From: Paenibacillus sp. GP183
Lineage (GTDB): Bacteria; Bacillota; Bacilli; Paenibacillales; NBRC-103111
Reading direction: 5' to 3'
NCBI RefSeq assembly: GCF_900104695.1
Contig: NZ_FNSW01000001.1
Location: forward strand, 1,054,001 to 1,118,000
DNA length: 64,000 nucleotides
Below, piece after piece: positions 1 to 64,000 of the stretch (position 1 is its first letter; the number at the start of each line of letters is the position of its first letter). The translations under genes were made by a program, and so were the position numbers. Under the pieces are notes generated by a model, which saw nothing but the letters and a program-made list of their open reading frames with translations, did not search any database and was not told where the DNA came from.

Positions 1-717
1 CACATTCGCTACGGCATCCAGCGACATCCGCAGGGCAAGCGGCAATGTAAATTTACTGACACTGTTCACATAAATAAGTACATTGAAAAAATCGTTCCAT
101 ACCCAAATGAATTGAATGATACTGACGGAAAATATCGCTGGCTTGCAGAGAGGCAGTAGGATTCGCAGCAAGATCGAGAAAGAACCGCACCCGTCGATTT
201 TCGCCGATTCATCCAGATCCTTGGGCAACCCGCGGAAAAACTGAACCATCATGAAGTTGAAGAACGGAAAGGTGCCAAAAAAAGCGGGCACGATAAAAGG
301 CAAATAGCTGTCCAGCCATCCCAATTGTTTAAACAGCAAGTAACGCGGGATCATGATAACCGCCCCGGGGAGCATGAGTGTGGAAATCATCAGCGAGAAA
401 AACACTTTTTTGAGCGGGAATTCAAATCTTACGAAACCGTATGCCACGAGAACACTCGATATAACCGTTCCGAGTACGACGGGTATTGCGAGCAATATCG
501 AATTTCTGTAAAAGATACCGAACGTATATTGTCCGGATCCTTTCCATCCCTTGATATAGGAATCCAGGCTGAAATGCTGCGGTATGAGTCCTATAGAAGA
601 AAATATTTCTGCATTTGTTCTGGTTGTTGCCGAAACCAGCCATAATAACGGATATATCATGATCAAGCCAAATATCGATAATAAAACATAGGACCCGAGT
701 TTGCTCCATGTGCTCAT
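1..717 (-). CDS. Sugar ABC transporter permease, MalG type (3' end outside window)
   Basis: Inner-membrane permease of a carbohydrate importer of the CUT1 class. The reverse strand is open from an ATG at 717 to the window edge (239 codons, C-terminus missing). It begins MSTWSKLGSYVLL, has several hydrophobic segments, and carries the cytoplasmic EAA-type loop (LPKDLDESAKIDGCG) that contacts the ATPase. Its ATG overlaps the stop of the upstream permease by one base (TGATG), so the two are translationally coupled. Partner ATPase is not in the window; CUT1 systems in Paenibacillus commonly share a distant MsmX-type ATPase. Substrate is not deducible. Confidence 0.9.
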   Translation of the reverse strand, partial: MSTWSKLGSYVLLSIFGLIMIYPLLWLVSATTRTNAEIFSSIGLIPQHFSLDSYIKGWKGSGQYTFGIFYRNSILLAIPVVLGTVISSVLVAYGFVRFEFPLKKVFFSLMISTLMLPGAVIMIPRYLLFKQLGWLDSYLPFIVPAFFGTFPFFNFMMVQFFRGLPKDLDESAKIDGCGSFSILLRILLPLCKPAIFSVSIIQFIWVWNDFFNVLIYVNSVSKFTLPLALRMSLDAVANV

Positions 718-1652
718 CAGCCTTTTCCACCATCCTCGTAATGGACCCATTTATTCGATGTTTTGAATGCCACAAAGGTAACAACCATGATGATCAGAAA
801 CAGCACCCACGATTGTGCCGAAGCATAGCCCATTTTGAAAAATTGAAAAGCATTCTGATAAATCAGCAGCCCGTATAAATACGTAGAATTGAGCGGCCCT
901 CCGTTAGTAATAATCATCGGACCGGTAAATTCTTGAAAGGCGTTAACCATCTGCATGATGAGGTTAAAGAATAGGATCGGGGTGATCAGCGGCAGCGTGA
1001 TGTTGAAAAACATCCGGAACCGCGAAGCCCCGTCTATTTTTCCAGCTTCATATAATTCAGCCGGGACTTGCTTCAATCCAGCTAAGAAGAGCACCATGGA
1101 AGATCCGAACTGCCATACGGTCAGTAAGCTGACCGTATACAGAGCGAGATTCGGACTGCCGATCCAATCCATGGAAGGCAGGTGCAGACGGCTGAACAGG
1201 ACGTTCACCAGCCCTTCCTTGGAAAATAAATATCGCCAAAGAATAGCTACTGCCACACTGCCTCCCATGATCGATGGCAAGTAATAAATAGTTCGAAAGA
1301 AATTAATGCCTTTCAGCTTCATATTCAGGATCATCGCGACCATTAAAGAAAACGCGATTTTCAGCGGTACGGCAATGAGGACGAAGATGAAAGTAACCTG
1401 CAAGGATTTACGGAACATTGCATCGTCTGTAAATAATTTCACGAAATTTTGCATCCCGATAAAATGCGGCTTCTTCAGTAAGCTTAGATCCGTAAACGAA
1501 TACACGAAGGACGCAATAAAGGGATATAACTCGAAAATCAGGAAGCCTATGAGCCATGGACTGATGTAGAGCAGCCCCATGTAATTCCAAGAACGTCTTT
1601 TCGCCGCCTTGGCAGAAATGGATGTATTGGGTTTGACTGCCGCTGTTTTCAT
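717..1652 (-). CDS. Sugar ABC transporter permease, MalF/UgpA type
   Basis: Second membrane subunit of the same CUT1 importer, 311 residues. The N-terminus is basic, followed by a first membrane segment (GLLYISPWLIGFLIFELYPF), about six predicted helices, and the EAA loop ELYEAGKIDGASRFRMF near residue 210. I place the start at the ATG at 1652, because an AAAGGGAG ribosome site lies 8 bases upstream; a GTG at 1661 is in frame but touches that site. It lies between the binding protein and the MalG-type permease, the usual order binding protein-MalF-MalG. Confidence 0.93.
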   Translation of the reverse strand: MKTAAVKPNTSISAKAAKRRSWNYMGLLYISPWLIGFLIFELYPFIASFVYSFTDLSLLKKPHFIGMQNFVKLFTDDAMFRKSLQVTFIFVLIAVPLKIAFSLMVAMILNMKLKGINFFRTIYYLPSIMGGSVAVAILWRYLFSKEGLVNVLFSRLHLPSMDWIGSPNLALYTVSLLTVWQFGSSMVLFLAGLKQVPAELYEAGKIDGASRFRMFFNITLPLITPILFFNLIMQMVNAFQEFTGPMIITNGGPLNSTYLYGLLIYQNAFQFFKMGYASAQSWVLFLIIMVVTFVAFKTSNKWVHYEDGGKG

Positions 1653-1676
1653 AGGTTGCACTCCCTTTGCTTAAGC

Positions 1677-3023
1677 TTACTTGCTGCTCTTAAGTTCCTT
1701 GAGCTTGGCATTCAGACTGGTGATCAGTTCATCGGCAGCTTGCTCCGGAGTTACTTTCTTGTAGGCCAGTTTCTGCGCAACATCCAAACGAACCTTCCCT
1801 AACTCGGCATTGTTTGTAATGCCATTAACGGGACCCCCGCTTGTCTTCAGGGCGATTTCCGTACCTTTGGCAATATTCGGATCGATATTCCCGGCATCCT
1901 GCAATATTTTCAATGCGGATTTGGATGCGGGTGTACCGCGGGCATCTCCAAGTATGGTAACTGCTTCTTTGTCGTTAAGGAGCCAATTCAGCAGCTTTGC
2001 GGCTTCCTTCGTATTTTTGGAATTCTTGTTAATCGAGAAAATTTGTGACGGACGGGCTACGACCGCAGTATTTTTGGAATCTTTGGAAATAATAGACGCT
2101 GCCACATCCGTCTTGAACGTAATATCCTTCTTCATTACCGGAATGTTGGAAGCGAAATTCAGAGTCATGCCGACTTCGCCTTTGAACCATTTCGGATTCT
2201 GTTCCACCTTATTGGCATAGGCTTGAGACTCCTCGAAAGGAGGTATGACACCTGCATCAAAATATTTTTTGATGTAATTCATCCCGTCAACGGCAGTTGC
2301 TTTATCGAAGCCAAGCGTGAAATCATCTTTAACAAATTGATTACCCGTTTTTTGCACGACATAATATTTGAATAATTCAGAAACTAAACCGGGATCGACA
2401 TTCAGCAGTACGTCTTTACCGCCGCTTTGGTCATGAACTTTCTTGCCGTATTCGAGCAAGTTATCCCAATCCCAAACCGTATTTTCAGGAATATTATATT
2501 TCTTGAATAAATCCTTGTTGAAATAAAGAATCATACCATTCATACCTGTAGGCAGTCCGATTAATTTACCGTTCACTGTTGAATAATCTTTAAGGAACTT
2601 GTCGTCAAAATTCGTAAGATCGAACGTGTCCTTCATCGTATTGATATCTACAAACACATCGGATTGTTGAGACAAGTCGTAAAGCCAAGGTTGATCCACC
2701 TGTATGAGGTCAGGAGCTGTGCCGCCGGCTAACTGCGTCTTCAGCTTCTGTTCGTATCCGTCAAATCCGCCGTACTCTGCTTCAACTTTCACATTCGGGT
2801 TCAACTGCATGTACTTATCAAGCGCAGCGAGTGTTGCCTTGTGCCGGGTATCGCTGCCCCACCAGGAAAAACGAAGCGTCACCTTTTCTCCTGGTTTTAC
2901 AGCTGCCGGCTGACCGCTTGCATTTGCACCATTATCTTGATTTCTTGATGTACTGCAACCGCTTAGAATCAATGAGCTGATTAAAGCTGTCGAAACGAGT
3001 GTACCGAACCATTTTCTAATCAT
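1677..3023 (-). CDS. Extracellular sugar-binding lipoprotein of ABC importer
   Basis: Substrate receptor (SBP bacterial family 1) anchored to the outer face of the membrane. 448 residues with a lipoprotein signal: basic n-region, hydrophobic core and lipobox LILSGC, so the mature protein begins at the cysteine. The body has typical family-1 features such as GTAPDLIQVDQPW and IGLPTGMNGMILYFNKDLF. Start chosen at ATG 3023 behind AGAAGGGG (8-base spacing); a GTG at 3029 is too close. First gene of the transporter operon, divergent from the response regulator. The ligand is probably an oligosaccharide, but the sequence does not say which. Confidence 0.93.
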   Translation of the reverse strand: MIRKWFGTLVSTALISSLILSGCSTSRNQDNGANASGQPAAVKPGEKVTLRFSWWGSDTRHKATLAALDKYMQLNPNVKVEAEYGGFDGYEQKLKTQLAGGTAPDLIQVDQPWLYDLSQQSDVFVDINTMKDTFDLTNFDDKFLKDYSTVNGKLIGLPTGMNGMILYFNKDLFKKYNIPENTVWDWDNLLEYGKKVHDQSGGKDVLLNVDPGLVSELFKYYVVQKTGNQFVKDDFTLGFDKATAVDGMNYIKKYFDAGVIPPFEESQAYANKVEQNPKWFKGEVGMTLNFASNIPVMKKDITFKTDVAASIISKDSKNTAVVARPSQIFSINKNSKNTKEAAKLLNWLLNDKEAVTILGDARGTPASKSALKILQDAGNIDPNIAKGTEIALKTSGGPVNGITNNAELGKVRLDVAQKLAYKKVTPEQAADELITSLNAKLKELKSSK

Positions 3024-3180
3024 TGTCACAACCCCTTCTCATTCCTGTATGATGTGTCTAATTGGTTCTTCAAATATAACATTACCAAGTTTCGGGCCTG
3101 TTCGGTATGTATTCGTTTATAGATTAGGGTATCCCGCTTTAAGAAGTTTTGAAACATGAATCCATATTTAGTATGCTGAA

Positions 3181-3213
3181 TTTTAGAAATGGGATGGTAT
3201 TTTTAGAAATGGG
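3181..3213 (+). promoter_or_regulatory. Direct repeat, candidate AraC-type regulator binding site
   Basis: The 13-mer TTTTAGAAATGGG occurs twice in the same orientation (3181-3193 and 3201-3213), 20 bases apart, about two helical turns. It lies just upstream of a TATAAT at 3238-3243 that has no good -35. AraC-family response regulators typically bind such direct repeats next to a weak -35. Inference: target of the adjacent YesN-like regulator, controlling its own operon or the divergent transporter. Confidence 0.5.
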
Positions 3214-3218
3214 TGCAT

Positions 3219-3232
3219 TGTGAACGTTTTCA
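3219..3232 (+). promoter_or_regulatory. Candidate CcpA cre site
   Basis: TGTGAACGTTTTCA fits the Bacillus cre consensus TGWNANCGNTNWCA at every fixed position. It sits between the direct repeats and the TATAAT at 3238-3243, where bound CcpA would block the promoter of the regulator/kinase operon. Catabolite repression of a secondary sugar uptake system is the expected logic. Confidence 0.5.
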
Positions 3233-3298
3233 TTAGTTATAATGAGTAGGATATAGATTGATTATCAAAGAATGCATCAGTGTGAAGGAGGATTTCCA

Positions 3299-4048
3299 TT
3301 GTACAAGCTGCTAATTGTGGATGACGAATTTGAAATCCGTCACGGCATCAGTCACTATTTCCCGTGGGACGAGCTTGGATTCGCCATTGCCGGAGAAGCG
3401 GAGAATGGTCAGCAAGCACTTGAATTCCTAGTAGATTGTCCCGTGGACGTTATTTTATGCGATATCAAAATGCCTGTAAAATCGGGTCTTGACTTGGCAC
3501 GGGAATTATTCGCAAACCAGGTAAAAATCAAAATCGTCTTCTTATCCGGCCATAAAGATTTTGAATTTGTCAAAGAGGCATTAATTTACGGGGCTCGTGA
3601 CTATATCGTGAAGCCTACTAAATATAAAGAACTTGCAGCCGTTTTTAGCAAAATTAAAGTAGAATTGGACCGCGAATCCAAGCCGGATTCAACCCTGCAG
3701 CCTCTAAATCAAGTCAGTGATGACGATGTGTTGATCAATAAAATCAAATCTTATGTGGAGCAGAATTTCCCCACTGCCTGTCTAAAAGACGCCGCGAGCA
3801 TCGTGCATATGAATCCTTATTATGTAAGCACCTATTTTAAGAAAAAAACAGGATATTCCTTCTCGGATTATGTGATCGCTACCAAAATGGAGAAGGCCGC
3901 CGAATATCTGGCTAATCCGCAATATAAGACGTACGAAATCAGCGAAATGGTCGGATACGGAAATCCGAAAAATTTTTCCAAATCCTTTAAGGCCTTTTAT
4001 GGTAAAAATCCCCGAGAATTCCGTATCAACCTTGATGAGAAGTGGTGA
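3299..4048 (+). CDS. Response regulator, YesN/AraC type
   Basis: Cytoplasmic transcription factor with an N-terminal receiver domain (about residues 1-115: acidic pair in IVDDEFE, phospho-acceptor Asp in ILCDIKMPVKSG, Lys in DYIVKPTK) and a C-terminal AraC-type double helix-turn-helix (about 150-249; NPYYVSTYFKKKTGYSFSDY and VGYGNPKNFSKSFKAFYGKNPREFR). Start is a TTG at 3299 preceded by AAGGAGG with 7-base spacing; an upstream ATG at 3272 would lie before this ribosome site. 249 residues, shorter than most YesN proteins because the central linker is small. Overlaps the kinase gene and likely controls the divergent sugar importer. Confidence 0.93.
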   Translation: MYKLLIVDDEFEIRHGISHYFPWDELGFAIAGEAENGQQALEFLVDCPVDVILCDIKMPVKSGLDLARELFANQVKIKIVFLSGHKDFEFVKEALIYGARDYIVKPTKYKELAAVFSKIKVELDRESKPDSTLQPLNQVSDDDVLINKIKSYVEQNFPTACLKDAASIVHMNPYYVSTYFKKKTGYSFSDYVIATKMEKAAEYLANPQYKTYEISEMVGYGNPKNFSKSFKAFYGKNPREFRINLDEKW

Positions 4049-5859
4049 TTGTCCCTGTGTGGAAGCAACAATATATGTTTAGAAATTTGGTTTTCTTTCT
4101 CATTCCGCTGCTTGTTCCCATTCTGATCCTCGGTTCCTTGTCGATCTTAATCACACAGCATTATGTGAAAGAAGACATCAATCAAAAAAACATGAGACTG
4201 CTGATGCAGACCAGAGATAACCTGGAGCTCATATTAAATGAGATCGACACCTTGACCTTGACCTTTCAAACGAGTAATAGCATAGCCGTACGTCTGAAAG
4301 AGATCTTGAATACCCAAACTTTTACCTATGACCAGACGACGGCTTTGGATTTACTCAGCAATTTCGCTTCTGCTCCAGCCTATGCCAGGCCTTATATAGA
4401 TTCAATCTATGTCTATTATAATAATCCCTTCAATAAATCCCTCACATCAACGGAAGGGCTTGTGACTCTCGATAAATTCTATGACCGTGGCTGGTACGAC
4501 TCCTACCTGAAAGGCAATACAGCCGATTCCTGGCTGGAGCAACGGAGTATCAACCGGTACGGCATTCAGAATAAACGAGTCGTTTCAGTATATCGTAAGC
4601 TTTATACCGCCGGTTCATCCAAGGCATCCGGTATTATTGTTTTGAATATTCTGCCCGAATATATCGAGAACATGCTTGGGGAGCTGGTATCCAAAGAACA
4701 AAGCGTCATCATTGCCAACAATAGTCTGCAAGTACTCTTTCAAACCAAAATGCCCGATGGTTCTTCCGAACAGTTCGACTTGCAAAAAATCATTTCTTCA
4801 TCGGACCAGGTGTCTTCCGTACGGATGGGAAATCAGACGTTTACCTTAACCCATCTTCAATCCGGTATACAGAAGCTTCACTATATTTCATTGATCCCGC
4901 AAGGGGTTCTATATCAAATTCCCATACAGTTAAGTCAAATCACAATCGCGCTGCTGATTATTTCTCTATTAATTGGTGTCGCTATCACCTACTGGTTCAC
5001 CAGGAAAAACTACAATAACCTGAAGAACATCGTAACGATTATTAAGTCCGTCGAGCAAGGGAAGCCGTTGCCTGTTGCTCCTGTTAAAGTAATCGACGAG
5101 TACGGCTACATTTTGCAAAACATCATTAAAGCGTTCATCGAGCAAAGCTTTTTAAAGGTTCAGCTTTCCGAACGCAGCTACAGGCTGAGGTACATGGAAA
5201 TGCTTGCTCTTCAATCGCAAATCAATCCGCATTTTCTATACAATACATTGGAAATTATATACTGGAAAACCGTCGCTATTTCCGGCAGACCTAACGAGGC
5301 CAGCACTATGATCGAACATTTGGGCGATATATTAAAGTATGCGCTGAGCAGTCCTCAGAATAAAATGGTCATCCTGCAAAAGGAGCTTCAGCATACGCAA
5401 ATCTATGTAGAAATCCAAAAGATCCGCTACAAGGATAAATTTGAAGTGATCTGGGAAGTGGAAGGAAATCTGCAGCGTTATTTCGTTCCCAAATTGCTGC
5501 TGCAGCCGTTAATTGAGAACAGTATTTATCATGGGGTCAGAGAAAAGCCCGGAAAGTGCTGCATCAAGGTTAGCATAAGACGTTTGCCTTCCATGATTAG
5601 TATCCATGTTATCGATAACGGAGTCGGCATGTCATCGGAACGCCTTCATGAAGTCATAAGCCTTATGGCTCGTGATGACTTCACAAACCAAGGTACGACT
5701 GTGGAATCTGCGAAGGACATCTCGGGGAATATCGGTTTGTATAATACCAATAAGCGTCTGGTCTTATCCTACGGGGAGCTTTTTAAACTGCGCATCGTGA
5801 GTAAACCCGGATGGGGAACCTCCGTACAAATCAGGATCCCTATCGATGTCTCCTTTTAG
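4042..5859 (+). CDS. Sensor histidine kinase, YesM type (LytS/His_kinase family)
   Basis: Membrane sensor paired with the upstream regulator. A first membrane segment near residues 15-40 (FLIPLLVPILILGSL) and a second near 300-320 bracket a ~260-residue extracellular Cache-like sensor region. A HAMP-like linker, the His_kinase motif QSQINPHFLYNTLEIIYW with the phospho-accepting His, and a C-terminal ATPase domain (LIENSIYHGV, VIDNGVGM) follow. 605 residues from the GTG at 4042, which overlaps the regulator stop. The exact start is uncertain; GTG 4057 and ATG 4075 are alternatives. It probably senses a sugar directly or through the binding protein. Confidence 0.92.
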   Translation: MVIVPVWKQQYMFRNLVFFLIPLLVPILILGSLSILITQHYVKEDINQKNMRLLMQTRDNLELILNEIDTLTLTFQTSNSIAVRLKEILNTQTFTYDQTTALDLLSNFASAPAYARPYIDSIYVYYNNPFNKSLTSTEGLVTLDKFYDRGWYDSYLKGNTADSWLEQRSINRYGIQNKRVVSVYRKLYTAGSSKASGIIVLNILPEYIENMLGELVSKEQSVIIANNSLQVLFQTKMPDGSSEQFDLQKIISSSDQVSSVRMGNQTFTLTHLQSGIQKLHYISLIPQGVLYQIPIQLSQITIALLIISLLIGVAITYWFTRKNYNNLKNIVTIIKSVEQGKPLPVAPVKVIDEYGYILQNIIKAFIEQSFLKVQLSERSYRLRYMEMLALQSQINPHFLYNTLEIIYWKTVAISGRPNEASTMIEHLGDILKYALSSPQNKMVILQKELQHTQIYVEIQKIRYKDKFEVIWEVEGNLQRYFVPKLLLQPLIENSIYHGVREKPGKCCIKVSIRRLPSMISIHVIDNGVGMSSERLHEVISLMARDDFTNQGTTVESAKDISGNIGLYNTNKRLVLSYGELFKLRIVSKPGWGTSVQIRIPIDVSF

Positions 5860-5981
5860 ACGTAATATTTTGCATAAAAAAAATCCCCTTTAGGAAGACA
5901 TCCTAGTCCAAGTCCATCTTACAAGATGTACTTTTTTCAGGGTCTACCCAAACGGGATGTCCGATCTTGTTCGCTTGCAGC

Positions 5982-6323
5982 TTAATCCAAAACCGCCGAC
6001 ATATGCTTCGCAGTCACGGACCAGTGGGATGTGTTCCACACGGGCTCCTTGTCCTTGAAATAAAGGATTTGCGGGGATGCATGCTGGATCCCAAGGTCTT
6101 CGGCGATCTGGTTGGAAACAGGTCGGGATTCGATGACTTTGACCAGGTAATAGTCAACGTCTTCACTCGGAGAGCCCGCCAGGTAACTGTCGAATTCTTC
6201 CAAAGCGTTCGCGCTTACCGGGCATGTAGTGCTATGCTTCAAGACAACTGCAGGCTTTGCCGTTGAATCATCCAGGATTTGCTGCCACTCCTCCAGGGAG
6301 GTTAATTCTTTCCATTTGGCCAT
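5982..6323 (-). CDS. ytxJ: Bacillithiol-system redox protein, YtxJ family
   Basis: Monothiol thioredoxin-like protein of the YtxJ (DUF2847) family, proposed to act as a bacilliredoxin-like partner in bacillithiol chemistry. 113 residues; the conserved active-site segment is VLKHSTTCPVSANA with one cysteine, followed by the family pattern PVSNQIAEDLGIQHASPQ. Start set at ATG 6323 (MAKWKELTS) behind AGAGGGG with 9-base spacing. Follows the FAD-linked oxidase by 94 bases on the same strand; a functional link is not evident. Confidence 0.88.
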   Translation of the reverse strand: MAKWKELTSLEEWQQILDDSTAKPAVVLKHSTTCPVSANALEEFDSYLAGSPSEDVDYYLVKVIESRPVSNQIAEDLGIQHASPQILYFKDKEPVWNTSHWSVTAKHMSAVLD

Positions 6324-6417
6324 TCGTGTGAGCCCCTCTCTTGTCCAGATAAGAATAATTATAAATCCAGTCCGGATAAGTTGCAATCAGAGCTTGCAGG
6401 GATTGAGGCTTTTTTGC

Positions 6418-7743
6418 TCACAAGTATTGGATCTTTCCTGGGTTGAGCAGTCCAAGGGGGTCGTTCTCGCGTTTTTTGGCGATCATCGATTGGATGGAGC
6501 CTCTTCCCCCTGATTCCAGCAAGTACGTATGCGGGTCATGAACCGACACTCCGATCGAATGACAAAAGATGATGATTTCATACAGACGGCTTTCCGTCGT
6601 AAACTTCACAAGCGGAATCGATTGAGGTATGATGGCTCCCCGGATTCGCGACCACTCATGATGCAGAAGCACCTCGTCATGATATTCCATTTTGATTCTG
6701 GCAGCTTGCTCCAAAAATCGGCTGCTCAGAAAAGAAGCCTGCAAATACGTATAAGCCGGATCCTCCTGAATAGCCCAATAGGTCGTTTGATTCCATGTAA
6801 AATCAGAGAGCTCTACGTCTTCGTGATATTTACTAGCCGGGATTAAATGAGAGATCTCACCCTTGTGCCGCCTGGCGTACGTATAGGCCTCGGTCAGCGA
6901 GCCTTCTTCAATTTCCAGAATCACCGCGGCTTTTCCCGATTGAACCCATCTGGACAGAGGCCGGAAAAAAGAAGGAATCGGCCACTCCATCAACGAAACC
7001 AGCCGTTTTCTCAGCGAATTGTCTCTGGCAAGCGAATCCGCAAACAGCATGGCATCGGCATATTGGGAAAAGCTGACGATCACCTGCTGCCACTCTATTC
7101 TGGGTGTAAGCGGAAGGACAAGCTCAGTGAGGATTCCGGTTGTTCCGTAATTGTGTATATAATCCAGCAAGGAATCCCCTTGGACAATCAGTTTTTTGGG
7201 CTCCTTTTCCAATGTAAGCACTGTGATTTCCTGTACATTGCCATCCCACATATGACCCCAATTAATCGAGCCTACACCAATAGTCCCCCCGCACACAAAT
7301 CCGCCGACCGTAGCTTGTTTATAATTGCTTGGATAAACCCGCAGTTCTTGCCCCCTCATTCTTGCTTCTCTCTCCAAATCCCCCAAAATAACCCCGGGCT
7401 GTACGCGAACAAATCCTTGGCCCCATTCGAGAATCTGATCGAGACCGCTTACATCCAGAATAAGTCCGCCATGCAGGGGAATCGCCTGTCCATAATTGCC
7501 GGTTCCGGCTCCTCTGACCGTTATTGGGACTCTTTCGTCATAGGAAAATTTCAGCAAATCGATGATTTCCGCTTCACTCGACGGTAGGGCAATCCCATCC
7601 GCAATCTTGTCCTTCAGCTTATTTTTGAGAATCGGAGAAAACCAGTAATGATCCTTGGAAAGCCTCGAGCGAGAGTCATAGTCCAGTAATATCCGTTCAT
7701 CGCCAAGCCGCTCCAAGGCTTCCTTTTGCCAGCCAATCGCCAT
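6418..7743 (-). CDS. FAD-binding oxidoreductase (FAD-linked oxidase, GlcD-like)
   Basis: Flavoprotein of the PCMH/FAD_binding_4 family, 441 residues. The N-terminal FAD-binding region is visible (VPITVRGAGTGNYGQAIPLHGGLILDVSGLD, then FVCGGTIGVGSINWG). The C-terminal half is less conserved but ends in the family pattern LGLLNPGKIQYL. No signal peptide or membrane helix. Start at ATG 7743 behind AAGGAGG (9 bases); GTG 7752 abuts the ribosome site. Last gene of the cluster headed by the amidohydrolase and xanthine-dehydrogenase-type subunits, so an oxidative step on a product of that pathway is likely. Substrate unknown. Confidence 0.85.
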   Translation of the reverse strand: MAIGWQKEALERLGDERILLDYDSRSRLSKDHYWFSPILKNKLKDKIADGIALPSSEAEIIDLLKFSYDERVPITVRGAGTGNYGQAIPLHGGLILDVSGLDQILEWGQGFVRVQPGVILGDLEREARMRGQELRVYPSNYKQATVGGFVCGGTIGVGSINWGHMWDGNVQEITVLTLEKEPKKLIVQGDSLLDYIHNYGTTGILTELVLPLTPRIEWQQVIVSFSQYADAMLFADSLARDNSLRKRLVSLMEWPIPSFFRPLSRWVQSGKAAVILEIEEGSLTEAYTYARRHKGEISHLIPASKYHEDVELSDFTWNQTTYWAIQEDPAYTYLQASFLSSRFLEQAARIKMEYHDEVLLHHEWSRIRGAIIPQSIPLVKFTTESRLYEIIIFCHSIGVSVHDPHTYLLESGGRGSIQSMIAKKRENDPLGLLNPGKIQYL

Positions 7744-7855
7744 CTGATCCACCCTCCTTAAATGCCAATTTAAAAAAGTCGATCAAGAAATCCGCTATAA
7801 GCCATGTCTATGCTGATAGCGGAGATGAATGCTGCTAATTTATGAAGTAGAAAAT

Positions 7856-8371
7856 CTAGGAGTTAGACTCGTTTCCAATAAGGCTATCCACCGCGCGCAC
7901 GATGGAAGAGTAACCGGCACAGTGACATAAATTTCCACATAACCCTTCAAGCACTTCTTCTCTGGAAGGAGAAGGATTTCGATCCATGACGGACTTCACT
8001 GACATCACCATGCCAGGAGTACAATATCCGCACTGAAAGCTGCCTTCACACAAAAATGCGGCTTGAATGGGATGGAGCTCATCACCTGCCAAGCTTTCTA
8101 TCGTTTCCACGATAGCTCCTTCAACCTGAAAGGCCATGACCAAGCAGGAATTTACATTCTCACCATTGAGCAAAATCATACAGGCCCCGCATCTACCCAT
8201 TTCACACGATATTTTAGTACCGGTAAGCCCGAGATCCTCTCTTAGAATGTCGACCAAACGCTTGGTAGAGGGGACCTGCAATTCGATGCTTTTTCCGTTT
8301 ATGCTGCATGAAAGTGAATACAAGTTGTCTTGAGCGATTTGACGTTTTAACAGCTCCTCATACAGCTCCAT
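7856..8371 (-). CDS. Xanthine dehydrogenase-type iron-sulfur subunit
   Basis: Small [2Fe-2S] subunit of a molybdenum hydroxylase (XdhC/CoxS/PucE class), 171 residues. The plant-ferredoxin-like N-terminal cluster ligands lie in CEMGRCGACMILLNGENVNSC and the C-terminal helical cluster in FQCGYCTPGMVM plus CGNLCHCAGY; all eight cysteines are present. Perfect ribosome site AAGGAGGTGA. Transfers electrons from the molybdenum centre to FAD. Follows the molybdenum subunit by 53 bases in the same operon. Confidence 0.94.
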   Translation of the reverse strand: MELYEELLKRQIAQDNLYSLSCSINGKSIELQVPSTKRLVDILREDLGLTGTKISCEMGRCGACMILLNGENVNSCLVMAFQVEGAIVETIESLAGDELHPIQAAFLCEGSFQCGYCTPGMVMSVKSVMDRNPSPSREEVLEGLCGNLCHCAGYSSIVRAVDSLIGNESNS

Positions 8372-8424
8372 CAGATATCACCTCCTTAGAGTTTTATAGA
8401 GAAAACTGAAACATGAAATTGATC

Positions 8425-10254
8425 TTATGGCATTAAGACGGAGAGAGAGCCGATTAACTCTTCCGGAGAAATAGGAACAGTGGTAACTTGAACGCCAATC
8501 GCGTCAAATACGGCGGAAGCAATCGCTGGGGCCACGGCTATCATACCGATTTCCCCTACATCTCTGGGACCGTGAGAGTCGTCTTCTTCAAGTTGTTCTA
8601 CTGGGTATACATTCATTTCTATGGGAGCGTCAGCCAGCGAGGGGATTAAGTAGGTATCCAGGTTGCGAGTGATGTAATATCCTTGCTCCATGATCGTGTT
8701 TTCTGTCAAAGTAAAACCAAGACCCATGACAGCGGCACCTTCTATTTGTCCTTGAAAATCTGCCGGGTTCAAGACCGGACCTGCGGCTACTGCATGATCC
8801 AATTGCAAAACCCGCACACGACCTGTTCGCAAATCCACTTCAGTTTTGGCCAGAACCACTGCAAATGAATAAAGAAAATGGCTGCCAGCTGCTGTTTCAG
8901 GTTCGCTGCCATGCATCGTGATGGCTGCGCCGTAACCGGTTCTGAGCCAGGATGGCGAAGAAGGAGCATCTGCCGACATCTTTTGGCGGATGCTGTTTTC
9001 TCTCTCCGCCCACAGAGGAGATTGACTTATCGCTTTCATGGCATCCTTCATCCCGTTCGTTGGAGCAATCCTTTGCCCTAACGGGCCTTCATCGGTTATG
9101 TCTCTGATGTTGAGCTTGCGAAGCTCCCATGGATCCATATCCAGCTTTGCAGCCAATCTGTCGATCTGTCCCTCCAGGGCAAAAGTAATCTGATTACCGC
9201 CGAAGCCGCGAAACTCTCCGGAAACTCCATTGTTCGTATAAACGAGTGTGCCTCTCACATCCACATTTGAAATCCTATAAGGTCCTATTGCATACTCCAA
9301 AGCAAAATCCAAAACAGCAGGGCCAAAAGTTGCATAGGCACCCGTATCCGATAAGATCTCAACCTCATGGGCCAATATCATTCCCTGCCCATCAGTTCCT
9401 GTTTTCATCGTGATCTTCATCGGGTGTTTTTTTAACCCCGCCTGCAAGGATTCTTGACGGGAATGATGAATTTTCATCGGACGCTTGCAAGCAAACGCCA
9501 GCAGCGCCCCATAGGGTTGAACATTAAACTCATCTTTGCAGCCGAACGTTCCGCCTATTGGATTGGATTCAATGCGGATTTTGCTCTCCGGGATAGACAA
9601 AATTCGGGAAAGCTGCGTGCAGTCGCTATTGCCATGCCGGGTTCCCGCATAAACGGTCAGACCCCCGTCTTCCTCCGGAACAATGACGCTTCCCTCCGTT
9701 TCCATGTACACGTGCATTTGCCTCGGCGTCTCATAGGTCTCACGCACGATTACTTCGCAGTCGGCAAATGCTTGCTCGACATCACCTTTATGATAGCCTA
9801 TGCGGTGCAGCACATTGCCTTGCGGATGCAGCTTCGCCGCCGAAGGCAAGAGACCTGCCTCTGCCGAAACGATAACCGGCAGCGGTTCATATTCTACCTC
9901 GATCAAGCGCAGTGCTTTTTCAGCGATTTCCTCGCTTTCCGCTGCTACAGCCGCTATGGCATCCCCTATATATCGCACCCGGTCTTCACAAAACACTGGT
10001 TGAGCGGAATCCATCCAACCAAAACGATTGATACCGGGGACATCCGCATGAGTGATGACTGCATGTACGCCGGGCAGCTCCTTCGCCCGTTCCGTCCGAA
10101 TAGATAAGATCAATGCATGCGGATGTTCGCTGCGGAGCACCTTGGCGTGAAGCATGTCGGGTAAGGATAAGTCCGTTAAGTAAGCAAGCGTTCCGGTTAC
10201 TTTGTCCGCTCTCATCTTCCTTTGAGAGGAAGCCGATCCACGATTCAGCAGCAT
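8425..10254 (-). CDS. Xanthine dehydrogenase-type molybdopterin subunit, internally deleted
   Basis: Large subunit of the molybdenum hydroxylase (PucD/XdhA/CoxL class), 609 residues where relatives have about 745-780. Present: the N-terminal domain (KVTGTLAYLTDLSLPDMLHAKVLRSEHPHA), IGGTFGCKDEFNVQPYGA, GEFRGFGGNQ with the substrate Arg, and GPRDVGEIGMIAVAPAIASAVFDAIG with the catalytic Glu. Missing: the central segment that carries the molybdopterin-contacting GQG motif and the following loop. The chain jumps from AITMHGS straight to GSHFLYSFAVVLAKTEVD near residues 447-460. The reading frame is intact. Start at ATG 10254 behind GGAGG. Probably inactive or altered, unless the assembly is wrong here. 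Confidence 0.9.
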   Translation of the reverse strand: MLLNRGSASSQRKMRADKVTGTLAYLTDLSLPDMLHAKVLRSEHPHALILSIRTERAKELPGVHAVITHADVPGINRFGWMDSAQPVFCEDRVRYIGDAIAAVAAESEEIAEKALRLIEVEYEPLPVIVSAEAGLLPSAAKLHPQGNVLHRIGYHKGDVEQAFADCEVIVRETYETPRQMHVYMETEGSVIVPEEDGGLTVYAGTRHGNSDCTQLSRILSIPESKIRIESNPIGGTFGCKDEFNVQPYGALLAFACKRPMKIHHSRQESLQAGLKKHPMKITMKTGTDGQGMILAHEVEILSDTGAYATFGPAVLDFALEYAIGPYRISNVDVRGTLVYTNNGVSGEFRGFGGNQITFALEGQIDRLAAKLDMDPWELRKLNIRDITDEGPLGQRIAPTNGMKDAMKAISQSPLWAERENSIRQKMSADAPSSPSWLRTGYGAAITMHGSEPETAAGSHFLYSFAVVLAKTEVDLRTGRVRVLQLDHAVAAGPVLNPADFQGQIEGAAVMGLGFTLTENTIMEQGYYITRNLDTYLIPSLADAPIEMNVYPVEQLEEDDSHGPRDVGEIGMIAVAPAIASAVFDAIGVQVTTVPISPEELIGSLSVLMP

Positions 10255-10270
10255 GGGACATCCCTCCATA

Positions 10271-11179
10271 TTAATGACTACTCAATTTACGCTGCTCGCT
10301 CATAAGTCCGGTAAGCAAAAGATTGGCTGCCGCTTGCTTGCGATACGCCGAGGATGCAAAGCTGTCATGTCCGGCTTGATACTCCCGGCGAATATATTCA
10401 TGAATTTGCTGCCAGGATTCCACATCAGGCTTCATACCGGTAAGCATGGATTCGACAACCGGCAATCGATCTGGAATCGCTTTCCCGCCGCCAACTGCCA
10501 AAGTTACCTTCACAAAGCGGCCTTCATTATCCAGCAGGCCGCTCGCTGCCACAGTGACCAAGGACGGGGCAAAAGCTTCTCTGCGGCCAACTTTTTCATA
10601 ATATGAAAATGAATATTCCGTCTCCCGGGGATCTTCCAACTGAATCGAAACCAGCAGCCTGTCTTCGCGCTCTGTGGAATTACGGCGTCTGCTTTGCAGC
10701 CATTCTCGCAATGGAGTTCTATCATGCTTCTTACCGTGCTGCCAGATTAATTCCGCATTCATGACCAACATCGCAGGCAAGGCATCTCCGTTTATCGAGA
10801 GCACATTGCCGCCTATAGTTCCCCGATTTCTCACGGATGGGGCAGCTATTTGTTTACAAGCTCTTGCAAGCAAGCTGTTCTTGATCAGCGGATGCTGCAT
10901 ACAAGTTGTCAGCGAGGTCAGCGGCCCGATTACGAGATGGCCTTGGTCTCCATTTATTTTCTCATACACGCCTTTTAAACGATCAATTCCCTCTATGCTA
11001 ATCATATGCAGGGGAGCCATTTGCCTATCGTTTTCCCATTCTGTTTGCAGCAGTGTCCCGCCAGCGACAAAGACAGCATCCTCACCAAGCACACGCTTTA
11101 GCTCTACCGCTTCTTCCAACCGCTTGGGCTGCCACAACATTGGCATATCGCTCCACTCGGGTTCGTGAATTGCCATCAT
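10271..11179 (-). CDS. Xanthine dehydrogenase-type FAD subunit
   Basis: Medium subunit of the molybdenum hydroxylase (PucC/XdhB/CoxM class), 302 residues. FAD contacts are visible in VFVAGGTLLQTEW near residue 40 and in the second motif SVRNRGTIGGNVLSINGDALPAML near residue 115, with the CO_deh_flav_C domain in the last third. Two adjacent ATGs (11179 and 11176) follow AGGGAGGGATC; either may be used. Stop lies 16 bases before the molybdenum subunit start, so the pair is probably coupled. Passes electrons from the iron-sulfur subunit to NAD or another acceptor. Confidence 0.93.
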   Translation of the reverse strand: MMAIHEPEWSDMPMLWQPKRLEEAVELKRVLGEDAVFVAGGTLLQTEWENDRQMAPLHMISIEGIDRLKGVYEKINGDQGHLVIGPLTSLTTCMQHPLIKNSLLARACKQIAAPSVRNRGTIGGNVLSINGDALPAMLVMNAELIWQHGKKHDRTPLREWLQSRRRNSTEREDRLLVSIQLEDPRETEYSFSYYEKVGRREAFAPSLVTVAASGLLDNEGRFVKVTLAVGGGKAIPDRLPVVESMLTGMKPDVESWQQIHEYIRREYQAGHDSFASSAYRKQAAANLLLTGLMSEQRKLSSH

Positions 11180-11239
11180 GATCCCTCCCTAGATGCCATT
11201 TCCAAGATTTGATTGAAATTTTCTGAAGTATATAGTGAA

Positions 11240-12577
11240 TTAGTGAATAAAAGGCAGCTTTTGCAGCAGACGCTCAATGGAGCGATTGGATTCTCTCAGT
11301 ACCTTATCTTTATCTATTGTAAGAATGATTTTATCTCTCATGACGATTTTACCGTCGATGATCGTGGTTTCCACATCTGCCCGCGTAGCGGAATAGACCA
11401 ACCTGCCATACACATCCACTTCTGAAGAAGGGTAGCTGTGAAAATCATTCAAATCTACAATCGCCAAATCCGCTTTCTTGCCGACTTCAATGCTGCCGAT
11501 TTGATCTTCCAGCCCCATCACCTCGGCTCCACCGCGGGTAGCCATGCGAAAAACCGTTTTGGCATCCATAGCTGTAGGTCCGTGCTGGACCTTTTGAATG
11601 TTCGAAGACAGCCTCATCTCATGGAACATATCCAGATTATTATTGCAAGGAGCACCATCGGCACCTAAACTGAGAGCAACATCCCTGGAGAGCAAATCAG
11701 GCACTTCGGCTATACCGGACGCCAGCTTGAGATTCGAGCCGGGACAATGGCTGACTTTGACTCGATGCTTGCGAAGTATTTCTTTCTCTTGTTCATCCAG
11801 CCATATGCAGTGGGCCAAAATAAGATTCGGACCCGTCAATCCGATATGCTCCAAATAGACAATATTCCGCATGCCGCGCTCCACTTGAACTATCTCGATT
11901 TCCTTCTGATTCTCGGAAGCGTGCGTATGAACCTTGACTCCGTAATGTTGGGATAAATCCCTGACTTGGATGAGAAGGTTTTCAGTACAGGATATGACGA
12001 ATCGCGGACAAAAGGCGTACTGCAATCTGCCATTATCATAATTGTTCCATTTTTCCAGAAGCCTTACGCTTTCCTTAACGGAAGCCTCCGTCTGCTCGAG
12101 CAGCATCTGTGGAACTTCGAAGCCCTGATCCATCATTACCTTGCCCGACAAAGCTCGAATACCGCTCTCCGCCATCGCTTGAAATGCAAAATCAGTATGA
12201 TTGACCGTTTCCATATCCACAATCGAAGTCGTACCGCTGCGGATCAACTCACCCAATCCAAGCAGCGCCGAATAATAAACGGATTCCTCGTCATGAGCCG
12301 CTTCCAATGGCCAAATGCGTTTGCGCAGCCAATCGAGCAGCTCCATATCATCAGCCTGCCCGCGAAACAAGGTCTGGCACAAATGCACATGAGTTTGAAT
12401 TAAGCCGGGAATGACGATTTTATCAGCAGCCTCTATGACTTCATCTTCAGGCAGTGGGATAAGATTAGGACCGATCTCAACAATGCGGTCATTCTCAATT
12501 CTTATGGTTCCAATCAAAACTTCTTCTTGCTGGTTCATCGTGACAATTTGAGCGTTTCGAATACATAAACTGGACAT
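11240..12577 (-). CDS. Amidohydrolase, 5'-deoxyadenosine/purine deaminase type
   Basis: Metal-dependent deaminase of the ATZ/TRZ subgroup, 445 residues. Metal ligands: HVHLCQ near residue 63, HTHASE near 215, AHC near 255 and LGADGAPCNNN near 305. The stretch LCQTLFRGQADDMELLDWL is typical of the 5'-deoxyadenosine / S-adenosylhomocysteine deaminases of Paenibacillus, as I recall them. Position as first gene before a xanthine-dehydrogenase-type operon argues instead for deamination of a purine or related base that feeds hydroxylation. Strong ribosome site GGGAGG. Preceded by a sigma-A promoter with two GlnR/TnrA boxes. Confidence 0.88.
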   Translation of the reverse strand: MSSLCIRNAQIVTMNQQEEVLIGTIRIENDRIVEIGPNLIPLPEDEVIEAADKIVIPGLIQTHVHLCQTLFRGQADDMELLDWLRKRIWPLEAAHDEESVYYSALLGLGELIRSGTTSIVDMETVNHTDFAFQAMAESGIRALSGKVMMDQGFEVPQMLLEQTEASVKESVRLLEKWNNYDNGRLQYAFCPRFVISCTENLLIQVRDLSQHYGVKVHTHASENQKEIEIVQVERGMRNIVYLEHIGLTGPNLILAHCIWLDEQEKEILRKHRVKVSHCPGSNLKLASGIAEVPDLLSRDVALSLGADGAPCNNNLDMFHEMRLSSNIQKVQHGPTAMDAKTVFRMATRGGAEVMGLEDQIGSIEVGKKADLAIVDLNDFHSYPSSEVDVYGRLVYSATRADVETTIIDGKIVMRDKIILTIDKDKVLRESNRSIERLLQKLPFIH

Positions 12578-12650
12578 TGCAGCAGCCTCCCGGTAATTTA
12601 CACTTTAGCAACCATTGTATAAGATATTCACCGAGAGAAATTAATATTTA

Positions 12651-12667
12651 TGTCATGTTAACTGACA
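12651..12667. promoter_or_regulatory. GlnR/TnrA box, downstream site
   Basis: TGTCATGTTAACTGACA matches the 17-bp GlnR/TnrA consensus TGTNA-N7-TNACA exactly and is nearly palindromic. Its centre lies at about +15 relative to the inferred transcription start of the purine operon, a roadblock/repressor position. Confidence 0.75.
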
Positions 12668-12679
12668 TTTATAACTTCT

Positions 12680-12708
12680 ATTATAGGTGATTTTAAAGGT
12701 TTTTTCAA
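12680..12708 (-). promoter_or_regulatory. Sigma-A promoter of the purine catabolic operon
   Basis: On the reverse strand, -35 TTGAAA (12708-12703) and -10 TATAAT (12685-12680) are separated by exactly 17 bases. The inferred start of transcription is near 12673, giving a leader of about 95 bases before the amidohydrolase ATG. Confidence 0.75.
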
Positions 12709-12715
12709 TAGTAAA

Positions 12716-12732
12716 TGTTATTATTTGTTACA
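12716..12732. promoter_or_regulatory. GlnR/TnrA box, upstream site
   Basis: TGTTATTATTTGTTACA fits TGTNA-N7-TNACA exactly, with the AT-rich core usual for these sites. Centred about 51 bases upstream of the inferred start site, the position from which TnrA activates in Bacillus subtilis and from which GlnR activates nif in Paenibacillus polymyxa. Confidence 0.75.
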
Positions 12733-12808
12733 TTTGAAGCTGAATTGAATCAGATAATTTCTGTAATTAAACTTCATGTTAGTTTTTATAACATATAAAT
12801 AAACAAAA

Positions 12809-12847
12809 AAACTAAGTCATGCAGTCAAGGCTGCTCCGACTTAGTTT
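12809..12847 (-). terminator. Rho-independent terminator
   Basis: Inverted repeat AAACTAAGTC (12809-12818) / GACTTAGTTT (12838-12847), with a second short stem inside the loop. Read on the reverse strand it is followed by TTTTTTGTTT, so it terminates the two-gene unit ending at 12865 and insulates the purine promoter. Confidence 0.85.
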
Positions 12848-12864
12848 CATTTATTTTCTTATTA

Positions 12865-13164
12865 TTACCGAACATTCGCAAAATCGGACCTTCGCTCAAG
12901 GTGAGAGATTCCTTTGTCCTTGGCAGCTTCAAGCTCTATGACGTGAATTCGTTCCAGCCACTCTTCAGGCAAATAATTTGCCTTTTGTGCTTGGACAAGG
13001 CGCTCAGCATGATCATAACAAGTATCATATCCGCCCAAGGCACGAATGACCTTGACGTACTGAACAACGAGCTCGCGAGCTGTTTCTGCAGTATAACCAA
13101 AGCTGGTCACAAGCGATTCAACAATGCCTCGTTCATAGAGATTCAGCCGAACTTGAGTTTTCAT
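12865..13164 (-). CDS. Small protein, candidate antitoxin/partner of the DUF3990-like protein
   Basis: 99 residues, predicted mostly helical, no signal peptide or membrane segment. Not recognised with certainty. Its start overlaps the end of the upstream ART-fold gene by 32 bases and has its own AGGAGGAAGG site, so the two are made together. DUF3990 proteins are often paired with small helical partners (DUF3791 and similar), which suggests an immunity or antitoxin role. The sequence is not a clear DUF3791 match. Motifs seen: VESLVTSFGYTAETARELV and GGYDTCYDHAERLVQAQ. Confidence 0.75.
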   Translation of the reverse strand: MKTQVRLNLYERGIVESLVTSFGYTAETARELVVQYVKVIRALGGYDTCYDHAERLVQAQKANYLPEEWLERIHVIELEAAKDKGISHLERRSDFANVR

Positions 13165-13744
13165 GATAGGTCCACCTTCCTCCTACATAAACATTATACC
13201 CGATCAAACGCAGGGATGACTCCCAGCTTTCCGCTGAAAAGACAACCTGGCTTCCAAGACGAAGAGAATCTAACCTTCTCCCCCGATCTGTACGTGTGAT
13301 TTGATAATAAAACCAGTGTACGTCTTTATTTAATTGTACAGCGTTTCGAATAATATTACCAGCATCTGAGTCAGCCATCGGCCCTATAATAATCTCCGGA
13401 TGATTCAAACATGGATCTTTCTCATCTAGGGTGACTTTTCTATGTGTCATGATGAAATCTGCCCATGCCAGCGAGTCGCTAAGAAATATAAGAGGAGCCA
13501 CATCTTTGGGAATAGACATGAGCTCAATTTCAAGGACACAAGGACGTGCATTACCCAGTATAGCCTGTTTCGCGGCTTTTATTGCCCATTTCCGGGCTTG
13601 TCCTACAGAAATTGTGGTATACAAACCTTTGCCAAAGTCTCTGCCAGGTTTCCAATATTGGCTGTTTAGCAGCTTATCTTGAAAGGATTGCACCAAGCTA
13701 TCCGTAGTGCCATGAAATAGCTTTTGGGGTGTTGTTATGTCCAT
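13133..13744 (-). CDS. DUF3990-like protein with ADP-ribosyltransferase-type fold
   Basis: 203 residues. The order of motifs matches DUF3990: LFHGTTDSLV at the N-terminus, DFGKGLYTTISVGQARKWA near residue 45, a central LAWADFIMTHRK, then PEIIIGPMADSDAGNI, and a C-terminal SQVVFSAESWESSLRLI. This resembles the His-Tyr-Glu layout of ADP-ribosyltransferases and RES/DarT-like toxins. Start at ATG 13744 behind TTGGAGG with 5-base spacing. The overlapping downstream gene is the likely partner. Role as toxin is an inference from family associations; the modified target is unknown. Confidence 0.72.
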   Translation of the reverse strand: MDITTPQKLFHGTTDSLVQSFQDKLLNSQYWKPGRDFGKGLYTTISVGQARKWAIKAAKQAILGNARPCVLEIELMSIPKDVAPLIFLSDSLAWADFIMTHRKVTLDEKDPCLNHPEIIIGPMADSDAGNIIRNAVQLNKDVHWFYYQITRTDRGRRLDSLRLGSQVVFSAESWESSLRLIGYNVYVGGRWTYHENSSSAESL

Positions 13745-13784
13745 TACAGCCTCCAAAATGTATACTCTCAATTATATAGTTGAA

Positions 13785-14330
13785 TTAACGCATCCAGATG
13801 GCCCCGATCACCAACCCGCCGATAATGCCCCACACTGAGCTGATCCCCATATACTGGACCATGACAAAATACCCGGCTGCGATCAAAAAAGGCAGAAATT
13901 TGACCACGCCATCAATAGGCTGAAAAGCAAATCTGACAAAATCATAGGCAAGCATGGCCAGCATCACAAAAATGACCGGCTTTATGCCTTTAATCATTCC
14001 ATTAATGATGGGATTGTTGGAGAGCTTGCTCATAATTCCTACCAGCAGAACCATCAGCAGTGCTGTGGGCAAAACCACCGCAAGCAATGCAACGAAAGCG
14101 CCTAGCCAGCCGGCAACCTTAAAGCCTATGTAGGCCGCAAGCTTCGTAGCTATCGGACCCGGAAGTGCATTGCCGAAAGCAAGCGCATTACCGAATTCTT
14201 CCTTATTCATCCACGCAAAAGTGGCGACCGTTTCTTTCTCATACAGCGGAATGATCGACGGTCCCCCTCCGTATCCAAGCATAGTTGATCTTCCAAATCC
14301 AATGAATAATTCCCATAGCTTCATCCACAT
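13785..14330 (-). CDS. Chromate transporter family protein, half-size ChrA
   Basis: Membrane protein of the short-chain CHR family, 181 residues with about five or six hydrophobic segments. Signature motifs: MLGYGGGPSIIPLYEKE and FGNALPGPIATKLAAYIGF. Short CHR proteins usually occur as tandem pairs that form a heterodimer; no second half gene is visible here. Start at ATG 14330 behind AGAGGA (7-base spacing). Expected to export chromate or sulfate-like anions, but an orphan half could be non-functional or a homodimer. Confidence 0.86.
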   Translation of the reverse strand: MWMKLWELFIGFGRSTMLGYGGGPSIIPLYEKETVATFAWMNKEEFGNALAFGNALPGPIATKLAAYIGFKVAGWLGAFVALLAVVLPTALLMVLLVGIMSKLSNNPIINGMIKGIKPVIFVMLAMLAYDFVRFAFQPIDGVVKFLPFLIAAGYFVMVQYMGISSVWGIIGGLVIGAIWMR

Positions 14331-14497
14331 GTTCTGTTCCTCTTCTCTTTTTTGTCTTTCACAATTATAGGTCGTAAACTGAAAAAGAGTCAATGAAGAA
14401 AACCATGCCTTCGATGTTTTGTCCTGCTTGTTCAGGGTCATTACAAAGCACCTGTTTAAACGTTAATATCTGCTATAAAGTGCGATCGTTTAAACAA

Positions 14498-14527
14498 AAA
14501 AAGAGCCGTATTCATGGCTCTTTTTTT
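14498..14527 (-). terminator. Terminator after yjfB
   Basis: AAAAAAGAGCC / GGCTCTTTTTTT stem with an 8-base loop. U-tract on both strands; ends the yjfB transcript before chrA. Confidence 0.85.
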
Positions 14528-14536
14528 GTTTCTGTA

Positions 14537-14722
14537 CTAAATGCGAAGATCTACATGCTTAACTAAGTTTGGCTGTACGCTTTGTGACATCATTTGCACT
14601 AATTGCTGCCCTTGCTGCTGGCTTAGATCCAAAGTCTTGCTGAGAACAGCAATGCCGACAGCTTGCGCAAGTCCTGAGTCGTTTGCTGCAGTTAACGCAG
14701 CATTAAGTCCACCAATCTGCAT
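14537..14722 (-). CDS. YjfB-like putative motility protein
   Basis: 61 residues, matching the YjfB family: MQIGGLNAALTAANDSGLAQAVGIAVLSKTLDLSQQQGQQLVQMM. In Bacillus subtilis yjfB belongs to the sigma-D motility regulon; its molecular role is unknown. Strong GGAGAG ribosome site, own terminator downstream. Divergent from a FliD-like gene, another motility-type protein, which supports the assignment. Confidence 0.8.
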   Translation of the reverse strand: MQIGGLNAALTAANDSGLAQAVGIAVLSKTLDLSQQQGQQLVQMMSQSVQPNLVKHVDLRI

Positions 14723-14975
14723 GAAGACTCTCCTTTCAGCCGATTATGCGCATACTCTAAATGGTATACGATTATTTTATCGGTAGAAAACTTCAATTTG
14801 ATGAATGAATATCTCTTTTCAAGTTATTTCAGAATAGACAAAAACCGCCTTAAATTATTTTAGATGGTCAAAATTGACATTTTTCGCTATACTATAAATG
14901 TACAAAACAATCCCATGATTTTTATTCGCATATTATACATAAATTATAAATTCAATACGATTGGGGATGAATCGC

Positions 14976-16214
14976 ATGATTAATTCCATCAGAATGAATC
15001 CGTACTTAAATTTGTCAGCTTTGTTCAGCCAGCTATACCCCAGCGGTGGCGCGGCCGCCATGCCGATGCCAGCACCGATAGGTATGGCCCCGGTAAGTTT
15101 GGATGCGAAAGCGCAATCGAGTGCTTTGGCAGGTCTCACCAGCCAAGCTAAGCAACTCAAAACCAATACGGCACCCCTCGATGCTTCCTCATTGCACAGC
15201 GTATGGAATAAGAGAAGCGTGACCTCCACAGCTTCGTCCAGTGTCAGCGGCCTGGCGGCTGACGGGGCGAAAAAAGCCACTTACACCGTCGATGTGAAGC
15301 AATTGGCGGTAGCGCAGCAGTCTGCCGGAACCGCATTAACCAGTACAGCTGTGACAAATTTAGCTGCCGGAGCTCATAATTTTTCAATCACTTCGGGTGG
15401 GACGACGAAGCCCCTTTCGATTTCGGTAGTTGCCGGAGACACAAATCAAGCCGTGCTTGACAAAATGGCGAAAAGCATTAATACAGCCAAAGCGGGGGTT
15501 ACGGCGAATGTCGTGAAGGATGTGAAGACCGGTACGAGTCAACTGGTTGTGACCGCTAACGAAACTGGAACAGCCAAAGCGTTCACAATAAACGATGCAG
15601 TCGGCAGCTCAGCAGTGGTCAATACGGGAATTGGTACGGTTAGCCGGGCATCAGCGGACGCCAAGTATACCGTTAATGGCGCTGCCTATACCTCGGGCAA
15701 AAATACCGTTACGTTAACGGCCGATCCCAAAGTTTCCTTAACCCTCTCGGGAATAGTGACCGGAGCGAAGATTACCGTGGAAAACAACACTGATGCCATT
15801 ACAGGTGCCGTTACGAAATTCACGGATTCATATAATAAAATGGTGGAATACCTGTCGAAAAATGAGCAATATATCAATCCGGTATTGGCCAATAAGTTGA
15901 AACAGGCATTTACGAGCCATGCGGGTGAATTTAAAAATGCCGGCATTACAGCAAATCTCGATGGTACTTTAGCAGTTGACCAAGCTGCGCTTCAAAAAAG
16001 TGTGAAGCTAAATCCGACTGGACTGGAATATGCTCTTGGCGGCGTTTCTGGAACGGCAAAATTGAGTCAAAGTCTTGCCGACCGAGTGCTGAGCAGCGCC
16101 TCCTCCGCTTTTGCGAAGCCACTGAATCCGTTGTCCTATTTCTCTGCTTATAACAGCAGTTCTGCCATTTATCAGCAATGGTTTCCCGGGACTATCATCA
16201 ATCGGTTGTTTTAA
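14976..16214 (+). CDS. FliD-like flagellar cap-related protein, atypical ends
   Basis: 412 residues. The middle resembles the D2/D3 region of flagellar hook-associated protein 2: ATYTVDVKQLAVAQQS near residue 95, repeated Ser/Thr/Ala-rich beta segments (about 120-280), then ITGAVTKFTDSYNKMVEYL and GITANLDGTLAVDQAALQKS. The canonical N-terminal LRITGLASGMD-type motif and the C-terminal coiled coil that anchor FliD to the filament are absent; the protein ends in NSSSAIYQQWFPGTIINRLF. Start at ATG 14976 with GGGG 9 bases upstream. No other flagellar structural genes are near, so it is an orphan paralogue and perhaps not a cap. Confidence 0.75.
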   Translation: MINSIRMNPYLNLSALFSQLYPSGGAAAMPMPAPIGMAPVSLDAKAQSSALAGLTSQAKQLKTNTAPLDASSLHSVWNKRSVTSTASSSVSGLAADGAKKATYTVDVKQLAVAQQSAGTALTSTAVTNLAAGAHNFSITSGGTTKPLSISVVAGDTNQAVLDKMAKSINTAKAGVTANVVKDVKTGTSQLVVTANETGTAKAFTINDAVGSSAVVNTGIGTVSRASADAKYTVNGAAYTSGKNTVTLTADPKVSLTLSGIVTGAKITVENNTDAITGAVTKFTDSYNKMVEYLSKNEQYINPVLANKLKQAFTSHAGEFKNAGITANLDGTLAVDQAALQKSVKLNPTGLEYALGGVSGTAKLSQSLADRVLSSASSAFAKPLNPLSYFSAYNSSSAIYQQWFPGTIINRLF

Positions 16215-16250
16215 TCCAAAGCCTCTGTTATCGTTTGTTGTTGAAAATGG

Positions 16251-16278
16251 ATAGCCACCCTAAGGTGGCTATTTTTTT
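16251..16278 (+). terminator. Terminator after the FliD-like gene
   Basis: Perfect 9-bp stem ATAGCCACC / GGTGGCTAT with loop CTAA, followed by TTTTTTT on the forward strand. Confidence 0.92.
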
Positions 16279-16302
16279 GTGCTGAATCAGCTATATTATC
16301 CA

Positions 16303-17103
16303 TTAGACGAAGGAATGCGGCTTCTCTGCAACTATATACAAATAATCCCCCAACTCACTTACATAACTTTTGGATCTCTGTTTAAAAATCCCTGATTTCA
16401 AATCTTCTTCTAATTTCTTCGTTCCTTCATTGACCTCATCCTCGCACGCTAAAGAAGCAAATGAAGAGATGCCATTACGCACTTCTGGTCTCAAATAAAT
16501 CTCAGGCCGGTATTTACCGCTGTACAGAAAAAAATCCTGTAAATTTGGTTGTATCATAAAACTCTCATATCCAAGCATTTGAAAACCACTGTCTAATAAT
16601 GCCTTCTCAACCGCCAGAGTATTTGGCATTTGGGAAATGGATGCATTCATCATCTCCGGAAAATACTCTTTTAACCAATACCTCTGCATCTGCTCGGGCG
16701 AAGATGTGAAAATAACAAATCGGCTTCCCTCGCATAAGATTCGATTTATCTCTTTAAAACTGTTTACTAGATCACGAAAATGGTGAATGGCTAATATACA
16801 TACAGCCCCATTAAATTGACCATCAAGAAACGTCATATTCTCCACATCTGATAAATACCATTCAAGTTCTTTGCTTTTTTTTCTTGCGGAATCAATCATC
16901 AGCGGAGATAAATCCATCCCGCAAACATTTAGTCCTAGATTATGTAAAGCTAATGTATAATTTCCAGAGCCACAAGCAATGTCAATCACAGGTCTGCTAT
17001 CAAATATTTGCAGATGATTTTGTAACCTTCTTGTTATTTCTGGATCAGCCTTTCTAGTTGTATCATATCCAACTCCTATAAGATCATAAATTGGTCTGCT
17101 CAT
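16303..17103 (-). CDS. Class I SAM-dependent methyltransferase
   Basis: 266 residues, Methyltransf_11/25 type. SAM motif I VIDIACGSGNYTLAL near residue 40, the acidic post-I position in GMDLSPLMIDSARK, and motif LSDVENMTFLDGQFNGAVCILAIHHF near 80-110. C-terminal ~120 residues are not recognisable. Ribosome site GAGGAGG. Substrate cannot be inferred. First of a run of unrelated, AT-rich, same-strand genes. Confidence 0.88.
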   Translation of the reverse strand: MSRPIYDLIGVGYDTTRKADPEITRRLQNHLQIFDSRPVIDIACGSGNYTLALHNLGLNVCGMDLSPLMIDSARKKSKELEWYLSDVENMTFLDGQFNGAVCILAIHHFRDLVNSFKEINRILCEGSRFVIFTSSPEQMQRYWLKEYFPEMMNASISQMPNTLAVEKALLDSGFQMLGYESFMIQPNLQDFFLYSGKYRPEIYLRPEVRNGISSFASLACEDEVNEGTKKLEEDLKSGIFKQRSKSYVSELGDYLYIVAEKPHSFV

Positions 17104-17197
17104 ATTTCCTCCTCTTCTGATTTAAATTTCCTTATAAACAAACACTCTGTACTTATTATTATTCATTTCAGCAACCTCTGTTATCTTCTCCATTAAC

Positions 17198-17722
17198 TTA
17201 CCAACCACTTCTATTTATTAGAGATTCTATTTGAGAAATGTGATGTAGATTATGCCATACAAACCGATGAAGTGCTGTATCGATTGTAATACTCCCTAGT
17301 ACTTGGGTTCTTAATTTTCTTTGAAAGTCACTCGGTTTTAAACCATTAACGAGAATAAGGATCCGACTGTGTAATGTTTCAAGTAGAAAAAGTGAGTTTT
17401 CAATCGGGACATCCCTATAATCGTTTAACTCTGCAAATAAATCTTCTCGATAAGTACTCGACATCGGCTCTTCTTCGGTTAACGCCCTCTTAAGCCTTAA
17501 ATATGCGTTCATATCATTATCAGCTAAGTGATGTATGATTTGTTTGATTGTCCAACCATTTTGATGAAAAGGGATATTAAGCTGGTCAGACTTGAGATCC
17601 TTTATGATATTTCTTAATTTCTTTGTGATTTCTGGGATCTGATTGATGAAATTGACCCTATCCTCGAAAGTAGGATTGATTATGGGTTCAAACTGACCAA
17701 TGGGAAAACGTATTTTATCCAT
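17198..17722 (-). CDS. DinB/YfiT family metal-dependent enzyme (putative bacillithiol transferase)
   Basis: 174 residues, starting MDKIRFPIGQFEP, which is the characteristic YfiT N-terminus. Metal-binding histidines are visible in IKQIIHHLADNDMNAYLRLK and WHNLHHISQIESL. This DinB subfamily includes bacillithiol S-transferases such as BstA. Start at ATG 17722 behind AAGGAGG, 7 bases past the stop of the small membrane protein gene. Confidence 0.9.
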   Translation of the reverse strand: MDKIRFPIGQFEPIINPTFEDRVNFINQIPEITKKLRNIIKDLKSDQLNIPFHQNGWTIKQIIHHLADNDMNAYLRLKRALTEEEPMSSTYREDLFAELNDYRDVPIENSLFLLETLHSRILILVNGLKPSDFQRKLRTQVLGSITIDTALHRFVWHNLHHISQIESLINRSGW

Positions 17723-17729
17723 CAGAATT

Positions 17730-17897
17730 CTACCTCCTTGCAAGGAAACGAGCAATGAGTAAGAACCATAAGGGAAGCATGAAAGCAGTTGGAACTAATA
17801 TGACCCATGGAGCATGAGGCAGGAAGGAGTAGAGTAAGGCTGTGCCATAAGCGAGGTATACGATCCCTTTTGAGGAGACAGAATGGGCTTCATCCAT
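17730..17897 (-). CDS. Small membrane protein
   Basis: 55 residues with two hydrophobic segments (GIVYLAYGTALLYSFLP and WVILVPTAFMLPLWFLLIA) and a basic C-terminus RFLARR. Start ATG 17897 behind GAAGGAG. Not recognised. Ends 7 bases before the YfiT-like start, so the two are probably co-transcribed. Confidence 0.65.
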   Translation of the reverse strand: MDEAHSVSSKGIVYLAYGTALLYSFLPHAPWVILVPTAFMLPLWFLLIARFLARR

Positions 17898-17947
17898 AAG
17901 ATAACACTCCTTCATTCATTGATAAAATGCGGATCATAAGCCTCATC

Positions 17948-18610
17948 TTAGATCAACTCATATAATTCATTTAATCTTTCAATGGAATGCAATGGTTTGG
18001 CTGTTAAACCATCTTTCCAGGGTTGATTTACTTTCATCCAAATAGTCTTCATTCCGATTTTTGCTGCACCTTCGATATCGTTAACAGGATGATCTCCTAT
18101 AAAAATGCATTGTTCCGGACTTAATTCCAGCTTCCTTAATGCCAATTCAAATATCTTTGGATCTGGTTTCTTGATCCCTGCTTCTTCTGAAACTATGATC
18201 AGATCAAAATCATTTCTGATTTCTAATTGATCGATCTTCCCATATTGAATTACGGTTTTGCCATTTGTTATTAATCCCGTTTTGTATTTCTTTCTTAGGT
18301 GCTGAACTATTTCTCTGGCATGCTCCATTAAGACTGCATTTTTAACATATTCCGTGCTGTAGAAATCTAATAATTCCGTCTTAAGTGGTTTCAATTCCCA
18401 AGGTAATTCTTCAAGTAGTTCAGAAAACAATTCCTGTTTATCTTTGTATCCGTCTTGATCAAGATAAATGATTCGGTCGAATATTTCTTGTTTCATTTCG
18501 AAATGATCGAAATAAGTTTTCAGAAATGAGTTAATAAAATTATTGAAGGTGCTCGTTCGATCCAAAATAGTATTGTCCAAATCAAAAAGGATTGCTTTGA
18601 TATTATTCAT
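17948..18610 (-). CDS. HAD-superfamily hydrolase, subfamily IA
   Basis: 220 residues. HAD motifs in order: ILFDLDNTILD (nucleophile Asp and acid/base Asp), GLITNG (motif II), KKPDPKIF (motif III Lys) and FIGDHPVNDIEGA (motif IV). Resembles YjjG/YfnB pyrimidine nucleotidases and other small-phosphate phosphatases; substrate unknown. Start ATG 18610 behind GGAGGG; overlaps the end of the GIY-YIG gene by 8 bases. Confidence 0.9.
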   Translation of the reverse strand: MNNIKAILFDLDNTILDRTSTFNNFINSFLKTYFDHFEMKQEIFDRIIYLDQDGYKDKQELFSELLEELPWELKPLKTELLDFYSTEYVKNAVLMEHAREIVQHLRKKYKTGLITNGKTVIQYGKIDQLEIRNDFDLIIVSEEAGIKKPDPKIFELALRKLELSPEQCIFIGDHPVNDIEGAAKIGMKTIWMKVNQPWKDGLTAKPLHSIERLNELYELI

Positions 18611-19244
18611 GTTTCCCTCCGCTGTTTGGTGCTGCAATCATTCTACATTCTTGTCTAAGGCTCACGAGTTCTTTCAATTTATTTGGGTTCTGTCTTATGT
18701 TTAGTATGGGTTTTGCTTCTAAAATTAGTTTAATCTCGATATCATTCAGCAGTTCAGATTTCATGGCTATCCAGTTTATTATTAGATTCTTATTTATCCA
18801 GTCAATAATTCTTAAGGTGTCATCATCAGAAAATTTATAGTTTGCACCGTTTCGGCTATGGCTTAATGATCCAATTACAGGTCGATAACCAAAGATTGCA
18901 CCGATACTTCTGAAAAAAGAAGCAGGGCTTTTATGTCTTAAGTCTTGAGTAACTAACCTCTTTAATAAGCTGGTTGATGCTTGCCCAACATAGAGAATAT
19001 TGTGATCTCTGTTTATTAAGCAAGCAGAATAAGGCTCAGGAATACTTGTAATATCACGAATCATTATACAGTAAATTCCTGGTGTATTGGGAACTTCTGA
19101 TTCAGCTAATGAAGCTGCAATCACATAATTGGGATTTGTGATATTGTCCTTAAAATGATTTTGATTTTCCAAACAAGGACTTCCTTTCTTTGCCGTGACG
19201 CCGTTAATCAGCGTCAGGATCTGATTGTTACTTTTTCCATTCAT
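18603..19244 (-). CDS. GIY-YIG nuclease-like protein
   Basis: 213 residues. A GIY-YIG core is visible: NTPGIYCIMIRD (GIY) then HNILYVGQASTSLLKRL (YVG in place of YIG, with the following Arg), and LNDIEIKLILEAKPILNIRQNP containing the conserved Glu and Asn. Such single-domain proteins occur in DNA repair, mobile elements and stand-alone nucleases of unknown role. The start ATG lies inside the last codons of the DJ-1 gene (17-base overlap), so it is translationally coupled and under the same ZTP riboswitch. Confidence 0.72.
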   Translation of the reverse strand: MNGKSNNQILTLINGVTAKKGSPCLENQNHFKDNITNPNYVIAASLAESEVPNTPGIYCIMIRDITSIPEPYSACLINRDHNILYVGQASTSLLKRLVTQDLRHKSPASFFRSIGAIFGYRPVIGSLSHSRNGANYKFSDDDTLRIIDWINKNLIINWIAMKSELLNDIEIKLILEAKPILNIRQNPNKLKELVSLRQECRMIAAPNSGGKHE

Positions 19245-19815
19245 ACTCTAGTTTTGATGCTGTATCAACAGCCCTTTCAATTCCCAACAGCTTTGAAACA
19301 ACATAAAGGGACGCATCGATTCCGGCAGTTACACCAGCTGACATGATGATTTTTCCATTATCAACGTATCTAAGGTCTTCAACAATCCTGGAATTGCTCG
19401 GTGCCGCTTGACGTAATAAATCTATTGCTCTTCGATTTGTTATTATACTCAATCCGTCTAATAAATTCGCTTTTGCCAAAAGCAAAGCTCCTGTGCATAC
19501 AGATAACACCAGCTCAGCCGTGCTAGCCGTATTATTTATCCAAGTTGTAAGTGATTCATTATACATTTCTGTTCGGGAACCTATTCCACCAGGAACAATT
19601 AGTATATCTGGAGGTGGGCAATCATCAAAGCTGTACTTGGGATAAATAGTAAATCCACTGATCGTGTTCAAGGGTTGTACCTTTTCACTTACCGTGTAAA
19701 CACGAAAATCTTTCCCCCAATTGCTTGCTGTAGCAAAAACATCAAAGGGACCTACAAAGTCTAATCCATCCACTTTCTCATACACCAAAACAGCTACATT
19801 CCTAGCTCGTTCCAT
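19228..19815 (-). CDS. DJ-1/PfpI family protein (class I glutamine amidotransferase-like)
   Basis: 195 residues. Flavodoxin-like fold with nucleophile elbow VLSVCTGALLLAKANLLDG (Cys near residue 101) and the preceding acidic residues of the family; ILIVPGGIGSRTEM near residue 70 is typical. Related proteins include isonitrile hydratase and the sensor half of GATase1-type AraC regulators. Start ATG 19815 behind AAGGAG. Unusually, it is preceded by a ZTP riboswitch and terminator, which ties it to purine/one-carbon stress. Function unknown. Confidence 0.85.
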   Translation of the reverse strand: MERARNVAVLVYEKVDGLDFVGPFDVFATASNWGKDFRVYTVSEKVQPLNTISGFTIYPKYSFDDCPPPDILIVPGGIGSRTEMYNESLTTWINNTASTAELVLSVCTGALLLAKANLLDGLSIITNRRAIDLLRQAAPSNSRIVEDLRYVDNGKIIMSAGVTAGIDASLYVVSKLLGIERAVDTASKLEYEWKK

Positions 19816-19830
19816 CGCAATCCATCTCCT

Positions 19831-19869
19831 TAAAATAGAAAAGTATTTGATCATAGGATCAAATACTTT
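19831..19869 (-). terminator. Riboswitch expression-platform terminator
   Basis: Perfect 13-bp stem AAAGTATTTGATC / GATCAAATACTTT (19840-19852 and 19857-19869) with a 4-base loop. On the reverse strand it is followed by TTTTCTATTTT. Its 5' arm begins directly at the end of the ZTP aptamer, the usual geometry for a ligand-controlled terminator. Confidence 0.9.
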
Positions 19870-19942
19870 GCCCAGGCGAACGGCTGCTATGAATATGTGC
19901 TCCCCCGTAGTCATCTACGTTATCGCCAGTCGCACATACCAA
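19868..19942 (-). ncRNA. ZTP (pfl motif) riboswitch aptamer
   Basis: The reverse-strand RNA contains the two conserved parts of the pfl RNA in order: GCGACTGGCGATA, a short hairpin CGTAG-ATGA-CTACG, then GGGGGAGC, and after a linker GCCGTTCGCCTGGGCA. The helix P1 TATGTGC/GCACATA closes the first part. These motifs define the ZTP riboswitch, which senses the purine/folate alarmone ZTP (AICAR triphosphate) and normally turns genes on by blocking a terminator. Here it precedes a DJ-1/PfpI gene. Confidence 0.88.
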
Positions 19943-19955
19943 ATATTTACTGTTG

Positions 19956-19983
19956 ATTATATCTGAAAATTGCAAAATGTCAA
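19956..19983 (-). promoter_or_regulatory. Promoter of the ZTP-riboswitch transcript
   Basis: Reverse-strand -35 TTGACA (19983-19978), 16-base spacer, -10 TATAAT (19961-19956). Start near 19949, 7 bases before the aptamer P1. Confidence 0.75.
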
Positions 19984-20058
19984 CTAACGAATATACAAGG
20001 GATTACTCGCCGATACGAGCTGCCTTTGATCAACTATTTCAAAATATCTCAAATCCAT

Positions 20059-20574
20059 TCAAAAATTCTGATAAATCATTTCGTTGTTATTATTAAATAC
20101 TTCAACTTTCGCTTTAGATGAATTGGTTAACTTGCCAGTTGGGTGATCTACTATAAAAGCCTTTTCATGATTCATTGTTATTTCTACTATGCTTCCATCT
20201 TCAAATTTTATTTTCATTTTTCGTCCTTGTTCGAGTACATCTTTTCGGTGAACGATTACTCCTATAAATGATGTTTCTTGTGTCACTGCAATTACGTCTA
20301 CTCGTTCTGGTGCACCTCCCCATGAACTTCCAATATACTGAGGTTTGTTATCATTAGTTATAGATAAACTGTAACCAGAGTTATCACCCAAAACAATTGC
20401 ATGATCATTATAGTACTTTATTGCCAAAGCTTTTCCATGAATATCTTGAAAGTTTACTAATTCTTGTTCAGTAGGTGTTCTACTTATTATAGGGTTACTT
20501 GTTCCCTGAAGTTTTAAGCTTGGAAAAAAGAAAACTATGATTACGAGCAAAAATAAAACAACTTTGATTTTCAT
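20059..20574 (-). CDS. Hypothetical secreted protein
   Basis: 171 residues with a signal-peptide-like N-terminus (MKIKVVLFLLVIIVFFFPSL). The rest looks like a small beta-rich extracellular domain, with no recognised family. Start ATG 20574 behind GGAAGG. No lipobox. AT-rich like its neighbours. Confidence 0.7.
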   Translation of the reverse strand: MKIKVVLFLLVIIVFFFPSLKLQGTSNPIISRTPTEQELVNFQDIHGKALAIKYYNDHAIVLGDNSGYSLSITNDNKPQYIGSSWGGAPERVDVIAVTQETSFIGVIVHRKDVLEQGRKMKIKFEDGSIVEITMNHEKAFIVDHPTGKLTNSSKAKVEVFNNNNEMIYQNF

Positions 20575-20588
20575 GATTTTTCCTTCCA

Positions 20589-20747
20589 TTAAGTCCTGTT
20601 CTTCGCCGTCTTTACTTCACGTTTCTTCATAATCTCTTTAGATTCCCATATTCTTGTTTCACCCGGTGGGTATATTCCTTTTGTCTGTCGTAGTCGTCTC
20701 CGATCAACTTTAGCTGCTCTAATGAATTGTAGTGAAACTTCTTCGAG
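20589..20747 (-). pseudogene. Possible protein remnant in frame after a HAD stop
   Basis: Immediately after the stop of the HAD gene at 20748, the same frame stays open for 52 codons (LEEVSLQFIRAAKVDRRRLR and later IYPPGETRIWESKEIMKKRE). The composition looks protein-like, but there is no start or ribosome site. It could be the tail of a decayed gene. Family not recognised. Confidence 0.3.
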
Positions 20748-21419
20748 TTAGTTAATGAGTCTGTTCTTAACATTAATATTTTCAATTAATTCTTCTAAAT
20801 CCATATCAGCCATAGACTCAATCATTAAATCATAATCAGCAAATTCAAAATGTCTTGTTACATCGTTTGGAACAACTACACAATTTAACCCTGCAGCTTT
20901 AGCCGCTTTAAATCCATTGAGTGAGTCTTCGAAGGATATGGCTTGCTTCCTTTCGACTTCCAATGCTTCTAAGGCCTTGATATATAATTCTGGATCTGGT
21001 TTTACATTTTTTACATTATCCGATGTTTGGACTGTATCAAAGTATTCTGCTATTTTGTATCTCGTTAAAAGTGGTTCTATCCAAGATAGTGATGAACTTG
21101 AAGCAAGACCGATCCTAAGATTTAACCGTCTGGCATTAATCAAATATTCTACTACTCCTGGTCTTAATTCAGATTGTTCTAGTAATAATGCATAATCTCT
21201 TTTAAATTTACTTCTAACCTCTTCCATATCTACTTCCACTTGTTCGGATAAGTATGTATAAGGATTAAATAGCTGAAATGATGTTCCAATACATTGAGCA
21301 TATACTGGCAGCAGCAATTCAATCCCATATCCTTGATAAATCTCTTTAAAAGCCATATATGATGGTGTTTCCGTATCTATAATTAAACCATCAAAATCGA
21401 AAATAACTGCTTTTATCAT
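20748..21419 (-). CDS. HAD-superfamily hydrolase, beta-phosphoglucomutase/phosphatase-like
   Basis: 223 residues. Motif I IFDFDGLIIDTE, motif II ASSSS, motif III KPDPELYIKALEAL, and FEDSLNGFKAAKAAGL (motif IV). The DFDGLIIDTE and EDSLNG signatures are typical of the PgmB/YcjU-like branch acting on sugar phosphates. Ribosome site AAGAAGG. Last of a tight four-gene unit (HAD, zinc-PLC-like, DinB, HAD). Confidence 0.9.
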   Translation of the reverse strand: MIKAVIFDFDGLIIDTETPSYMAFKEIYQGYGIELLLPVYAQCIGTSFQLFNPYTYLSEQVEVDMEEVRSKFKRDYALLLEQSELRPGVVEYLINARRLNLRIGLASSSSLSWIEPLLTRYKIAEYFDTVQTSDNVKNVKPDPELYIKALEALEVERKQAISFEDSLNGFKAAKAAGLNCVVVPNDVTRHFEFADYDLMIESMADMDLEELIENINVKNRLIN

Positions 21420-21441
21420 TCTTTGTCCTTCTTTCTCATAG

Positions 21442-21981
21442 TCAGTCTTTTTGCTGTACCTTCAATCTCTTTTTTATCAATCTAATCTGGCCTCTATGAT
21501 TAATTTCATCTTCAAAAACGTGAAACCACATAAAATAATAATTTGCCGGTTTGTTATGCCAGAATGGTTCTTCTTTATCTAACCAGTCATCATTAACTGT
21601 TTTGAACAATTCATAAGTTCTGAGTCTAACATCTTTCATACGGTTTAAATAAAAATTCAAATCATTTCCCTTAATTTTTTCTCGTCCTTCTTCTCCTAAA
21701 TTTAATGCTGGTCCCCATTCGGATAATTCTTCTTCTGATAAGTCTCTTCTTTCAAAAGTTTCAACTTGATAAGCAAATTCAACCCCTGCAAAGTGCAATA
21801 ATAATGCACCAATCGAATTGCTCTGAGGATCTATTAAATAATCCAGCTGATCCATTGTAAGATCCTTGACTGATTGGAAAGTTGTATGTCTTGCGTAATT
21901 CATCATAGATATTAAACGACTGATTTGAGGTGAAAAGCCAGGAATATCGGTGATGAGGTAGATCTTATCCATGTTTATCAT
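21442..21981 (-). CDS. DinB family protein
   Basis: 179 residues, DinB/DUF664 four-helix fold. Putative metal histidines are in LLLHFAGVEFAYQVE and MWFHVFEDEINHRGQIRL. Second DinB-type protein in this stretch. Start ATG 21981 behind GGAGGG; the ATG overlaps the stop of the upstream gene (ATGA), so translation is coupled. Confidence 0.87.
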   Translation of the reverse strand: MINMDKIYLITDIPGFSPQISRLISMMNYARHTTFQSVKDLTMDQLDYLIDPQSNSIGALLLHFAGVEFAYQVETFERRDLSEEELSEWGPALNLGEEGREKIKGNDLNFYLNRMKDVRLRTYELFKTVNDDWLDKEEPFWHNKPANYYFMWFHVFEDEINHRGQIRLIKKRLKVQQKD

Positions 21982-22628
21982 ATTGAGTCCCTCCAAGTGT
22001 TTGTTTGAATTTCATTAAATAATGCATTGAGTTCGTTTGATGTCTTTAAAATAAAATTACTCACAATATCTCCTGTAAAATAGATTGGCTTGATCTTTGG
22101 TTCATTTCTATCATCTCGAAGCCAGTCTAACTTTAAATCTCTATACTGACTTACTTCAGTTTCCGTAACAAATGGTTCAATTGTAAATGCTTTAGATTGC
22201 TGCAATTCACTTATAATGCAACGAGCCCAATCCTCAGACCTCAACAAATTAAATTCTACTTGACTAACTTCATTATTGTATATTTTTCTTATGTCATTTT
22301 TATCACTTCGATAATTACTCTCGAAATCAGTATAAACTGTCTCGGTCCATCTCAAATCTGCGTAAATATGAGCAAAATACCCCAATATGTACTCTTTCCA
22401 AGTAGTTACATTACTTTTTTCTAAGTAATACAAACAATTTGTTTTAATTATCTCTATGCTTGGAAATCTGTCTTCAATAATCAGATGGATAATCCCCTTA
22501 TCTTTCCTAGTCGCATTGTCTCTCATATGTATAGCATCCGGAGCAATACTACCTAATAAAAAATTAGGAGAAGCATTTAATAAAGATACATTTGTTGCAA
22601 TTGCAAAATGCACCATAGGCCATGGCAT
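21978..22628 (-). CDS. Zinc-dependent phospholipase C-like protein
   Basis: 216 residues, resembling the Zn_dep_PLPC family (PF00882): PMVHFAIATNVS at the N-terminus, FLLGSIAPDAIHMR near residue 30, and EYILGYFAHIYADLRWTETVY near residue 85, each with candidate zinc His/Asp ligands. No signal peptide, so it is probably cytoplasmic, unlike the secreted PlcB. Start ATG 22628 with GGAGG 11 bases upstream. Confidence 0.78.
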   Translation of the reverse strand: MPWPMVHFAIATNVSLLNASPNFLLGSIAPDAIHMRDNATRKDKGIIHLIIEDRFPSIEIIKTNCLYYLEKSNVTTWKEYILGYFAHIYADLRWTETVYTDFESNYRSDKNDIRKIYNNEVSQVEFNLLRSEDWARCIISELQQSKAFTIEPFVTETEVSQYRDLKLDWLRDDRNEPKIKPIYFTGDIVSNFILKTSNELNALFNEIQTNTWRDSI

Positions 22629-22650
22629 TTGGTAACAAGCCTCCATTGTA

Positions 22651-23307
22651 TTACATATCTTTCATTTTATTAATTAATGACTTTAGATCTTCTGTTCTTG
22701 TAAAAATGTGGTCTGGTTCCATTAAAAAATTTGTGGTTTGCACTGTTTCAAACCAATTGGCACCTATAGTTAAGATATTTGCTGACTTCCCTGCCATAAT
22801 ATCTGCATTACTATCACCGACAAAAACTACTTCATGTGATCTTAGATCCATTAGCTGTATTGCTTTAAAAATCCCTTCTGGATCTGGTTTGGGTTTAGTA
22901 ACTTCATCTCCTGTTATAGACATTATAAAGAAATCCGAAATACCAAAGTTTTTGAGACAGATATCTAAACATCTTCTGCTTTTACCGGTTATTATCGCCA
23001 TTTTTATATTTTGTCGGAACAAATCTTTAATAAGGTCTACAATTTCACTCGGCATTTTTACCATTTCATGAAAATGGTTTTCATAGATTTCATAGTAATG
23101 TTCAATTGCTGAATCCACCAATTCCTTGTTTGTAATATTAAGTTTAATAATTTCTTCTTCTGTTGGCCCAAAAGTATTTATTATTTCTTCGTTGTTCATT
23201 AGCTTGTTTTCATACTTTTGGAATACAGACCTAAACGCACAAAATGTTAAAGGTAATGTATCTGCTAATGTTCCATCAAAATCGAATAGTACTGATTTAA
23301 TTGTCAT
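22651..23307 (-). CDS. HAD-superfamily hydrolase, phosphoglycolate phosphatase-like
   Basis: 218 residues. Motif I VLFDFDGTLADTLPLT, motif II AIITGKS, motif III KPKPDPEGIF, motif IV VVFVGDSNADIMAGKSA. Third HAD phosphatase within 6 kb. Start taken at ATG 23307 behind AAAGGA; ATG 23319 is an alternative. First gene of the four-gene unit. Confidence 0.9.
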   Translation of the reverse strand: MTIKSVLFDFDGTLADTLPLTFCAFRSVFQKYENKLMNNEEIINTFGPTEEEIIKLNITNKELVDSAIEHYYEIYENHFHEMVKMPSEIVDLIKDLFRQNIKMAIITGKSRRCLDICLKNFGISDFFIMSITGDEVTKPKPDPEGIFKAIQLMDLRSHEVVFVGDSNADIMAGKSANILTIGANWFETVQTTNFLMEPDHIFTRTEDLKSLINKMKDM

Positions 23308-23355
23308 TTTTATTTTCATCCTTTGATAACTTTTTTGAAAATTCAATCCAAATTA

Positions 23356-23384
23356 TTGATGCAATAATTCAGGTGTGTTATCAT
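23356..23384 (+). promoter_or_regulatory. Promoter of the candidate antitoxin RNA
   Basis: Forward-strand -35 TTGATG (23356-23361), 17-base spacer, -10 TATCAT (23379-23384). Transcription would begin near 23391, just before a stable hairpin. Confidence 0.55.
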
Positions 23385-23390
23385 ATTATT

Positions 23391-23512
23391 AAGAAAGACC
23401 AAGTGCGCTAACACTTGGTCAATACAATTGGCTTGGATGGTATATTCCCCTCAAAGTCATTCAGGAAATAAAAACCCACCTTAGGCGTTCAATCTTTGGG
23501 TGGGTTTTTACT
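23391..23512 (+). ncRNA. Candidate antisense RNA antitoxin (type I system)
   Basis: A short untranslated transcript predicted from the promoter at 23356-23384 to the terminator at 23470-23509. It begins with a strong 5' hairpin (GACCAAGTG 23397-23405 / CACTTGGTC 23412-23420) and runs convergent to the holin-like toxin gene, overlapping the toxin mRNA 3' end. This is the geometry of the txpA/RatA class in Bacillus. The RNA itself is inferred. Confidence 0.55.
23470..23509. terminator. Bidirectional terminator of the toxin/antitoxin locus
   Basis: 11-bp inverted repeat AAAAACCCACC (23470-23480) / GGTGGGTTTTT (23499-23509). U-tract in both directions, so it can end the toxin mRNA and the antisense RNA. 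Confidence 0.88.
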
Positions 23513-23603
23513 TTCTCTTGTTGTTATTACCGATGTATGTTAAAAGAGCAATAATAAACATTCCAAAAAGGAACATGATCTTTATTGCATCCTTTACTTC
23601 CAT
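23508..23603 (-). CDS. Holin-like type I toxin peptide
   Basis: 31 residues, too short for usual gene callers. A short acidic/basic start (MEVKDAIKI), one membrane segment (MFLFGMFIIALLTYI) and a basic tail (GNNNKRK) match the 'putative holin-like toxin' family (TxpA/BsrG class). These insert into the membrane and are silenced by antisense RNA. Ribosome site AAAGGAGGTGA is near perfect. Reverse-strand promoter TTGTAC-17-TAAAAT, -10 at 23660-23665. The stop codon lies inside the terminator stem, and a convergent RNA overlaps the 3' end. Confidence 0.78.
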   Translation of the reverse strand: MEVKDAIKIMFLFGMFIIALLTYIGNNNKRK

Positions 23604-23659
23604 GGCTTCACCTCCTTTCGAAGGGAAACCATGCCCACCCAAGATTCAATTGTATTTAC

Positions 23660-23688
23660 ATTTTACCTTTATTTTACTTTGGGTACAA
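23660..23688 (-). promoter_or_regulatory. Promoter of the holin-like toxin mRNA
   Basis: Reverse-strand -35 TTGTAC and -10 TAAAAT (23665-23660) with 17 bases between. Start near 23653 gives a leader of about 50 bases. The leader segment at 23634-23650 is complementary to the 3' end of the same mRNA (23488-23504). Confidence 0.6.
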
Positions 23689-23741
23689 ATGTTCTTATTC
23701 GTTTGTGTTTTCATGTTTATTCTGTTTTACTACAAAACCAA

Positions 23742-23861
23742 TTATAGTACTTGTTCTATTACTTCGTTAATAACTTCGTCAATGTCGTTTAATCCCGTAT
23801 GTTCTATTAACGACTTATTAATTCTTGTTAACTCAGGAACCATACTTTGCAGCGTCTTCAT
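23742..23861 (-). CDS. Small acidic ORF, hypothetical
   Basis: 39 codons from ATG 23861 (MKTLQSMVPELTRINKSLIE... VINEVIEQVL), with an amphipathic, protein-like pattern. The frame stays open upstream past the ATG, so a non-ATG start is possible. No clear ribosome site. It follows the 51-residue membrane protein. Not recognised; could be a small regulatory or phage-type peptide, or chance. Confidence 0.4.
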   Translation of the reverse strand: MKTLQSMVPELTRINKSLIEHTGLNDIDEVINEVIEQVL

Positions 23862-23896
23862 TATTTCTGTTTGGTCTCTACCACAACTCCAGCTCT

Positions 23897-24052
23897 CTAA
23901 CAACGAAAGTTGCGTATTTCATTATTTCGCATATATGTACTTAAAGTCAGCCCGAAAATTAATGATAATAAGATCAATCCCCCTAACGATCCGAGAAAAT
24001 ATGAAGCCAATACGGCTAATATTACTGCTATAAACGTGGCTATTATTGTCAT
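23897..24052 (-). CDS. Small membrane protein
   Basis: 51 residues from ATG 24052 behind AGAAAGGT. Two hydrophobic segments (MTIIATFIAVILAVLASYFLG and GLILLSLIFGLTLSTYM) and a charged C-terminus RNNEIRNFRC. Not recognised. It sits beside the type I toxin locus and a repeat element. Confidence 0.55.
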   Translation of the reverse strand: MTIIATFIAVILAVLASYFLGSLGGLILLSLIFGLTLSTYMRNNEIRNFRC

Positions 24053-24095
24053 GATTTTTACCTTTCTTTTTTGATTATTGACTGGCAATTTCTAT

Positions 24096-24249
24096 TAACG
24101 TTATTTGTGTTCCCGACGCCTCAACGACTTAAAGTCTGAAGGGCGGGCCGCGATGCGGTTAGTGGCGCAGGTGTGTCTGCTGAATATGCTTCTTCGATAT
24201 CCCCAGCAGACCAAGAGGCGTCAGCCCCGCAGCGTGAATATGGTGTTAT
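24096..24249 (+). repeat. ~150-bp attC-like repeat, copy A
   Basis: Element beginning TAACGTTATTTGTGTTC and ending GTGAATATGGTGTTAT (24234-24249). The ends are imperfect inverted repeats of each other (TAAC...TTC(A/C)CGA versus the complement of CGTGAATATGGTGTTA). Inside are further stems: GACGCCTC/GAGGCGTC and GTCTGCTG/CAGCAGAC. GC-rich against an AT-rich background. Copy B, in the same orientation, lies on the far side of the TIR gene. Confidence 0.65.
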
Positions 24250-24279
24250 TGGATGTAACATGCCTTCTTAGATATACTT

Positions 24280-25401
24280 TCATTCACTATCTAACTCATG
24301 TATTGCTTCATAAATATTAATAAATCCTGACTTACTTATTTGTTGATTGTCCATTAACCCATACTTAATGAAAAAGTTATGGATTAATTCCGGGTCTACT
24401 TCTTTCAAAGATGAATTAAGAAAACTATATAATTCCCATCCAGTTAGTTGTATTAAAGTATCTATATTAAAAATGCTACCCAGCATATCTTTAAGAAAGT
24501 TATGATATGTTCTTGCTGGTTTATATCTTTTAGCTGAATTTATTGAACTTCCTTCATAGAGTAGATCTGTAATGACTGGATTTAATAATTCCTCATCATT
24601 ATTAATACCTTCAACTAACTCTCTTTTAACGCGCGAGGATATGCTCAAGGTATCAATAATTGCAACAAGTTTTTCTTTATTACTTCTATCTGCTAATAGG
24701 TTTACGACACGTAACTTAGAAAGCTCACTTGAGAACTGTTGTAGTATAGTAATTCCAACTTCTGTTAGATATCCGCTTTGATCAAGCAGACCAAACGCCT
24801 TAAGATCACTTAATACCTCTTCGGCAACTCTATCTTTCTTAATAAGAAACTTTCTATCAATTTCTCTATCTGTAAAAAATTCAAGTTCAAGCATAATACA
24901 AATATCATTAAGTTCTTCGATAAGTTTATTAGGCAGTGCGATATTTGGAATTATTGGTAAAGCTGATAAAGAGGGAATAGTGTTAAATACTCTATATCCT
25001 AACTTTGTAATAATCATTTCTGCTACCCTTTTTACTTCAATAGTCTTTAGATCAATATATCCGATTGTGGAATGAATGCCCGGTACCTTTGTATCGTCTA
25101 ATTTAAGAGGAAGTATATATTCCGAGCTCTGCTCAAAAGCCCTCGCTTGTGCAGATCGCAATTCATGATTAGTCCATAGTTTTTTTGAATAATGTTCTGA
25201 AATAAATACAACACAATACCTTGCTTTTGAATAATATATTTCTGAAAGATACTGATATAAATCTTTGCCCCAAAGATTATCCTGCTCGAATTCATCATAA
25301 AATACCTTAATCCCTTGACTTATTAATTCGATAGCAAGTTGCTCAACATGCTTTCTATCCTCTCCAGCGAAGGTTAATGCTACATCGTAATTTTTATTCA
25401 T
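24280..25401 (-). CDS. TIR-domain protein, candidate NADase defence effector
   Basis: 373 residues. N-terminal TIR domain (about 1-135): YDVALTFAGEDRKHVEQLA, then VFYDEFEQDNLWGKDLYQYL, and SEHYSKKLWTNHELRSAQ with the Glu expected to be catalytic in NAD-cleaving TIRs. The C-terminal ~230 residues are helical and unrecognised; they could be a sensor or a helical repeat. No membrane segment. Bracketed by two directly repeated ~150-bp elements with no partner gene between them, so it looks like a one-gene cassette. Defence role is inferred from the TIR family. Confidence 0.82.
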   Translation of the reverse strand: MNKNYDVALTFAGEDRKHVEQLAIELISQGIKVFYDEFEQDNLWGKDLYQYLSEIYYSKARYCVVFISEHYSKKLWTNHELRSAQARAFEQSSEYILPLKLDDTKVPGIHSTIGYIDLKTIEVKRVAEMIITKLGYRVFNTIPSLSALPIIPNIALPNKLIEELNDICIMLELEFFTDREIDRKFLIKKDRVAEEVLSDLKAFGLLDQSGYLTEVGITILQQFSSELSKLRVVNLLADRSNKEKLVAIIDTLSISSRVKRELVEGINNDEELLNPVITDLLYEGSSINSAKRYKPARTYHNFLKDMLGSIFNIDTLIQLTGWELYSFLNSSLKEVDPELIHNFFIKYGLMDNQQISKSGFINIYEAIHELDSE

Positions 25402-25444
25402 AAACTTATTCCCTTTCTATATTGTTTTTGCAAGTTATTTCCCA

Positions 25445-25593
25445 TAACATTCTTGTATTCACGAACCCTCATTAGCATAAGCCGCAATAGCGGCGGGTCG
25501 AAGACTTAGGCGGGTTGTCCATCTGATTCGCTATCCCGATGCCTCGGTCGGACCAAGGGAGCGTCCGCGACTGTAGTGTGAATATGGTGTTAT
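25445..25593 (+). repeat. ~150-bp attC-like repeat, copy B
   Basis: Begins TAACATTCTTGTATTCACGA and ends GTGAATATGGTGTTAT (25578-25593). The last 16 bases are identical to copy A and the first 20 are closely similar, while the middle differs. Same orientation as copy A. Contains its own stem GCCGCAATAGCGGC. The pair delimits the TIR gene. Confidence 0.65.
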
Positions 25594-25797
25594 ACGACGG
25601 AACTGGCTACTTGAGACACTACATTCTTTAATTCTTAAATTCGTCTATCAATATGAATATCATTTAAACAGCCTTTACCATTATATCAATCATTGTAAAT
25701 ATTGGAAATTAAAAAGGAGGCTCACAAAGTCTTAAAAGACTTTCCAACCCCCCGAAACTTTCGGTTCTATTTAAGTTTGTCAACGATTGAATACCCA
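25594..25797. other. Intergenic region with small inverted repeats
   Basis: About 200 bases between repeat B and the thioesterase gene. Contains the hairpin AAAGTCTT-AA-AAGACTTT and CCGAAACTTTCGG. These probably form the terminator of the fatty-acid operon, which ends at 25798 on the reverse strand, but U-tracts are short. No convincing gene. Confidence 0.4.
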
Positions 25798-26208
25798 TTA
25801 AATAATTCGAAATGACCCCGTACCAACAGCACTAAGATTGCTTTCTACGTCAGTAATGGTGCCGTGAGTGGTGATCATTTTGCGGGATTGGTGTACGATA
25901 TTCGCATTAACGATCAATTTGGTTTCTTTCATTGGGGCTACAAATTGCACGTTCAAGTTTGTTGTGACTGCTTTCTCCTGCTGCCTTGCAGCCATTACTG
26001 CGATTCCCATGGCATTATCCAGCAAGGATGAGAGCACACCGCCGTGCACGATTCCAATGATATTCAAATGATGGGGCATGACTTCCAAGCTGATGGTCAC
26101 GCCACGCTCATCCATGCTTTCCATTTTGCAGCCCAGAAAACCCCAGAATGTAGCTTCCGCCGATTGGGCGAGCTGCTGCATCCATTGTTCTTGCTCCATT
26201 TGGTTCAT
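25798..26208 (-). CDS. Hotdog-fold thioesterase, PaaI type
   Basis: 136 residues. PaaI/YbgC-like hotdog motif GIVHGGVLSSLLDNAMGIAV near residue 55, with a C-terminal HGTITDVESNLSAVGTGSF. Expected to hydrolyse acyl-CoA or aryl-CoA thioesters. Last gene of the fadB-fadA-fadE-fadD operon (39 bases after fadD), so it probably trims stalled acyl-CoAs. Confidence 0.9.
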   Translation of the reverse strand: MNQMEQEQWMQQLAQSAEATFWGFLGCKMESMDERGVTISLEVMPHHLNIIGIVHGGVLSSLLDNAMGIAVMAARQQEKAVTTNLNVQFVAPMKETKLIVNANIVHQSRKMITTHGTITDVESNLSAVGTGSFRII

Positions 26209-26246
26209 ATGGCTTCCTCTCCATTCCTGCCTGGCTAGGTTGCAGA

Positions 26247-27923
26247 TTATTGGGCCTGCTCCATTTCCTCTTCAAGCAGTTTTCTTCTGAGCACTTTACC
26301 TACCATGGTTTTGGGCAGGGATTGCCTGAACTCCACTTTACGCGGAACCTTATAGGCTGCGAGCCGCTCTCTGCACCAGTTCTCTAATTCCTTTTCCGTC
26401 AACTGGGCTCCATCCTTTAGCACTATGAATGCCTTAACGGTTTCACCTCGATATTCATCCGGCACCCCTGCGATGCAAGCCTCTTTGATAGCGGGATGCT
26501 CATACAGCACTTCTTCGATCTCGCGCGGATAAATATTAAAGCCTCCGGCGATGATCAGATCCTTTTTGCGATCCACGATGGAAAAGTAACCGTCTTCATC
26601 CATTTTGGCCATATCACCGGTATATAACCAGCCGTCCTTGATCGTATGCATCGTTTCCTCTTCACGGTTCCAATAGCCCTTCATCACTTGTGGCCCTTTG
26701 ACCACCAGCTCGCCAATCTCGCCAACAGCGACTTCCTCGCCTGTTTCCGAATCTACTACTTTCGCATCAGTGTCCGGAAAAGGAATGCCAATGGTGCCGA
26801 TTTTACGCAAGCCCCAGATCGGATTGGCATGAGTAACGGGCGATGACTCGGTTAGTCCGTAGCCTTCAATCAGTCTGCCGTGCGAAAGCTCTTCGAATCG
26901 CTGCTCCACTTCGATCGGCAAAGGAGCCGAGCCGCTCACACAAACATTAATGGAGGACAAATCATAGTCACTGATGTTTTTGTGATTGATTAAAGCGATA
27001 TACATCGTCGGCGCACCGGGAAAAATGGTCGGTTTCAGTTTGGCGATGGATTGCAAAATAAGTTCAATTTCAAACTTGGGAATTAAAATCAGCATTCCGG
27101 CCACCAGCATAGCTTGATTCAGCAGTACAGTGAGGCCAAACACATGGAAGCAAGGCAGTGCGCCTAAAAAACGCTCCTTGCCAAGCTCACTCTTATAGCA
27201 CCAATAGCGGTTTTGATACGTATTGGCCATCAGGTTATGATGCGTTAACATCACACCCTTGGCAAAGCCAGTGGTTCCGCCGGTATACTGCAGTAGAGCC
27301 AGATTCTCTTTGGCATTCACATCTGCACAAACCGGAGCGGCCGAAGAGGAGGCGAGCAGCTTTTTAAAAGAATGTACGCTTTCTCCGTAGGTAATATTGA
27401 GCTTGATGCCGTCTTTTTTGACTTTTATGGGATAGAGCACATTTTTCGGAAAAGGCAGATAGTCCTTGATGGAGGTCACAATCGTATGCCGCAAATCTGT
27501 TTTTGCCTTGACCTTGCCGACTCGCTCGAACAAAAGATCCAGCGTGACCAGGATGACCGCTCCGGAATCGCGAAGCTGATGCTCCAGCTCCCTCTCCATG
27601 TATAACGGATTCGTTTGAACGACAATCGCCCCATGCATCAACGTACCAAAATAAGCAATAATCGCCGACGGGCAGTTGGGCAGCATGATCGCCACCCTCT
27701 CCCCCTGCTTTACACCAAGCCTCTTTAAAGCACCAGCGAACCGATAGGATGCTTCAAGCAACTGCTCGTAAGAAATGGTTTTACCAAAAAAATACAGAGC
27801 CGGATGCTTCGGAAATTTTGCTGCCGAGTCAATCAAAAGTCGTGCAACATTACACTGCGGATACTCGTAAGTTGGAGCTACCTCTTGTGGATAATGACGC
27901 AGCCATGGCTTAACTAAGCCCAT
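26247..27923 (-). CDS. fadD: Long-chain fatty acid-CoA ligase
   Basis: 558 residues, ANL adenylating enzyme (LcfA/FadD). AMP-binding motif LLQYTGGTTGFAKGVMLTH near residue 210, EGYGLTESSPVTH near 355, and the hinge/C-terminal motifs LYTGDMAKMDEDGYFSIVDRKKDLI and GKVLRRKL. Activates fatty acids with ATP and CoA for beta-oxidation. Ribosome site AAGGGA. Follows fadE by 31 bases. Confidence 0.95.
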   Translation of the reverse strand: MGLVKPWLRHYPQEVAPTYEYPQCNVARLLIDSAAKFPKHPALYFFGKTISYEQLLEASYRFAGALKRLGVKQGERVAIMLPNCPSAIIAYFGTLMHGAIVVQTNPLYMERELEHQLRDSGAVILVTLDLLFERVGKVKAKTDLRHTIVTSIKDYLPFPKNVLYPIKVKKDGIKLNITYGESVHSFKKLLASSSAAPVCADVNAKENLALLQYTGGTTGFAKGVMLTHHNLMANTYQNRYWCYKSELGKERFLGALPCFHVFGLTVLLNQAMLVAGMLILIPKFEIELILQSIAKLKPTIFPGAPTMYIALINHKNISDYDLSSINVCVSGSAPLPIEVEQRFEELSHGRLIEGYGLTESSPVTHANPIWGLRKIGTIGIPFPDTDAKVVDSETGEEVAVGEIGELVVKGPQVMKGYWNREEETMHTIKDGWLYTGDMAKMDEDGYFSIVDRKKDLIIAGGFNIYPREIEEVLYEHPAIKEACIAGVPDEYRGETVKAFIVLKDGAQLTEKELENWCRERLAAYKVPRKVEFRQSLPKTMVGKVLRRKLLEEEMEQAQ

Positions 27924-27954
27924 ACGAAACCATCCCTTTCAGCTCATTATAGAG

Positions 27955-29748
27955 CTATACGATATATTTCTCGGCTTTGATGACTCGCGCAGCAATTTCA
28001 CGCTTTAAGTTAATGGTGTTGATCGGTGTACTGCGGCTTAGTTTTTTCAGAATGGAAAGCTGGGTGCGAAGCATATCTCCTTCTTCCATGGCCGACAAGG
28101 ATTGCTTGGCAGCTGCTTCAATGCGGTCAAACGCTTCATGAATGTAAACAGAAGTCATTTGAATGGCGTTCTTCACCTTTTCTTCCCCTGCTTTATCTAT
28201 GTGCTTCTGAGTTCGTAAGAGTGCGCTCTCCATTGCAAAAATTTCAATCATTATATCGGCCAAGTTGCTTAGAACCTCTTGCTGTTTCTCAAGCGTCAAT
28301 CCATACTTTTGAACAGCCAGCCCGCCTGCCATCAGGAATATTTTCTTTGCCATGGCAACGAGATGAGTTTCTTCCTCCAGCGTTCCTTCAAAGGTTTGGC
28401 CTGGAACCAGGGAAAGCAGCTCGCCTTGCAGGGCTTGTGCCTTTTGCAGCAAGGCAAGTTCGCCTTTCATTGCTTTTTTCACCAGGGTTCCGGGAATCAG
28501 CAGACGGTTGATTTCATTGGTGCCTTCAAAAATCCGATTAATCCGCGAATCGCGATAAATGCGCTCGATTTTATACTCCTGAATGAACCCGTAACCGCCG
28601 TGAGTCTGCACGCCTTCATCTGCAACAAAATCCAGGCCTTCCGAGCAAAACACCTTGTTGATGGAGCATTCCAGCGCATATTCGGAAATTCCCTTCGCTG
28701 AATTTTTGCCGTATTCAGGACTCGACTGGTCGATATCCTTCAAAATGTTGTCGACCAGCCCGGACGTGCGGTACACCATACTTTCCATGACATAAGTTAT
28801 GATATTCATTTCCGCCAGTTTTTTTCCTATCAGAGGAAAACTGGAGATCGGTGTTCCAAACTGTGTGCGCACATTGGCGTATTTGCTTGTAAGTTCAATC
28901 GCTTCCTTGGAAGCTCCGAGACACCCTGCAGCCAATTTAAAGCGCCCAATATTGAGAATGTTAAATGCTATGAGGTGGCCTTTACCCACTTCCCCAAGCA
29001 GGTTCTCCACGGGCACCTTCACATTTTCAAAAAAGAGCGGGCGTGTCGAGGAGCCTTTGATGCCCATTTTCTTCTCTTCAGGACCCATGGTGAAGCCAGG
29101 CAGATCCCGTTCAACGATAAATGCGCTGAAATCCGTTCCGTTCACTTTGGCGTAGACGATAAAAATATCGGCAAATCCGGCATTGGTGATGTACAGCTTG
29201 GAGCCGTTTAATTCATAGTGCTTGCCATCCTCGGACAGCTTGGCTGTGGTTTTGGCACCGAGCGCATCCGATCCGGAGGAAGGCTCCGTCAAGCAATAGG
29301 AGGCGATTTTGGCTGCGGATGCCAGATCGGGGAGGTACTTTTGCTTTTGCTCGGGAGTACCGAAGAAAACGATGGGCAGCGTTCCGATCCCCACATGTGC
29401 GCCGATGGATAGAGCAAAGGATGAAGCGCGAGCCAGTGATTCATTGATCAAGGTGGAGCTGACTTTGTCCAGGCCTAAACCCCCGTATTCTTCCGGAACA
29501 TCCGAGCCGAGCAGACCTAGCTCCCCTGCCTTGCGCATCAATTTGACAGTAAGCTCGTAGTCCAGCTTTTCCAGATGTTCATCATTTGGAAGAACCTCTC
29601 CATTCACAAAATCGCGCGTCATCTCAGCGATCATTCGCTGTTCCTCGGTAAAATCCTCAGGCGTGGTGATCGTGCGATAATCTGTATCTTCGATGACAAA
29701 ACTGCCGCCAATTACTTTATTGCCGTCAATTACTTTGTTTTCCGACAT
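27955..29748 (-). CDS. fadE: Acyl-CoA dehydrogenase
   Basis: 597 residues, the same length class as Bacillus subtilis FadE. Signatures: CLTEPSSGSDALGAKTTA and YITNAGFADIFIVYAKV for FAD/substrate binding, QTHGGYGFIQEYKIERIYRDSRINRIFEGTNEINR for the C-terminal ACAD motif, and a long extra C-terminal helical domain typical of this branch. Ribosome site AAGGAGAG. First oxidation of beta-oxidation; passes electrons to EtfAB encoded nearby. Confidence 0.95.
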   Translation of the reverse strand: MSENKVIDGNKVIGGSFVIEDTDYRTITTPEDFTEEQRMIAEMTRDFVNGEVLPNDEHLEKLDYELTVKLMRKAGELGLLGSDVPEEYGGLGLDKVSSTLINESLARASSFALSIGAHVGIGTLPIVFFGTPEQKQKYLPDLASAAKIASYCLTEPSSGSDALGAKTTAKLSEDGKHYELNGSKLYITNAGFADIFIVYAKVNGTDFSAFIVERDLPGFTMGPEEKKMGIKGSSTRPLFFENVKVPVENLLGEVGKGHLIAFNILNIGRFKLAAGCLGASKEAIELTSKYANVRTQFGTPISSFPLIGKKLAEMNIITYVMESMVYRTSGLVDNILKDIDQSSPEYGKNSAKGISEYALECSINKVFCSEGLDFVADEGVQTHGGYGFIQEYKIERIYRDSRINRIFEGTNEINRLLIPGTLVKKAMKGELALLQKAQALQGELLSLVPGQTFEGTLEEETHLVAMAKKIFLMAGGLAVQKYGLTLEKQQEVLSNLADIMIEIFAMESALLRTQKHIDKAGEEKVKNAIQMTSVYIHEAFDRIEAAAKQSLSAMEEGDMLRTQLSILKKLSRSTPINTINLKREIAARVIKAEKYIV

Positions 29749-29790
29749 GTTAATCTCTCCTTTTATGATAAAGATGATGATGCCGCTCCA

Positions 29791-30975
29791 TTAGACAGCG
29801 TGTACTTCAAAAACCCCTGCAGCTCCCATGCCGCCGCCGATACACATGCTGACGACGCCAAAACCGCCGCCTCGCTTCTGCAGCTCATAGATCAAGCTGG
29901 CGGACAGCTTCGCTCCCGTACATCCAAGCGGATGTCCCAGCGCAATCGCGCCTCCATTGACATTGACCTGATCCTCAGGAAGCCCGAGTTCACGAATGAT
30001 ATGCACACATTGCGAAGCGAAGGCTTCGTTGATTTCATAGAGGCTGACTTGATCCTGGGGGATGCCAGCCATCTGCAGTGCCTTGGGAATCGCCTTGACG
30101 GGGCCGACTCCCATGATTTCCGGCTCGACGCCGGCCAGCGCGAACGCGCGGAACGTCGCCAGCGGCTTCAGCCCGAGCGCCTCCGCTCGCTCGCGGCTCA
30201 TGAGCACGGCGGCTGCGGCGCCGTCGCTCGTTTGCGACGCGTTCCCTGCGGTCACGGTGCCGCCCAGGGCAAACGCCGGACTGAGCTTCGCGAGTCCCTC
30301 CGGCGACGTATCCGTGCGCACACCTTCGTCAGTGTCGAAGGTGAACGTCTTCGAGAAGGCTTTGCCCTTCTCGTCCACACCCTTAATGCTCGTGCTGATC
30401 GGCACGATCTCGTCTTTGAACTTGCCCGCCGCAATCGCAGCGGCGGCCTTGCGATGACTGGACAGCGCAAAGCGGTCCTGGTCCTCGCGCGAGATGCCGA
30501 AACGCTTCGCGACGTTTTCGGCGGTATGCCCCATGCCGATGTACACCTCCGGCATGTCGGCCACGAGCTGCGGATGCGGCGAGAGCTTGAAGCCCGTCAT
30601 CGGGACGTGGCTCATGCTCTCAACGCCTCCGGCGATCACCACCTCCGCGTGGCCGAGCATGATGCGCTCCGCAGCATATGCGATGGCTTGCAGCCCGGAG
30701 GAGCAGAAGCGATTGACGGTCACCGCAGGCACCGTCACCGGAAAGCCCGCATACAGCGACATGATGCGGGCGAAGTTAAGCCCTTGCTCGCCCTCTGGCA
30801 TCGCGCAGCCGATGATGATGTCCTCGACGTCTTCCTTGGCGAGTCCGGGTGCGCGACGGATGACTTCCTCCAGCACGGTCTTGCCCAAATCCTCCGCCCG
30901 TGTCTGGGCGAGACTTCCTTTTTTCGCTTTCCCAACGGCCGTTCGGGCTATGGAAACTATGACTGCTTCTTTCAT
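29791..30975 (-). CDS. fadA: Acetyl-CoA C-acyltransferase (thiolase)
   Basis: 394 residues. Active-site Cys in [18 protein letters not shown] near residue 88, His in [18 protein letters not shown] near 350, and second Cys in [14 protein letters not shown] near 380. Start ATG 30975 behind AAGAAGAGG; GTG 30984 is in frame but too near. Cleaves 3-ketoacyl-CoA. The first two thirds of the gene (about 30100-30980) are far richer in GC than the remainder and its neighbours, hinting at recombination. Confidence 0.96.
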
Positions 30976-30999
30976 GGAGTTCACCTCTTCTTTATAGGA

Positions 31000-33387
31000 T
31001 TAGTTACGCAAGGGTTTGCCTGTGGAAAGAATATGCTGCATCCGCTGCTGGGTTTTCACTTCACCGCAAAGGCTGAGGAACGCTTCACGCTCAAGATCCA
31101 GCATGTATTGCTCGGTTACCCAAGTTCCGGCAGGTACGTTTCCGCCGGCCAGGACATGAGCTAATTTATTGGCGATCAGTTGATCGTGCTCACTGATATA
31201 GCCGCCTTGCCTCATCGAGTATGCGCCTATTTGCATAACAGCTTTGCCATTCTCGCCGACAACGCGAATTTTCTCTATCGGCTGCGGCGTATAGCCTGCC
31301 TGATCCATTCGAAGCACGGATTGTTTGGCTTCATAAATCCGATGATCCTGATTCACAATCACAGCATCTTGCGGGCGCATATAGCCCAATCGCTTCACAT
31401 CATGACCGCTCGTAGATACCTTGGCCATCCCTATGGTCTCAAAAATCTGATTGAGATACGGCTGCATATCTACATCCGGGTCCGTAATGAGGTTGCTCGT
31501 GCGCAGCGCCATTTCCTTGCAGCCGCCGCCTGCAGGGATCAGACCGACTCCAACCTCGACCAGACCAAAATACGTTTCTGCCGAGTACAATATTTGGTCG
31601 GCCGGCATACAAGCTTCCACCCCGCCGCCAAGCGTCATTCGATGTGGAGCCGCCACAACCGGCTTTTCCAATCGTTTCAGCTTCAGCATGGTATCCTGGA
31701 ACATGCGGATAATGCTGTCCACTTCATCCCACTCGCCATCTTGAGCTTCCATCAACAACAGCATAAGATTAGCGCCCACGCAGAAATTCCGGCCTTCATT
31801 GGCAAGCACAAGTCCGCGATGGTTCTTTCTCACTTCTTCAACGCTTTGCTGAATCATCGTGAGAATATCCGCGCCGATGGCATTGTTCGGGGAATGGAAT
31901 TCCAGACATGCCACACCATCGCCTAGATCAATCAAGCTTGCCCCGCTGTTGGAGCGGATCACTTTATTTTGCTGCTTCAGTGACTCTAAAGAAATCAACT
32001 CTTGGCGCGCTGCTAATCCCTTATATTCATTGCGCAAATAGTAAAAAGTGCTGCCTTCCCGATTCTGATAAAAGCTGGAGTTCCCGGCAGCGATCCAGTC
32101 TTTTACCCAAGCCGGTACGGTTAAACCTTCGCTTTCCATCCGTTCAACTGACCGTTTCAGACCGATAGCGTCCCAAGTCTCAAAAGGTCCCAAATCCCAG
32201 TTAAAGCCCCACTTCATGGCGTTATCGATATCGACGATCGAATCGGCTATCTCACCCAGCTTCTCAGCTGAATAAATAAAAACCTGCCTAAGCACATTCC
32301 ATGCTAATTCCGAATAACGATCCGGTGTCGCAATCAGAGCTTTAAGCTTGTTAGCCACGCCTTTGGCCTGTTTGGAAGCTTCCAGCGAGGCGGAACTTAC
32401 TTTACGGCTCTTCGCATATTCCATAGTTTGCAAATTCAGCGCCTGAATTTCTTTGCCTTCAGCTGTCTTCACTTTTTTATAAAAGCCTTGGCCCGTCTTC
32501 TCGCCGATCCAGCCTCTGCTCACCATATCGCTTAACACACCCGAAATTTCAAAAACGGACTTCTCCGCCTCATGGGTCACGTTGTCATACACATTCTGAG
32601 CCACATGCACAAAAGTATCCAAACCCACCAGATCCAGCGTACGGAACGTAGCGCTTTTCGGACGGCCAATAGCCGGCCCCGTTACGGCATCCACTTCCTC
32701 CACCGTGTAACCCTTTTCAGTCATCTCTTTCAAAGTAACCAGAAGTCCATAAGTGCCAATGCGATTAGCTATAAAATTAGGTGTATCCTTGGCGACCACG
32801 ACACCCTTACCGAGTTTTTTCTCGCAAAAATCCGACATAAATCGGACGATTTCGGGATCCGTATGCTGACCTGGAATCACCTCCAGCAGCTTCATATAAC
32901 GGGGAGGATTGAAAAAGTGGGTACCCAGAAAATATTTCTTAAACTCATCGCTGCATTCAGCCGACATGTCATTGATCGAAATGCCTGAAGTGTTCGAAGT
33001 GACAATCGTACCCGGCTTCCAAACTTGCTCAATTCGCTTTAACAAGCTGCGTTTGACCGGCAAATTTTCAACAACCACCTCGATAATCCAATCCACACCG
33101 CTCAGCTGGTCAAAATGATCCTCCAAATTGCCGGGTGTAATCCGTTCGGCAAAAGCTTCACTGTACAGCGGTGCAGGATTCGTTTTCTTCAGCTTGGCGA
33201 TTGCCGATTCCGCCATGCGATTGCGCACTTTCGGATGCTCCAAGGTTAGGCCGGATGCTTCCTCTTGCGGTGTAAGATTCGATGGCAAAATGTCCAGCAG
33301 CAAGCATGGAATGCCTGCATTTGCCAAATGGGCGGCGATGCCGGAGCCCATCACTCCGGAGCCGATAACGGCTGCTTTTTTGATCAT
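31000..33387 (-). CDS. fadB: 3-hydroxyacyl-CoA dehydrogenase / enoyl-CoA hydratase fusion
   Basis: 795 residues. N-terminal NAD-binding fold AAVIGSGVMGSGIAAHLANAG, the 3HCDH signature GTHFFNPPRYMKLLEVIPG, HCDH C-terminal domains near 320-430, and a crotonase-like hydratase domain in the last third (VLANEGRNFCVGANL, LGGGVEACMPADQ, EVGVGLIPAGGG). This order, dehydrogenase first, is that of FadN (YusL) in Bacillus subtilis rather than E. coli FadB. Start ATG 33387 behind AGGGGGG. First gene of the operon. Confidence 0.95.
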   Translation of the reverse strand: MIKKAAVIGSGVMGSGIAAHLANAGIPCLLLDILPSNLTPQEEASGLTLEHPKVRNRMAESAIAKLKKTNPAPLYSEAFAERITPGNLEDHFDQLSGVDWIIEVVVENLPVKRSLLKRIEQVWKPGTIVTSNTSGISINDMSAECSDEFKKYFLGTHFFNPPRYMKLLEVIPGQHTDPEIVRFMSDFCEKKLGKGVVVAKDTPNFIANRIGTYGLLVTLKEMTEKGYTVEEVDAVTGPAIGRPKSATFRTLDLVGLDTFVHVAQNVYDNVTHEAEKSVFEISGVLSDMVSRGWIGEKTGQGFYKKVKTAEGKEIQALNLQTMEYAKSRKVSSASLEASKQAKGVANKLKALIATPDRYSELAWNVLRQVFIYSAEKLGEIADSIVDIDNAMKWGFNWDLGPFETWDAIGLKRSVERMESEGLTVPAWVKDWIAAGNSSFYQNREGSTFYYLRNEYKGLAARQELISLESLKQQNKVIRSNSGASLIDLGDGVACLEFHSPNNAIGADILTMIQQSVEEVRKNHRGLVLANEGRNFCVGANLMLLLMEAQDGEWDEVDSIIRMFQDTMLKLKRLEKPVVAAPHRMTLGGGVEACMPADQILYSAETYFGLVEVGVGLIPAGGGCKEMALRTSNLITDPDVDMQPYLNQIFETIGMAKVSTSGHDVKRLGYMRPQDAVIVNQDHRIYEAKQSVLRMDQAGYTPQPIEKIRVVGENGKAVMQIGAYSMRQGGYISEHDQLIANKLAHVLAGGNVPAGTWVTEQYMLDLEREAFLSLCGEVKTQQRMQHILSTGKPLRN

Positions 33388-33703
33388 GGGATGATCCCCC
33401 CTAAATGAATTTTCAACATTTTTAAAATACTTTCTCACCCTAAAATCACATTCTCCCCCTAAATCCCCCAGAGGGGGACCCCAAGGGTAACGACCCCTGG
33501 ACGTCTATTAAAACCATTGGTCAAGGAGATGCGCCTGAGTGCTCTAGCAGCTTTGTTTCTGGGAGCGCTTTGCGTCCGGTGCTTGACGGTGGCGGGGCTT
33601 ACCGTAAAAAAACAAAAACTTAAGGCAAAGCCAAAACCAATCGGTTTAAAAACCAAAAGCAAACCAAAAAGCAGAACTATTCTTCGAAACCTGACTCGAA
33701 CCA
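33388..33703. other. Intergenic region with GC-rich hairpin between fadB and fadF
   Basis: Holds a compact stem TCCCCC-AGA-GGGGGA (33464-33478) next to further C/G runs (GGGACCCCAAGGG, CCCCTGG), resembling dispersed REP-like intergenic units. No FadR box or clear promoter was found here. A short forward ORF across this region ends antisense to fadF and is not convincing. Confidence 0.4.
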
Positions 33704-35872
33704 TCAAACCAATTCGGCCTGTTTTACAGGCAAACCGAAGACGGAGAGCTCCAGGATTTCTGCGATGTCGAGGGCTTTGACGGAGTCTTCGACCTCCTTT
33801 AGTTTGGTGCCGTCTTCTACCATGGTTAGGCAGAAGGGGCAGGCTGAGCTGATCATGGTAGGGTTGACGGTTAGCAGCTGTTCGGTTCGGGCTAGATTGA
33901 CCCGTTTGCCTGAGGTTTCTTCCATCCACATCATGCCACCTCCGGCTCCGCAGCACATGCCGTTTTCACGGGAACGCTCCTGCTCCACCAACTCAACTCC
34001 GGGGATGGCGCGGAGTACGTTACGCGGTTGGTCGTACACGTTATTGTAGCGACCCAGGTAGCAAGAATCGTGATACGTGATTCGCTCCTGCACTTCATAT
34101 TGCGGCTGCAAGCGCCCTTCCCGGATCAAGCTATCCAGCAGCTCCGTGTGATGCAGGATCTCAGCTTCAAGCCCGAATTCCGGATACTCGTTCTTGAGTG
34201 TATTGAAAGTGTGCGGACAAGCCGTCACGATTTTCTTAACGCCATATTTCCGAAAGGTTTCAATGTTCTCCATGCACAGCTGCTGAAAAAGAAACTCGTT
34301 ACCCATTCTTCTGGGGGTGTCGCCGGAATTTTTCTCCTCGTTGCCGAGTATGGCGAAGTTGACCTTAGCTTCGTTCATCAGACGAACCAGCGCTCGTGTG
34401 ATTTTGCGGCTGCGATTGTCGTAAGAACCCATGGAGCCTACAAAGAATAAAATCTCAAAATCCGGATTTTCTTTTACCGTAGGCACGGAAAGCTCTCCAT
34501 TCGGATCAACCTCCTGCACCCATTTGGCCCGGTCATTCCGGCTGATTCCCCAAGGGTTGCTCTGGCGCTCAATGTTTTGCAGTGCACGTTGTCCATCGTG
34601 CGGCATGCTTCCCTGAGTCAAAACCAGGTGCCTGCGCAGATCGATTATTTTATCAACATGCTCGTTGCCCACCGGACATTGATCTTCACAATTGCGGCAA
34701 GTGGTGCAGGACCAAATTTCTTCTTCAGTCATGACATCACCGATGAGAACGACGTCTTCGAGCTTTTTATCACTCAAATGCCAGGAGGCTTTTTGCGCTT
34801 TTAATGTTGGTTCTATATCAGTTATGGAGCCGCTGGTGAAAGTCGAGAGCTTTTCCGGCTCGAAGCTCATGGTATGAAATCCCCTTGGCGATCCTGCAAG
34901 TGCTGGCACCCACGGAGATTTTGAAGTGATTGATGAGCCTTTTTCCGTTAAGTGATCACGGAGCTTCGTAATGAGGTGCATGGGAGAAAGAATTTTGCCT
35001 GTATTCGTTGCCGGGCATACGTTCGTGCACCGTCCGCACTCCACACAGGAGTAAAAGTCCAGCATCTGCTTTTGCGTAAAATCTTCAATTTTGCCAACAC
35101 CGAACTCTTCGGCATTCTCATCTTCTAGATCGAGCTTTGTCAGCCTGCCTACTGGTTCGGTTTTACGAAGCAATATATTCAGGGGTGCGGTAATAATATG
35201 AAAATGCTTCGACTGAGGCACATAGACCAAAAACGATAATAAAATCAGCAGGTGAATCCACCACGAAACATAGAAGCCCACGGTTGCGGCGTTATGGGAT
35301 ATTCCATTCAAACCGGCTGCAAAGAGCGATGATATCGGTGCCCAACCTGACGTTGGGAGCCCTTCTCGTATCCTTTCAAAGCTCAAGCTGAAAATAACGG
35401 AGAGCATCAAAAACGTAATGAAGAAAACGACGATACTGGGCTTCCAGCCTCTTTTCAGTCTTTTGAGCTTCTCCACATATCTGCGATAAGTCGCATAAAC
35501 CATTGCTAGAACAATAAGCGCTGCGGTGAGCTCCTGGCTAAAACCGAAAGCCTCGTAACCTGGAATCGGCAGCCCCCTCCCGATCAAGCCTTTTAAAATC
35601 AAATCCAATGCTCCAAACTGCAATATAATGAAGCCGTAAAAAATAAGGATGTGCATGATTCCGCTTTTTTTGTCCTTGAGCAGCTTGGTTTGGCCAAATA
35701 CCTGAATGAAAAACTCACGCAGCCGGGCCTTGATTTCTTTCGCCATATCAACAGGCTTGCCCAGTCGGATATACAGATAACGGTGGTAAATAACTCTGGC
35801 GAATAAATAAACGCCATATCCGGTCACCGCCAGGAATAGAACAAATTGAAGGATCGTCCCGGTCAAAACCAT
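33704..35872 (-). CDS. fadF: Membrane iron-sulfur oxidoreductase (FadF / HdrD-like)
   Basis: 722 residues. N-terminal NarI-like membrane region with about five or six helices (residues 1-240), two [4Fe-4S] ferredoxin motifs (CVECGRCTNVCPATNTGK near 285 and CTTCRNCEDQCPVGNEH near 390), and two C-terminal CCG domains (ITACPHTFNTLK, MCCGAGGGMMW, ISSACPFCLTM). Matches YwjF/FadF, thought to accept electrons from ETF and pass them to quinone. Start uncertain among ATG 35872 and TTG 35866 behind AAAGGAG. Divergent from fadR. Confidence 0.92.
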   Translation of the reverse strand: MVLTGTILQFVLFLAVTGYGVYLFARVIYHRYLYIRLGKPVDMAKEIKARLREFFIQVFGQTKLLKDKKSGIMHILIFYGFIILQFGALDLILKGLIGRGLPIPGYEAFGFSQELTAALIVLAMVYATYRRYVEKLKRLKRGWKPSIVVFFITFLMLSVIFSLSFERIREGLPTSGWAPISSLFAAGLNGISHNAATVGFYVSWWIHLLILLSFLVYVPQSKHFHIITAPLNILLRKTEPVGRLTKLDLEDENAEEFGVGKIEDFTQKQMLDFYSCVECGRCTNVCPATNTGKILSPMHLITKLRDHLTEKGSSITSKSPWVPALAGSPRGFHTMSFEPEKLSTFTSGSITDIEPTLKAQKASWHLSDKKLEDVVLIGDVMTEEEIWSCTTCRNCEDQCPVGNEHVDKIIDLRRHLVLTQGSMPHDGQRALQNIERQSNPWGISRNDRAKWVQEVDPNGELSVPTVKENPDFEILFFVGSMGSYDNRSRKITRALVRLMNEAKVNFAILGNEEKNSGDTPRRMGNEFLFQQLCMENIETFRKYGVKKIVTACPHTFNTLKNEYPEFGLEAEILHHTELLDSLIREGRLQPQYEVQERITYHDSCYLGRYNNVYDQPRNVLRAIPGVELVEQERSRENGMCCGAGGGMMWMEETSGKRVNLARTEQLLTVNPTMISSACPFCLTMVEDGTKLKEVEDSVKALDIAEILELSVFGLPVKQAELV

Positions 35873-36044
35873 CAACTCCTTTATAGAAAAATTATATGAA
35901 ATATTGTGCATGAAGCGCTTTCATTTAAATTGCTTTAAAAAGCATCGTTCATCTCTATAAAATCTATCCATGAATCATGCTTTGTTTTTGTAACCATGAA
36001 ACCAACTTTCCTCGATCCAATTCTTTCTTGTCTTTACGAAGTCG

Positions 36045-36073
36045 TTGACATTACTTGGTCTATATTTTATGAT
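36045..36073 (+). promoter_or_regulatory. Sigma-A promoter of fadR-etfB-etfA
   Basis: -35 TTGACA (36045-36050), 17-base spacer, -10 TATGAT (36068-36073); start near 36080, just before the FadR box. Confidence 0.75.
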
Positions 36074-36085
36074 GAGGTTAGAAAA

Positions 36086-36103
36086 TGAATGAGCATTCAT
36101 TCA
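36086..36103. promoter_or_regulatory. FadR operator
   Basis: TGAATGAGCATTCATTCA is a perfect inverted repeat of TGAATGA around GCAT and fits the Bacillus FadR (YsiA) consensus TGAATGAMTANTCATTCA except in the centre. It lies at about +7 to +24 of the fadR promoter, where bound repressor blocks transcription until long-chain acyl-CoA releases it. Confidence 0.85.
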
Positions 36104-36136
36104 TCATTACCATCATTTTACCACCGAGGTGTTCCG

Positions 36137-36724
36137 ATGACAAGTGCCAAAAAACAAGATAAGTACAATTCCATTCTTGAAGGCGCTCTCCAAGTATTTT
36201 CCGAGCATGGCTACCACCGCTCCCAGGTTTCTCGGATTGCCCGTGAAGCCGGTGTTGCCGACGGGACGATCTATCTTTATTTTAAGCGCAAGGAAGATAT
36301 CCTTATCAGCTTGTTTCGTGAACAGCTCGGGAAACTGGTCGACAAATTTCATGCCAGCCTGGATGACAACATGAATGCGAAGGAGTCTCTTCGCAAGGTT
36401 TGTGAAATACATTATAAGGAGCTGGAGAGTAATGTTCCTCTGGCTTTCGTGACGCAAATCGAGCTGCGCCAAAGTGATCTGGAGCTGAGGAAAGAGATTG
36501 GAACTGCGTTTAAGCCCTATATCAAATTGATCGAAGGCATTCTGGAAAAGGGTATTCGCGAGCAAGTTTTCCGCGCCGATTTGGATGTCAAGCTGGTGCG
36601 TCTAATGCTCTTTGGCGCTATGGATGAAGTGGTCACTTCCTGGCTGATATCCGGGCAAAAGTATTCTTTATCCGCACAAGTGAATGGAACTGTAGATTTT
36701 TTTATGCGGGGGATCGGCAATTAA
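36137..36724 (+). CDS. fadR: TetR-family fatty-acid metabolism regulator
   Basis: 195 residues. N-terminal TetR helix-turn-helix (SILEGALQVFSEHGYHRSQVSRIAREAGVADGTIYLYFKRKEDIL) and a helical ligand domain, the length of Bacillus FadR. Start ATG 36137 behind GAGGTG; the FadR box is 34 bases upstream, so it represses itself and etfBA. Ligand expected to be long-chain acyl-CoA. Confidence 0.92.
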   Translation: MTSAKKQDKYNSILEGALQVFSEHGYHRSQVSRIAREAGVADGTIYLYFKRKEDILISLFREQLGKLVDKFHASLDDNMNAKESLRKVCEIHYKELESNVPLAFVTQIELRQSDLELRKEIGTAFKPYIKLIEGILEKGIREQVFRADLDVKLVRLMLFGAMDEVVTSWLISGQKYSLSAQVNGTVDFFMRGIGN

Positions 36725-36757
36725 TTTTATTCATTTTATTCCGGGAGGAGCTTACCT

Positions 36758-37519
36758 ATGGACATTTTTGTACTATTGAAGCAAACCTTTGATACCGAAG
36801 AGAAGATCGTTATTGATGGAGGAGCCATTGTCGAAGAAGGAGTGAAATTCGTAATTAATCCTTATGATGAATATGCGGTGGAACAGGCCATTTTAATTCG
36901 CGACGAGTTAGGCGGAAAAGTTACCCTGCTCTCTGTTGGACCTGAACGCAGCAGCGAGGCTTTGCGTACGGCGCTGGCCATGGGAGCGGATGAAGCGGTT
37001 TTAATCTCGGATGATCGCATCCAGGGCGATGAATTTGAAGTTTCACAGATTCTGCATGCCTATCTATCCAAGCAGCCCTACGATCTCATTTTGAGCGGCA
37101 ATTTTTCCGTGGATAATGGTGCTGGGCAGGTTGCCATCCGGCTTGCCAAGCAGCTTGGCATTCCTCATGCAGCTTCGATTACGAAGCTTGAGCTTACAAA
37201 TGGAAAAGCACTTGTTCACCGTGACGCCGAGGGAGATCTGGAGATTATTGAGGTGCCGCTACCTGCTCTTTTCACTGCTCAACAAGGCTTAAATGAGCCG
37301 CGTTACCCTTCTCTGCCAGGTATCATGAAAGCCAAGAAAAAACCATTCCAACAGCTAAGTCTTGATGATCTTGGGCTCTCGGATTTACAAGCAAAGACGA
37401 GTCGAACGGAGCTCTCCCTGCCTCCCGCAAGAAAAGCCGGCAGGATCTTGAAAGGCGATATCGCCGATCAAGTCAAGGTTCTGGTTCAATTGCTGCGCGA
37501 TGAAGCGAAAGCTATCTAA
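36758..37519 (+). CDS. etfB: Electron transfer flavoprotein beta subunit
   Basis: 253 residues. ETF beta signature in NPYDEYAVEQAILIRDELGGKVTLLSVG and the AMP-binding region DLILSGNFSVDNGAGQVAIRLAKQLGIPHA; ends in VQLLRDEAKAI. Ribosome site GGGAGGAG. Accepts electrons from acyl-CoA dehydrogenases with EtfA. 33 bases after fadR. Confidence 0.95.
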   Translation: MDIFVLLKQTFDTEEKIVIDGGAIVEEGVKFVINPYDEYAVEQAILIRDELGGKVTLLSVGPERSSEALRTALAMGADEAVLISDDRIQGDEFEVSQILHAYLSKQPYDLILSGNFSVDNGAGQVAIRLAKQLGIPHAASITKLELTNGKALVHRDAEGDLEIIEVPLPALFTAQQGLNEPRYPSLPGIMKAKKKPFQQLSLDDLGLSDLQAKTSRTELSLPPARKAGRILKGDIADQVKVLVQLLRDEAKAI

Positions 37520-37534
37520 GAGGAGGCAAATTCT

Positions 37535-38506
37535 ATGGCAAAAACATTTCTGGTAGTGGCGGAAACTCGCGGCGGAAAGCTGCGTCAAGTTTCTTTCGAG
37601 GCGATTCAAGCTGCGAAGCTGTCTTCCGATGCAGATGACCAAGTCGCTGCATTACTTATAGGTTCGAATATTTCGGCATTGGCTAATGAATTGGCCGCCT
37701 ACGGAGCTAATCCCATCTATGTGATGGATCATGCAGAGCTTGCCTCTTACCATCCCGATGCCTATTTGAAAGCGGTTGATAAAGTCATCGAAACCTTGAA
37801 CCCTCACGCTGTCTTCTTTGGCCATACCTCCGTTGGGCGGGATTTGGCTCCGCTAGTTGCCTCAGCCTTGCAAGCGGGGCAAATATCCGATGTGACCGCT
37901 ATCGAAAACAGCGGCGGTCAAGTGATGTTTACCCGTCCTTTGTATGCGGGTAAAGCGATTGAGAAAAAGGCGTTCACAGAAGCGCCTTGGATCGTGACCA
38001 TTCGCCAGAATAATATCGCAGCGGGCGAAGCCGATCCTAGCCGTCAAGCCAACCTTGTCGAGGTGGCTTATCCTTCCACCGACCTCCGTTCGATCATCAA
38101 GGAGGTTGTGAAAAAGACGTCCGGCAAGATCGACCTCAGCGAAGCCAAGGTCATCATCTCGGGCGGACGCGGGGTGCGCAGCGCCGATGGCTTTCAGCCG
38201 CTCGAAGAGCTGGCTGCCGTACTCGGCGGCGCTGTCGGGGCTTCCCGCGGAGCATGCGACGCGGGGTATTGCGACTACGCGATGCAGATCGGCCAGACCG
38301 GCAAGGTCGTGACGCCGGAGATATACATCGCGTGCGGCATCAGCGGCGCCATCCAGCATCTCGCGGGGATGAGCGGCTCGCGCGTCATCATCGCGATCAA
38401 CAAGGACGCGGAGGCGCCGATCTTCAAGGTCGCCGACTACGGCATCGTCGGCGATTTGTTCGAGGTCGTGCCGCTGCTGACCGAGGAGTTCCGGAGAGTC
38501 CTTTAA
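37535..38506 (+). CDS. etfA: Electron transfer flavoprotein alpha subunit
   Basis: 323 residues. FAD domain signature [40 protein letters not shown] and [44 protein letters not shown]. Ribosome site GAGGAGG, 15 bases after etfB. The 3' part (about 38100-38500) is strikingly GC-rich compared with the 5' part. Confidence 0.96.
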
Positions 38507-38508
38507 CA

Positions 38509-38552
38509 CAAACAAACCCAACCCTTCTGTATGAATGGGTTGGGTTTGTTTG
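38509..38552 (+). terminator. Terminator after etfA
   Basis: 16-bp inverted repeat CAAACAAACCCAACCC / GGGTTGGGTTTGTTTG starting 3 bases after the etfA stop, followed by a T-rich stretch. Confidence 0.88.
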
Positions 38553-38588
38553 CTCTTGCTCGAATGGGTTGAGTTTTTGTTGCAAGCA

Positions 38589-38710
38589 TGAAAAACATCC
38601 TTGCACAGCCCGTTTCTATTTTGCCGAACGCTACAAGGCTGAAAAACATTCTTTCATCAGTGTTTGAGCGTGATCTCGTCCTATTCAGCCACTGAAAGAT
38701 TGAAAAACAT
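38589..38710 (+). repeat. Three spaced TGAAAAACAT repeats
   Basis: TGAAAAACAT occurs at 38589-38598, 38640-38649 and 38701-38710, each followed by a related CTTnCA-like tail, in the otherwise empty 230 bases between the etfA terminator and the hydrolase gene. Function unknown. Confidence 0.45.
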
Positions 38711-38781
38711 CGTTCCAGAACGGAGCCTTGCTGCTTATTCTCTTACAAGAATGTTTTGCATTCTTCCAGCACGAGTAGCCT

Positions 38782-39711
38782 CTACGCCCGCACCCTCATT
38801 TCAAGCCAGGCAAGCAAGTCACTCATCACTTCTTCACGGTTCAGTTCATTCAGCATTTCATGCCGGCCTTCCGGATACAATGTGCTGCTGACCTGATTGA
38901 GACCGAGCTCATGATACTTCCGGAGTAGCTGTCTGACACCTCTGCCCATACCGCCTACAGGGTCCATTTCACCTGAGAATACATAGATGGGCAGATTCTT
39001 GGGGATTTTCCGCATATTCTCATCCAGATGAATCTCCTGCAGCCCTTTAAAGAAATCACGGAAAAAGCTTGCTGTAAAAACAGCGCCGCAATAGGGATTG
39101 TTGAGGTAAGCATCAACCTCGGCCGTATCTCTGCTGAGCCAATCAAAATTGCTGCGAGATGGACGAAAGGCTTTATCATATGCACCAAATGTCAGGCTGT
39201 TCAGAAGCTTGCTCCGGTAATTCTCGCCTCTAAGCTTAGCTTCGAAAGCAGCAATCTTGGCACCAAAACCGAGTGCTGAGCTTGGCTTCCCATTGGAGCC
39301 GGAAAGAATAATTCCGCTGACTTTGCCCGGAAATCGATACATATATTGCTGGGTTAAAAACGATCCCATACTGTGCCCCAGCAAAAAGATCGGCAGTCCG
39401 CTGTGTGCTTGACTAATTCGATCTGTCAGCTCAGCCATATCTTTGACCATCCGATTAAAGCTGTCCGGTCCCAGCTTACCCACTTTATCGATGGCTCCAG
39501 CCGTTTTTCCATGTCCCCGGTGATCATTGGCTATGACAATATATCCATGATTGGTCAAGGTTTGGGCTAACCGTTCGTAGCGTTCCGCGGTTTCTGCCAT
39601 GCCGTGCGAAATTTGTACGACAGCTTTCGGTTTCTCAAACTCGGGCTGCCATTCATACGTATAAATGTGGACCCCTTCAGAATCCTCCCATGTATGATGC
39701 TTCGCTTTCAT
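38782..39711 (-). CDS. Alpha/beta hydrolase, lysophospholipase/monoacylglycerol lipase type
   Basis: 309 residues, serine aminopeptidase S33/Hydrolase_4 family. Oxyanion HGMAETAERYERLA, nucleophile elbow FLLGHSMGSFLTQQY, acid in FSGEMDPVGG, and His in GRHEMLNE. ANDHRGHGKT is typical of monoacylglycerol lipases. No signal peptide. Start ATG 39711 behind GGAGG (7 bases). Convergent with the etfA transcript; might release fatty acids for the neighbouring pathway. Confidence 0.88.
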   Translation of the reverse strand: MKAKHHTWEDSEGVHIYTYEWQPEFEKPKAVVQISHGMAETAERYERLAQTLTNHGYIVIANDHRGHGKTAGAIDKVGKLGPDSFNRMVKDMAELTDRISQAHSGLPIFLLGHSMGSFLTQQYMYRFPGKVSGIILSGSNGKPSSALGFGAKIAAFEAKLRGENYRSKLLNSLTFGAYDKAFRPSRSNFDWLSRDTAEVDAYLNNPYCGAVFTASFFRDFFKGLQEIHLDENMRKIPKNLPIYVFSGEMDPVGGMGRGVRQLLRKYHELGLNQVSSTLYPEGRHEMLNELNREEVMSDLLAWLEMRVRA

Positions 39712-39843
39712 ATGCATTCCTCCGGTTCCCTCTGTGTCAGATGCTTTTCTTGATTGTATACGGTTCCTTGTCAATAAACAACAAAAAAACCGCTTCTCTC
39801 TGCATCAAGATCGCAGGGATAACGGCTTTCGGGTACGATTGCA

Positions 39844-40053
39844 TCACTTTAAAGTGGGTTGAATTTCCTTTTGCTTTTTTGAAGATGATTTTTCGGCTTG
39901 GGAGGAGCCTTCAAACCGCTTTCTTTCAGTGCGGTCAATCTGCGCGATTTTTCCGTCATGGACCACAATCTGTACCATTCCATACTCCAGTCCGTTTAAA
40001 ATCTGCTTGATACGATCCACCCATACTTCATCTATGATAAGCGGCTTCGCCAT
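39844..40053 (-). CDS. yezD: YezD family small protein
   Basis: 69 residues. Matches YezD (DUF2292): VDRIKQILNGLEYGMVQIVVHDGKIAQIDRTERKRF. This family is repeatedly found at the end of sulfate/cysteine gene clusters, as here, directly after cysA (27-base gap). Molecular role unknown. Confidence 0.88.
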   Translation of the reverse strand: MAKPLIIDEVWVDRIKQILNGLEYGMVQIVVHDGKIAQIDRTERKRFEGSSQAEKSSSKKQKEIQPTLK

Positions 40054-40080
40054 GGTGTGCCCTTCCTTTCTAAATTGGGA

Positions 40081-41139
40081 TTAGATATAAATGGGCTGCG
40101 GGTCGAACTTCAGTGAATTCTCCATCATTTGTGTGCTTTCCGAATTATATTTATAAAGGCGATGAATCAGGACAGACACTTGATCTCCGGGTTTGAGTGT
40201 TTCCTGCTCGAGTGAGCGATAGGCGAACAAGCGGTAAGTGCCGATCTCAACCTCAACCTGCCAGTTAGTGCCGCGGAAAAATACGTTACGCACGATTCCA
40301 TGCTCGGCTGCGGACTGAAAAGAAATCTCTTTATCCAAGCCAATATCGATAAATTCTGGACGAATTATAGCTTTTGCTTGCTGCAGGCCATCTGAAAAGC
40401 CCTTTAATTGCGAGATGTCTTCCAGTAGATTCGACTCACCTATGAATCCTGCGACAAAAGGGGTTTCCGGATTTTTATAAATCTCATAAGGTGAGCCCTT
40501 TTGCTCCAGTCGACCCTGGTTAATAATCATGATTTCATCGGCTACCTCGACGGCTTCCTCCTGATCGTGCGTCACGAAGATTGTGGTGATCCCCACACGG
40601 TTGATCATCTCGCGAAGCCAGCTTCGCAGCTCCTTGCGCACTTTGGCGTCAATTGCTGCGAACGGCTCATCCAGCAGAAGCAGCTGAGGCTCAGGGGCTA
40701 ATGCCCTGGCAAAGGCCACACGCTGACGCTGTCCGCCGGACAATTGGTTGGGAAGACGGTTTTCCAATCCTTTCAGACCGGTTAATTCCAGCAACTCTGT
40801 AACCCGGTTCTTGATTTCTGTTTTACTTTTCTTCTTCACCTGCAGGCCAAAGGCAATGTTCTCAAACACGGTCATATGCCGAAAAAGCGCATAGTTCTGA
40901 AATACAAAGCCGATATGGCGGTCCTGCGGCAATAGTTCATTAACTCTTTGTCCATGAAAGTAAATGTCTCCCGAATCGGGTTGTTCCAGTCCGGCCAACA
41001 TGCGAAGAATCGTAGTCTTGCCTCCGCCGCTGGGACCCAGGAAGCCGATCAGCTTTCCTTTTTCAATTTCAAAGCTGACTTCTTTAGCCGCTTCAAATGC
41101 GCCAAAGCTTTTTTTCAATTGCTTCACGGATATATGCAT
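40081..41139 (-). CDS. cysA: Sulfate/thiosulfate ABC transporter ATP-binding protein
   Basis: 352 residues. Walker A GPSGGGKTTIL, signature LSGGQRQRVAFARALAPEPQ, Walker B LLLLDEPFAAID, and a C-terminal TOBE-like regulatory domain. The motif EDISQLKGFSDGLQ and the sulfate-type tail support CysA. Stop-start gap of 4 bases from cysW indicates coupling. Confidence 0.94.
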   Translation of the reverse strand: MHISVKQLKKSFGAFEAAKEVSFEIEKGKLIGFLGPSGGGKTTILRMLAGLEQPDSGDIYFHGQRVNELLPQDRHIGFVFQNYALFRHMTVFENIAFGLQVKKKSKTEIKNRVTELLELTGLKGLENRLPNQLSGGQRQRVAFARALAPEPQLLLLDEPFAAIDAKVRKELRSWLREMINRVGITTIFVTHDQEEAVEVADEIMIINQGRLEQKGSPYEIYKNPETPFVAGFIGESNLLEDISQLKGFSDGLQQAKAIIRPEFIDIGLDKEISFQSAAEHGIVRNVFFRGTNWQVEVEIGTYRLFAYRSLEQETLKPGDQVSVLIHRLYKYNSESTQMMENSLKFDPQPIYI

Positions 41140-41143
41140 GTTC

Positions 41144-42010
41144 TTATTCCCCGCTTTCTCCTAGAACTTGTTTACCGTCTTGGTTAAATTTCCATTCGGC
41201 CAGGCTTTTCACAATCAGAGTCACCACAGCAAGCAGCACCAATAAGGAAGCGACCGCAAAAGCAGAATTATACTGATATTCGTTATACAGAATCTGAATA
41301 TGCAGCGGCATCGTATTCGTAGAGCCGCGGATATGACCGGAAACAACCGATACAGCTCCAAATTCGCCCATAGCCCTTGCGTTGCTTAGAATGACCCCGT
41401 ACAAAAGCCCCCATTTGATATTGGGAATTGTAACCTTCCAGAAAATACGCCAGCCTTTTGCGCCTAAAGTGGCCGCGGCTTCTTCTTCCAGTGTACCTTG
41501 AGCCTGCATGAGAGGTATCAACTCTCTGGCTACAAAGGGAAAGGTCACGAATATGGTCGCCAGCACAATAGCCGGCAAGGAAAAGAGAATTTTGATATCG
41601 TGAGCTTGCAGCCAGGTGCCGAACCAGCCCTGAGCCCCAAACAACAGGACTAACATCAAACCGGCGATGACCGGAGAAATAGCAAACGGCAAATCGATCA
41701 GCGTGATCAATACATTTTTGCCGCGAAATTTGAATTTGGTAATCGCCCATGCAGCGGCCAATCCGAATATCAAATTCAGAGGAACTGCTATCGCTGCGGT
41801 TTTCAATGTCAATTGAATAGCCGCGACAGCATCCGATTCTTTTAGAGCAGCGAAATATAAATCACTGCCTTTTCTAAATGCTTCGACAAACACGCTGATG
41901 ATCGGAAGTATAAGGATGAGAAATAAAAACAGTATGGCTACTGCAATTAAAATCCATTTTACTGCAGCAGGTTCAGAAATATGGGCAGGTCGAACGGTAA
42001 CTTTGGCCAT
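41144..42010 (-). CDS. cysW: Sulfate ABC transporter permease CysW
   Basis: 288 residues, six predicted helices, EAA-like loop EEEAAATLGAKGWRIFWKVTIPNIKWGLLYG, and the CysW pattern ARAMGEFGAVSVVSGHIRGSTNTMPLHIQILYNEY. Forms the pore with CysT. Gap of 12 bases after cysT. Confidence 0.95.
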   Translation of the reverse strand: MAKVTVRPAHISEPAAVKWILIAVAILFLFLILILPIISVFVEAFRKGSDLYFAALKESDAVAAIQLTLKTAAIAVPLNLIFGLAAAWAITKFKFRGKNVLITLIDLPFAISPVIAGLMLVLLFGAQGWFGTWLQAHDIKILFSLPAIVLATIFVTFPFVARELIPLMQAQGTLEEEAAATLGAKGWRIFWKVTIPNIKWGLLYGVILSNARAMGEFGAVSVVSGHIRGSTNTMPLHIQILYNEYQYNSAFAVASLLVLLAVVTLIVKSLAEWKFNQDGKQVLGESGE

Positions 42011-42022
42011 GGATGCGTCCCC

Positions 42023-42859
42023 CTATTCCATCAACAGACGGCGGTTAGCCCGCCACTGCAAATAATTTGTAATAAGCAGCAGTACAAACGAGATAATCAG
42101 CATAATGACAGCTATGGCCGTCGCGCCTTGATAATCATATTGCTCCAGCTTGGTCATGATAAGCAGCGGAGCAATCTCCGTCTTCATCGGCATATTCCCG
42201 GATATAAATACGACAGAGCCATACTCGCCGACCGCCCTTGCAAAAGCTAATGTAGCTCCGGTTATCAGGGCAGGAAACACTTCCGGGAGCAGGATCCGGA
42301 AAAAAGTACGCATCCGGTGTGCTCCCAAGCTAACTGCTGCTTCTTCCAGCTCTTTATCCAGCTCTTCCAAAACCGGCTGCACCGTTCTTACGACAAAAGG
42401 AATGCCAATAAAGGTAAGAGCTATCACAATGCCAAGAGGAGAATAAGCAGCCTTTATCCCTAGCGGCTCCAGGATTTTACCAATCCAGCCATTCTGGGAA
42501 TAAAGTGTCGTTAACGCAATACCCGCAACAGCTGTCGGCAAGGCAAATGGCATGTCGACAATCGCATCGAGGAGCTTTCTACCCGGAAATTGATAGCGTA
42601 TCAGCACCCAAGCTACAATAAAGCCAAAAAACGCATTGACAATCGCAGCTACGAAGGATGCTCCAAAGCTTAGTTGAAGCGAAGCGACTACACGATCATC
42701 CGTAGCAATAGCCCAAAATTTCTCCCAACTGAGCCCTGCCGTTCTGGCGAATAATGCCACAATCGGAATTAAAACAATGAGACTTAGGTATAAGAGCGTA
42801 TAGCCTAGCGAAATCCCGAAGCCGGGTAGAATGCTGCGCTCTTTCCATGCTTTTGCCAT
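42023..42859 (-). CDS. cysT: Sulfate ABC transporter permease CysT
   Basis: 278 residues. CysT motifs [26 protein letters not shown] and [30 protein letters not shown], plus [26 protein letters not shown]. Six helices. Between the binding protein and cysW. Confidence 0.95.
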
Positions 42860-42934
42860 GTTACATTGCTCCTTGGTCGTTCAATTTATCGTGTGCCGGC
42901 TTTTGTCGCCTTGCACCTTAGCGTTTATCTTAAC

Positions 42935-44047
42935 TTACTTGGATGGTTTATAGATTTGATCAAATATGCCGCCGTCATTAAAATGTTTCGCTTGGGTCTT
43001 CGTCCAACCGCCGAATTCAGGATCATCAATCTTGGCCAGCTGGATGGCAGGAAATTTATCCTTGAATTTTGCAGCTACGGATTCAAGACGCGGACGGTAG
43101 AAGTTCTCGGCTGCAATCGTTTGGCCTTCTTCCGTGTACAAATACTTCAGATAGGCTTCGGCAACATCTCTGGTTCCCTTTTTATCGACAGTCTTATCCA
43201 CAACCGCTACTGGCGGTTCAGCTAATATACTGATGGATGGATTGACGATTTGGTATTTATCGCTTCCGAATTCCTTTAGTGACAAGTAAGCTTCATTTTC
43301 CCAAGCAAGCAGCACATCGCCGATGCCTCTTTGTACAAAGGTGTTAGTAGAATCACGGGCTCCCGAATCCAGTACAGGAACGTTTTTGAACAGGCTGGCA
43401 ATAAATTCCTTGGCTTTGGCTTCATCATTATTGTTATTCTTAAGCGCATATTCCCATGCCGCCAAGTAGTTCCAACGCGCTCCGCCAGATGTTTTCGGAT
43501 TTGGTGTAATTACCTGAATGCCTGGTTTGATAAGATCATTCCAGTCTTTAATTCCTTTGGGATTGCCTTTGCGTACGAGGAACACAATAGTAGAAGTGTA
43601 AGGTGTACTGTTGTCCTTCAATTTCTGCTGCCAGCCAGAATTGATGAAGCCTTTTGCTTGAATGGCATCAATGTCGGCAGCGAGAGCCAGTGTCACTACA
43701 TCAGCTTCCAGGCCGTCAATAACGGATCTTGCTTGTTTACCGGAACCGCCATGCGATTGCTTGAAAGTCACTTTTTGTCCGGTAGTGGCAAGCCAGTTTT
43801 TTGCGAAAGCTTCATTGAATTTCACATAAAGCTCTCGAGTAGGATCATAAGACACGTTTAAGAGTTCAACGCTGGGCTTTGCCGCTTTGGCCGTTCCGCC
43901 AGCTGCATTGCTGGCTGCTGCCGTTGCGGAGGGATTTGTTTCTGCTTTGGAACCGCAAGCCGTAATCCCTACAAGGGAGGTAACTACTAATAATAACAAG
44001 CCGGTATTTTTGAACTTTTTCCACGATTGTTTAAGCTGGTAAGACAT
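42935..44047 (-). CDS. Sulfate-binding lipoprotein
   Basis: 370 residues. Lipobox GITAC gives a membrane-anchored receptor; mature start is followed by a low-complexity Ala/Thr/Gly linker. Sbp/CysP signature: [53 protein letters not shown], and [16 protein letters not shown]. Start ATG 44047 behind GAGAGGGG. First gene of the sulfate importer operon. Confidence 0.94.
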
Positions 44048-44206
44048 TTGAATACCCCTCTCCACGTTTGAACATTCTTTTTTTACATTATAATTAGCTT
44101 ACCCTTTTTCAAGGTTTTGGCATCTCCTGAGGTCTGGTGGATAAATAAATAATTCCGATAAGATTACTAAGTTTTATTTATAAATCATATTAGCATCGCG
44201 CCTAAT
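44048..44206 (-). promoter_or_regulatory. Upstream region of the sulfate importer, possible CymR-type site
   Basis: AT-rich region with TATAAT near 44086 on the reverse strand, but no well-spaced -35. The segment around 44145-44170 (reverse strand CTTATCGGAATTATT) resembles the GGAATT half of CymR cysteine-regulon sites. It does not match an S-box riboswitch. Weak call. Confidence 0.3.
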
Positions 44207-44326
44207 ATGTGTCAATCCATTTTTAAAACTATAAAAGTCAATTTACAGATGAAATCTTGCTATCTTATTTGTTGGCACTTATCAAAAGCTCCATTGAGAT
44301 TTATACTTATTCATGGAGGGATGTAC

Positions 44327-44902
44327 ATGGACTACCAAACTTTTGAGGCTGTATATCAGGCAATTGTAAACCACGATACGAAATATGATGGAAAATACTA
44401 TACAGGTGTTAAGACAACAGGTATCTTTTGCAGGCCTTCCTGCCGATCACGAACCCCAAAGCGGGAAAATATTGAGCTGTATTCCTCCAGGGAAGCAGCG
44501 GCCAAAGCTGGATTCCGCGCATGCAAAAGATGCAGGCCCGACCACCCGAACCCAATGGGACCTGACGAGGACCTGTCTGAGCGTGTCCTTGCTTATACGG
44601 AAGCCCATTACGCTAAGCCCCTTACACTAAGCGAAATTGCCTCACACATGAATATCAGCCCTTTTCACATGCAGCGCGTGTTCAAAAGAGTCAAGGGCTT
44701 CACTCCAGCCGAACAGTTAACTCGGATCAGACTGAATAATGCCACAAAAATGCTTGCCCAAGTGGAACCAACCATCGAACAAATTGCCGAACGGGTCGGG
44801 TTTCGCAATCCGTCCCATTTCTCTTCCGTCTTTAAACGGGCTACAGGCGTCAGCCCCTCCGATTACCGCAAAAAACTTGCAAATGGAGATGATATAGAGT
44901 GA
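44327..44902 (+). CDS. adaA: Ada-type methylphosphotriester acceptor / AraC regulator
   Basis: 191 residues. The N-terminal Ada zinc domain has four cysteines in TTGIFCRPSCRSRTPKRE and FRACKRCRPDHPN; the first accepts methyl from DNA phosphotriesters. C-terminal AraC helix-turn-helix (LTLSEIASHMNISPFHMQRVFKRVKGFTPAEQL). The split AdaA/AdaB layout is that of Bacillus. Start ATG 44327 behind GGAGG. Activates its operon after alkylation. Confidence 0.92.
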   Translation: MDYQTFEAVYQAIVNHDTKYDGKYYTGVKTTGIFCRPSCRSRTPKRENIELYSSREAAAKAGFRACKRCRPDHPNPMGPDEDLSERVLAYTEAHYAKPLTLSEIASHMNISPFHMQRVFKRVKGFTPAEQLTRIRLNNATKMLAQVEPTIEQIAERVGFRNPSHFSSVFKRATGVSPSDYRKKLANGDDIE

Positions 44903-45450
44903 ATCAATGTGTATATTGGGATCAATTTATGCCAGACAACTTTCAAGGAAAGCCATTTCACCTTGCTGCAACCTCCAAAGGCTTATGCCGCGTGATGTGG
45001 CCTAGTGAGAGCTTCGAAGATTTACAAGTATGGGCGGATAAATATCTCCCCGGGTATGCTTTAATTCATGAGCCGTCAATGCTGTCTAATTACGCTGAGC
45101 AGATTCGGGAGTACTTTGCAGGGCAGCGAAAAAGCTTTGATTTTCCTTTGGACATGCAGGGAACAGAGTTTCAAAAGCAGGTTTGGCAAGCGCTGACCCA
45201 TATCCCATACGGATCAACCCGATCTTACTCGGAAATTGCCGACGCGATCAATCGCCCCAAAGCGGTTAGAGCGGTTGGCACAGCCAACAGTGTGAATCCG
45301 ATATCACTCGTTGTTCCCTGTCATCGTGTGATTGGCAAAAATTCAACACTAACGGGTTTTAGAGGCGGTCTAGCCATGAAGGAGACCTTGCTGCAGCTTG
45401 AGGGATTTGATGCGTATGTAAACAAGGGGCATGAACGATACCAATTTTAA
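44899..45450 (+). CDS. adaB: Methylated-DNA-protein cysteine methyltransferase
   Basis: 183 residues. Active site VVPCHRVIG near residue 140, DNA-binding segment YGSTRSYSEIADAINRPKAVRAVGTANS, and the N-terminal Methyltransf_1N-like domain. GTG start overlaps the adaA stop by 4 bases. Suicide repair of O6-methylguanine; could equally be called ogt. Confidence 0.92.
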   Translation: MNQCVYWDQFMPDNFQGKPFHLAATSKGLCRVMWPSESFEDLQVWADKYLPGYALIHEPSMLSNYAEQIREYFAGQRKSFDFPLDMQGTEFQKQVWQALTHIPYGSTRSYSEIADAINRPKAVRAVGTANSVNPISLVVPCHRVIGKNSTLTGFRGGLAMKETLLQLEGFDAYVNKGHERYQF

Positions 45451-45592
45451 AAGTGAGAGCAAAATGGCAGGTAACCGGTGAGTCTTGCATAGGTCAGATG
45501 AAACTTTATTTTGAGAAGACGTATTTTACTGCTTATCGCGGGGGTTTACAGTTTGTCATTGACCCTTTATTCTCTATAATAAAAAAATCCGT

Positions 45593-45600
45593 CGGTAAAC
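45593..45600. repeat. Left target-site duplication of the IS
   Basis: CGGTAAAC, repeated at 47293-47300, flush with the inverted repeats. Confidence 0.8.
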
Positions 45601-45620
45601 GAGGCCACTGAAAAAGTCCT

Positions 45621-45680
45621 TTATACAGAAAAGGTACAATCTCTCAAGATCTTTGAGAAGATAGTACCTTTTCTGTATAA
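45621..45680 (+). other. Long hairpin inside the IS left end
   Basis: 17-bp inverted repeat TTATACAGAAAAGGTAC (45621-45637) / GTACCTTTTCTGTATAA (45664-45680), with a nested CTCAAGATCTTTGAG. It lies between the left end and the transposase ribosome site. It could stop or attenuate transcription entering from outside, or be a transposase recognition structure. Confidence 0.75.
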
Positions 45681-45710
45681 TTAAAGCATCAACCCGAGTA
45701 GGTGAGCCCG

Positions 45711-47162
45711 ATGATTCAACAACAACAATCCATAACACTAAGCCCCTATATAGAACTTTATAATTTGATTATTCCCAAGGATAATATGTTGCGCCAAATC
45801 AATGAGTTGGTCGACTTCTCATTCGTGTACGAAGAACTGAAAGCGCGCTACTGTCTAGATAACGGTCGAAATGCGATCGACCCGATTCGCATGTTCAAGT
45901 ACCTGCTATTGAAGGCGATCTTTGAACTGTCCGACATAGATATTGTTGAGCGCTCTCGGTACGATATGTCGTTTAAGTATTTTCTTGATATGGCGCCGGA
46001 AGAAGTGGTAATAGACGCTAGTTCTCTAACTAAGTTTCGGAAGCTGCGGCTGAAAGACATGAATCTGCTCGACATGCTCATTGGCAAAACAGTCGAAATT
46101 TCGCTGGAGAAGGGCATTATCATAAGCAAAGCAATCATTGTCGATGCGACCCATACGAAAGCACGCTACAATCAGAAATCCCCTCGTGAAATTTTGCTGG
46201 ACCGCTCCCGAAAGCTGAGAAAAGCGGTCTACACGGCGGATGAGTCGCTGAAAGCCAAGCTCCCAGCAAAAAACACAAACGATGTGCTTGAAGACGAAAT
46301 CGCCTACTGTCAAAAACTCATCGCCGTGCTTGAAGTAGAAGGCGGCATCTGCGAGCTTCCCAAGATCAAAGAACCGTTGAATCTGTTGAAAGAAACGGTC
46401 GCAGACGATCTGGAACAGCTACGGATCTCGGAAGACCAAGATGCACGGGTAGGTCACAAGAGCGCCGATTCCTCGTTTTTTGGATACAAAACCCACATTG
46501 CTATGACTGAGGAACGGATTATTACGGCAGCAGTTGTAACCACAGGCGAAAAGAATGACGGCAAGCAACTGCAGACGCTGATTGAAAAAAGTAAAGCCGC
46601 CGGTATAGAGGTCAAAACAGTAATCGGAGATACCGCCTACTCGGAAAAGGAAAACATTAAGTACAGCAACGAAAGTGAACTTGAATTGGTGGCGAAACTA
46701 AATCCAGCGATTACGCAAGGAAATCGCAAGAAAGAGGATGAATTCCAGTTCAATAAGGATGCAGGCATGTATGTGTGCAAGGCAGGGCATATGGCGCTTC
46801 GGAAAGCACGGGGGGGAAAGAAAGACGTTGGGGCAAACCAAGTCGATACGTATTACTTCGATGTAGAAGTATGCAAGCGATGTCCAATGAGGGAAGGTTG
46901 CTACAAGGAAGGTGCAAAAAGTAAAACTTACTCGGTGAGCATTAAATCCGACGAACACACCGAACAAATGGCGTTCCAGAGTAGCGAATATTTCAAAACC
47001 AAAGCTAAGGAACGCTACAAGATTGAAGCGAAGAACAGCGAACTAAAACATAGACACGGGTATGACGTAGCGTCATCTTCGGGTCTTGTCGGCATGGAGT
47101 TGCAAGGCGCAATGGCGATTTTCACGGTTAACCTAAAGCGAATATTGAAGCTTATGAAGTGA
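45711..47162 (+). CDS. IS1182-family transposase
   Basis: 483 residues, full length. N-terminal DUF772 domain (about 30-110; RYCLDNGRNAIDPIRMFKYLLLKAIF), DDE core with VDATHTKARYN, the acidic residue in KTVIGDTAYSEKENI, and a cysteine-rich segment (MYVCKAGHMALRKARG, VCKRCPMREGCYKEGAK) before the last catalytic region RYKIEAKNSELKHRHGYD. Start ATG 45711 behind AGGTGAG. Confidence 0.93.
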   Translation: MIQQQQSITLSPYIELYNLIIPKDNMLRQINELVDFSFVYEELKARYCLDNGRNAIDPIRMFKYLLLKAIFELSDIDIVERSRYDMSFKYFLDMAPEEVVIDASSLTKFRKLRLKDMNLLDMLIGKTVEISLEKGIIISKAIIVDATHTKARYNQKSPREILLDRSRKLRKAVYTADESLKAKLPAKNTNDVLEDEIAYCQKLIAVLEVEGGICELPKIKEPLNLLKETVADDLEQLRISEDQDARVGHKSADSSFFGYKTHIAMTEERIITAAVVTTGEKNDGKQLQTLIEKSKAAGIEVKTVIGDTAYSEKENIKYSNESELELVAKLNPAITQGNRKKEDEFQFNKDAGMYVCKAGHMALRKARGGKKDVGANQVDTYYFDVEVCKRCPMREGCYKEGAKSKTYSVSIKSDEHTEQMAFQSSEYFKTKAKERYKIEAKNSELKHRHGYDVASSSGLVGMELQGAMAIFTVNLKRILKLMK

Positions 47163-47314
47163 AAGCCCCTTCTGAATGACCTGCTATAGCAATGAAAAGA
47201 CGACCAAGCAACCAAAATTTGGATGATTGGTCGTCTCTTATTTCATGACTTAGAGACAACCCTGAAAAAATCGCAAGTTCTTCAGTGGCCTCCGGTAAAC
47301 GACGGATTTTTTAT

Positions 47315-47650
47315 TTAGGCCAGGTTGAATTGAGCCTTATCGCTTGAGCATTCATAAGCTTGCAAAACTGAATCCAGTAACCCTGGAAACCTTGATTCCA
47401 GATCTTCTTTACGGATAGAGATGAAGCGCTGGGTACCTTGTATGCGAGTTCGTATGACGCCCGCTTCCCGCAAAGCCCGAATATGATGGGATAATGTTGA
47501 TTTGACGACAGGGACGTCGATACACCCGCATGGCTGTTCTCCCGTTTTGTAAATTTCGGCAACAAGATGAAGACGAATGGGATCGCTAAGAGCATAGAGG
47601 ACAGAGGATAATTGAATATCTGTTAGGTCTGGATGATATAAAACCTTCAT
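47315..47650 (-). CDS. ArsR-family transcriptional regulator
   Basis: 111 residues with a winged helix (LSSVLYALSDPIRLHLVAEIYKTGEQPCGCID, VVKSTLSHHIRALREAGVIRTRIQGTQRFISIR). The Cys-Gly-Cys in the first part could bind metal or thiol-reactive ligands, but the classical ArsR ELCVCDL metal box is not present. Start ATG 47650 behind AAGGGGG. Divergent from an MFS exporter with a shared palindromic operator. Its own terminator is split by the IS. Confidence 0.9.
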   Translation of the reverse strand: MKVLYHPDLTDIQLSSVLYALSDPIRLHLVAEIYKTGEQPCGCIDVPVVKSTLSHHIRALREAGVIRTRIQGTQRFISIRKEDLESRFPGLLDSVLQAYECSSDKAQFNLA

Positions 47651-47703
47651 TTTATAATCCCCCTTCATTTACTAAAACTTATGATTGCATTTTAACATAT
47701 TAC

Positions 47704-47737
47704 TTGTCAAATTTCTATTGTTCGATTATAATCGAAC
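47704..47737 (+). promoter_or_regulatory. MFS promoter with overlapping palindromic operator
   Basis: -35 TTGTCA (47704-47709), 17-base spacer, -10 TATAAT (47727-47732). The perfect 18-bp palindrome GTTCGATTATAATCGAAC (47720-47737) covers the -10, a classic repressor position for the divergent ArsR-type protein. Confidence 0.8.
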
Positions 47738-47763
47738 CATCAAACATGAAGCGAGGGATACTT

Positions 47764-49146
47764 ATGTCAGACCCATCTATTTCAAAATCAAGCAGCAGCA
47801 CGGCGCAGACTGTCTTGCGGGAAGGATTGGTAACCTTTCTCTTAGGAATCTCGATGGTGCTGGTCATCATGAACACAATGATGTTTAATTTGGCCCTTCC
47901 GGATGTGTCGCGTTCTTTCTCCATTTCACCTTCCGCCACTTCTTGGATTGTAACGGGCTATTCGATCGTAATGGCTATCTCATCCATAACCTACAGCCGG
48001 TTGTCTGATTTCCTACCGATTCGCAGACTATTCATTATCGGACTCGCCTCGCTTGGCATAGCCTCCATAATCGGCTTCTTTAGTAACAGCTTCGTGCCAT
48101 TGCTGGTCGCCCGTTTATTACAAGCATCGGGAGCCGGTTCCATACCGGCATTGTCGCTTGTGCTCGTTTCACGTTATATTCCTATGCAGAGGCGTGGTAA
48201 AGCAATGGCAACCGTCATGTCAGCGGCTTCTCTGGGTCTTGGTCTTGGACCCGTTGCAGGTGGAGCTATTGTGGAATACATGGGTTGGCATTATTTATTC
48301 GCCGTTACCGCGATCTCGTTGATATTGATACCTTTCATTGTGACTCTTATTCCGAAAGAGAAACTGGCCAAAGGTACTTTCGATGCTTTGGGAGCACTGT
48401 TCATTGGCATTGGAACGACCGGGCTTCTTCTGTTCTTGACAAGTCAATCCTGGTTAGCTCTGGTTGCGGGATTGGCTGCTCTAATATTGTTCGTGATCCG
48501 AATCCATCGGACAGCAGAGCCCTTCGTGCAGCCAGCCTTGTTCCGTAACCGGACTTATCTAACTCTCGGCGCCGTCGGAATCGCAGCGTATTTATGCAGC
48601 TTTGCCACGTTGTTTCTGATGCCACAAATCCTTGTCCACCGATTCGGACTTAGTGCCATCGCTTCGGGGCTAGTCATATTTCCCGGCTCTTTGCTGGCTA
48701 TGCTGGTTTCCCGCAGGGTGGGCAAAATTATCGATCGTTATGGCAACGGATCCATTATTCGATACATTCCCCTGTTGGTTCTGGGCTCTGTTGTATTGTT
48801 CGCTTTGTTTGTAAGTACTTCGTATATCTCTATTTTGCTCATATATATACCGTTGAGTGTTGGTTTTACCTTCTTAACGAGCAGCATCTCCAATGAAATG
48901 TCGCGCATTCTGCCCCAGTCGCAGATCGGATCCGGTCTTGGGCTGTTCCAGCTGCTCCAGTTCTTCAGCGGAGCATTCGGGGTTGCTATCACGGCCAGCG
49001 CCCTGGTCTGGCAGAAAAATTTACCGCTTTCGACCGCTTATAGCAATATTTACTGGGGGTTGGCGATCATCGTTCTTTTATCGATTGGCTGCTCGCAGCT
49101 CTATAGCCGCTTTACAACGAGGGCAGTTGCAGCTCAAGAGTCTTGA
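47764..49146 (+). CDS. MFS drug/metabolite exporter, DHA2-like
   Basis: 460 residues with about 14 hydrophobic segments. Motif A-like YSRLSDFLPIRRLFIIGLASLG and motif C-like GLGLGPVAGGAIVEYMGWHYLF are typical of proton-coupled antiporters such as the Tet(L)/QacA group. Start ATG 47764 behind GCGAGGG. Repressed, by inference, by the ArsR-type protein. Substrate unknown. Confidence 0.9.
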   Translation: MSDPSISKSSSSTAQTVLREGLVTFLLGISMVLVIMNTMMFNLALPDVSRSFSISPSATSWIVTGYSIVMAISSITYSRLSDFLPIRRLFIIGLASLGIASIIGFFSNSFVPLLVARLLQASGAGSIPALSLVLVSRYIPMQRRGKAMATVMSAASLGLGLGPVAGGAIVEYMGWHYLFAVTAISLILIPFIVTLIPKEKLAKGTFDALGALFIGIGTTGLLLFLTSQSWLALVAGLAALILFVIRIHRTAEPFVQPALFRNRTYLTLGAVGIAAYLCSFATLFLMPQILVHRFGLSAIASGLVIFPGSLLAMLVSRRVGKIIDRYGNGSIIRYIPLLVLGSVVLFALFVSTSYISILLIYIPLSVGFTFLTSSISNEMSRILPQSQIGSGLGLFQLLQFFSGAFGVAITASALVWQKNLPLSTAYSNIYWGLAIIVLLSIGCSQLYSRFTTRAVAAQES

Positions 49147-49165
49147 TAATATCCGATTAAGCATT

Positions 49166-49203
49166 GAAAGGACAGGCGAATGATTCATTCGGCCTGTCCT
49201 TTC
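49166..49203 (+). terminator. Terminator after the MFS gene
   Basis: 12-bp stem GAAAGGACAGGC / GCCTGTCCTTTC with loop GAATGATTCATTCG and T-rich tail. Confidence 0.88.
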
Positions 49204-49242
49204 TTATAGTAGTATTGCTGCATTTATTGATCACAGCTGAAA

Positions 49243-49788
49243 TCATTTCTTCAAATCCTCGCGCAAATCGACCCTTTGCAAGACGTTACTGTGTGACATC
49301 CGTTCGGCCTTACGCTGTTTCCTTGCTTCGTATCGTGCTTCCGCCGTTTCAAACAGCATCAGCTCCTCGTCGGTCTCCGGAATGACAGCAGGAACTGGGG
49401 ATGGCTGTCCATGATCGTCAAGCGCAACAAAAGTTAAATAAGATGTAGCTGTGGTTTTCTTTTCGCCGGTAAAAAGATTCTCCGACTCCACTCTCACGAA
49501 TACTTCCATCGAGCTGCGGTGCGACCATGTCACAAACGCCTCCAGCTGGATGGCTTCGCCAAGCTTTACGGGAGCCAAAAAGTCCAAGCTGTCGCTTGAT
49601 GCAGTAACTACCGCTTTACGGGAATGCCGCATACTGGCGATGGTGGCGACTTTATCGATAAATTGCATCACTCTGCCGCCGAATAAAGTGCCATGATAAT
49701 TCGTATCGCCCGGAAAAATAATTTCAGTCAATACGGTTCTGGATAATCGTGCCGGTTTGCCTTCCAATCCATTTCCCTCGCTATTCAT
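49243..49788 (-). CDS. Acyl-CoA thioesterase, hotdog fold (YkhA-like)
   Basis: 181 residues, cytosolic acyl-CoA hydrolase (BFIT/YkhA type): [29 protein letters not shown] and [13 protein letters not shown], with [34 protein letters not shown]. Start overlaps the purT stop by 8 bases; no independent ribosome site, so it is probably translated by coupling. Confidence 0.9.
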
Positions 49789-50965
49789 TATAGTTGATCT
49801 TAAGAGCTTCAGCCGCCAGCTTGGCGCGCTGTCTTGCCTGCTCCACGGTATCAGCGCTGCTTAGAGCAACGGCCATGCGGCGGCCCGTCTTCGTCTCCGG
49901 TTTACCAAACAACCTTACCTGGGTAAAAGGAATTTCCAACGCTTCCTCCACCCCGCTGATCGTATAATTCACCTGCTCTTCGGTCGCTTTTAACGTATAG
50001 CTGGCGCCTGGCGTTAAAAGACGAATGCCAGGAATCGGCAAGCCGAGAATCGCTCTCGCATGCAGCGCAAACTCGGACAGATCCTGCGTGGCCATCGTAA
50101 CCATCCCTGTATCATGCGGACGCGGTGAGACTTCGCTGAAATAAACGCCGTTCGGCGTGAGAAAAAGCTCGACGCCATAAATGCCGAAGCCGCCCAAAGC
50201 ATCCGTGATGGTTTTCGCAATATGCTGAGCTTCCACGATGTGATCCTCGCTCATGGCATGCGGCTGCCAAGACTCTATGTAATCACCGTCTTTTTGGATG
50301 TGGCCGATAGGCTCACAATAGCTCGTTCCTGATACAGAACGTACCGTCAATAAAGTGATTTCGGAATCGAATCGGATGAACTCCTCAACGATGACTCGTG
50401 TGCTTTTGGCTCGACCGCCCTCCATTGCATAGTTCCAGCTCTGCTCGATATCCTGCGGGGTTCTGCACACACTCTGACCCTTGCCGGAAGAGCTCATGAT
50501 CGGTTTGATCACGCATGGTGTGCCAATCTGGGCTACAGCTTGCTTCAATTGCTCCAGGCTGTCGGCAAAAGCGTATTCAGCCGTACGCAGCTGCAAAGTT
50601 TCCGCAGCTAAACGGCGAATGCCCTCTCTGTCCATCGTGAGTCGGGATGCAGTCGCTGTGGGGATGACCCTAAAGCCCTTTTGCTCCAACTCCACCAGCA
50701 CTGGTGTGGCAATCGCTTCGATTTCCGGTACGATTAAATCAGGCTTCTCCTGCAGGATCAAGCTTCTGAGCTGATCAGGGTCCAGCATATTGATCACATG
50801 GGACCGATGGGCAACTTGCATAGCAGGCGCATTGGCATAACGGTCTACGGCTATCGTTTCGATGCTGAGTCGCTGAGCTTCTATAATCACTTCTTTGCCG
50901 AGCTCGCCAGATCCGAGCAGCATCATTTTCTTCGCATTGGGAGATAAAGGCGCTCCATATCTCAT
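49781..50965 (-). CDS. purT: Formate-dependent phosphoribosylglycinamide formyltransferase
   Basis: 394 residues, ATP-grasp. N-terminal [54 protein letters not shown]-grasp core [17 protein letters not shown], and [35 protein letters not shown]. Third step of purine synthesis using formate instead of formyl-THF. Ribosome site AAGGAGGAA. Confidence 0.95.
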
Positions 50966-51090
50966 CAGGTTTCCTCCTTCAAACTACAAGCCAAATTAAA
51001 TCCAACTTATATATTAAAGGATTGGAGCTTTAAAAGATACCTTAGCGCATATAGATTAGGAAGGGATAAGGGAACTGGGGAAAATGACAT

Positions 51091-51288
51091 TTATGCTTGA
51101 GTCGGGGAATCGGGAAAATCCAGATTCAAAATGACAGTATAAAGATCGTTATTTCGCTGAATGACCTGAGTCACTTCCACATATGGAGTACGGTACTGAT
51201 TCTCGGCTTCGTCCACCAGCTCCTCCAAAACTTCACTTAAAGAATCATTCTCCTGCAGCTTCACTTCAGCAAAGTATTGTTTGATCAT
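51091..51288 (-). CDS. Small hypothetical protein
   Basis: 65 residues, acidic, beginning MIKQYFAEVKLQENDSLSEV. Strong AAGGAG ribosome site. Short alpha-beta pattern reminiscent of small sporulation proteins, but no firm family. In a same-strand group with the Gln-rich and YhcN-like genes. Confidence 0.65.
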   Translation of the reverse strand: MIKQYFAEVKLQENDSLSEVLEELVDEAENQYRTPYVEVTQVIQRNNDLYTVILNLDFPDSPTQA

Positions 51289-51360
51289 ATGGGCTCCTTT
51301 ACTAGGTAAGGCACCCTCTCACCGTTCACGCGCTCAGCTGAGGGTACCCGTTTCATTCAT

Positions 51361-51702
51361 TTATTGGCGTTGAACCGGAAGGGAAGACACATTGTTGAAC
51401 ATTTGCGCTTGCCCCTGCTGCGAGCCTGGATAAGCAAATCTTTGCTGCACGGTTTGTTCAAGCTGCGAGCAGATTTGTGAGCAATGCTGCATCTGTTGAA
51501 TGGCAACGGCATGGCCTTGAAGCATTTGCTGAATAAACTGGACAGCCATCCGTTCTTTCTGGGCAAGCTGCTCAAGCTGCTGAGCGTTTTGCTGCTCCTG
51601 CTGAAGCATTTGCTGATATAAGGAAGTCGATTGCTGAGTTTGCTGAATTAATTGGGACATCATTTGCTGACACTCTTGAATTTGCTGGGTAATGGCTTGC
51701 AT
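51361..51702 (-). CDS. Glutamine-rich coiled-coil protein
   Basis: 113 residues, about a third Gln with regular hydrophobic positions (MQAITQQIQECQQMMSQLIQ, LEQLAQKERMAVQFIQQMLQ) and three cysteines, so probably helical. Strong GAGGAGG ribosome site. Spore-coat-associated Gln-rich proteins exist in Bacillus, but no family match is clear. Upstream of the YhcN-like gene's terminus. Confidence 0.7.
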   Translation of the reverse strand: MQAITQQIQECQQMMSQLIQQTQQSTSLYQQMLQQEQQNAQQLEQLAQKERMAVQFIQQMLQGHAVAIQQMQHCSQICSQLEQTVQQRFAYPGSQQGQAQMFNNVSSLPVQRQ

Positions 51703-51782
51703 GCAGGGTATTTCCTCCTCAAGGTTTTTGAATTGCCAAAGTTTAGTATGCCTTTCCCTTGAAGATTTAAACCCCTAAGTTT

Positions 51783-52472
51783 CTATTTCGTCAGCATGCG
51801 ATTTGTGCCGTTAGCGTATTCGGGAAATGTATACTGGACCATGGTGTTGAACTCATTCACATAATCGCGCATACTTTGGCTCTGCAGCTGCCGCGAATCA
51901 TAGAACTTCATGCGGTTCACAAAATTGGGATTCGAGGAAATATATACATTACCGCCAGGAAAAGAATGCCTCACCAGTTTGAAAATAGCATCGGATGTTT
52001 CCTTAGACAGGGGCTGAGCCGAGCTCCAATCCAGGCCTGCTCCGACTCCGGAACCGAATAAACCAGCTCCTGCCGCCGGATCATGCCCGAAGGTATGCAG
52101 CTGATTGCTTTGCTTCATCATGATGTGACCATCCGGATCAACAGCCACATACACTTGATTATTATTCGTCACAGCCACTGCTGCCGATGGAACATGCGTC
52201 ATACGCACGATGAGATCCGCTGTTTCCCTGCTCATCTGCAGTCCATCATTATAATGAGCTCTGGATGGGTCCAGGGTTACTCTTCTATCATCCGGACTGG
52301 GTGCGGTCGTAATGTTTTTGGCTCCAAGCGACGCGTTCTCATTATTGCGGCTGCCTGCATCCCAACTGCCGATGTCGCGCGCCCCGGGACCTGCTTGGTT
52401 ACTATTGGACAGTCCGGAACAGGCAGCCAGCAGGAATGATAAGATTATGCTGATGAACACAATTCGAAACAT
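51783..52472 (-). CDS. YhcN/YlaJ-family sporulation lipoprotein
   Basis: 229 residues with lipobox LLAACSG. The YhcN/YlaJ domain occupies the C-terminal two thirds: SRETADLIVRMTHVPSAAVAVTNNNQVYVAVDPD and KETSDAIFKLVRHSFPGGNVYISSNPNFVNRM. Family members localise to the spore inner membrane or cortex; precise role unknown. Confidence 0.87.
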   Translation of the reverse strand: MFRIVFISIILSFLLAACSGLSNSNQAGPGARDIGSWDAGSRNNENASLGAKNITTAPSPDDRRVTLDPSRAHYNDGLQMSRETADLIVRMTHVPSAAVAVTNNNQVYVAVDPDGHIMMKQSNQLHTFGHDPAAGAGLFGSGVGAGLDWSSAQPLSKETSDAIFKLVRHSFPGGNVYISSNPNFVNRMKFYDSRQLQSQSMRDYVNEFNTMVQYTFPEYANGTNRMLTK

Positions 52473-52559
52473 GAATGTTTCCGCTCCTTCCTGTAAGCAA
52501 GAATCTGATTGTAAGCTTAGGATGAAGCAAGACGGTCAAAATATACACGGAAACACAAA

Positions 52560-52602
52560 AACAACCTGTTTAGCCGATCAAGCTCGGGCCGTCCAGGTTG
52601 TT
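52560..52602 (-). terminator. Terminator after the 159-residue gene
   Basis: Stem AACAACCTG / CAGGTTGTT with an additional inner stem; followed on the reverse strand by TTTTTGTGTTT. Confidence 0.82.
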
Positions 52603-52606
52603 GCAT

Positions 52607-53086
52607 TTACTTTTGTGAATTAGCGTCATCATCCAAATCCTCTAACAGCTTGCGCACGGAATCCGGATCGAGTGAACCCGCTTCCTTGAACTTCTTCAGT
52701 TTATCGGTAAGCCGTGCACCGTATTCCTCATTCCGCATCCACTCTTCATCATTGTCCGGATCAAACCAGATGAAGAAGCCGTCAGGTCCATTGCGCAGAA
52801 ATGATTGGTGCCAATGATCGGGATACGAAAAGGCTTGCTCGCCAAAAATCAAACCAAGCACATCATCACTCTCGAGTGGAAGCAATTGATGGTATACTTC
52901 CGGGGCTCCCGTATCGGACAGATTGCGATGGAGGTAGGAATAATGGAGATAATGTTCACCCGTCTCCGAATCCTTGGCAATTTCATACATCTCCAGCTCA
53001 TCCTGCTTCAGCTCTTTAACAGTAGTGATTCGTTGCTGTAGCAGCTCGTTTGCGATCTTCTTTTGTTCCTTGAAGGAGTCTTTCAT
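52607..53086 (-). CDS. Hypothetical cytoplasmic protein
   Basis: 159 residues from ATG 53086 behind GGAGG. Acidic, rich in aromatic residues (SYPDHWHQSFLRNGPDGFFIWFDPDNDEEW). The first part looks like a coiled coil (KKIANELLQQRITTVKELKQDELEMYEIAKD). Not recognised. 13 bases after the dehydrogenase gene, likely co-transcribed. Confidence 0.75.
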   Translation of the reverse strand: MKDSFKEQKKIANELLQQRITTVKELKQDELEMYEIAKDSETGEHYLHYSYLHRNLSDTGAPEVYHQLLPLESDDVLGLIFGEQAFSYPDHWHQSFLRNGPDGFFIWFDPDNDEEWMRNEEYGARLTDKLKKFKEAGSLDPDSVRKLLEDLDDDANSQK

Positions 53087-53099
53087 CCCTGCCAGCCTC

Positions 53100-54170
53100 C
53101 TAAATTTCCCAATCCAGGGTGACTTCATGTCCGGTGCGGGAAGAACGGTAAATAGCATCCAGAATCAAATTATTCGTGTAGCCGCTCATAACAGAAGTCA
53201 TCGGCTGCTTGCCGTCGCGGATGCATTCGATGAAATGGCGATTCATCCGATTGCGTGAACCTTCATCGGCCAAGGGAACTGCCAATTCGACATCAACCTC
53301 ACTGTCGAATATCTCGGCGAACAGCTTGCCCTTCGGTCCGCGAATGGAAGCTCCTCCTGTAGATCCAAGCAATTGGATATGAGGAAGATTATCGGTATCG
53401 GCCAAGGCTGCCCAGCTGACATCCAGAGATAAGGTTGCCCCGTTATCGAGCTTGATAAGCGCTGTAGCCAAATCTTCCACATCATAGAGACCGTTCCAAT
53501 TGGGCTTCCCCCATGTGCCAATACCGCGCTTAAGCGGACCAAATTCGGAGTAAGTTGCACCATATACGGAAACAGGCTTTGGATTACCCATCAAGTGCAG
53601 CGTCAAATCCAACATATGCACGCCAATGTCAATCAAGGGACCTCCGCCTGATTTTTCCATCTGCGTAAACCAGGTTCCCCAGCCGGGAATTCCTTTACGG
53701 CGCGTCCAATTGGCTTTGGCATGGTAGATGCTGCCTAGAGCGCCTTTGTCCACCTGCTCTTTTACCTGCAGGGGAATGGATTCCCAACGCATCTGATGTG
53801 GAATCATCACAACTTTCCCTGACTTCCGCTCGGCTTCCACGATTTGTTTGGCTGATTGAACGTTAAGCGCCATTGGTTTTTCCAGCATGACATGCTTGCC
53901 GGCTTCCAAGGCCTGTACGGCTAGCGGCGCATGCCATTCATTGGAAACAGCGATGACAACTGCATCAATATATGGATCCTCCAGAAGCTTTTGCGCATCC
54001 GGATACACTTTGTCAATTTGATATTCGGAAGCCCGTTCAACCGCGAGAGGCAAATAAGCATCTGTAACTGCAGCTACATGAATATCAGAAAGCTGCTTGA
54101 AAGCCGCTATATGCACATCGCCGATATTCCCGGCTCCAATGATACCGACTTGAATCGTTTTGATGGACAT
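53100..54170 (-). CDS. Gfo/Idh/MocA family oxidoreductase
   Basis: 356 residues. Rossmann start IQVGIIGAGNIGDVHIAAFKQL, LEKPMALNVQSAKQIVEAE with the catalytic-site Lys, and GPLIDIGVHMLDLTLHLMGNPKPVSVYGATYS typical of the C-terminal alpha/beta domain. NAD(P)-dependent sugar or inositol dehydrogenase; substrate unknown. Start ATG 54170, with AGGGGG 12 bases upstream. Confidence 0.92.
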   Translation of the reverse strand: MSIKTIQVGIIGAGNIGDVHIAAFKQLSDIHVAAVTDAYLPLAVERASEYQIDKVYPDAQKLLEDPYIDAVVIAVSNEWHAPLAVQALEAGKHVMLEKPMALNVQSAKQIVEAERKSGKVVMIPHQMRWESIPLQVKEQVDKGALGSIYHAKANWTRRKGIPGWGTWFTQMEKSGGGPLIDIGVHMLDLTLHLMGNPKPVSVYGATYSEFGPLKRGIGTWGKPNWNGLYDVEDLATALIKLDNGATLSLDVSWAALADTDNLPHIQLLGSTGGASIRGPKGKLFAEIFDSEVDVELAVPLADEGSRNRMNRHFIECIRDGKQPMTSVMSGYTNNLILDAIYRSSRTGHEVTLDWEI

Positions 54171-54337
54171 AAACAATAATAACCCCCTAGGCATCTAACA
54201 CTATCTTCACCATTATAGTTCGCTCCAAGGTCATCGCAACCTTGAAAAATAGTAATACCTTATACTTTCTTAATAGTTGAATCATAATAATCTAACACTT
54301 GCAGTTTATGCTGAAAAAAGTAATAAGAGGGGGAACA

Positions 54338-54559
54338 ATGATGCAAACTATGTCGATTCGTTTTAAAAACAAAGTGATTCCGGTAATCAACTATTCAGAT
54401 ACTTCCAACACAACTCAATTAACCAATAAATTAATAGAGATGGAGCTCAATTTCGAATTCCGCAAAAAATTAAAGATGATCTCTCTGATCGAGATCATCG
54501 GTGAAGTAGCCATATTCAAGTACCACGACGGCACCAAATTATATTTGGAAGTTTCTTAA
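54338..54559 (+). CDS. Small hypothetical protein
   Basis: 73 residues from ATG 54338 behind GAGGGGG. Mixed charged, single small domain (MQTMSIRFKNKVIPVINYSD..., IIGEVAIFKYHDGTKLYLEVS). Not recognised. Convergent with kapB; the last 4 bases overlap. Confidence 0.7.
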   Translation: MMQTMSIRFKNKVIPVINYSDTSNTTQLTNKLIEMELNFEFRKKLKMISLIEIIGEVAIFKYHDGTKLYLEVS

Positions 54560-54945
54560 GCGGGAAAGTATTCATTTTGCAGCTGAGTCAGCTGCTCCAG
54601 GGACCGTCTTGACCAGGTTTCCAGTTCCGTCAGCTTTTGAATTTCTGTATCAAGCGCTCTTTTGAGGGATTGTTTATATTCAGGTATGCTTCCCTCAAAA
54701 GGAGCAATGGTTGCGATCGGCATCAAGGCAATTTCCTGATAAGCAAGCGCCCTTCTTTGATGGAACATCGACACATTGGCTTCCATGGGATGATGCAGAT
54801 CCCCTTGTGTCGGGTGTTCGATCACCGCCAGAATTTTGACCGCAGCCTTCGACGTTCCTGTGAGTTCAACAATCTCCCCGATATACCCTCCCGTTTTATA
54901 AACGGCCGTTACTTTATCGCCTACCGAAAAGGTTCCATTTGTCAT
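54556..54945 (-). CDS. kapB: Kinase-associated protein KapB
   Basis: 129 residues. KapB family: FSVGDKVTAVYKTGGYIGEIVEL near the N-terminus and HPTQGDLHHPMEANVSMFHQRRALAYQE; C-terminal helical region. In Bacillus, KapB (kinase-associated lipoprotein B) supports the sporulation kinase KinB. Ribosome site GGAGGATG. Confidence 0.82.
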   Translation of the reverse strand: MTNGTFSVGDKVTAVYKTGGYIGEIVELTGTSKAAVKILAVIEHPTQGDLHHPMEANVSMFHQRRALAYQEIALMPIATIAPFEGSIPEYKQSLKRALDTEIQKLTELETWSRRSLEQLTQLQNEYFPA

Positions 54946-54961
54946 CTCTTCTCATCCTCCT

Positions 54962-55276
54962 TCAAAACATCAATGGCTTTAGCTCCCTATATAAATCATC
55001 TACCGATTTCATGCTGTATATTTTTTTGGCTGGCCCTGCTTTCAGAATAACTATACAGGGAATACTGGAAATTTGCCAATCTTGAACCACCCTCGGGAGA
55101 AAATTTACATTACTTTTATATATCGGGAGATCAGGCTCCATGGTTAAAATAATATCCAGCATCCGTTCCGCCAGCTTACATGTTCCACAGAGAGGAGTAT
55201 ACAAAAAAACGGCAAACGGATGAGCAGCCCACTTCGCATGTGCAAGCAATTCTTGCTCGTTCCACTCCTTGATCAT
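54962..55276 (-). CDS. Thioredoxin-like protein (CGTC)
   Basis: 104 residues, thioredoxin fold with active site LYTPLCGTCKLAERML and cis-Pro in ISSIPCIVILKAG. An extra Cys lies just after the cis-Pro. Similar to Bacillus YusE. 17 bases upstream of kapB on the same strand. Confidence 0.88.
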   Translation of the reverse strand: MIKEWNEQELLAHAKWAAHPFAVFLYTPLCGTCKLAERMLDIILTMEPDLPIYKSNVNFLPRVVQDWQISSIPCIVILKAGPAKKIYSMKSVDDLYRELKPLMF

Positions 55277-55350
55277 AATGACTAGTCCCTTCTTTCAATT
55301 CGACAAATGTGATACACTAAAATCAATATTACGTAAAGAAGGTGATCCAC

Positions 55351-55560
55351 ATGTCTGATCAGCCTCAAGATCAAAACCAAGCGGGAGGTCCCAAAAAGAT
55401 CAGCCTTGCTGAAGCGATTAAACAAAAGCTGGCGCAAAAGAAAGCCGAGCAGGCCGAGCAAAGAGCTAATCCCAAGAGTGCAGCGGGAAATGGTCTAGCC
55501 GTCAAAAGCCAAATGACCAAAAAAGTCAACAACCAACGCCGTCGAACCGGGGGCAGTTAA
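55351..55560 (+). CDS. Small basic hypothetical protein
   Basis: 69 residues, highly charged: KISLAEAIKQKLAQKKAEQAEQ and a basic tail KKVNNQRRRTGGS. Probably disordered or helical and nucleic-acid-binding in character. Start ATG 55351 behind AAGAAGGTGAT. Not recognised. Followed by a terminator. Confidence 0.7.
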   Translation: MSDQPQDQNQAGGPKKISLAEAIKQKLAQKKAEQAEQRANPKSAAGNGLAVKSQMTKKVNNQRRRTGGS

Positions 55561-55590
55561 AGTTTAAACCATTTATAATCGTGAGTATAC

Positions 55591-55627
55591 AAAGGCGCCC
55601 CGATGAAAGCATCATCCGGGCGCCTTT
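55591..55627. terminator. Bidirectional terminator
   Basis: AAAGGCGCCC (55591-55600) / GGGCGCCTTT (55618-55627) with an inner GATG/CATC stem, between two convergent genes. Confidence 0.88.
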
Positions 55628-55652
55628 TCCATGTCCGAGTGAGGACCCTGGC

Positions 55653-57266
55653 TTATACATAGAGCAGCTCACGCTGCTTTTTCACATCTTCATTATCGAG
55701 GAATTCATCATAGGTCATCATTTTATCTATGAGGCCGTTCGGCGTAATTTCCATCACCCGATTGGCGATCGTATTGATGAATTGATGGTCATGAGAAACA
55801 AACAGCATTGTCCCGTCGAAATCGACAAGACCATTGTTCAGCGCTGTGATGGACTCCAAATCCAGATGGTTCGTCGGCTCATCCAGGATGAGCACGTTCG
55901 CTCCGCCCAGCATCATTTTGGAGAACATACAGCGCACCTTTTCACCCCCCGAAAGCACATTGGCCTTCTTCAGCGCTTCCTCTCCCGAGAACAGCATCCG
56001 TCCCAGGAAGCCGCGCAGGAAGGATTCATCCTGATCCTTGGAATATTGGCGCAGCCAATCAACCAGGTTCAGATCCACGTCGAAATACTCTTGGCTGTCT
56101 TTCGGGAAATAAGCTTGAGAAGTGGTGATCCCCCAGGTATAGGTACCTTCATCGGCTTCCAGCTCGCCCATCAGGATTTTGAATAATGTCGTCTTGGCCA
56201 GGCCGTCAGGTCCGACAAAAGCAATTTTATCGCCTTTATTCACGGTGAAGCTCAGGTTATCCAATACCTTGACACCCTCGATCGTTTTGCTCAAATTCTC
56301 GACCTGCAGCAGCTGTTTACCCGCTTCTCGCTCGGATTTGAAATGGATAAAAGGATATTTCCGGTTCGACGGACGAATGTCCTCCAGAGTCAGCTTTTCC
56401 AGCTGTTTCTTACGGGAAGTCGCTTGCTTGGATTTGGAGGCATTTGCACTGAAACGCGCGATAAACGCTTCCAGCTCTTTACGCTTCTCTTCAGTCTTCT
56501 TGTTGGCATCACGAGAAAGTCTCAGAGCCAGTTGGCTGGACTCATACCAGAAGTCGTAGTTGCCGACGTACATTTGAATTTTACCAAAGTCGATGTCGGC
56601 AATGTGCGTACAAACCTGATTCAGGAAGTGACGATCATGCGATACGACGATGACTGTGCCTTCGTAACGGGCAAGGAAATATTCCAGCCAGCGAATCGAT
56701 TCCAAGTTTAAATGGTTCGTAGGCTCATCGAGCAAAAGAATTTGCGGGTTGCCGAATAAGGCCTGCGCGAGCAGCACACGTACCTTATCGTTGCCTTCTA
56801 GATCCCTCATCTTGAGATCATGCATACTGGTGGGGATACCCAAGCCAATTAACAGCTCAGCCGCATCGGATTCCGCTTGCCAGCCGTCCAAATCCTGAAA
56901 TTCGCCTTCGAGCTCGGCGGCTTTCATCCCGTCCTCCTCGGAGAAGTCCGCTTTGGCATAAAGGGCATCCTTCTCTGCCATTATTTGAAACAAGCGAGCG
57001 TGGCCCATGACGACGGTCTTGATCACTTCAAATTCATCGAATTCGAAATGATTCTGCTTCAGTACGGCCATACGTTCACCTGGAGTTATGCTGACTTCGC
57101 CTTTGTTCGGCTCTATTTCGCCGGATAATATTTTAAGAAAAGTCGATTTGCCGGCGCCGTTAGCACCGATAAGCCCATAGCAATTGCCTGGAGTAAATTT
57201 AATATTAACGTCTTCAAACAGGGCTCTTTTGCCGTATCGAAGCGTCACACCATTAACTGTAATCAT
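55653..57266 (-). CDS. ABC-F ATPase, YkpA/YbiT type
   Basis: 537 residues, two ABC domains without membrane parts. Walker A GLIGANGAGKSTFLKIL and AFVGPDGLAKTTLFKIL; Walker B ILLLDEPTNHLNLESI and LILDEPTNHLDLESI; interdomain linker (about 240-300) with RKKQLEKLTLEDIRPSNRKYPF. In the second Walker A, GLAKT replaces the usual GxGKS, as often seen in this subfamily. Ribosome-associated translation factor. Confidence 0.93.
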   Translation of the reverse strand: MITVNGVTLRYGKRALFEDVNIKFTPGNCYGLIGANGAGKSTFLKILSGEIEPNKGEVSITPGERMAVLKQNHFEFDEFEVIKTVVMGHARLFQIMAEKDALYAKADFSEEDGMKAAELEGEFQDLDGWQAESDAAELLIGLGIPTSMHDLKMRDLEGNDKVRVLLAQALFGNPQILLLDEPTNHLNLESIRWLEYFLARYEGTVIVVSHDRHFLNQVCTHIADIDFGKIQMYVGNYDFWYESSQLALRLSRDANKKTEEKRKELEAFIARFSANASKSKQATSRKKQLEKLTLEDIRPSNRKYPFIHFKSEREAGKQLLQVENLSKTIEGVKVLDNLSFTVNKGDKIAFVGPDGLAKTTLFKILMGELEADEGTYTWGITTSQAYFPKDSQEYFDVDLNLVDWLRQYSKDQDESFLRGFLGRMLFSGEEALKKANVLSGGEKVRCMFSKMMLGGANVLILDEPTNHLDLESITALNNGLVDFDGTMLFVSHDHQFINTIANRVMEITPNGLIDKMMTYDEFLDNEDVKKQRELLYV

Positions 57267-57314
57267 ATTCTTCAGGTCCCTGCCTTCGTATTGGTTTCTT
57301 GCTCTCTCATCCCA

Positions 57315-59264
57315 TCATACCTTATTTCTTGCTATCTCTTCCACTAATTCGGATAAAAGCGTCCATCTCTCCATCGCTGCTTCCAATTGTGCGGTGGCTT
57401 GCTGCTCTTCCTTATATAATCGCTCAATCCGTTCAAAGTCACTTCCAGCTGTTTCAATCTCATGCTTCAGGCCAGTGATTTGAGCTTCGATCGCTTCAAT
57501 TCTTGCTTCGATTTCGTCCCATTCCTTTTGCTCCTTGAAGGTGAGCTTCTTGGTGCGGTTGGCTGAGGAGTCAATGTTTGCTTCCTCGTTGGACGGTTTG
57601 GCTGCTGGGGAAGTCACCGGTGAGTCCTTAGCAGAAACCTTGGCTGACTGATCTTGATTATCCTGCTGCTTCTTGATTTCCAGGTAATCCGAGTAATTGC
57701 CGATAAAAGGCACAATGCGTCCATTTCCTTCAAAAGCAAACAAATGCGTGGCCGTGCGATCTAAAAAGTATCGATCATGCGACACCGTAATGACTGCACC
57801 CGGAAACTGCTCGAGATAATCCTCGAGAATGGAGAGCGTCTGGATGTCCAGATCGTTCGTCGGCTCATCCAGCAGCAGCACGTTGGGCTCCCCCATCAGC
57901 GTGCGAAGCAGATACAGTCTGCGCCTCTCGCCTCCGGACAGCTTGCCGATGGGAGACCACTGCAGATTCGGCGAAAAAAGGAATCGCTCGAGCATAGCTC
58001 CGGCTGTAATCGTCTCGCCATCCGCAGTACGGATCAGCTCCGCCGCTTCCTTGATGTACTCGATCACGCGCATGCTCTCGTCCATCTCGGCGTTCTCTTG
58101 TGTATAGTAGGCAAGCTTCACGGTTTGCCCGGTCTCGATCGTGCCGCTGCTCGGCTGGATGCGGCCGGCGAGCATATTCAGCAGCGTCGATTTGCCGCTG
58201 CCGTTGGGGCCGATGATGCCGAGGCGGTCGCCCGGCATCACGATGTAGCTGAAGTCGCGGATCAGCGGCTGCCCGTCGTCGTAGGCTTTGGACACGTGAC
58301 CCAGCTCGAGCACTTTCTTGCCGAGACGGCTGCCCGCCAGCGCCATGTCCAGCTTGTCGGCCGCGCCCTCGACCTTGCGGTCGCGGAGCTCCTCGGCGCG
58401 GTCGACCCGCGCCTTCTGCTTCGTCGTGCGCGCCTTCGCGCCGCGGCGCAGCCAGGCCAGCTCGCGGCGGAGCAGATTTTGCCGCTTGTCTTCGCTGGCG
58501 GATTCGGATTCCATCCGCTCGGCTTTTTTCTCGAGGAAGGCCTCGTAGTTGCCTTCATAGCTGTAGATCCGGCCCCGGTCCAGTTCGAGAATGCGGTTGG
58601 TCACCCGCTCGAGGAAGTACCGGTCATGGGTCACGAGCAGCAAGGCGCCCTTCCACTTGCTGAGGAAATCCTCGAGCCACTCGACCGTCTCGTTGTCAAT
58701 GTGGTTCGTGGGCTCATCGAGGATGAGCAGGTCCGCGGGCTGGATCAGCACGCGGGCCATCGCCACGCGCTTGCGCTGTCCGCCGGACAGCTGGCCCACG
58801 GGCTTCTCGAAGTCCGTGATGCCCAGCCGCGTGAGCACGGTCTTGGCGACCGTGCCGGCTTCCCAGGCATCGAGGTCGCTCATCCGCTGCTGGACGCTGA
58901 ACAGCCGCGACTGCTTGGGCTCGCTGGAGGGATCCAGCTCCAGCTCGGCAAGGGCGCGCTCATGGTCGCGGAGCGTCCGCATGAGCGGGGTGTCGCCGTG
59001 GAACACCTGCTCAAGAACAGTGGAGTTCTCTTCGAACTCCGGGTTCTGCGGCAGGTATTCCACGCGAAAGTGGTTCGCGTGCACGAGCTTGCCGCGATCC
59101 GCCTGCTCCAGCCCCGCGAGCAGCTTCAGCAGCGTGGACTTGCCTGTACCGTTCACGCCGATCAGTCCGATGCGCTGCTTTTCGTTCAGCGTGAACGAGA
59201 TATCATCGAAAAGCACCTTTTCGCCATAGCTTTTGGCTATGCCTACAGCGCTGAGTATGTTCAT
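57315..59264 (-). CDS. ABC-F ATPase, Uup/YfmR type
   Basis: 649 residues. Walker A GLIGVNGTGKSTLLKLL and GIIGPNGSGKSTLLNML, signature LSGGQRKRVAMARVLIQP and LSGGERRRLYLLRTLMG, both Walker B motifs, and a C-terminal coiled-coil (EWDEIEARIEAIEAQITGLK) as in Uup. The 5' half (about 58040-59250) is very GC-rich, the 3' part is not. Translation-related, likely EttA/Uup-like ribosome rescue. Confidence 0.93.
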   Translation of the reverse strand: MNILSAVGIAKSYGEKVLFDDISFTLNEKQRIGLIGVNGTGKSTLLKLLAGLEQADRGKLVHANHFRVEYLPQNPEFEENSTVLEQVFHGDTPLMRTLRDHERALAELELDPSSEPKQSRLFSVQQRMSDLDAWEAGTVAKTVLTRLGITDFEKPVGQLSGGQRKRVAMARVLIQPADLLILDEPTNHIDNETVEWLEDFLSKWKGALLLVTHDRYFLERVTNRILELDRGRIYSYEGNYEAFLEKKAERMESESASEDKRQNLLRRELAWLRRGAKARTTKQKARVDRAEELRDRKVEGAADKLDMALAGSRLGKKVLELGHVSKAYDDGQPLIRDFSYIVMPGDRLGIIGPNGSGKSTLLNMLAGRIQPSSGTIETGQTVKLAYYTQENAEMDESMRVIEYIKEAAELIRTADGETITAGAMLERFLFSPNLQWSPIGKLSGGERRRLYLLRTLMGEPNVLLLDEPTNDLDIQTLSILEDYLEQFPGAVITVSHDRYFLDRTATHLFAFEGNGRIVPFIGNYSDYLEIKKQQDNQDQSAKVSAKDSPVTSPAAKPSNEEANIDSSANRTKKLTFKEQKEWDEIEARIEAIEAQITGLKHEIETAGSDFERIERLYKEEQQATAQLEAAMERWTLLSELVEEIARNKV

Positions 59265-59327
59265 TGTTTCATTCCTCTCCTTGCTTTAACATCGCTTCAA
59301 GCCAAAACGGCCTGCCTGCTCGCGGCG

Positions 59328-60371
59328 TTAAGCCGGATCAACGATATAGGCTGCCAGCAAGGCAGCGGTATTTACAACTGCGTTGATATGCGTTCGTTCC
59401 ATACTATGCGAAGCGTGAACGCCCGGGCCCATCAAACAGCCTCGAATATCATGGCCGCCGCGGAGCGCGGCAGATACGTCCGAGCCGTATTTGGGGTAAA
59501 TGTCAACGGCATAGCCAATGTTCAGCTCCTTGGCATGCTCAATCATTTTGGATGTCATGTGGTAATCGTAAGGACCAGACGAATCCTTGGCACAGATCGA
59601 AACCTTGTGCTCATTGCCGCTTAAATCATCGCCAAGCGCACCCATATCCACGGCAATCAAATCCGTAATCTCTTCGGGAATATAGGAAGAGCCATGCCCT
59701 ACTTCTTCATATGTGGAGATGAACAGCTTGACGGTATGCTTGGGTCTGAGGTTTTGGCTGACCACAAGCTCGAGCAGGCCGAATATGGCCGCTACACTTG
59801 CTTTGTCATCCAGATGTCTGGATTTGATATAGCCGTTGTCCAGGATTCGAACACGTGGATCAAAGGATACATAATCCCCAACGCCAATACCGAGCGCCTC
59901 TGTCTCCTCTTTGGAGTTGACAAGTTCGTCGATACGAATTTCCATATTCACTTCATCGCGTTTCAATTCTCTCGCATCTTCATAAACGTGTGTAGAAGGA
60001 TGTATGGTGAGGATCGTCCCCTCATAAACCCTGCCATCCCGGGTATGTATGCGACAGTACTCATTCTCAATTGCACCCATCATAAATCCGCCTAATGAAG
60101 TTATGCGCAAATAACCGTTGCTTTTGATTGAACGAACCATGGCACCCAGAGTGTCGACATGAGCGGATATCCCAATTACGCGATCCGAATCAACACCCGG
60201 TATCGTGACAATACCGCAGCCTTTGTTGGTATAGGCTATCTCAAACCCCAGCTTCTTAAACTCCGCTTCCACTTTACTCATAATGTGATGCGTGTAGCCT
60301 GTGGGGCTCGGAGAATTGAGCAGCATGTCGAGAATCTCCAGGGTATAGTCTTTGTTGATTTTTGTTTTCAA
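59328..60371 (-). CDS. M42 family metallopeptidase
   Basis: 347 residues. Zinc ligands in VIGISAHVDTLGAMVRSI, RHLDDKASVAAIFGLLEL, ISTYEEVGHGSS (catalytic Glu) and AVDMGALG; the C-terminal GPGVHASHSMERTHI supplies the last His. Tetrahedral aminopeptidase/YsdC-type, cytoplasmic. TTG start behind AGAGGAAG. Confidence 0.92.
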   Translation of the reverse strand: MKTKINKDYTLEILDMLLNSPSPTGYTHHIMSKVEAEFKKLGFEIAYTNKGCGIVTIPGVDSDRVIGISAHVDTLGAMVRSIKSNGYLRITSLGGFMMGAIENEYCRIHTRDGRVYEGTILTIHPSTHVYEDARELKRDEVNMEIRIDELVNSKEETEALGIGVGDYVSFDPRVRILDNGYIKSRHLDDKASVAAIFGLLELVVSQNLRPKHTVKLFISTYEEVGHGSSYIPEEITDLIAVDMGALGDDLSGNEHKVSICAKDSSGPYDYHMTSKMIEHAKELNIGYAVDIYPKYGSDVSAALRGGHDIRGCLMGPGVHASHSMERTHINAVVNTAALLAAYIVDPA

Positions 60372-60478
60372 TTAAGACACTTCCTCTCGGCTTATAATGG
60401 CACCTAAATATGCAAAAAACAGTGCAGTCTCTCATAAGAATCTACACTGTCTGCATTCAACTCGATTTTCAAACCGGA

Positions 60479-60769
60479 CTAGCTTTCAAAGTCCACACTT
60501 ACCGATCTACCGTCGAGCACCCTGCTCATATGGGATTTGACTTCTTCGTGCAGAGGATGCACGTCATAGATCTGGATGTCTTCGAGTTTGTTAAACTTCG
60601 CGATCAAAGCAATATCGTAAGAGCGCTCCAGATGTAAAACATCCTTGCCTACTTCCATATCCAGAAGGACGTCTATTTTCCCCTTCATGTTATTAAGTAC
60701 CTGCATGGTAGCTTCAATGGCTTCCGGGCTGCGATCTTTAAGTTTGAATAAAACAACGTGTGTTATCAT
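60479..60769 (-). CDS. Dabb-domain stress-responsive protein
   Basis: 96 residues, dimeric alpha-beta barrel: MITHVVLFKLKDRSPEAIEA, IDVLLDMEVGKDVLHLERSYDIALIAKF, and IYDVHPLHEEVKSHMSRVLDG. Function unclear. Ribosome site AGGAGG. 38 bases after the preceding ABC-F gene. Confidence 0.9.
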   Translation of the reverse strand: MITHVVLFKLKDRSPEAIEATMQVLNNMKGKIDVLLDMEVGKDVLHLERSYDIALIAKFNKLEDIQIYDVHPLHEEVKSHMSRVLDGRSVSVDFES

Positions 60770-60807
60770 GAATAATCCTCCTATTTATAATCGAAATGAT
60801 CCTTGCT

Positions 60808-62367
60808 TTATTGTCTCACGGTCTGATTGGACCATTCCTCAACATCCCAAACCTTGGTTACCCAGCCTTCATAAAATTCAGGTTCATGGCATACCAGGAG
60901 AACAGTTCCTTTGTATTCTATAAGAGCGCGCTGGAGTTCTTCTTTGGCAGCAACGTCCAGATGGTTCGTCGGCTCATCGAATAAAATCCAGTTGCTTTCT
61001 CTCATGAGCAGCTTACACAAGCGAACTTTCGCCTGCTCGCCACCGCTGAGCTTGTTCAGAGGACGAGTGATATGGTCATTCTTAAGACCGCAGCGTGCCA
61101 ACGCGCCTCTAACTTCATTCTGAGTCATATGGGAAAATTCATTCCATACATCATCAATCGGTGTTATATTACCAGCCTTAACCTCCTGCTCGAAGTAAGC
61201 TGGAAATAAGTAATCCCCTCGGAAGGACTTACCGCTGTACGGTTCGATTTTGCCGATGATCGTCTTCAGGAGAGTCGATTTACCTACTCCGTTACATCCC
61301 ACAATTGCAATTTTATCACCGCGTTCGATGGTCACATTCATCTTGGGCAAGAGTGCGGAGCTGTAGCCGATCTCCATATTCTCCGCTTCAAACACAACTT
61401 TACCGCTGGCTCTTGCTTCCTTAAACACGAAGGTCGGCTTGAGCGCGGTCTCCGGCCGATCAATTCTTTCAATGCGATCCAGCTGCTTTTCACGGCTCTT
61501 CGCCCGACCAGATGTGGAAGCGCGCGCCTTGTTGCGTTGAATGAAGTCTTCCTGCTGCTTGATAAAATCCTTCTGCTTTTCATACGCATCCAGATGCTGA
61601 GCTTTATTCATTTCCGCCATGGCGAGGAATTTCTCATAATTCGCCGTGTAGCGGGTTAGCTTGGTAAATTCCAAATGATAAATAACGTTGACTACTTCAT
61701 TCATAAAATCCGTATCATGGGAAATGAGCAGAAACGCATAGGGATAGTCTTTCAGGTAATTTTTCAGCCATTCAATGTGCTCTACGTCCAAATAGTTGGT
61801 AGGCTCATCGAGCAGCAGCACGGTCGGTTTTTCCAGAAGCAGCTTGGCGAGCAGTACCTTGGTCCGCTGTCCGCCACTTAGGGAAGCTACATCCCGATCC
61901 AGGCCGATGGCGCTTAAGCCAAGTCCTTGGGCCATTTCCTCAACCTTGACATCCAGCAGATAAAAGCCGCTGTTTTCCAAACGGTCTTGAATTTCGCCCA
62001 TTTGCTCCAGCAGAACTTCCAGCTCTTCCGGTGTAGCGTCACCCATCTTGTCCGTGATCGCCATCATGTCCTTCTCCTGCTCGTAAAGCGGCAGAAAAGC
62101 ATCCTGCAAAATATGGCGGATCGTTTTCCCCGGTGTCAGCTTCGTATGCTGATCCAAATATCCGTAATTCACCCGCGGGGTCCATTCAACTTTACCTGAA
62201 TCCTTCAAAAGCTGTCCTGTCAATATATTCATCATGGTGGATTTGCCCACCCCATTAGCTCCAACCAAACCTACACGATCCCCATCCAGCAGGCGGAATG
62301 ATACATTTTTGAATAACAATCGATCCCCAAAGCTGTGGCTTAAATCCTCAACCGTCAACAAACTCAT
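60808..62367 (-). CDS. ABC-F ATPase, YfmM-like
   Basis: 519 residues. Walker A VGLVGANGVGKSTMMNIL and IAIVGCNGVGKSTLLKTI; LSGGQRTKVLLAKLLLEKP and LSGGEQAKVRLCKLLM; Walker B LLDEPTNYLDVEHIEW and LFDEPTNHLDVAAKEE; linker DFIKQQEDFIQRNKARASTSGRAKSREKQLDRIERID. Third ABC-F in this 7-kb block. Antibiotic resistance or translation-factor role cannot be told apart from sequence. Confidence 0.93.
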   Translation of the reverse strand: MSLLTVEDLSHSFGDRLLFKNVSFRLLDGDRVGLVGANGVGKSTMMNILTGQLLKDSGKVEWTPRVNYGYLDQHTKLTPGKTIRHILQDAFLPLYEQEKDMMAITDKMGDATPEELEVLLEQMGEIQDRLENSGFYLLDVKVEEMAQGLGLSAIGLDRDVASLSGGQRTKVLLAKLLLEKPTVLLLDEPTNYLDVEHIEWLKNYLKDYPYAFLLISHDTDFMNEVVNVIYHLEFTKLTRYTANYEKFLAMAEMNKAQHLDAYEKQKDFIKQQEDFIQRNKARASTSGRAKSREKQLDRIERIDRPETALKPTFVFKEARASGKVVFEAENMEIGYSSALLPKMNVTIERGDKIAIVGCNGVGKSTLLKTIIGKIEPYSGKSFRGDYLFPAYFEQEVKAGNITPIDDVWNEFSHMTQNEVRGALARCGLKNDHITRPLNKLSGGEQAKVRLCKLLMRESNWILFDEPTNHLDVAAKEELQRALIEYKGTVLLVCHEPEFYEGWVTKVWDVEEWSNQTVRQ

Positions 62368-62488
62368 AGCTTCAACACGAACTCCCGTCTATTAAAAGAT
62401 AAACGCCTTGCGGCGACTTCTTATTATACCATTACTGCACAGGCGGAGGAAATAGAAAATTGAGAAATAGGCGATAAAATGGGGAAAT

Positions 62489-63040
62489 TTACTCGATTTG
62501 CACAAATCGCCAGAGTGCTTCAGTCCCCTTGGAAATGCCGATTCTTGCCGTTTTTTCAATGGTTTTATAGGTACGGTTCATTTCAAGATACAGCTTTCGG
62601 TCTGATGGCTGCAGCAAATCGTAGCCGTTCATGCTCAAATCCACATTTAACGCTTGGGCCAGCTTGCCTGGACCATTCATCAAATTACGATCAGTTGCGC
62701 CAAGCCGATTTCCGCGTATAAGCTCGATGCCTTCCAATGGTTTCCCGGCACGAAGCAGCACAGCTCCAACCTCACCGGGTCTGTGCGCGATGATATTCAT
62801 GCAATAATGCATGCCATAGATAAAATATACATATAGACGCCCTACATCAGAGAACATCAATTGATTGCGAGGCGTAACCCCTCGATAGGCATGGCTGGCC
62901 GGATCGTCACTGCCTCTGTAGGCTTCTGTTTCTGTAATTTGAATTCGGATTGTTCCATGCGGCGTCTCTCTGATGAGATGGCATCCGATCAGCTTTTCCG
63001 CCGCCTGGACGGTGTCTTGTTCCAAGAAGTTTTTATCCAT
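62489..63040 (-). CDS. DNA-3-methyladenine glycosylase (AAG/MPG type)
   Basis: 183 residues. Typical signatures: QITETEAYRGSDDPASHAYRGVTPRN with the catalytic Glu, VYFIYGMHYCMNIIAHRPGEVGAVLLRAGKPLEG, and NLMNGPGKLAQALNVDLSMNGYDL. Removes alkylated purines. Same length as other bacterial AAG proteins. Confidence 0.94.
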   Translation of the reverse strand: MDKNFLEQDTVQAAEKLIGCHLIRETPHGTIRIQITETEAYRGSDDPASHAYRGVTPRNQLMFSDVGRLYVYFIYGMHYCMNIIAHRPGEVGAVLLRAGKPLEGIELIRGNRLGATDRNLMNGPGKLAQALNVDLSMNGYDLLQPSDRKLYLEMNRTYKTIEKTARIGISKGTEALWRFVQIE

Positions 63041-63121
63041 AAGTTCACCCTATCATTGAAACCAATAGTAAAATGCACCATTCATTATACAATGATTTTA
63101 TCGTATTCTATTGACAAGCGA

Positions 63122-63159
63122 AAGACCGTCTAAATCGCATTGAAACGATAGACGGTCTT
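63122..63159 (-). terminator. Terminator after the aldo/keto reductase
   Basis: 11-bp stem AAGACCGTCTA (63122-63132) / TAGACGGTCTT (63149-63159), 12 bases past the stop at 63171. Confidence 0.78.
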
Positions 63160-63170
63160 CCGAGTTTAAC

Positions 63171-64000
<830 letters not shown>

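Follow-up and report, generated by a model that had tools for sequence, protein, structure and literature searches.

Gene content of the locus

The window, by which we mean the whole 64,000-nucleotide stretch of Paenibacillus sp. GP183 DNA that was analyzed, carries on its minus strand a gene for an amidohydrolase of the 5'-deoxyadenosine deaminase family, followed by genes homologous to those for the subunits of xanthine dehydrogenase (xdh), an FAD-linked oxidase and a bacilliredoxin:

11240–12577, minus strand: the operon's first gene, for 5'-deoxyadenosine deaminase (an amidohydrolase); NF005557 score of 717 bits (cut-off 522)
10271–11179, minus strand: PucC-like FAD subunit of xanthine dehydrogenase; TIGR03199 at 243 bits, below the cut-off of 306; PF00941 and PF03450
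8425–10269, minus strand: PucD-like molybdenum subunit, score below the NCBIfam cut-off; about 155 residues of MoCoBD_2 missing in frame
7856–8371, minus strand: PucE-like 2Fe-2S subunit; TIGR03198 at 204 bits, below the cut-off of 254
6418–7752, minus strand: GlcD-like FAD-linked oxidase; PF01565
5982–6386, minus strand: YtxJ bacilliredoxin-like protein; TIGR04019 and synteny

The YtxJ-like gene may have a promoter of its own at 6386–6358. In close relatives of the deaminase locus (78–81% identity), ytxJ lies directly after the deaminase gene, and the xdh and GlcD-like genes appear to be inserted here.

The preliminary description had called this a xanthine-dehydrogenase operon, a name that the PucD-like protein does not bear out. 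This protein, of 614 residues, matches its family model only at positions 8–447 and 611–756, and MoCoBD_2 only from position 188. The absent, cofactor-binding segment contains ...EEIGQG..., with the GQG motif, in a relative, a stretch that we take to be part of the cofactor site of the PucD family. PucD homologs in 45 other genomes of the family are encoded by long frames, most of 760–840 residues, and the loss of about 155 residues was seen in this genome only. Separately, the PucD-like protein reads GGTFGCKDE where its relatives read GGSFGGKDE. A full-length pucD is encoded elsewhere in the genome (C1:847161–849404), within an intact puc operon at 840–855 kb that has its own box pair at 855359/855433. 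As judged by eye from translations, this minus-strand cluster encodes a BMP-type transporter, an ABC ATPase, permeases, PucC, PucD and a deaminase, together with uricase-, transthyretin-, allantoinase- and allantoate-type proteins. Because the PucD-like protein has lost its segment and an intact puc operon exists elsewhere, the locus is best named a deaminase operon, probably one with a defective xdh set.

These observations raise the possibility that the operon is decaying: the deaminase gene would have gained xdh genes and boxes, PucD would have lost its cofactor segment, and regulation would be irrelevant beyond the deaminase. The restriction of the PucD deletion to this genome and the intact puc operon agree with such a history, as do the closest deaminase relatives, which have the order deaminase–ytxJ and carry neither xdh genes nor boxes. 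We nevertheless judge it rather unlikely, since the reading frames for the deaminase, PucC and PucE are uninterrupted and both promoter and boxes, described below, are near perfect; it is in any case compatible with working control of the deaminase.

Three GlnR boxes around a single promoter

The region upstream of the deaminase gene contains the following elements:

12651–12667: downstream GlnR/TnrA box, TGTCATGTTAACTGACA, center +15; exact match to TGTNAN7TNACA
12680–12685, minus strand: -10 element TATAAT, predicted start near 12673
12703–12708, minus strand: -35 element TTGAAA, sequence match
12716–12732: upstream GlnR/TnrA box, TGTTATTATTTGTTACA (TGTAACAAATAATAACA on the gene strand), center -51; exact match to TGTNAN7TNACA
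12777–12793: third GlnR/TnrA box, TGTTAGTTTTTATAACA, center -112; exact match to TGTNAN7TNACA
12810–12846, minus strand: inverted repeat AACTAAGTC...GACTTAGTT with a T-rich run after it, read from the sequence; probably terminates the genes upstream

Two of these boxes, at 12651–12667 and 12716–12732, had been described as flanking a TTGAAA-17-TATAAT promoter at -51 and +15. Both proved to be exact matches, the minus-strand promoter with its 17-bp spacer was confirmed between them, and the box centers were reproduced relative to a start predicted 7 bases past the -10 element. The third perfect box had been overlooked; it lies 61 bp from the middle box and 126 bp from the downstream box, so that the three spacings of 61, 65 and 126 bp correspond to 5.8, 6.2 and 12.0 helical turns. 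The promoter is the best match within 5600–13300 in a promoter scan (11/12 positions); when the 287-bp upstream region, with a GC content of about 27%, was shuffled by a Markov model, 0.03% of the shuffles equaled the promoter's score. The same shuffles produced a mean of 0.017 boxes, and two or more boxes in 0 of 3000. A simple terminator scan omits the repeat at 12810–12846 because its loop exceeds 8; as this probable terminator would end the upstream genes, the promoter is likely to be the operon's own. The +15 box lies where, judging from its position, a bound protein would be expected to block transcription.

Perfect boxes number 4 in the window against 0.78 expected and 120 in the genome against 75 for the reversed control pattern, and single boxes are thus weak evidence while clusters are strong. 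The fourth perfect box of the window (24244–24260) falls just past the end of gene 24280–25401, the product of which begins MNKNYDVALTFAGEDRKHVEQL and appears TIR-like by eye.

A single GlnR and no TnrA-like protein

The genome encodes one copy of GlnR, with 71% identity to the query over the DNA-binding part; the remaining MerR matches share 30–38% identity with the GlnR query, and no second, TnrA-like copy of GlnR was found in the genome. The C-terminus, ...SLIQGELSRFFH, contains the peptide IQGELSRF. In P. polymyxa GlnR, this tail sits in the active site of the feedback-inhibited form of glutamine synthetase (GS), with two GlnR tails per GS pore (PMC9249791). The predicted promoter of the GlnR gene itself has a box at -48. 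PucR is also encoded in the genome, and the perfect box near pucR lies downstream of the gene, not upstream. The earlier remark that the puc genes of Bacillus use TnrA and PucR is correct, with the addition that PucR is present here too. Together with the conservation of the -51 position before Bacillales orthologs, the presence of one GlnR and no TnrA supports the suggestion of nitrogen control by GlnR; on our analysis, dual control comprising activation and repression is plausible at this promoter.

Whole-turn spacing of box pairs

In Paenibacillaceae the distance between the two perfect GlnR boxes of a pair is close to an integral number of helical turns, and other Bacilli show the same pattern less strongly. 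The genome under study contains 14 perfect pairs spaced 35–95 bp apart (50, 51, 61, 63, 63, 65, 73, 74, 74, 85, 85, 93, 94 and 94 bp), where the reversed pattern gives 0. An unbiased census of C1:1–4.97 Mb found 11/11 perfect pairs at 25–100 bp to be phased and only two perfect pairs at 100–300 bp (117 and 126 bp). Pairs beyond 100 bp, at 104, 117, 126 and 138 bp, are too few to show phasing (p 0.07).

Perfect pairs are present in 88/103 Paenibacillaceae genomes, the present one and 87 others. Among the 122 Paenibacillaceae pairs listed, spacings peak at 41, 51, 62, 73, 84 and 94 bp with few in between, the regression slope is 10.64 bp per turn with a residual sd of 1.2, and 84% of the pairs are no more than 1.5 bp from a peak (29% expected). 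Ortholog clustering in the taxon comparison is crude, and the reliable count is the one that takes one genome per genus, which for Paenibacillaceae gives n=49, R=0.69 and p=8e-11. Phasing is weaker in other Bacilli with one pair per genus (n=41, R=0.53, p about 9e-6), and borderline outside Paenibacillaceae with one pair per family (n=19, p about 0.05). At the deaminase locus the spacings of 61 and 65 bp are each about 2 bp off the nearest integral turn, and 65 bp is rare in Paenibacillaceae, at the edge of its peak.

The genes that follow phased pairs are mostly associated with nitrogen scavenging, a few having no clear role. They include acetamidase, peptide ABC transporters, the puc operon, peptidase C26 and an isochorismatase–NCS1 cluster. 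Within C1:3040000–3047000, TGTCATGTATAATAACA occurs twice in identical form, 74 bp apart, with a peptide-transporter region on one side and a PuuD-like peptidase C26 gene on the other. Relative to predicted promoters, pairs were located at -51/+15, -56/+8, -38/+36, -112/-38, -88/-38 and -123/-38. Straddling of the promoter was considered as a general layout of phased pairs and rejected, as the positions vary.

This variety suggests that the geometry from box to box is conserved, rather than a tie to RNA polymerase; activation combined with a roadblock does not account for every pair. Were each box instead tied separately to RNA polymerase, phasing would reflect neither GlnR–GlnR nor GS contact; RNA polymerase does set face-of-the-helix limits on activators, and positions at -38 or about -50 are common to several promoters. 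We regard this explanation as unlikely, given that phased pairs occur at every class from 4 to 9 turns, six in all, and that those lying wholly upstream (the last three above) are phased as the straddling ones are.

A spacing rule that recurs across many genomes constitutes independent evidence of selection on inter-box geometry; it bears on the disputed question of DNA looping by GlnR and GS, and makes that question directly testable. A literature search covering few subscription journals returned no earlier report of a helical phasing, spacing or looping rule for GlnR sites, and the rule may be new.

Conservation of the promoter layout in orthologs

More than 20 loci with orthologs of the deaminase gene, in Paenibacillus, Niallia and Sporolactobacillus, have, at -48 to -52 relative to the predicted promoter, a box that matches the consensus perfectly or nearly so. 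A box near -50 of a sigma-A promoter presumably occupies an activator position, as in TnrA promoters, and its recurrence before Bacillales orthologs marks the -51 box as a conserved activator position. The +15 box is rare, a second perfect box near this position being absent from most orthologs. Orthologs in Metabacillus have boxes near -117 and/or +21, and those in Litchfieldia near +21.

Many of the deaminase loci in Paenibacillus, Niallia and Sporolactobacillus carry a purine riboswitch after the promoter, which indicates that nitrogen control and purine sensing are stacked there. No purine riboswitch was found in the leader in the window, where a GlnR box lies at +15 instead. Elsewhere in the window, a ZMP/ZTP riboswitch (19863–19943, minus strand, 60 bits) precedes a DJ-1/PfpI-like gene, an unusual-looking target; the real start of this gene (19228–19914) is probably further in.

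One alternative reading of the ortholog data is that the -51 box alone acts, in classical activation of the GlnR/TnrA type, with the boxes at +15 and -112 being weak, redundant or leftovers, and with no dual control. Retention of the -50 position in orthologs that mostly lack a second perfect box near +15 is what this reading would predict, and in many relatives a purine riboswitch beyond the promoter takes the place of that box. It appears quite unlikely to us, however, because no shuffle produced three perfect boxes in 290 bp, because the straddling layout recurs at amdA of this genome (-56/+8), and because the Metabacillus orthologs have boxes of their own away from the -50 position.

Controls for the spacing rule

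Three comparisons bear on the specificity of the phased pairs. The reversed pattern gave 0–2 pair matches per genome, and 35 mock palindromes composed of the same letters gave 4 pairs in total, where the real motif gave 24 in that DNA. Pairs of boxes with one mismatch, in a 2-Mb stretch of the chromosome, were unphased (R=0.25 at 25–100 bp and 0.06 at 100–300 bp), and the rule is therefore demonstrated for perfect boxes only. An origin of the pairs by chance, or from periodicity in AT-rich DNA, is very improbable: the upstream region is AT-rich, and AA/TT dinucleotides in bacterial DNA recur weakly at about the helical repeat, but the near-absence of pairs for reversed and mock motifs contradicts such an origin, and one-mismatch pairs in the same genome do not share the phasing. 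Single boxes being barely above chance and phased pairs having almost no background, phased pairs offer a strong filter for real GlnR targets.

Proposed mechanism

We consider it probable that the deaminase operon has a GlnR-controlled promoter with dual action, at which the boxes lie on approximately the same face of the helix under the whole-turn rule. We infer activation, repression and GS bridging at this locus as follows. When nitrogen is short, GlnR bound at -51 would contact RNA polymerase and activate transcription. When glutamine is high, feedback-inhibited GS (FBI-GS) would strengthen GlnR binding, and a GlnR dimer at +15, aided by dimers at -51 and -112, would block transcription. 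A single GS oligomer would probably hold adjacent GlnR dimers in its pores, and these could then line up next to each other or across a short loop. On the simplest reading of the conserved geometry, dimers that share a helical face would interact directly or by way of one GS oligomer, with looping, bending or wrapping of the DNA. Extended further, throughout Bacilli one GS oligomer may hold at least two GlnR dimers on boxes 4–9 turns apart, as an architectural clamp that loops or wraps nitrogen promoters; this generalization is tentative, and we regard it as possible but somewhat doubtful.

Comparison with known GlnR and TnrA systems

The preliminary description had likened the locus to the nif operon of P. 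polymyxa as having the same two-site layout. The likeness holds insofar as a single GlnR is involved and boxes flank one promoter, but it does not extend to the distances. In P. polymyxa WLY78, the activating site I is found 58 bp above the -35 element and the repressing site II 24 bp downstream of the start, and 118 bp separate the two (PMC6191146); here the flanking boxes are at -51/+15 and 65 bp apart, with a third at -112. The nif boxes are also imperfect, whereas those of the present locus are perfect.

Relative to the TnrA/GlnR regulon of B. subtilis, the box is the same and purine catabolism is likewise under nitrogen control, but TnrA and PucR serve there (PMC4475385, PMC5569456), in contrast to GlnR alone with phased box arrays here. 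In those Paenibacillus, Niallia and Sporolactobacillus loci that carry a purine riboswitch, the second layer of control is RNA-based, where the present locus has a GlnR box.

The GlnR regulon of P. polymyxa WLY78 (PMC9948412) overlaps with the targets found here in amtB and the opp/dpp transporters, and includes pucR where the present genome has boxes at puc genes. GlnR directly controls pucR in that organism, and GlnR-dependent nitrogen control of purine catabolism is therefore already known in kind. Deoxyadenosine deaminase does not appear among the 17 confirmed targets of that study, which has two sites at 10/24 predicted targets and in the consulted passages of which no analysis of box spacing was found.

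Finally, DNA looping was proposed for the nif promoter of P. riograndensis, in a model with GlnR dimers bridged by feedback-inhibited GS, and was rejected by the P. polymyxa authors in PMC6191146, which cites the model. Such a model predicts same-face spacing for sites joined by GS, in agreement with the spacing observed here; the model covers one promoter, whereas the phasing reported here spans many.
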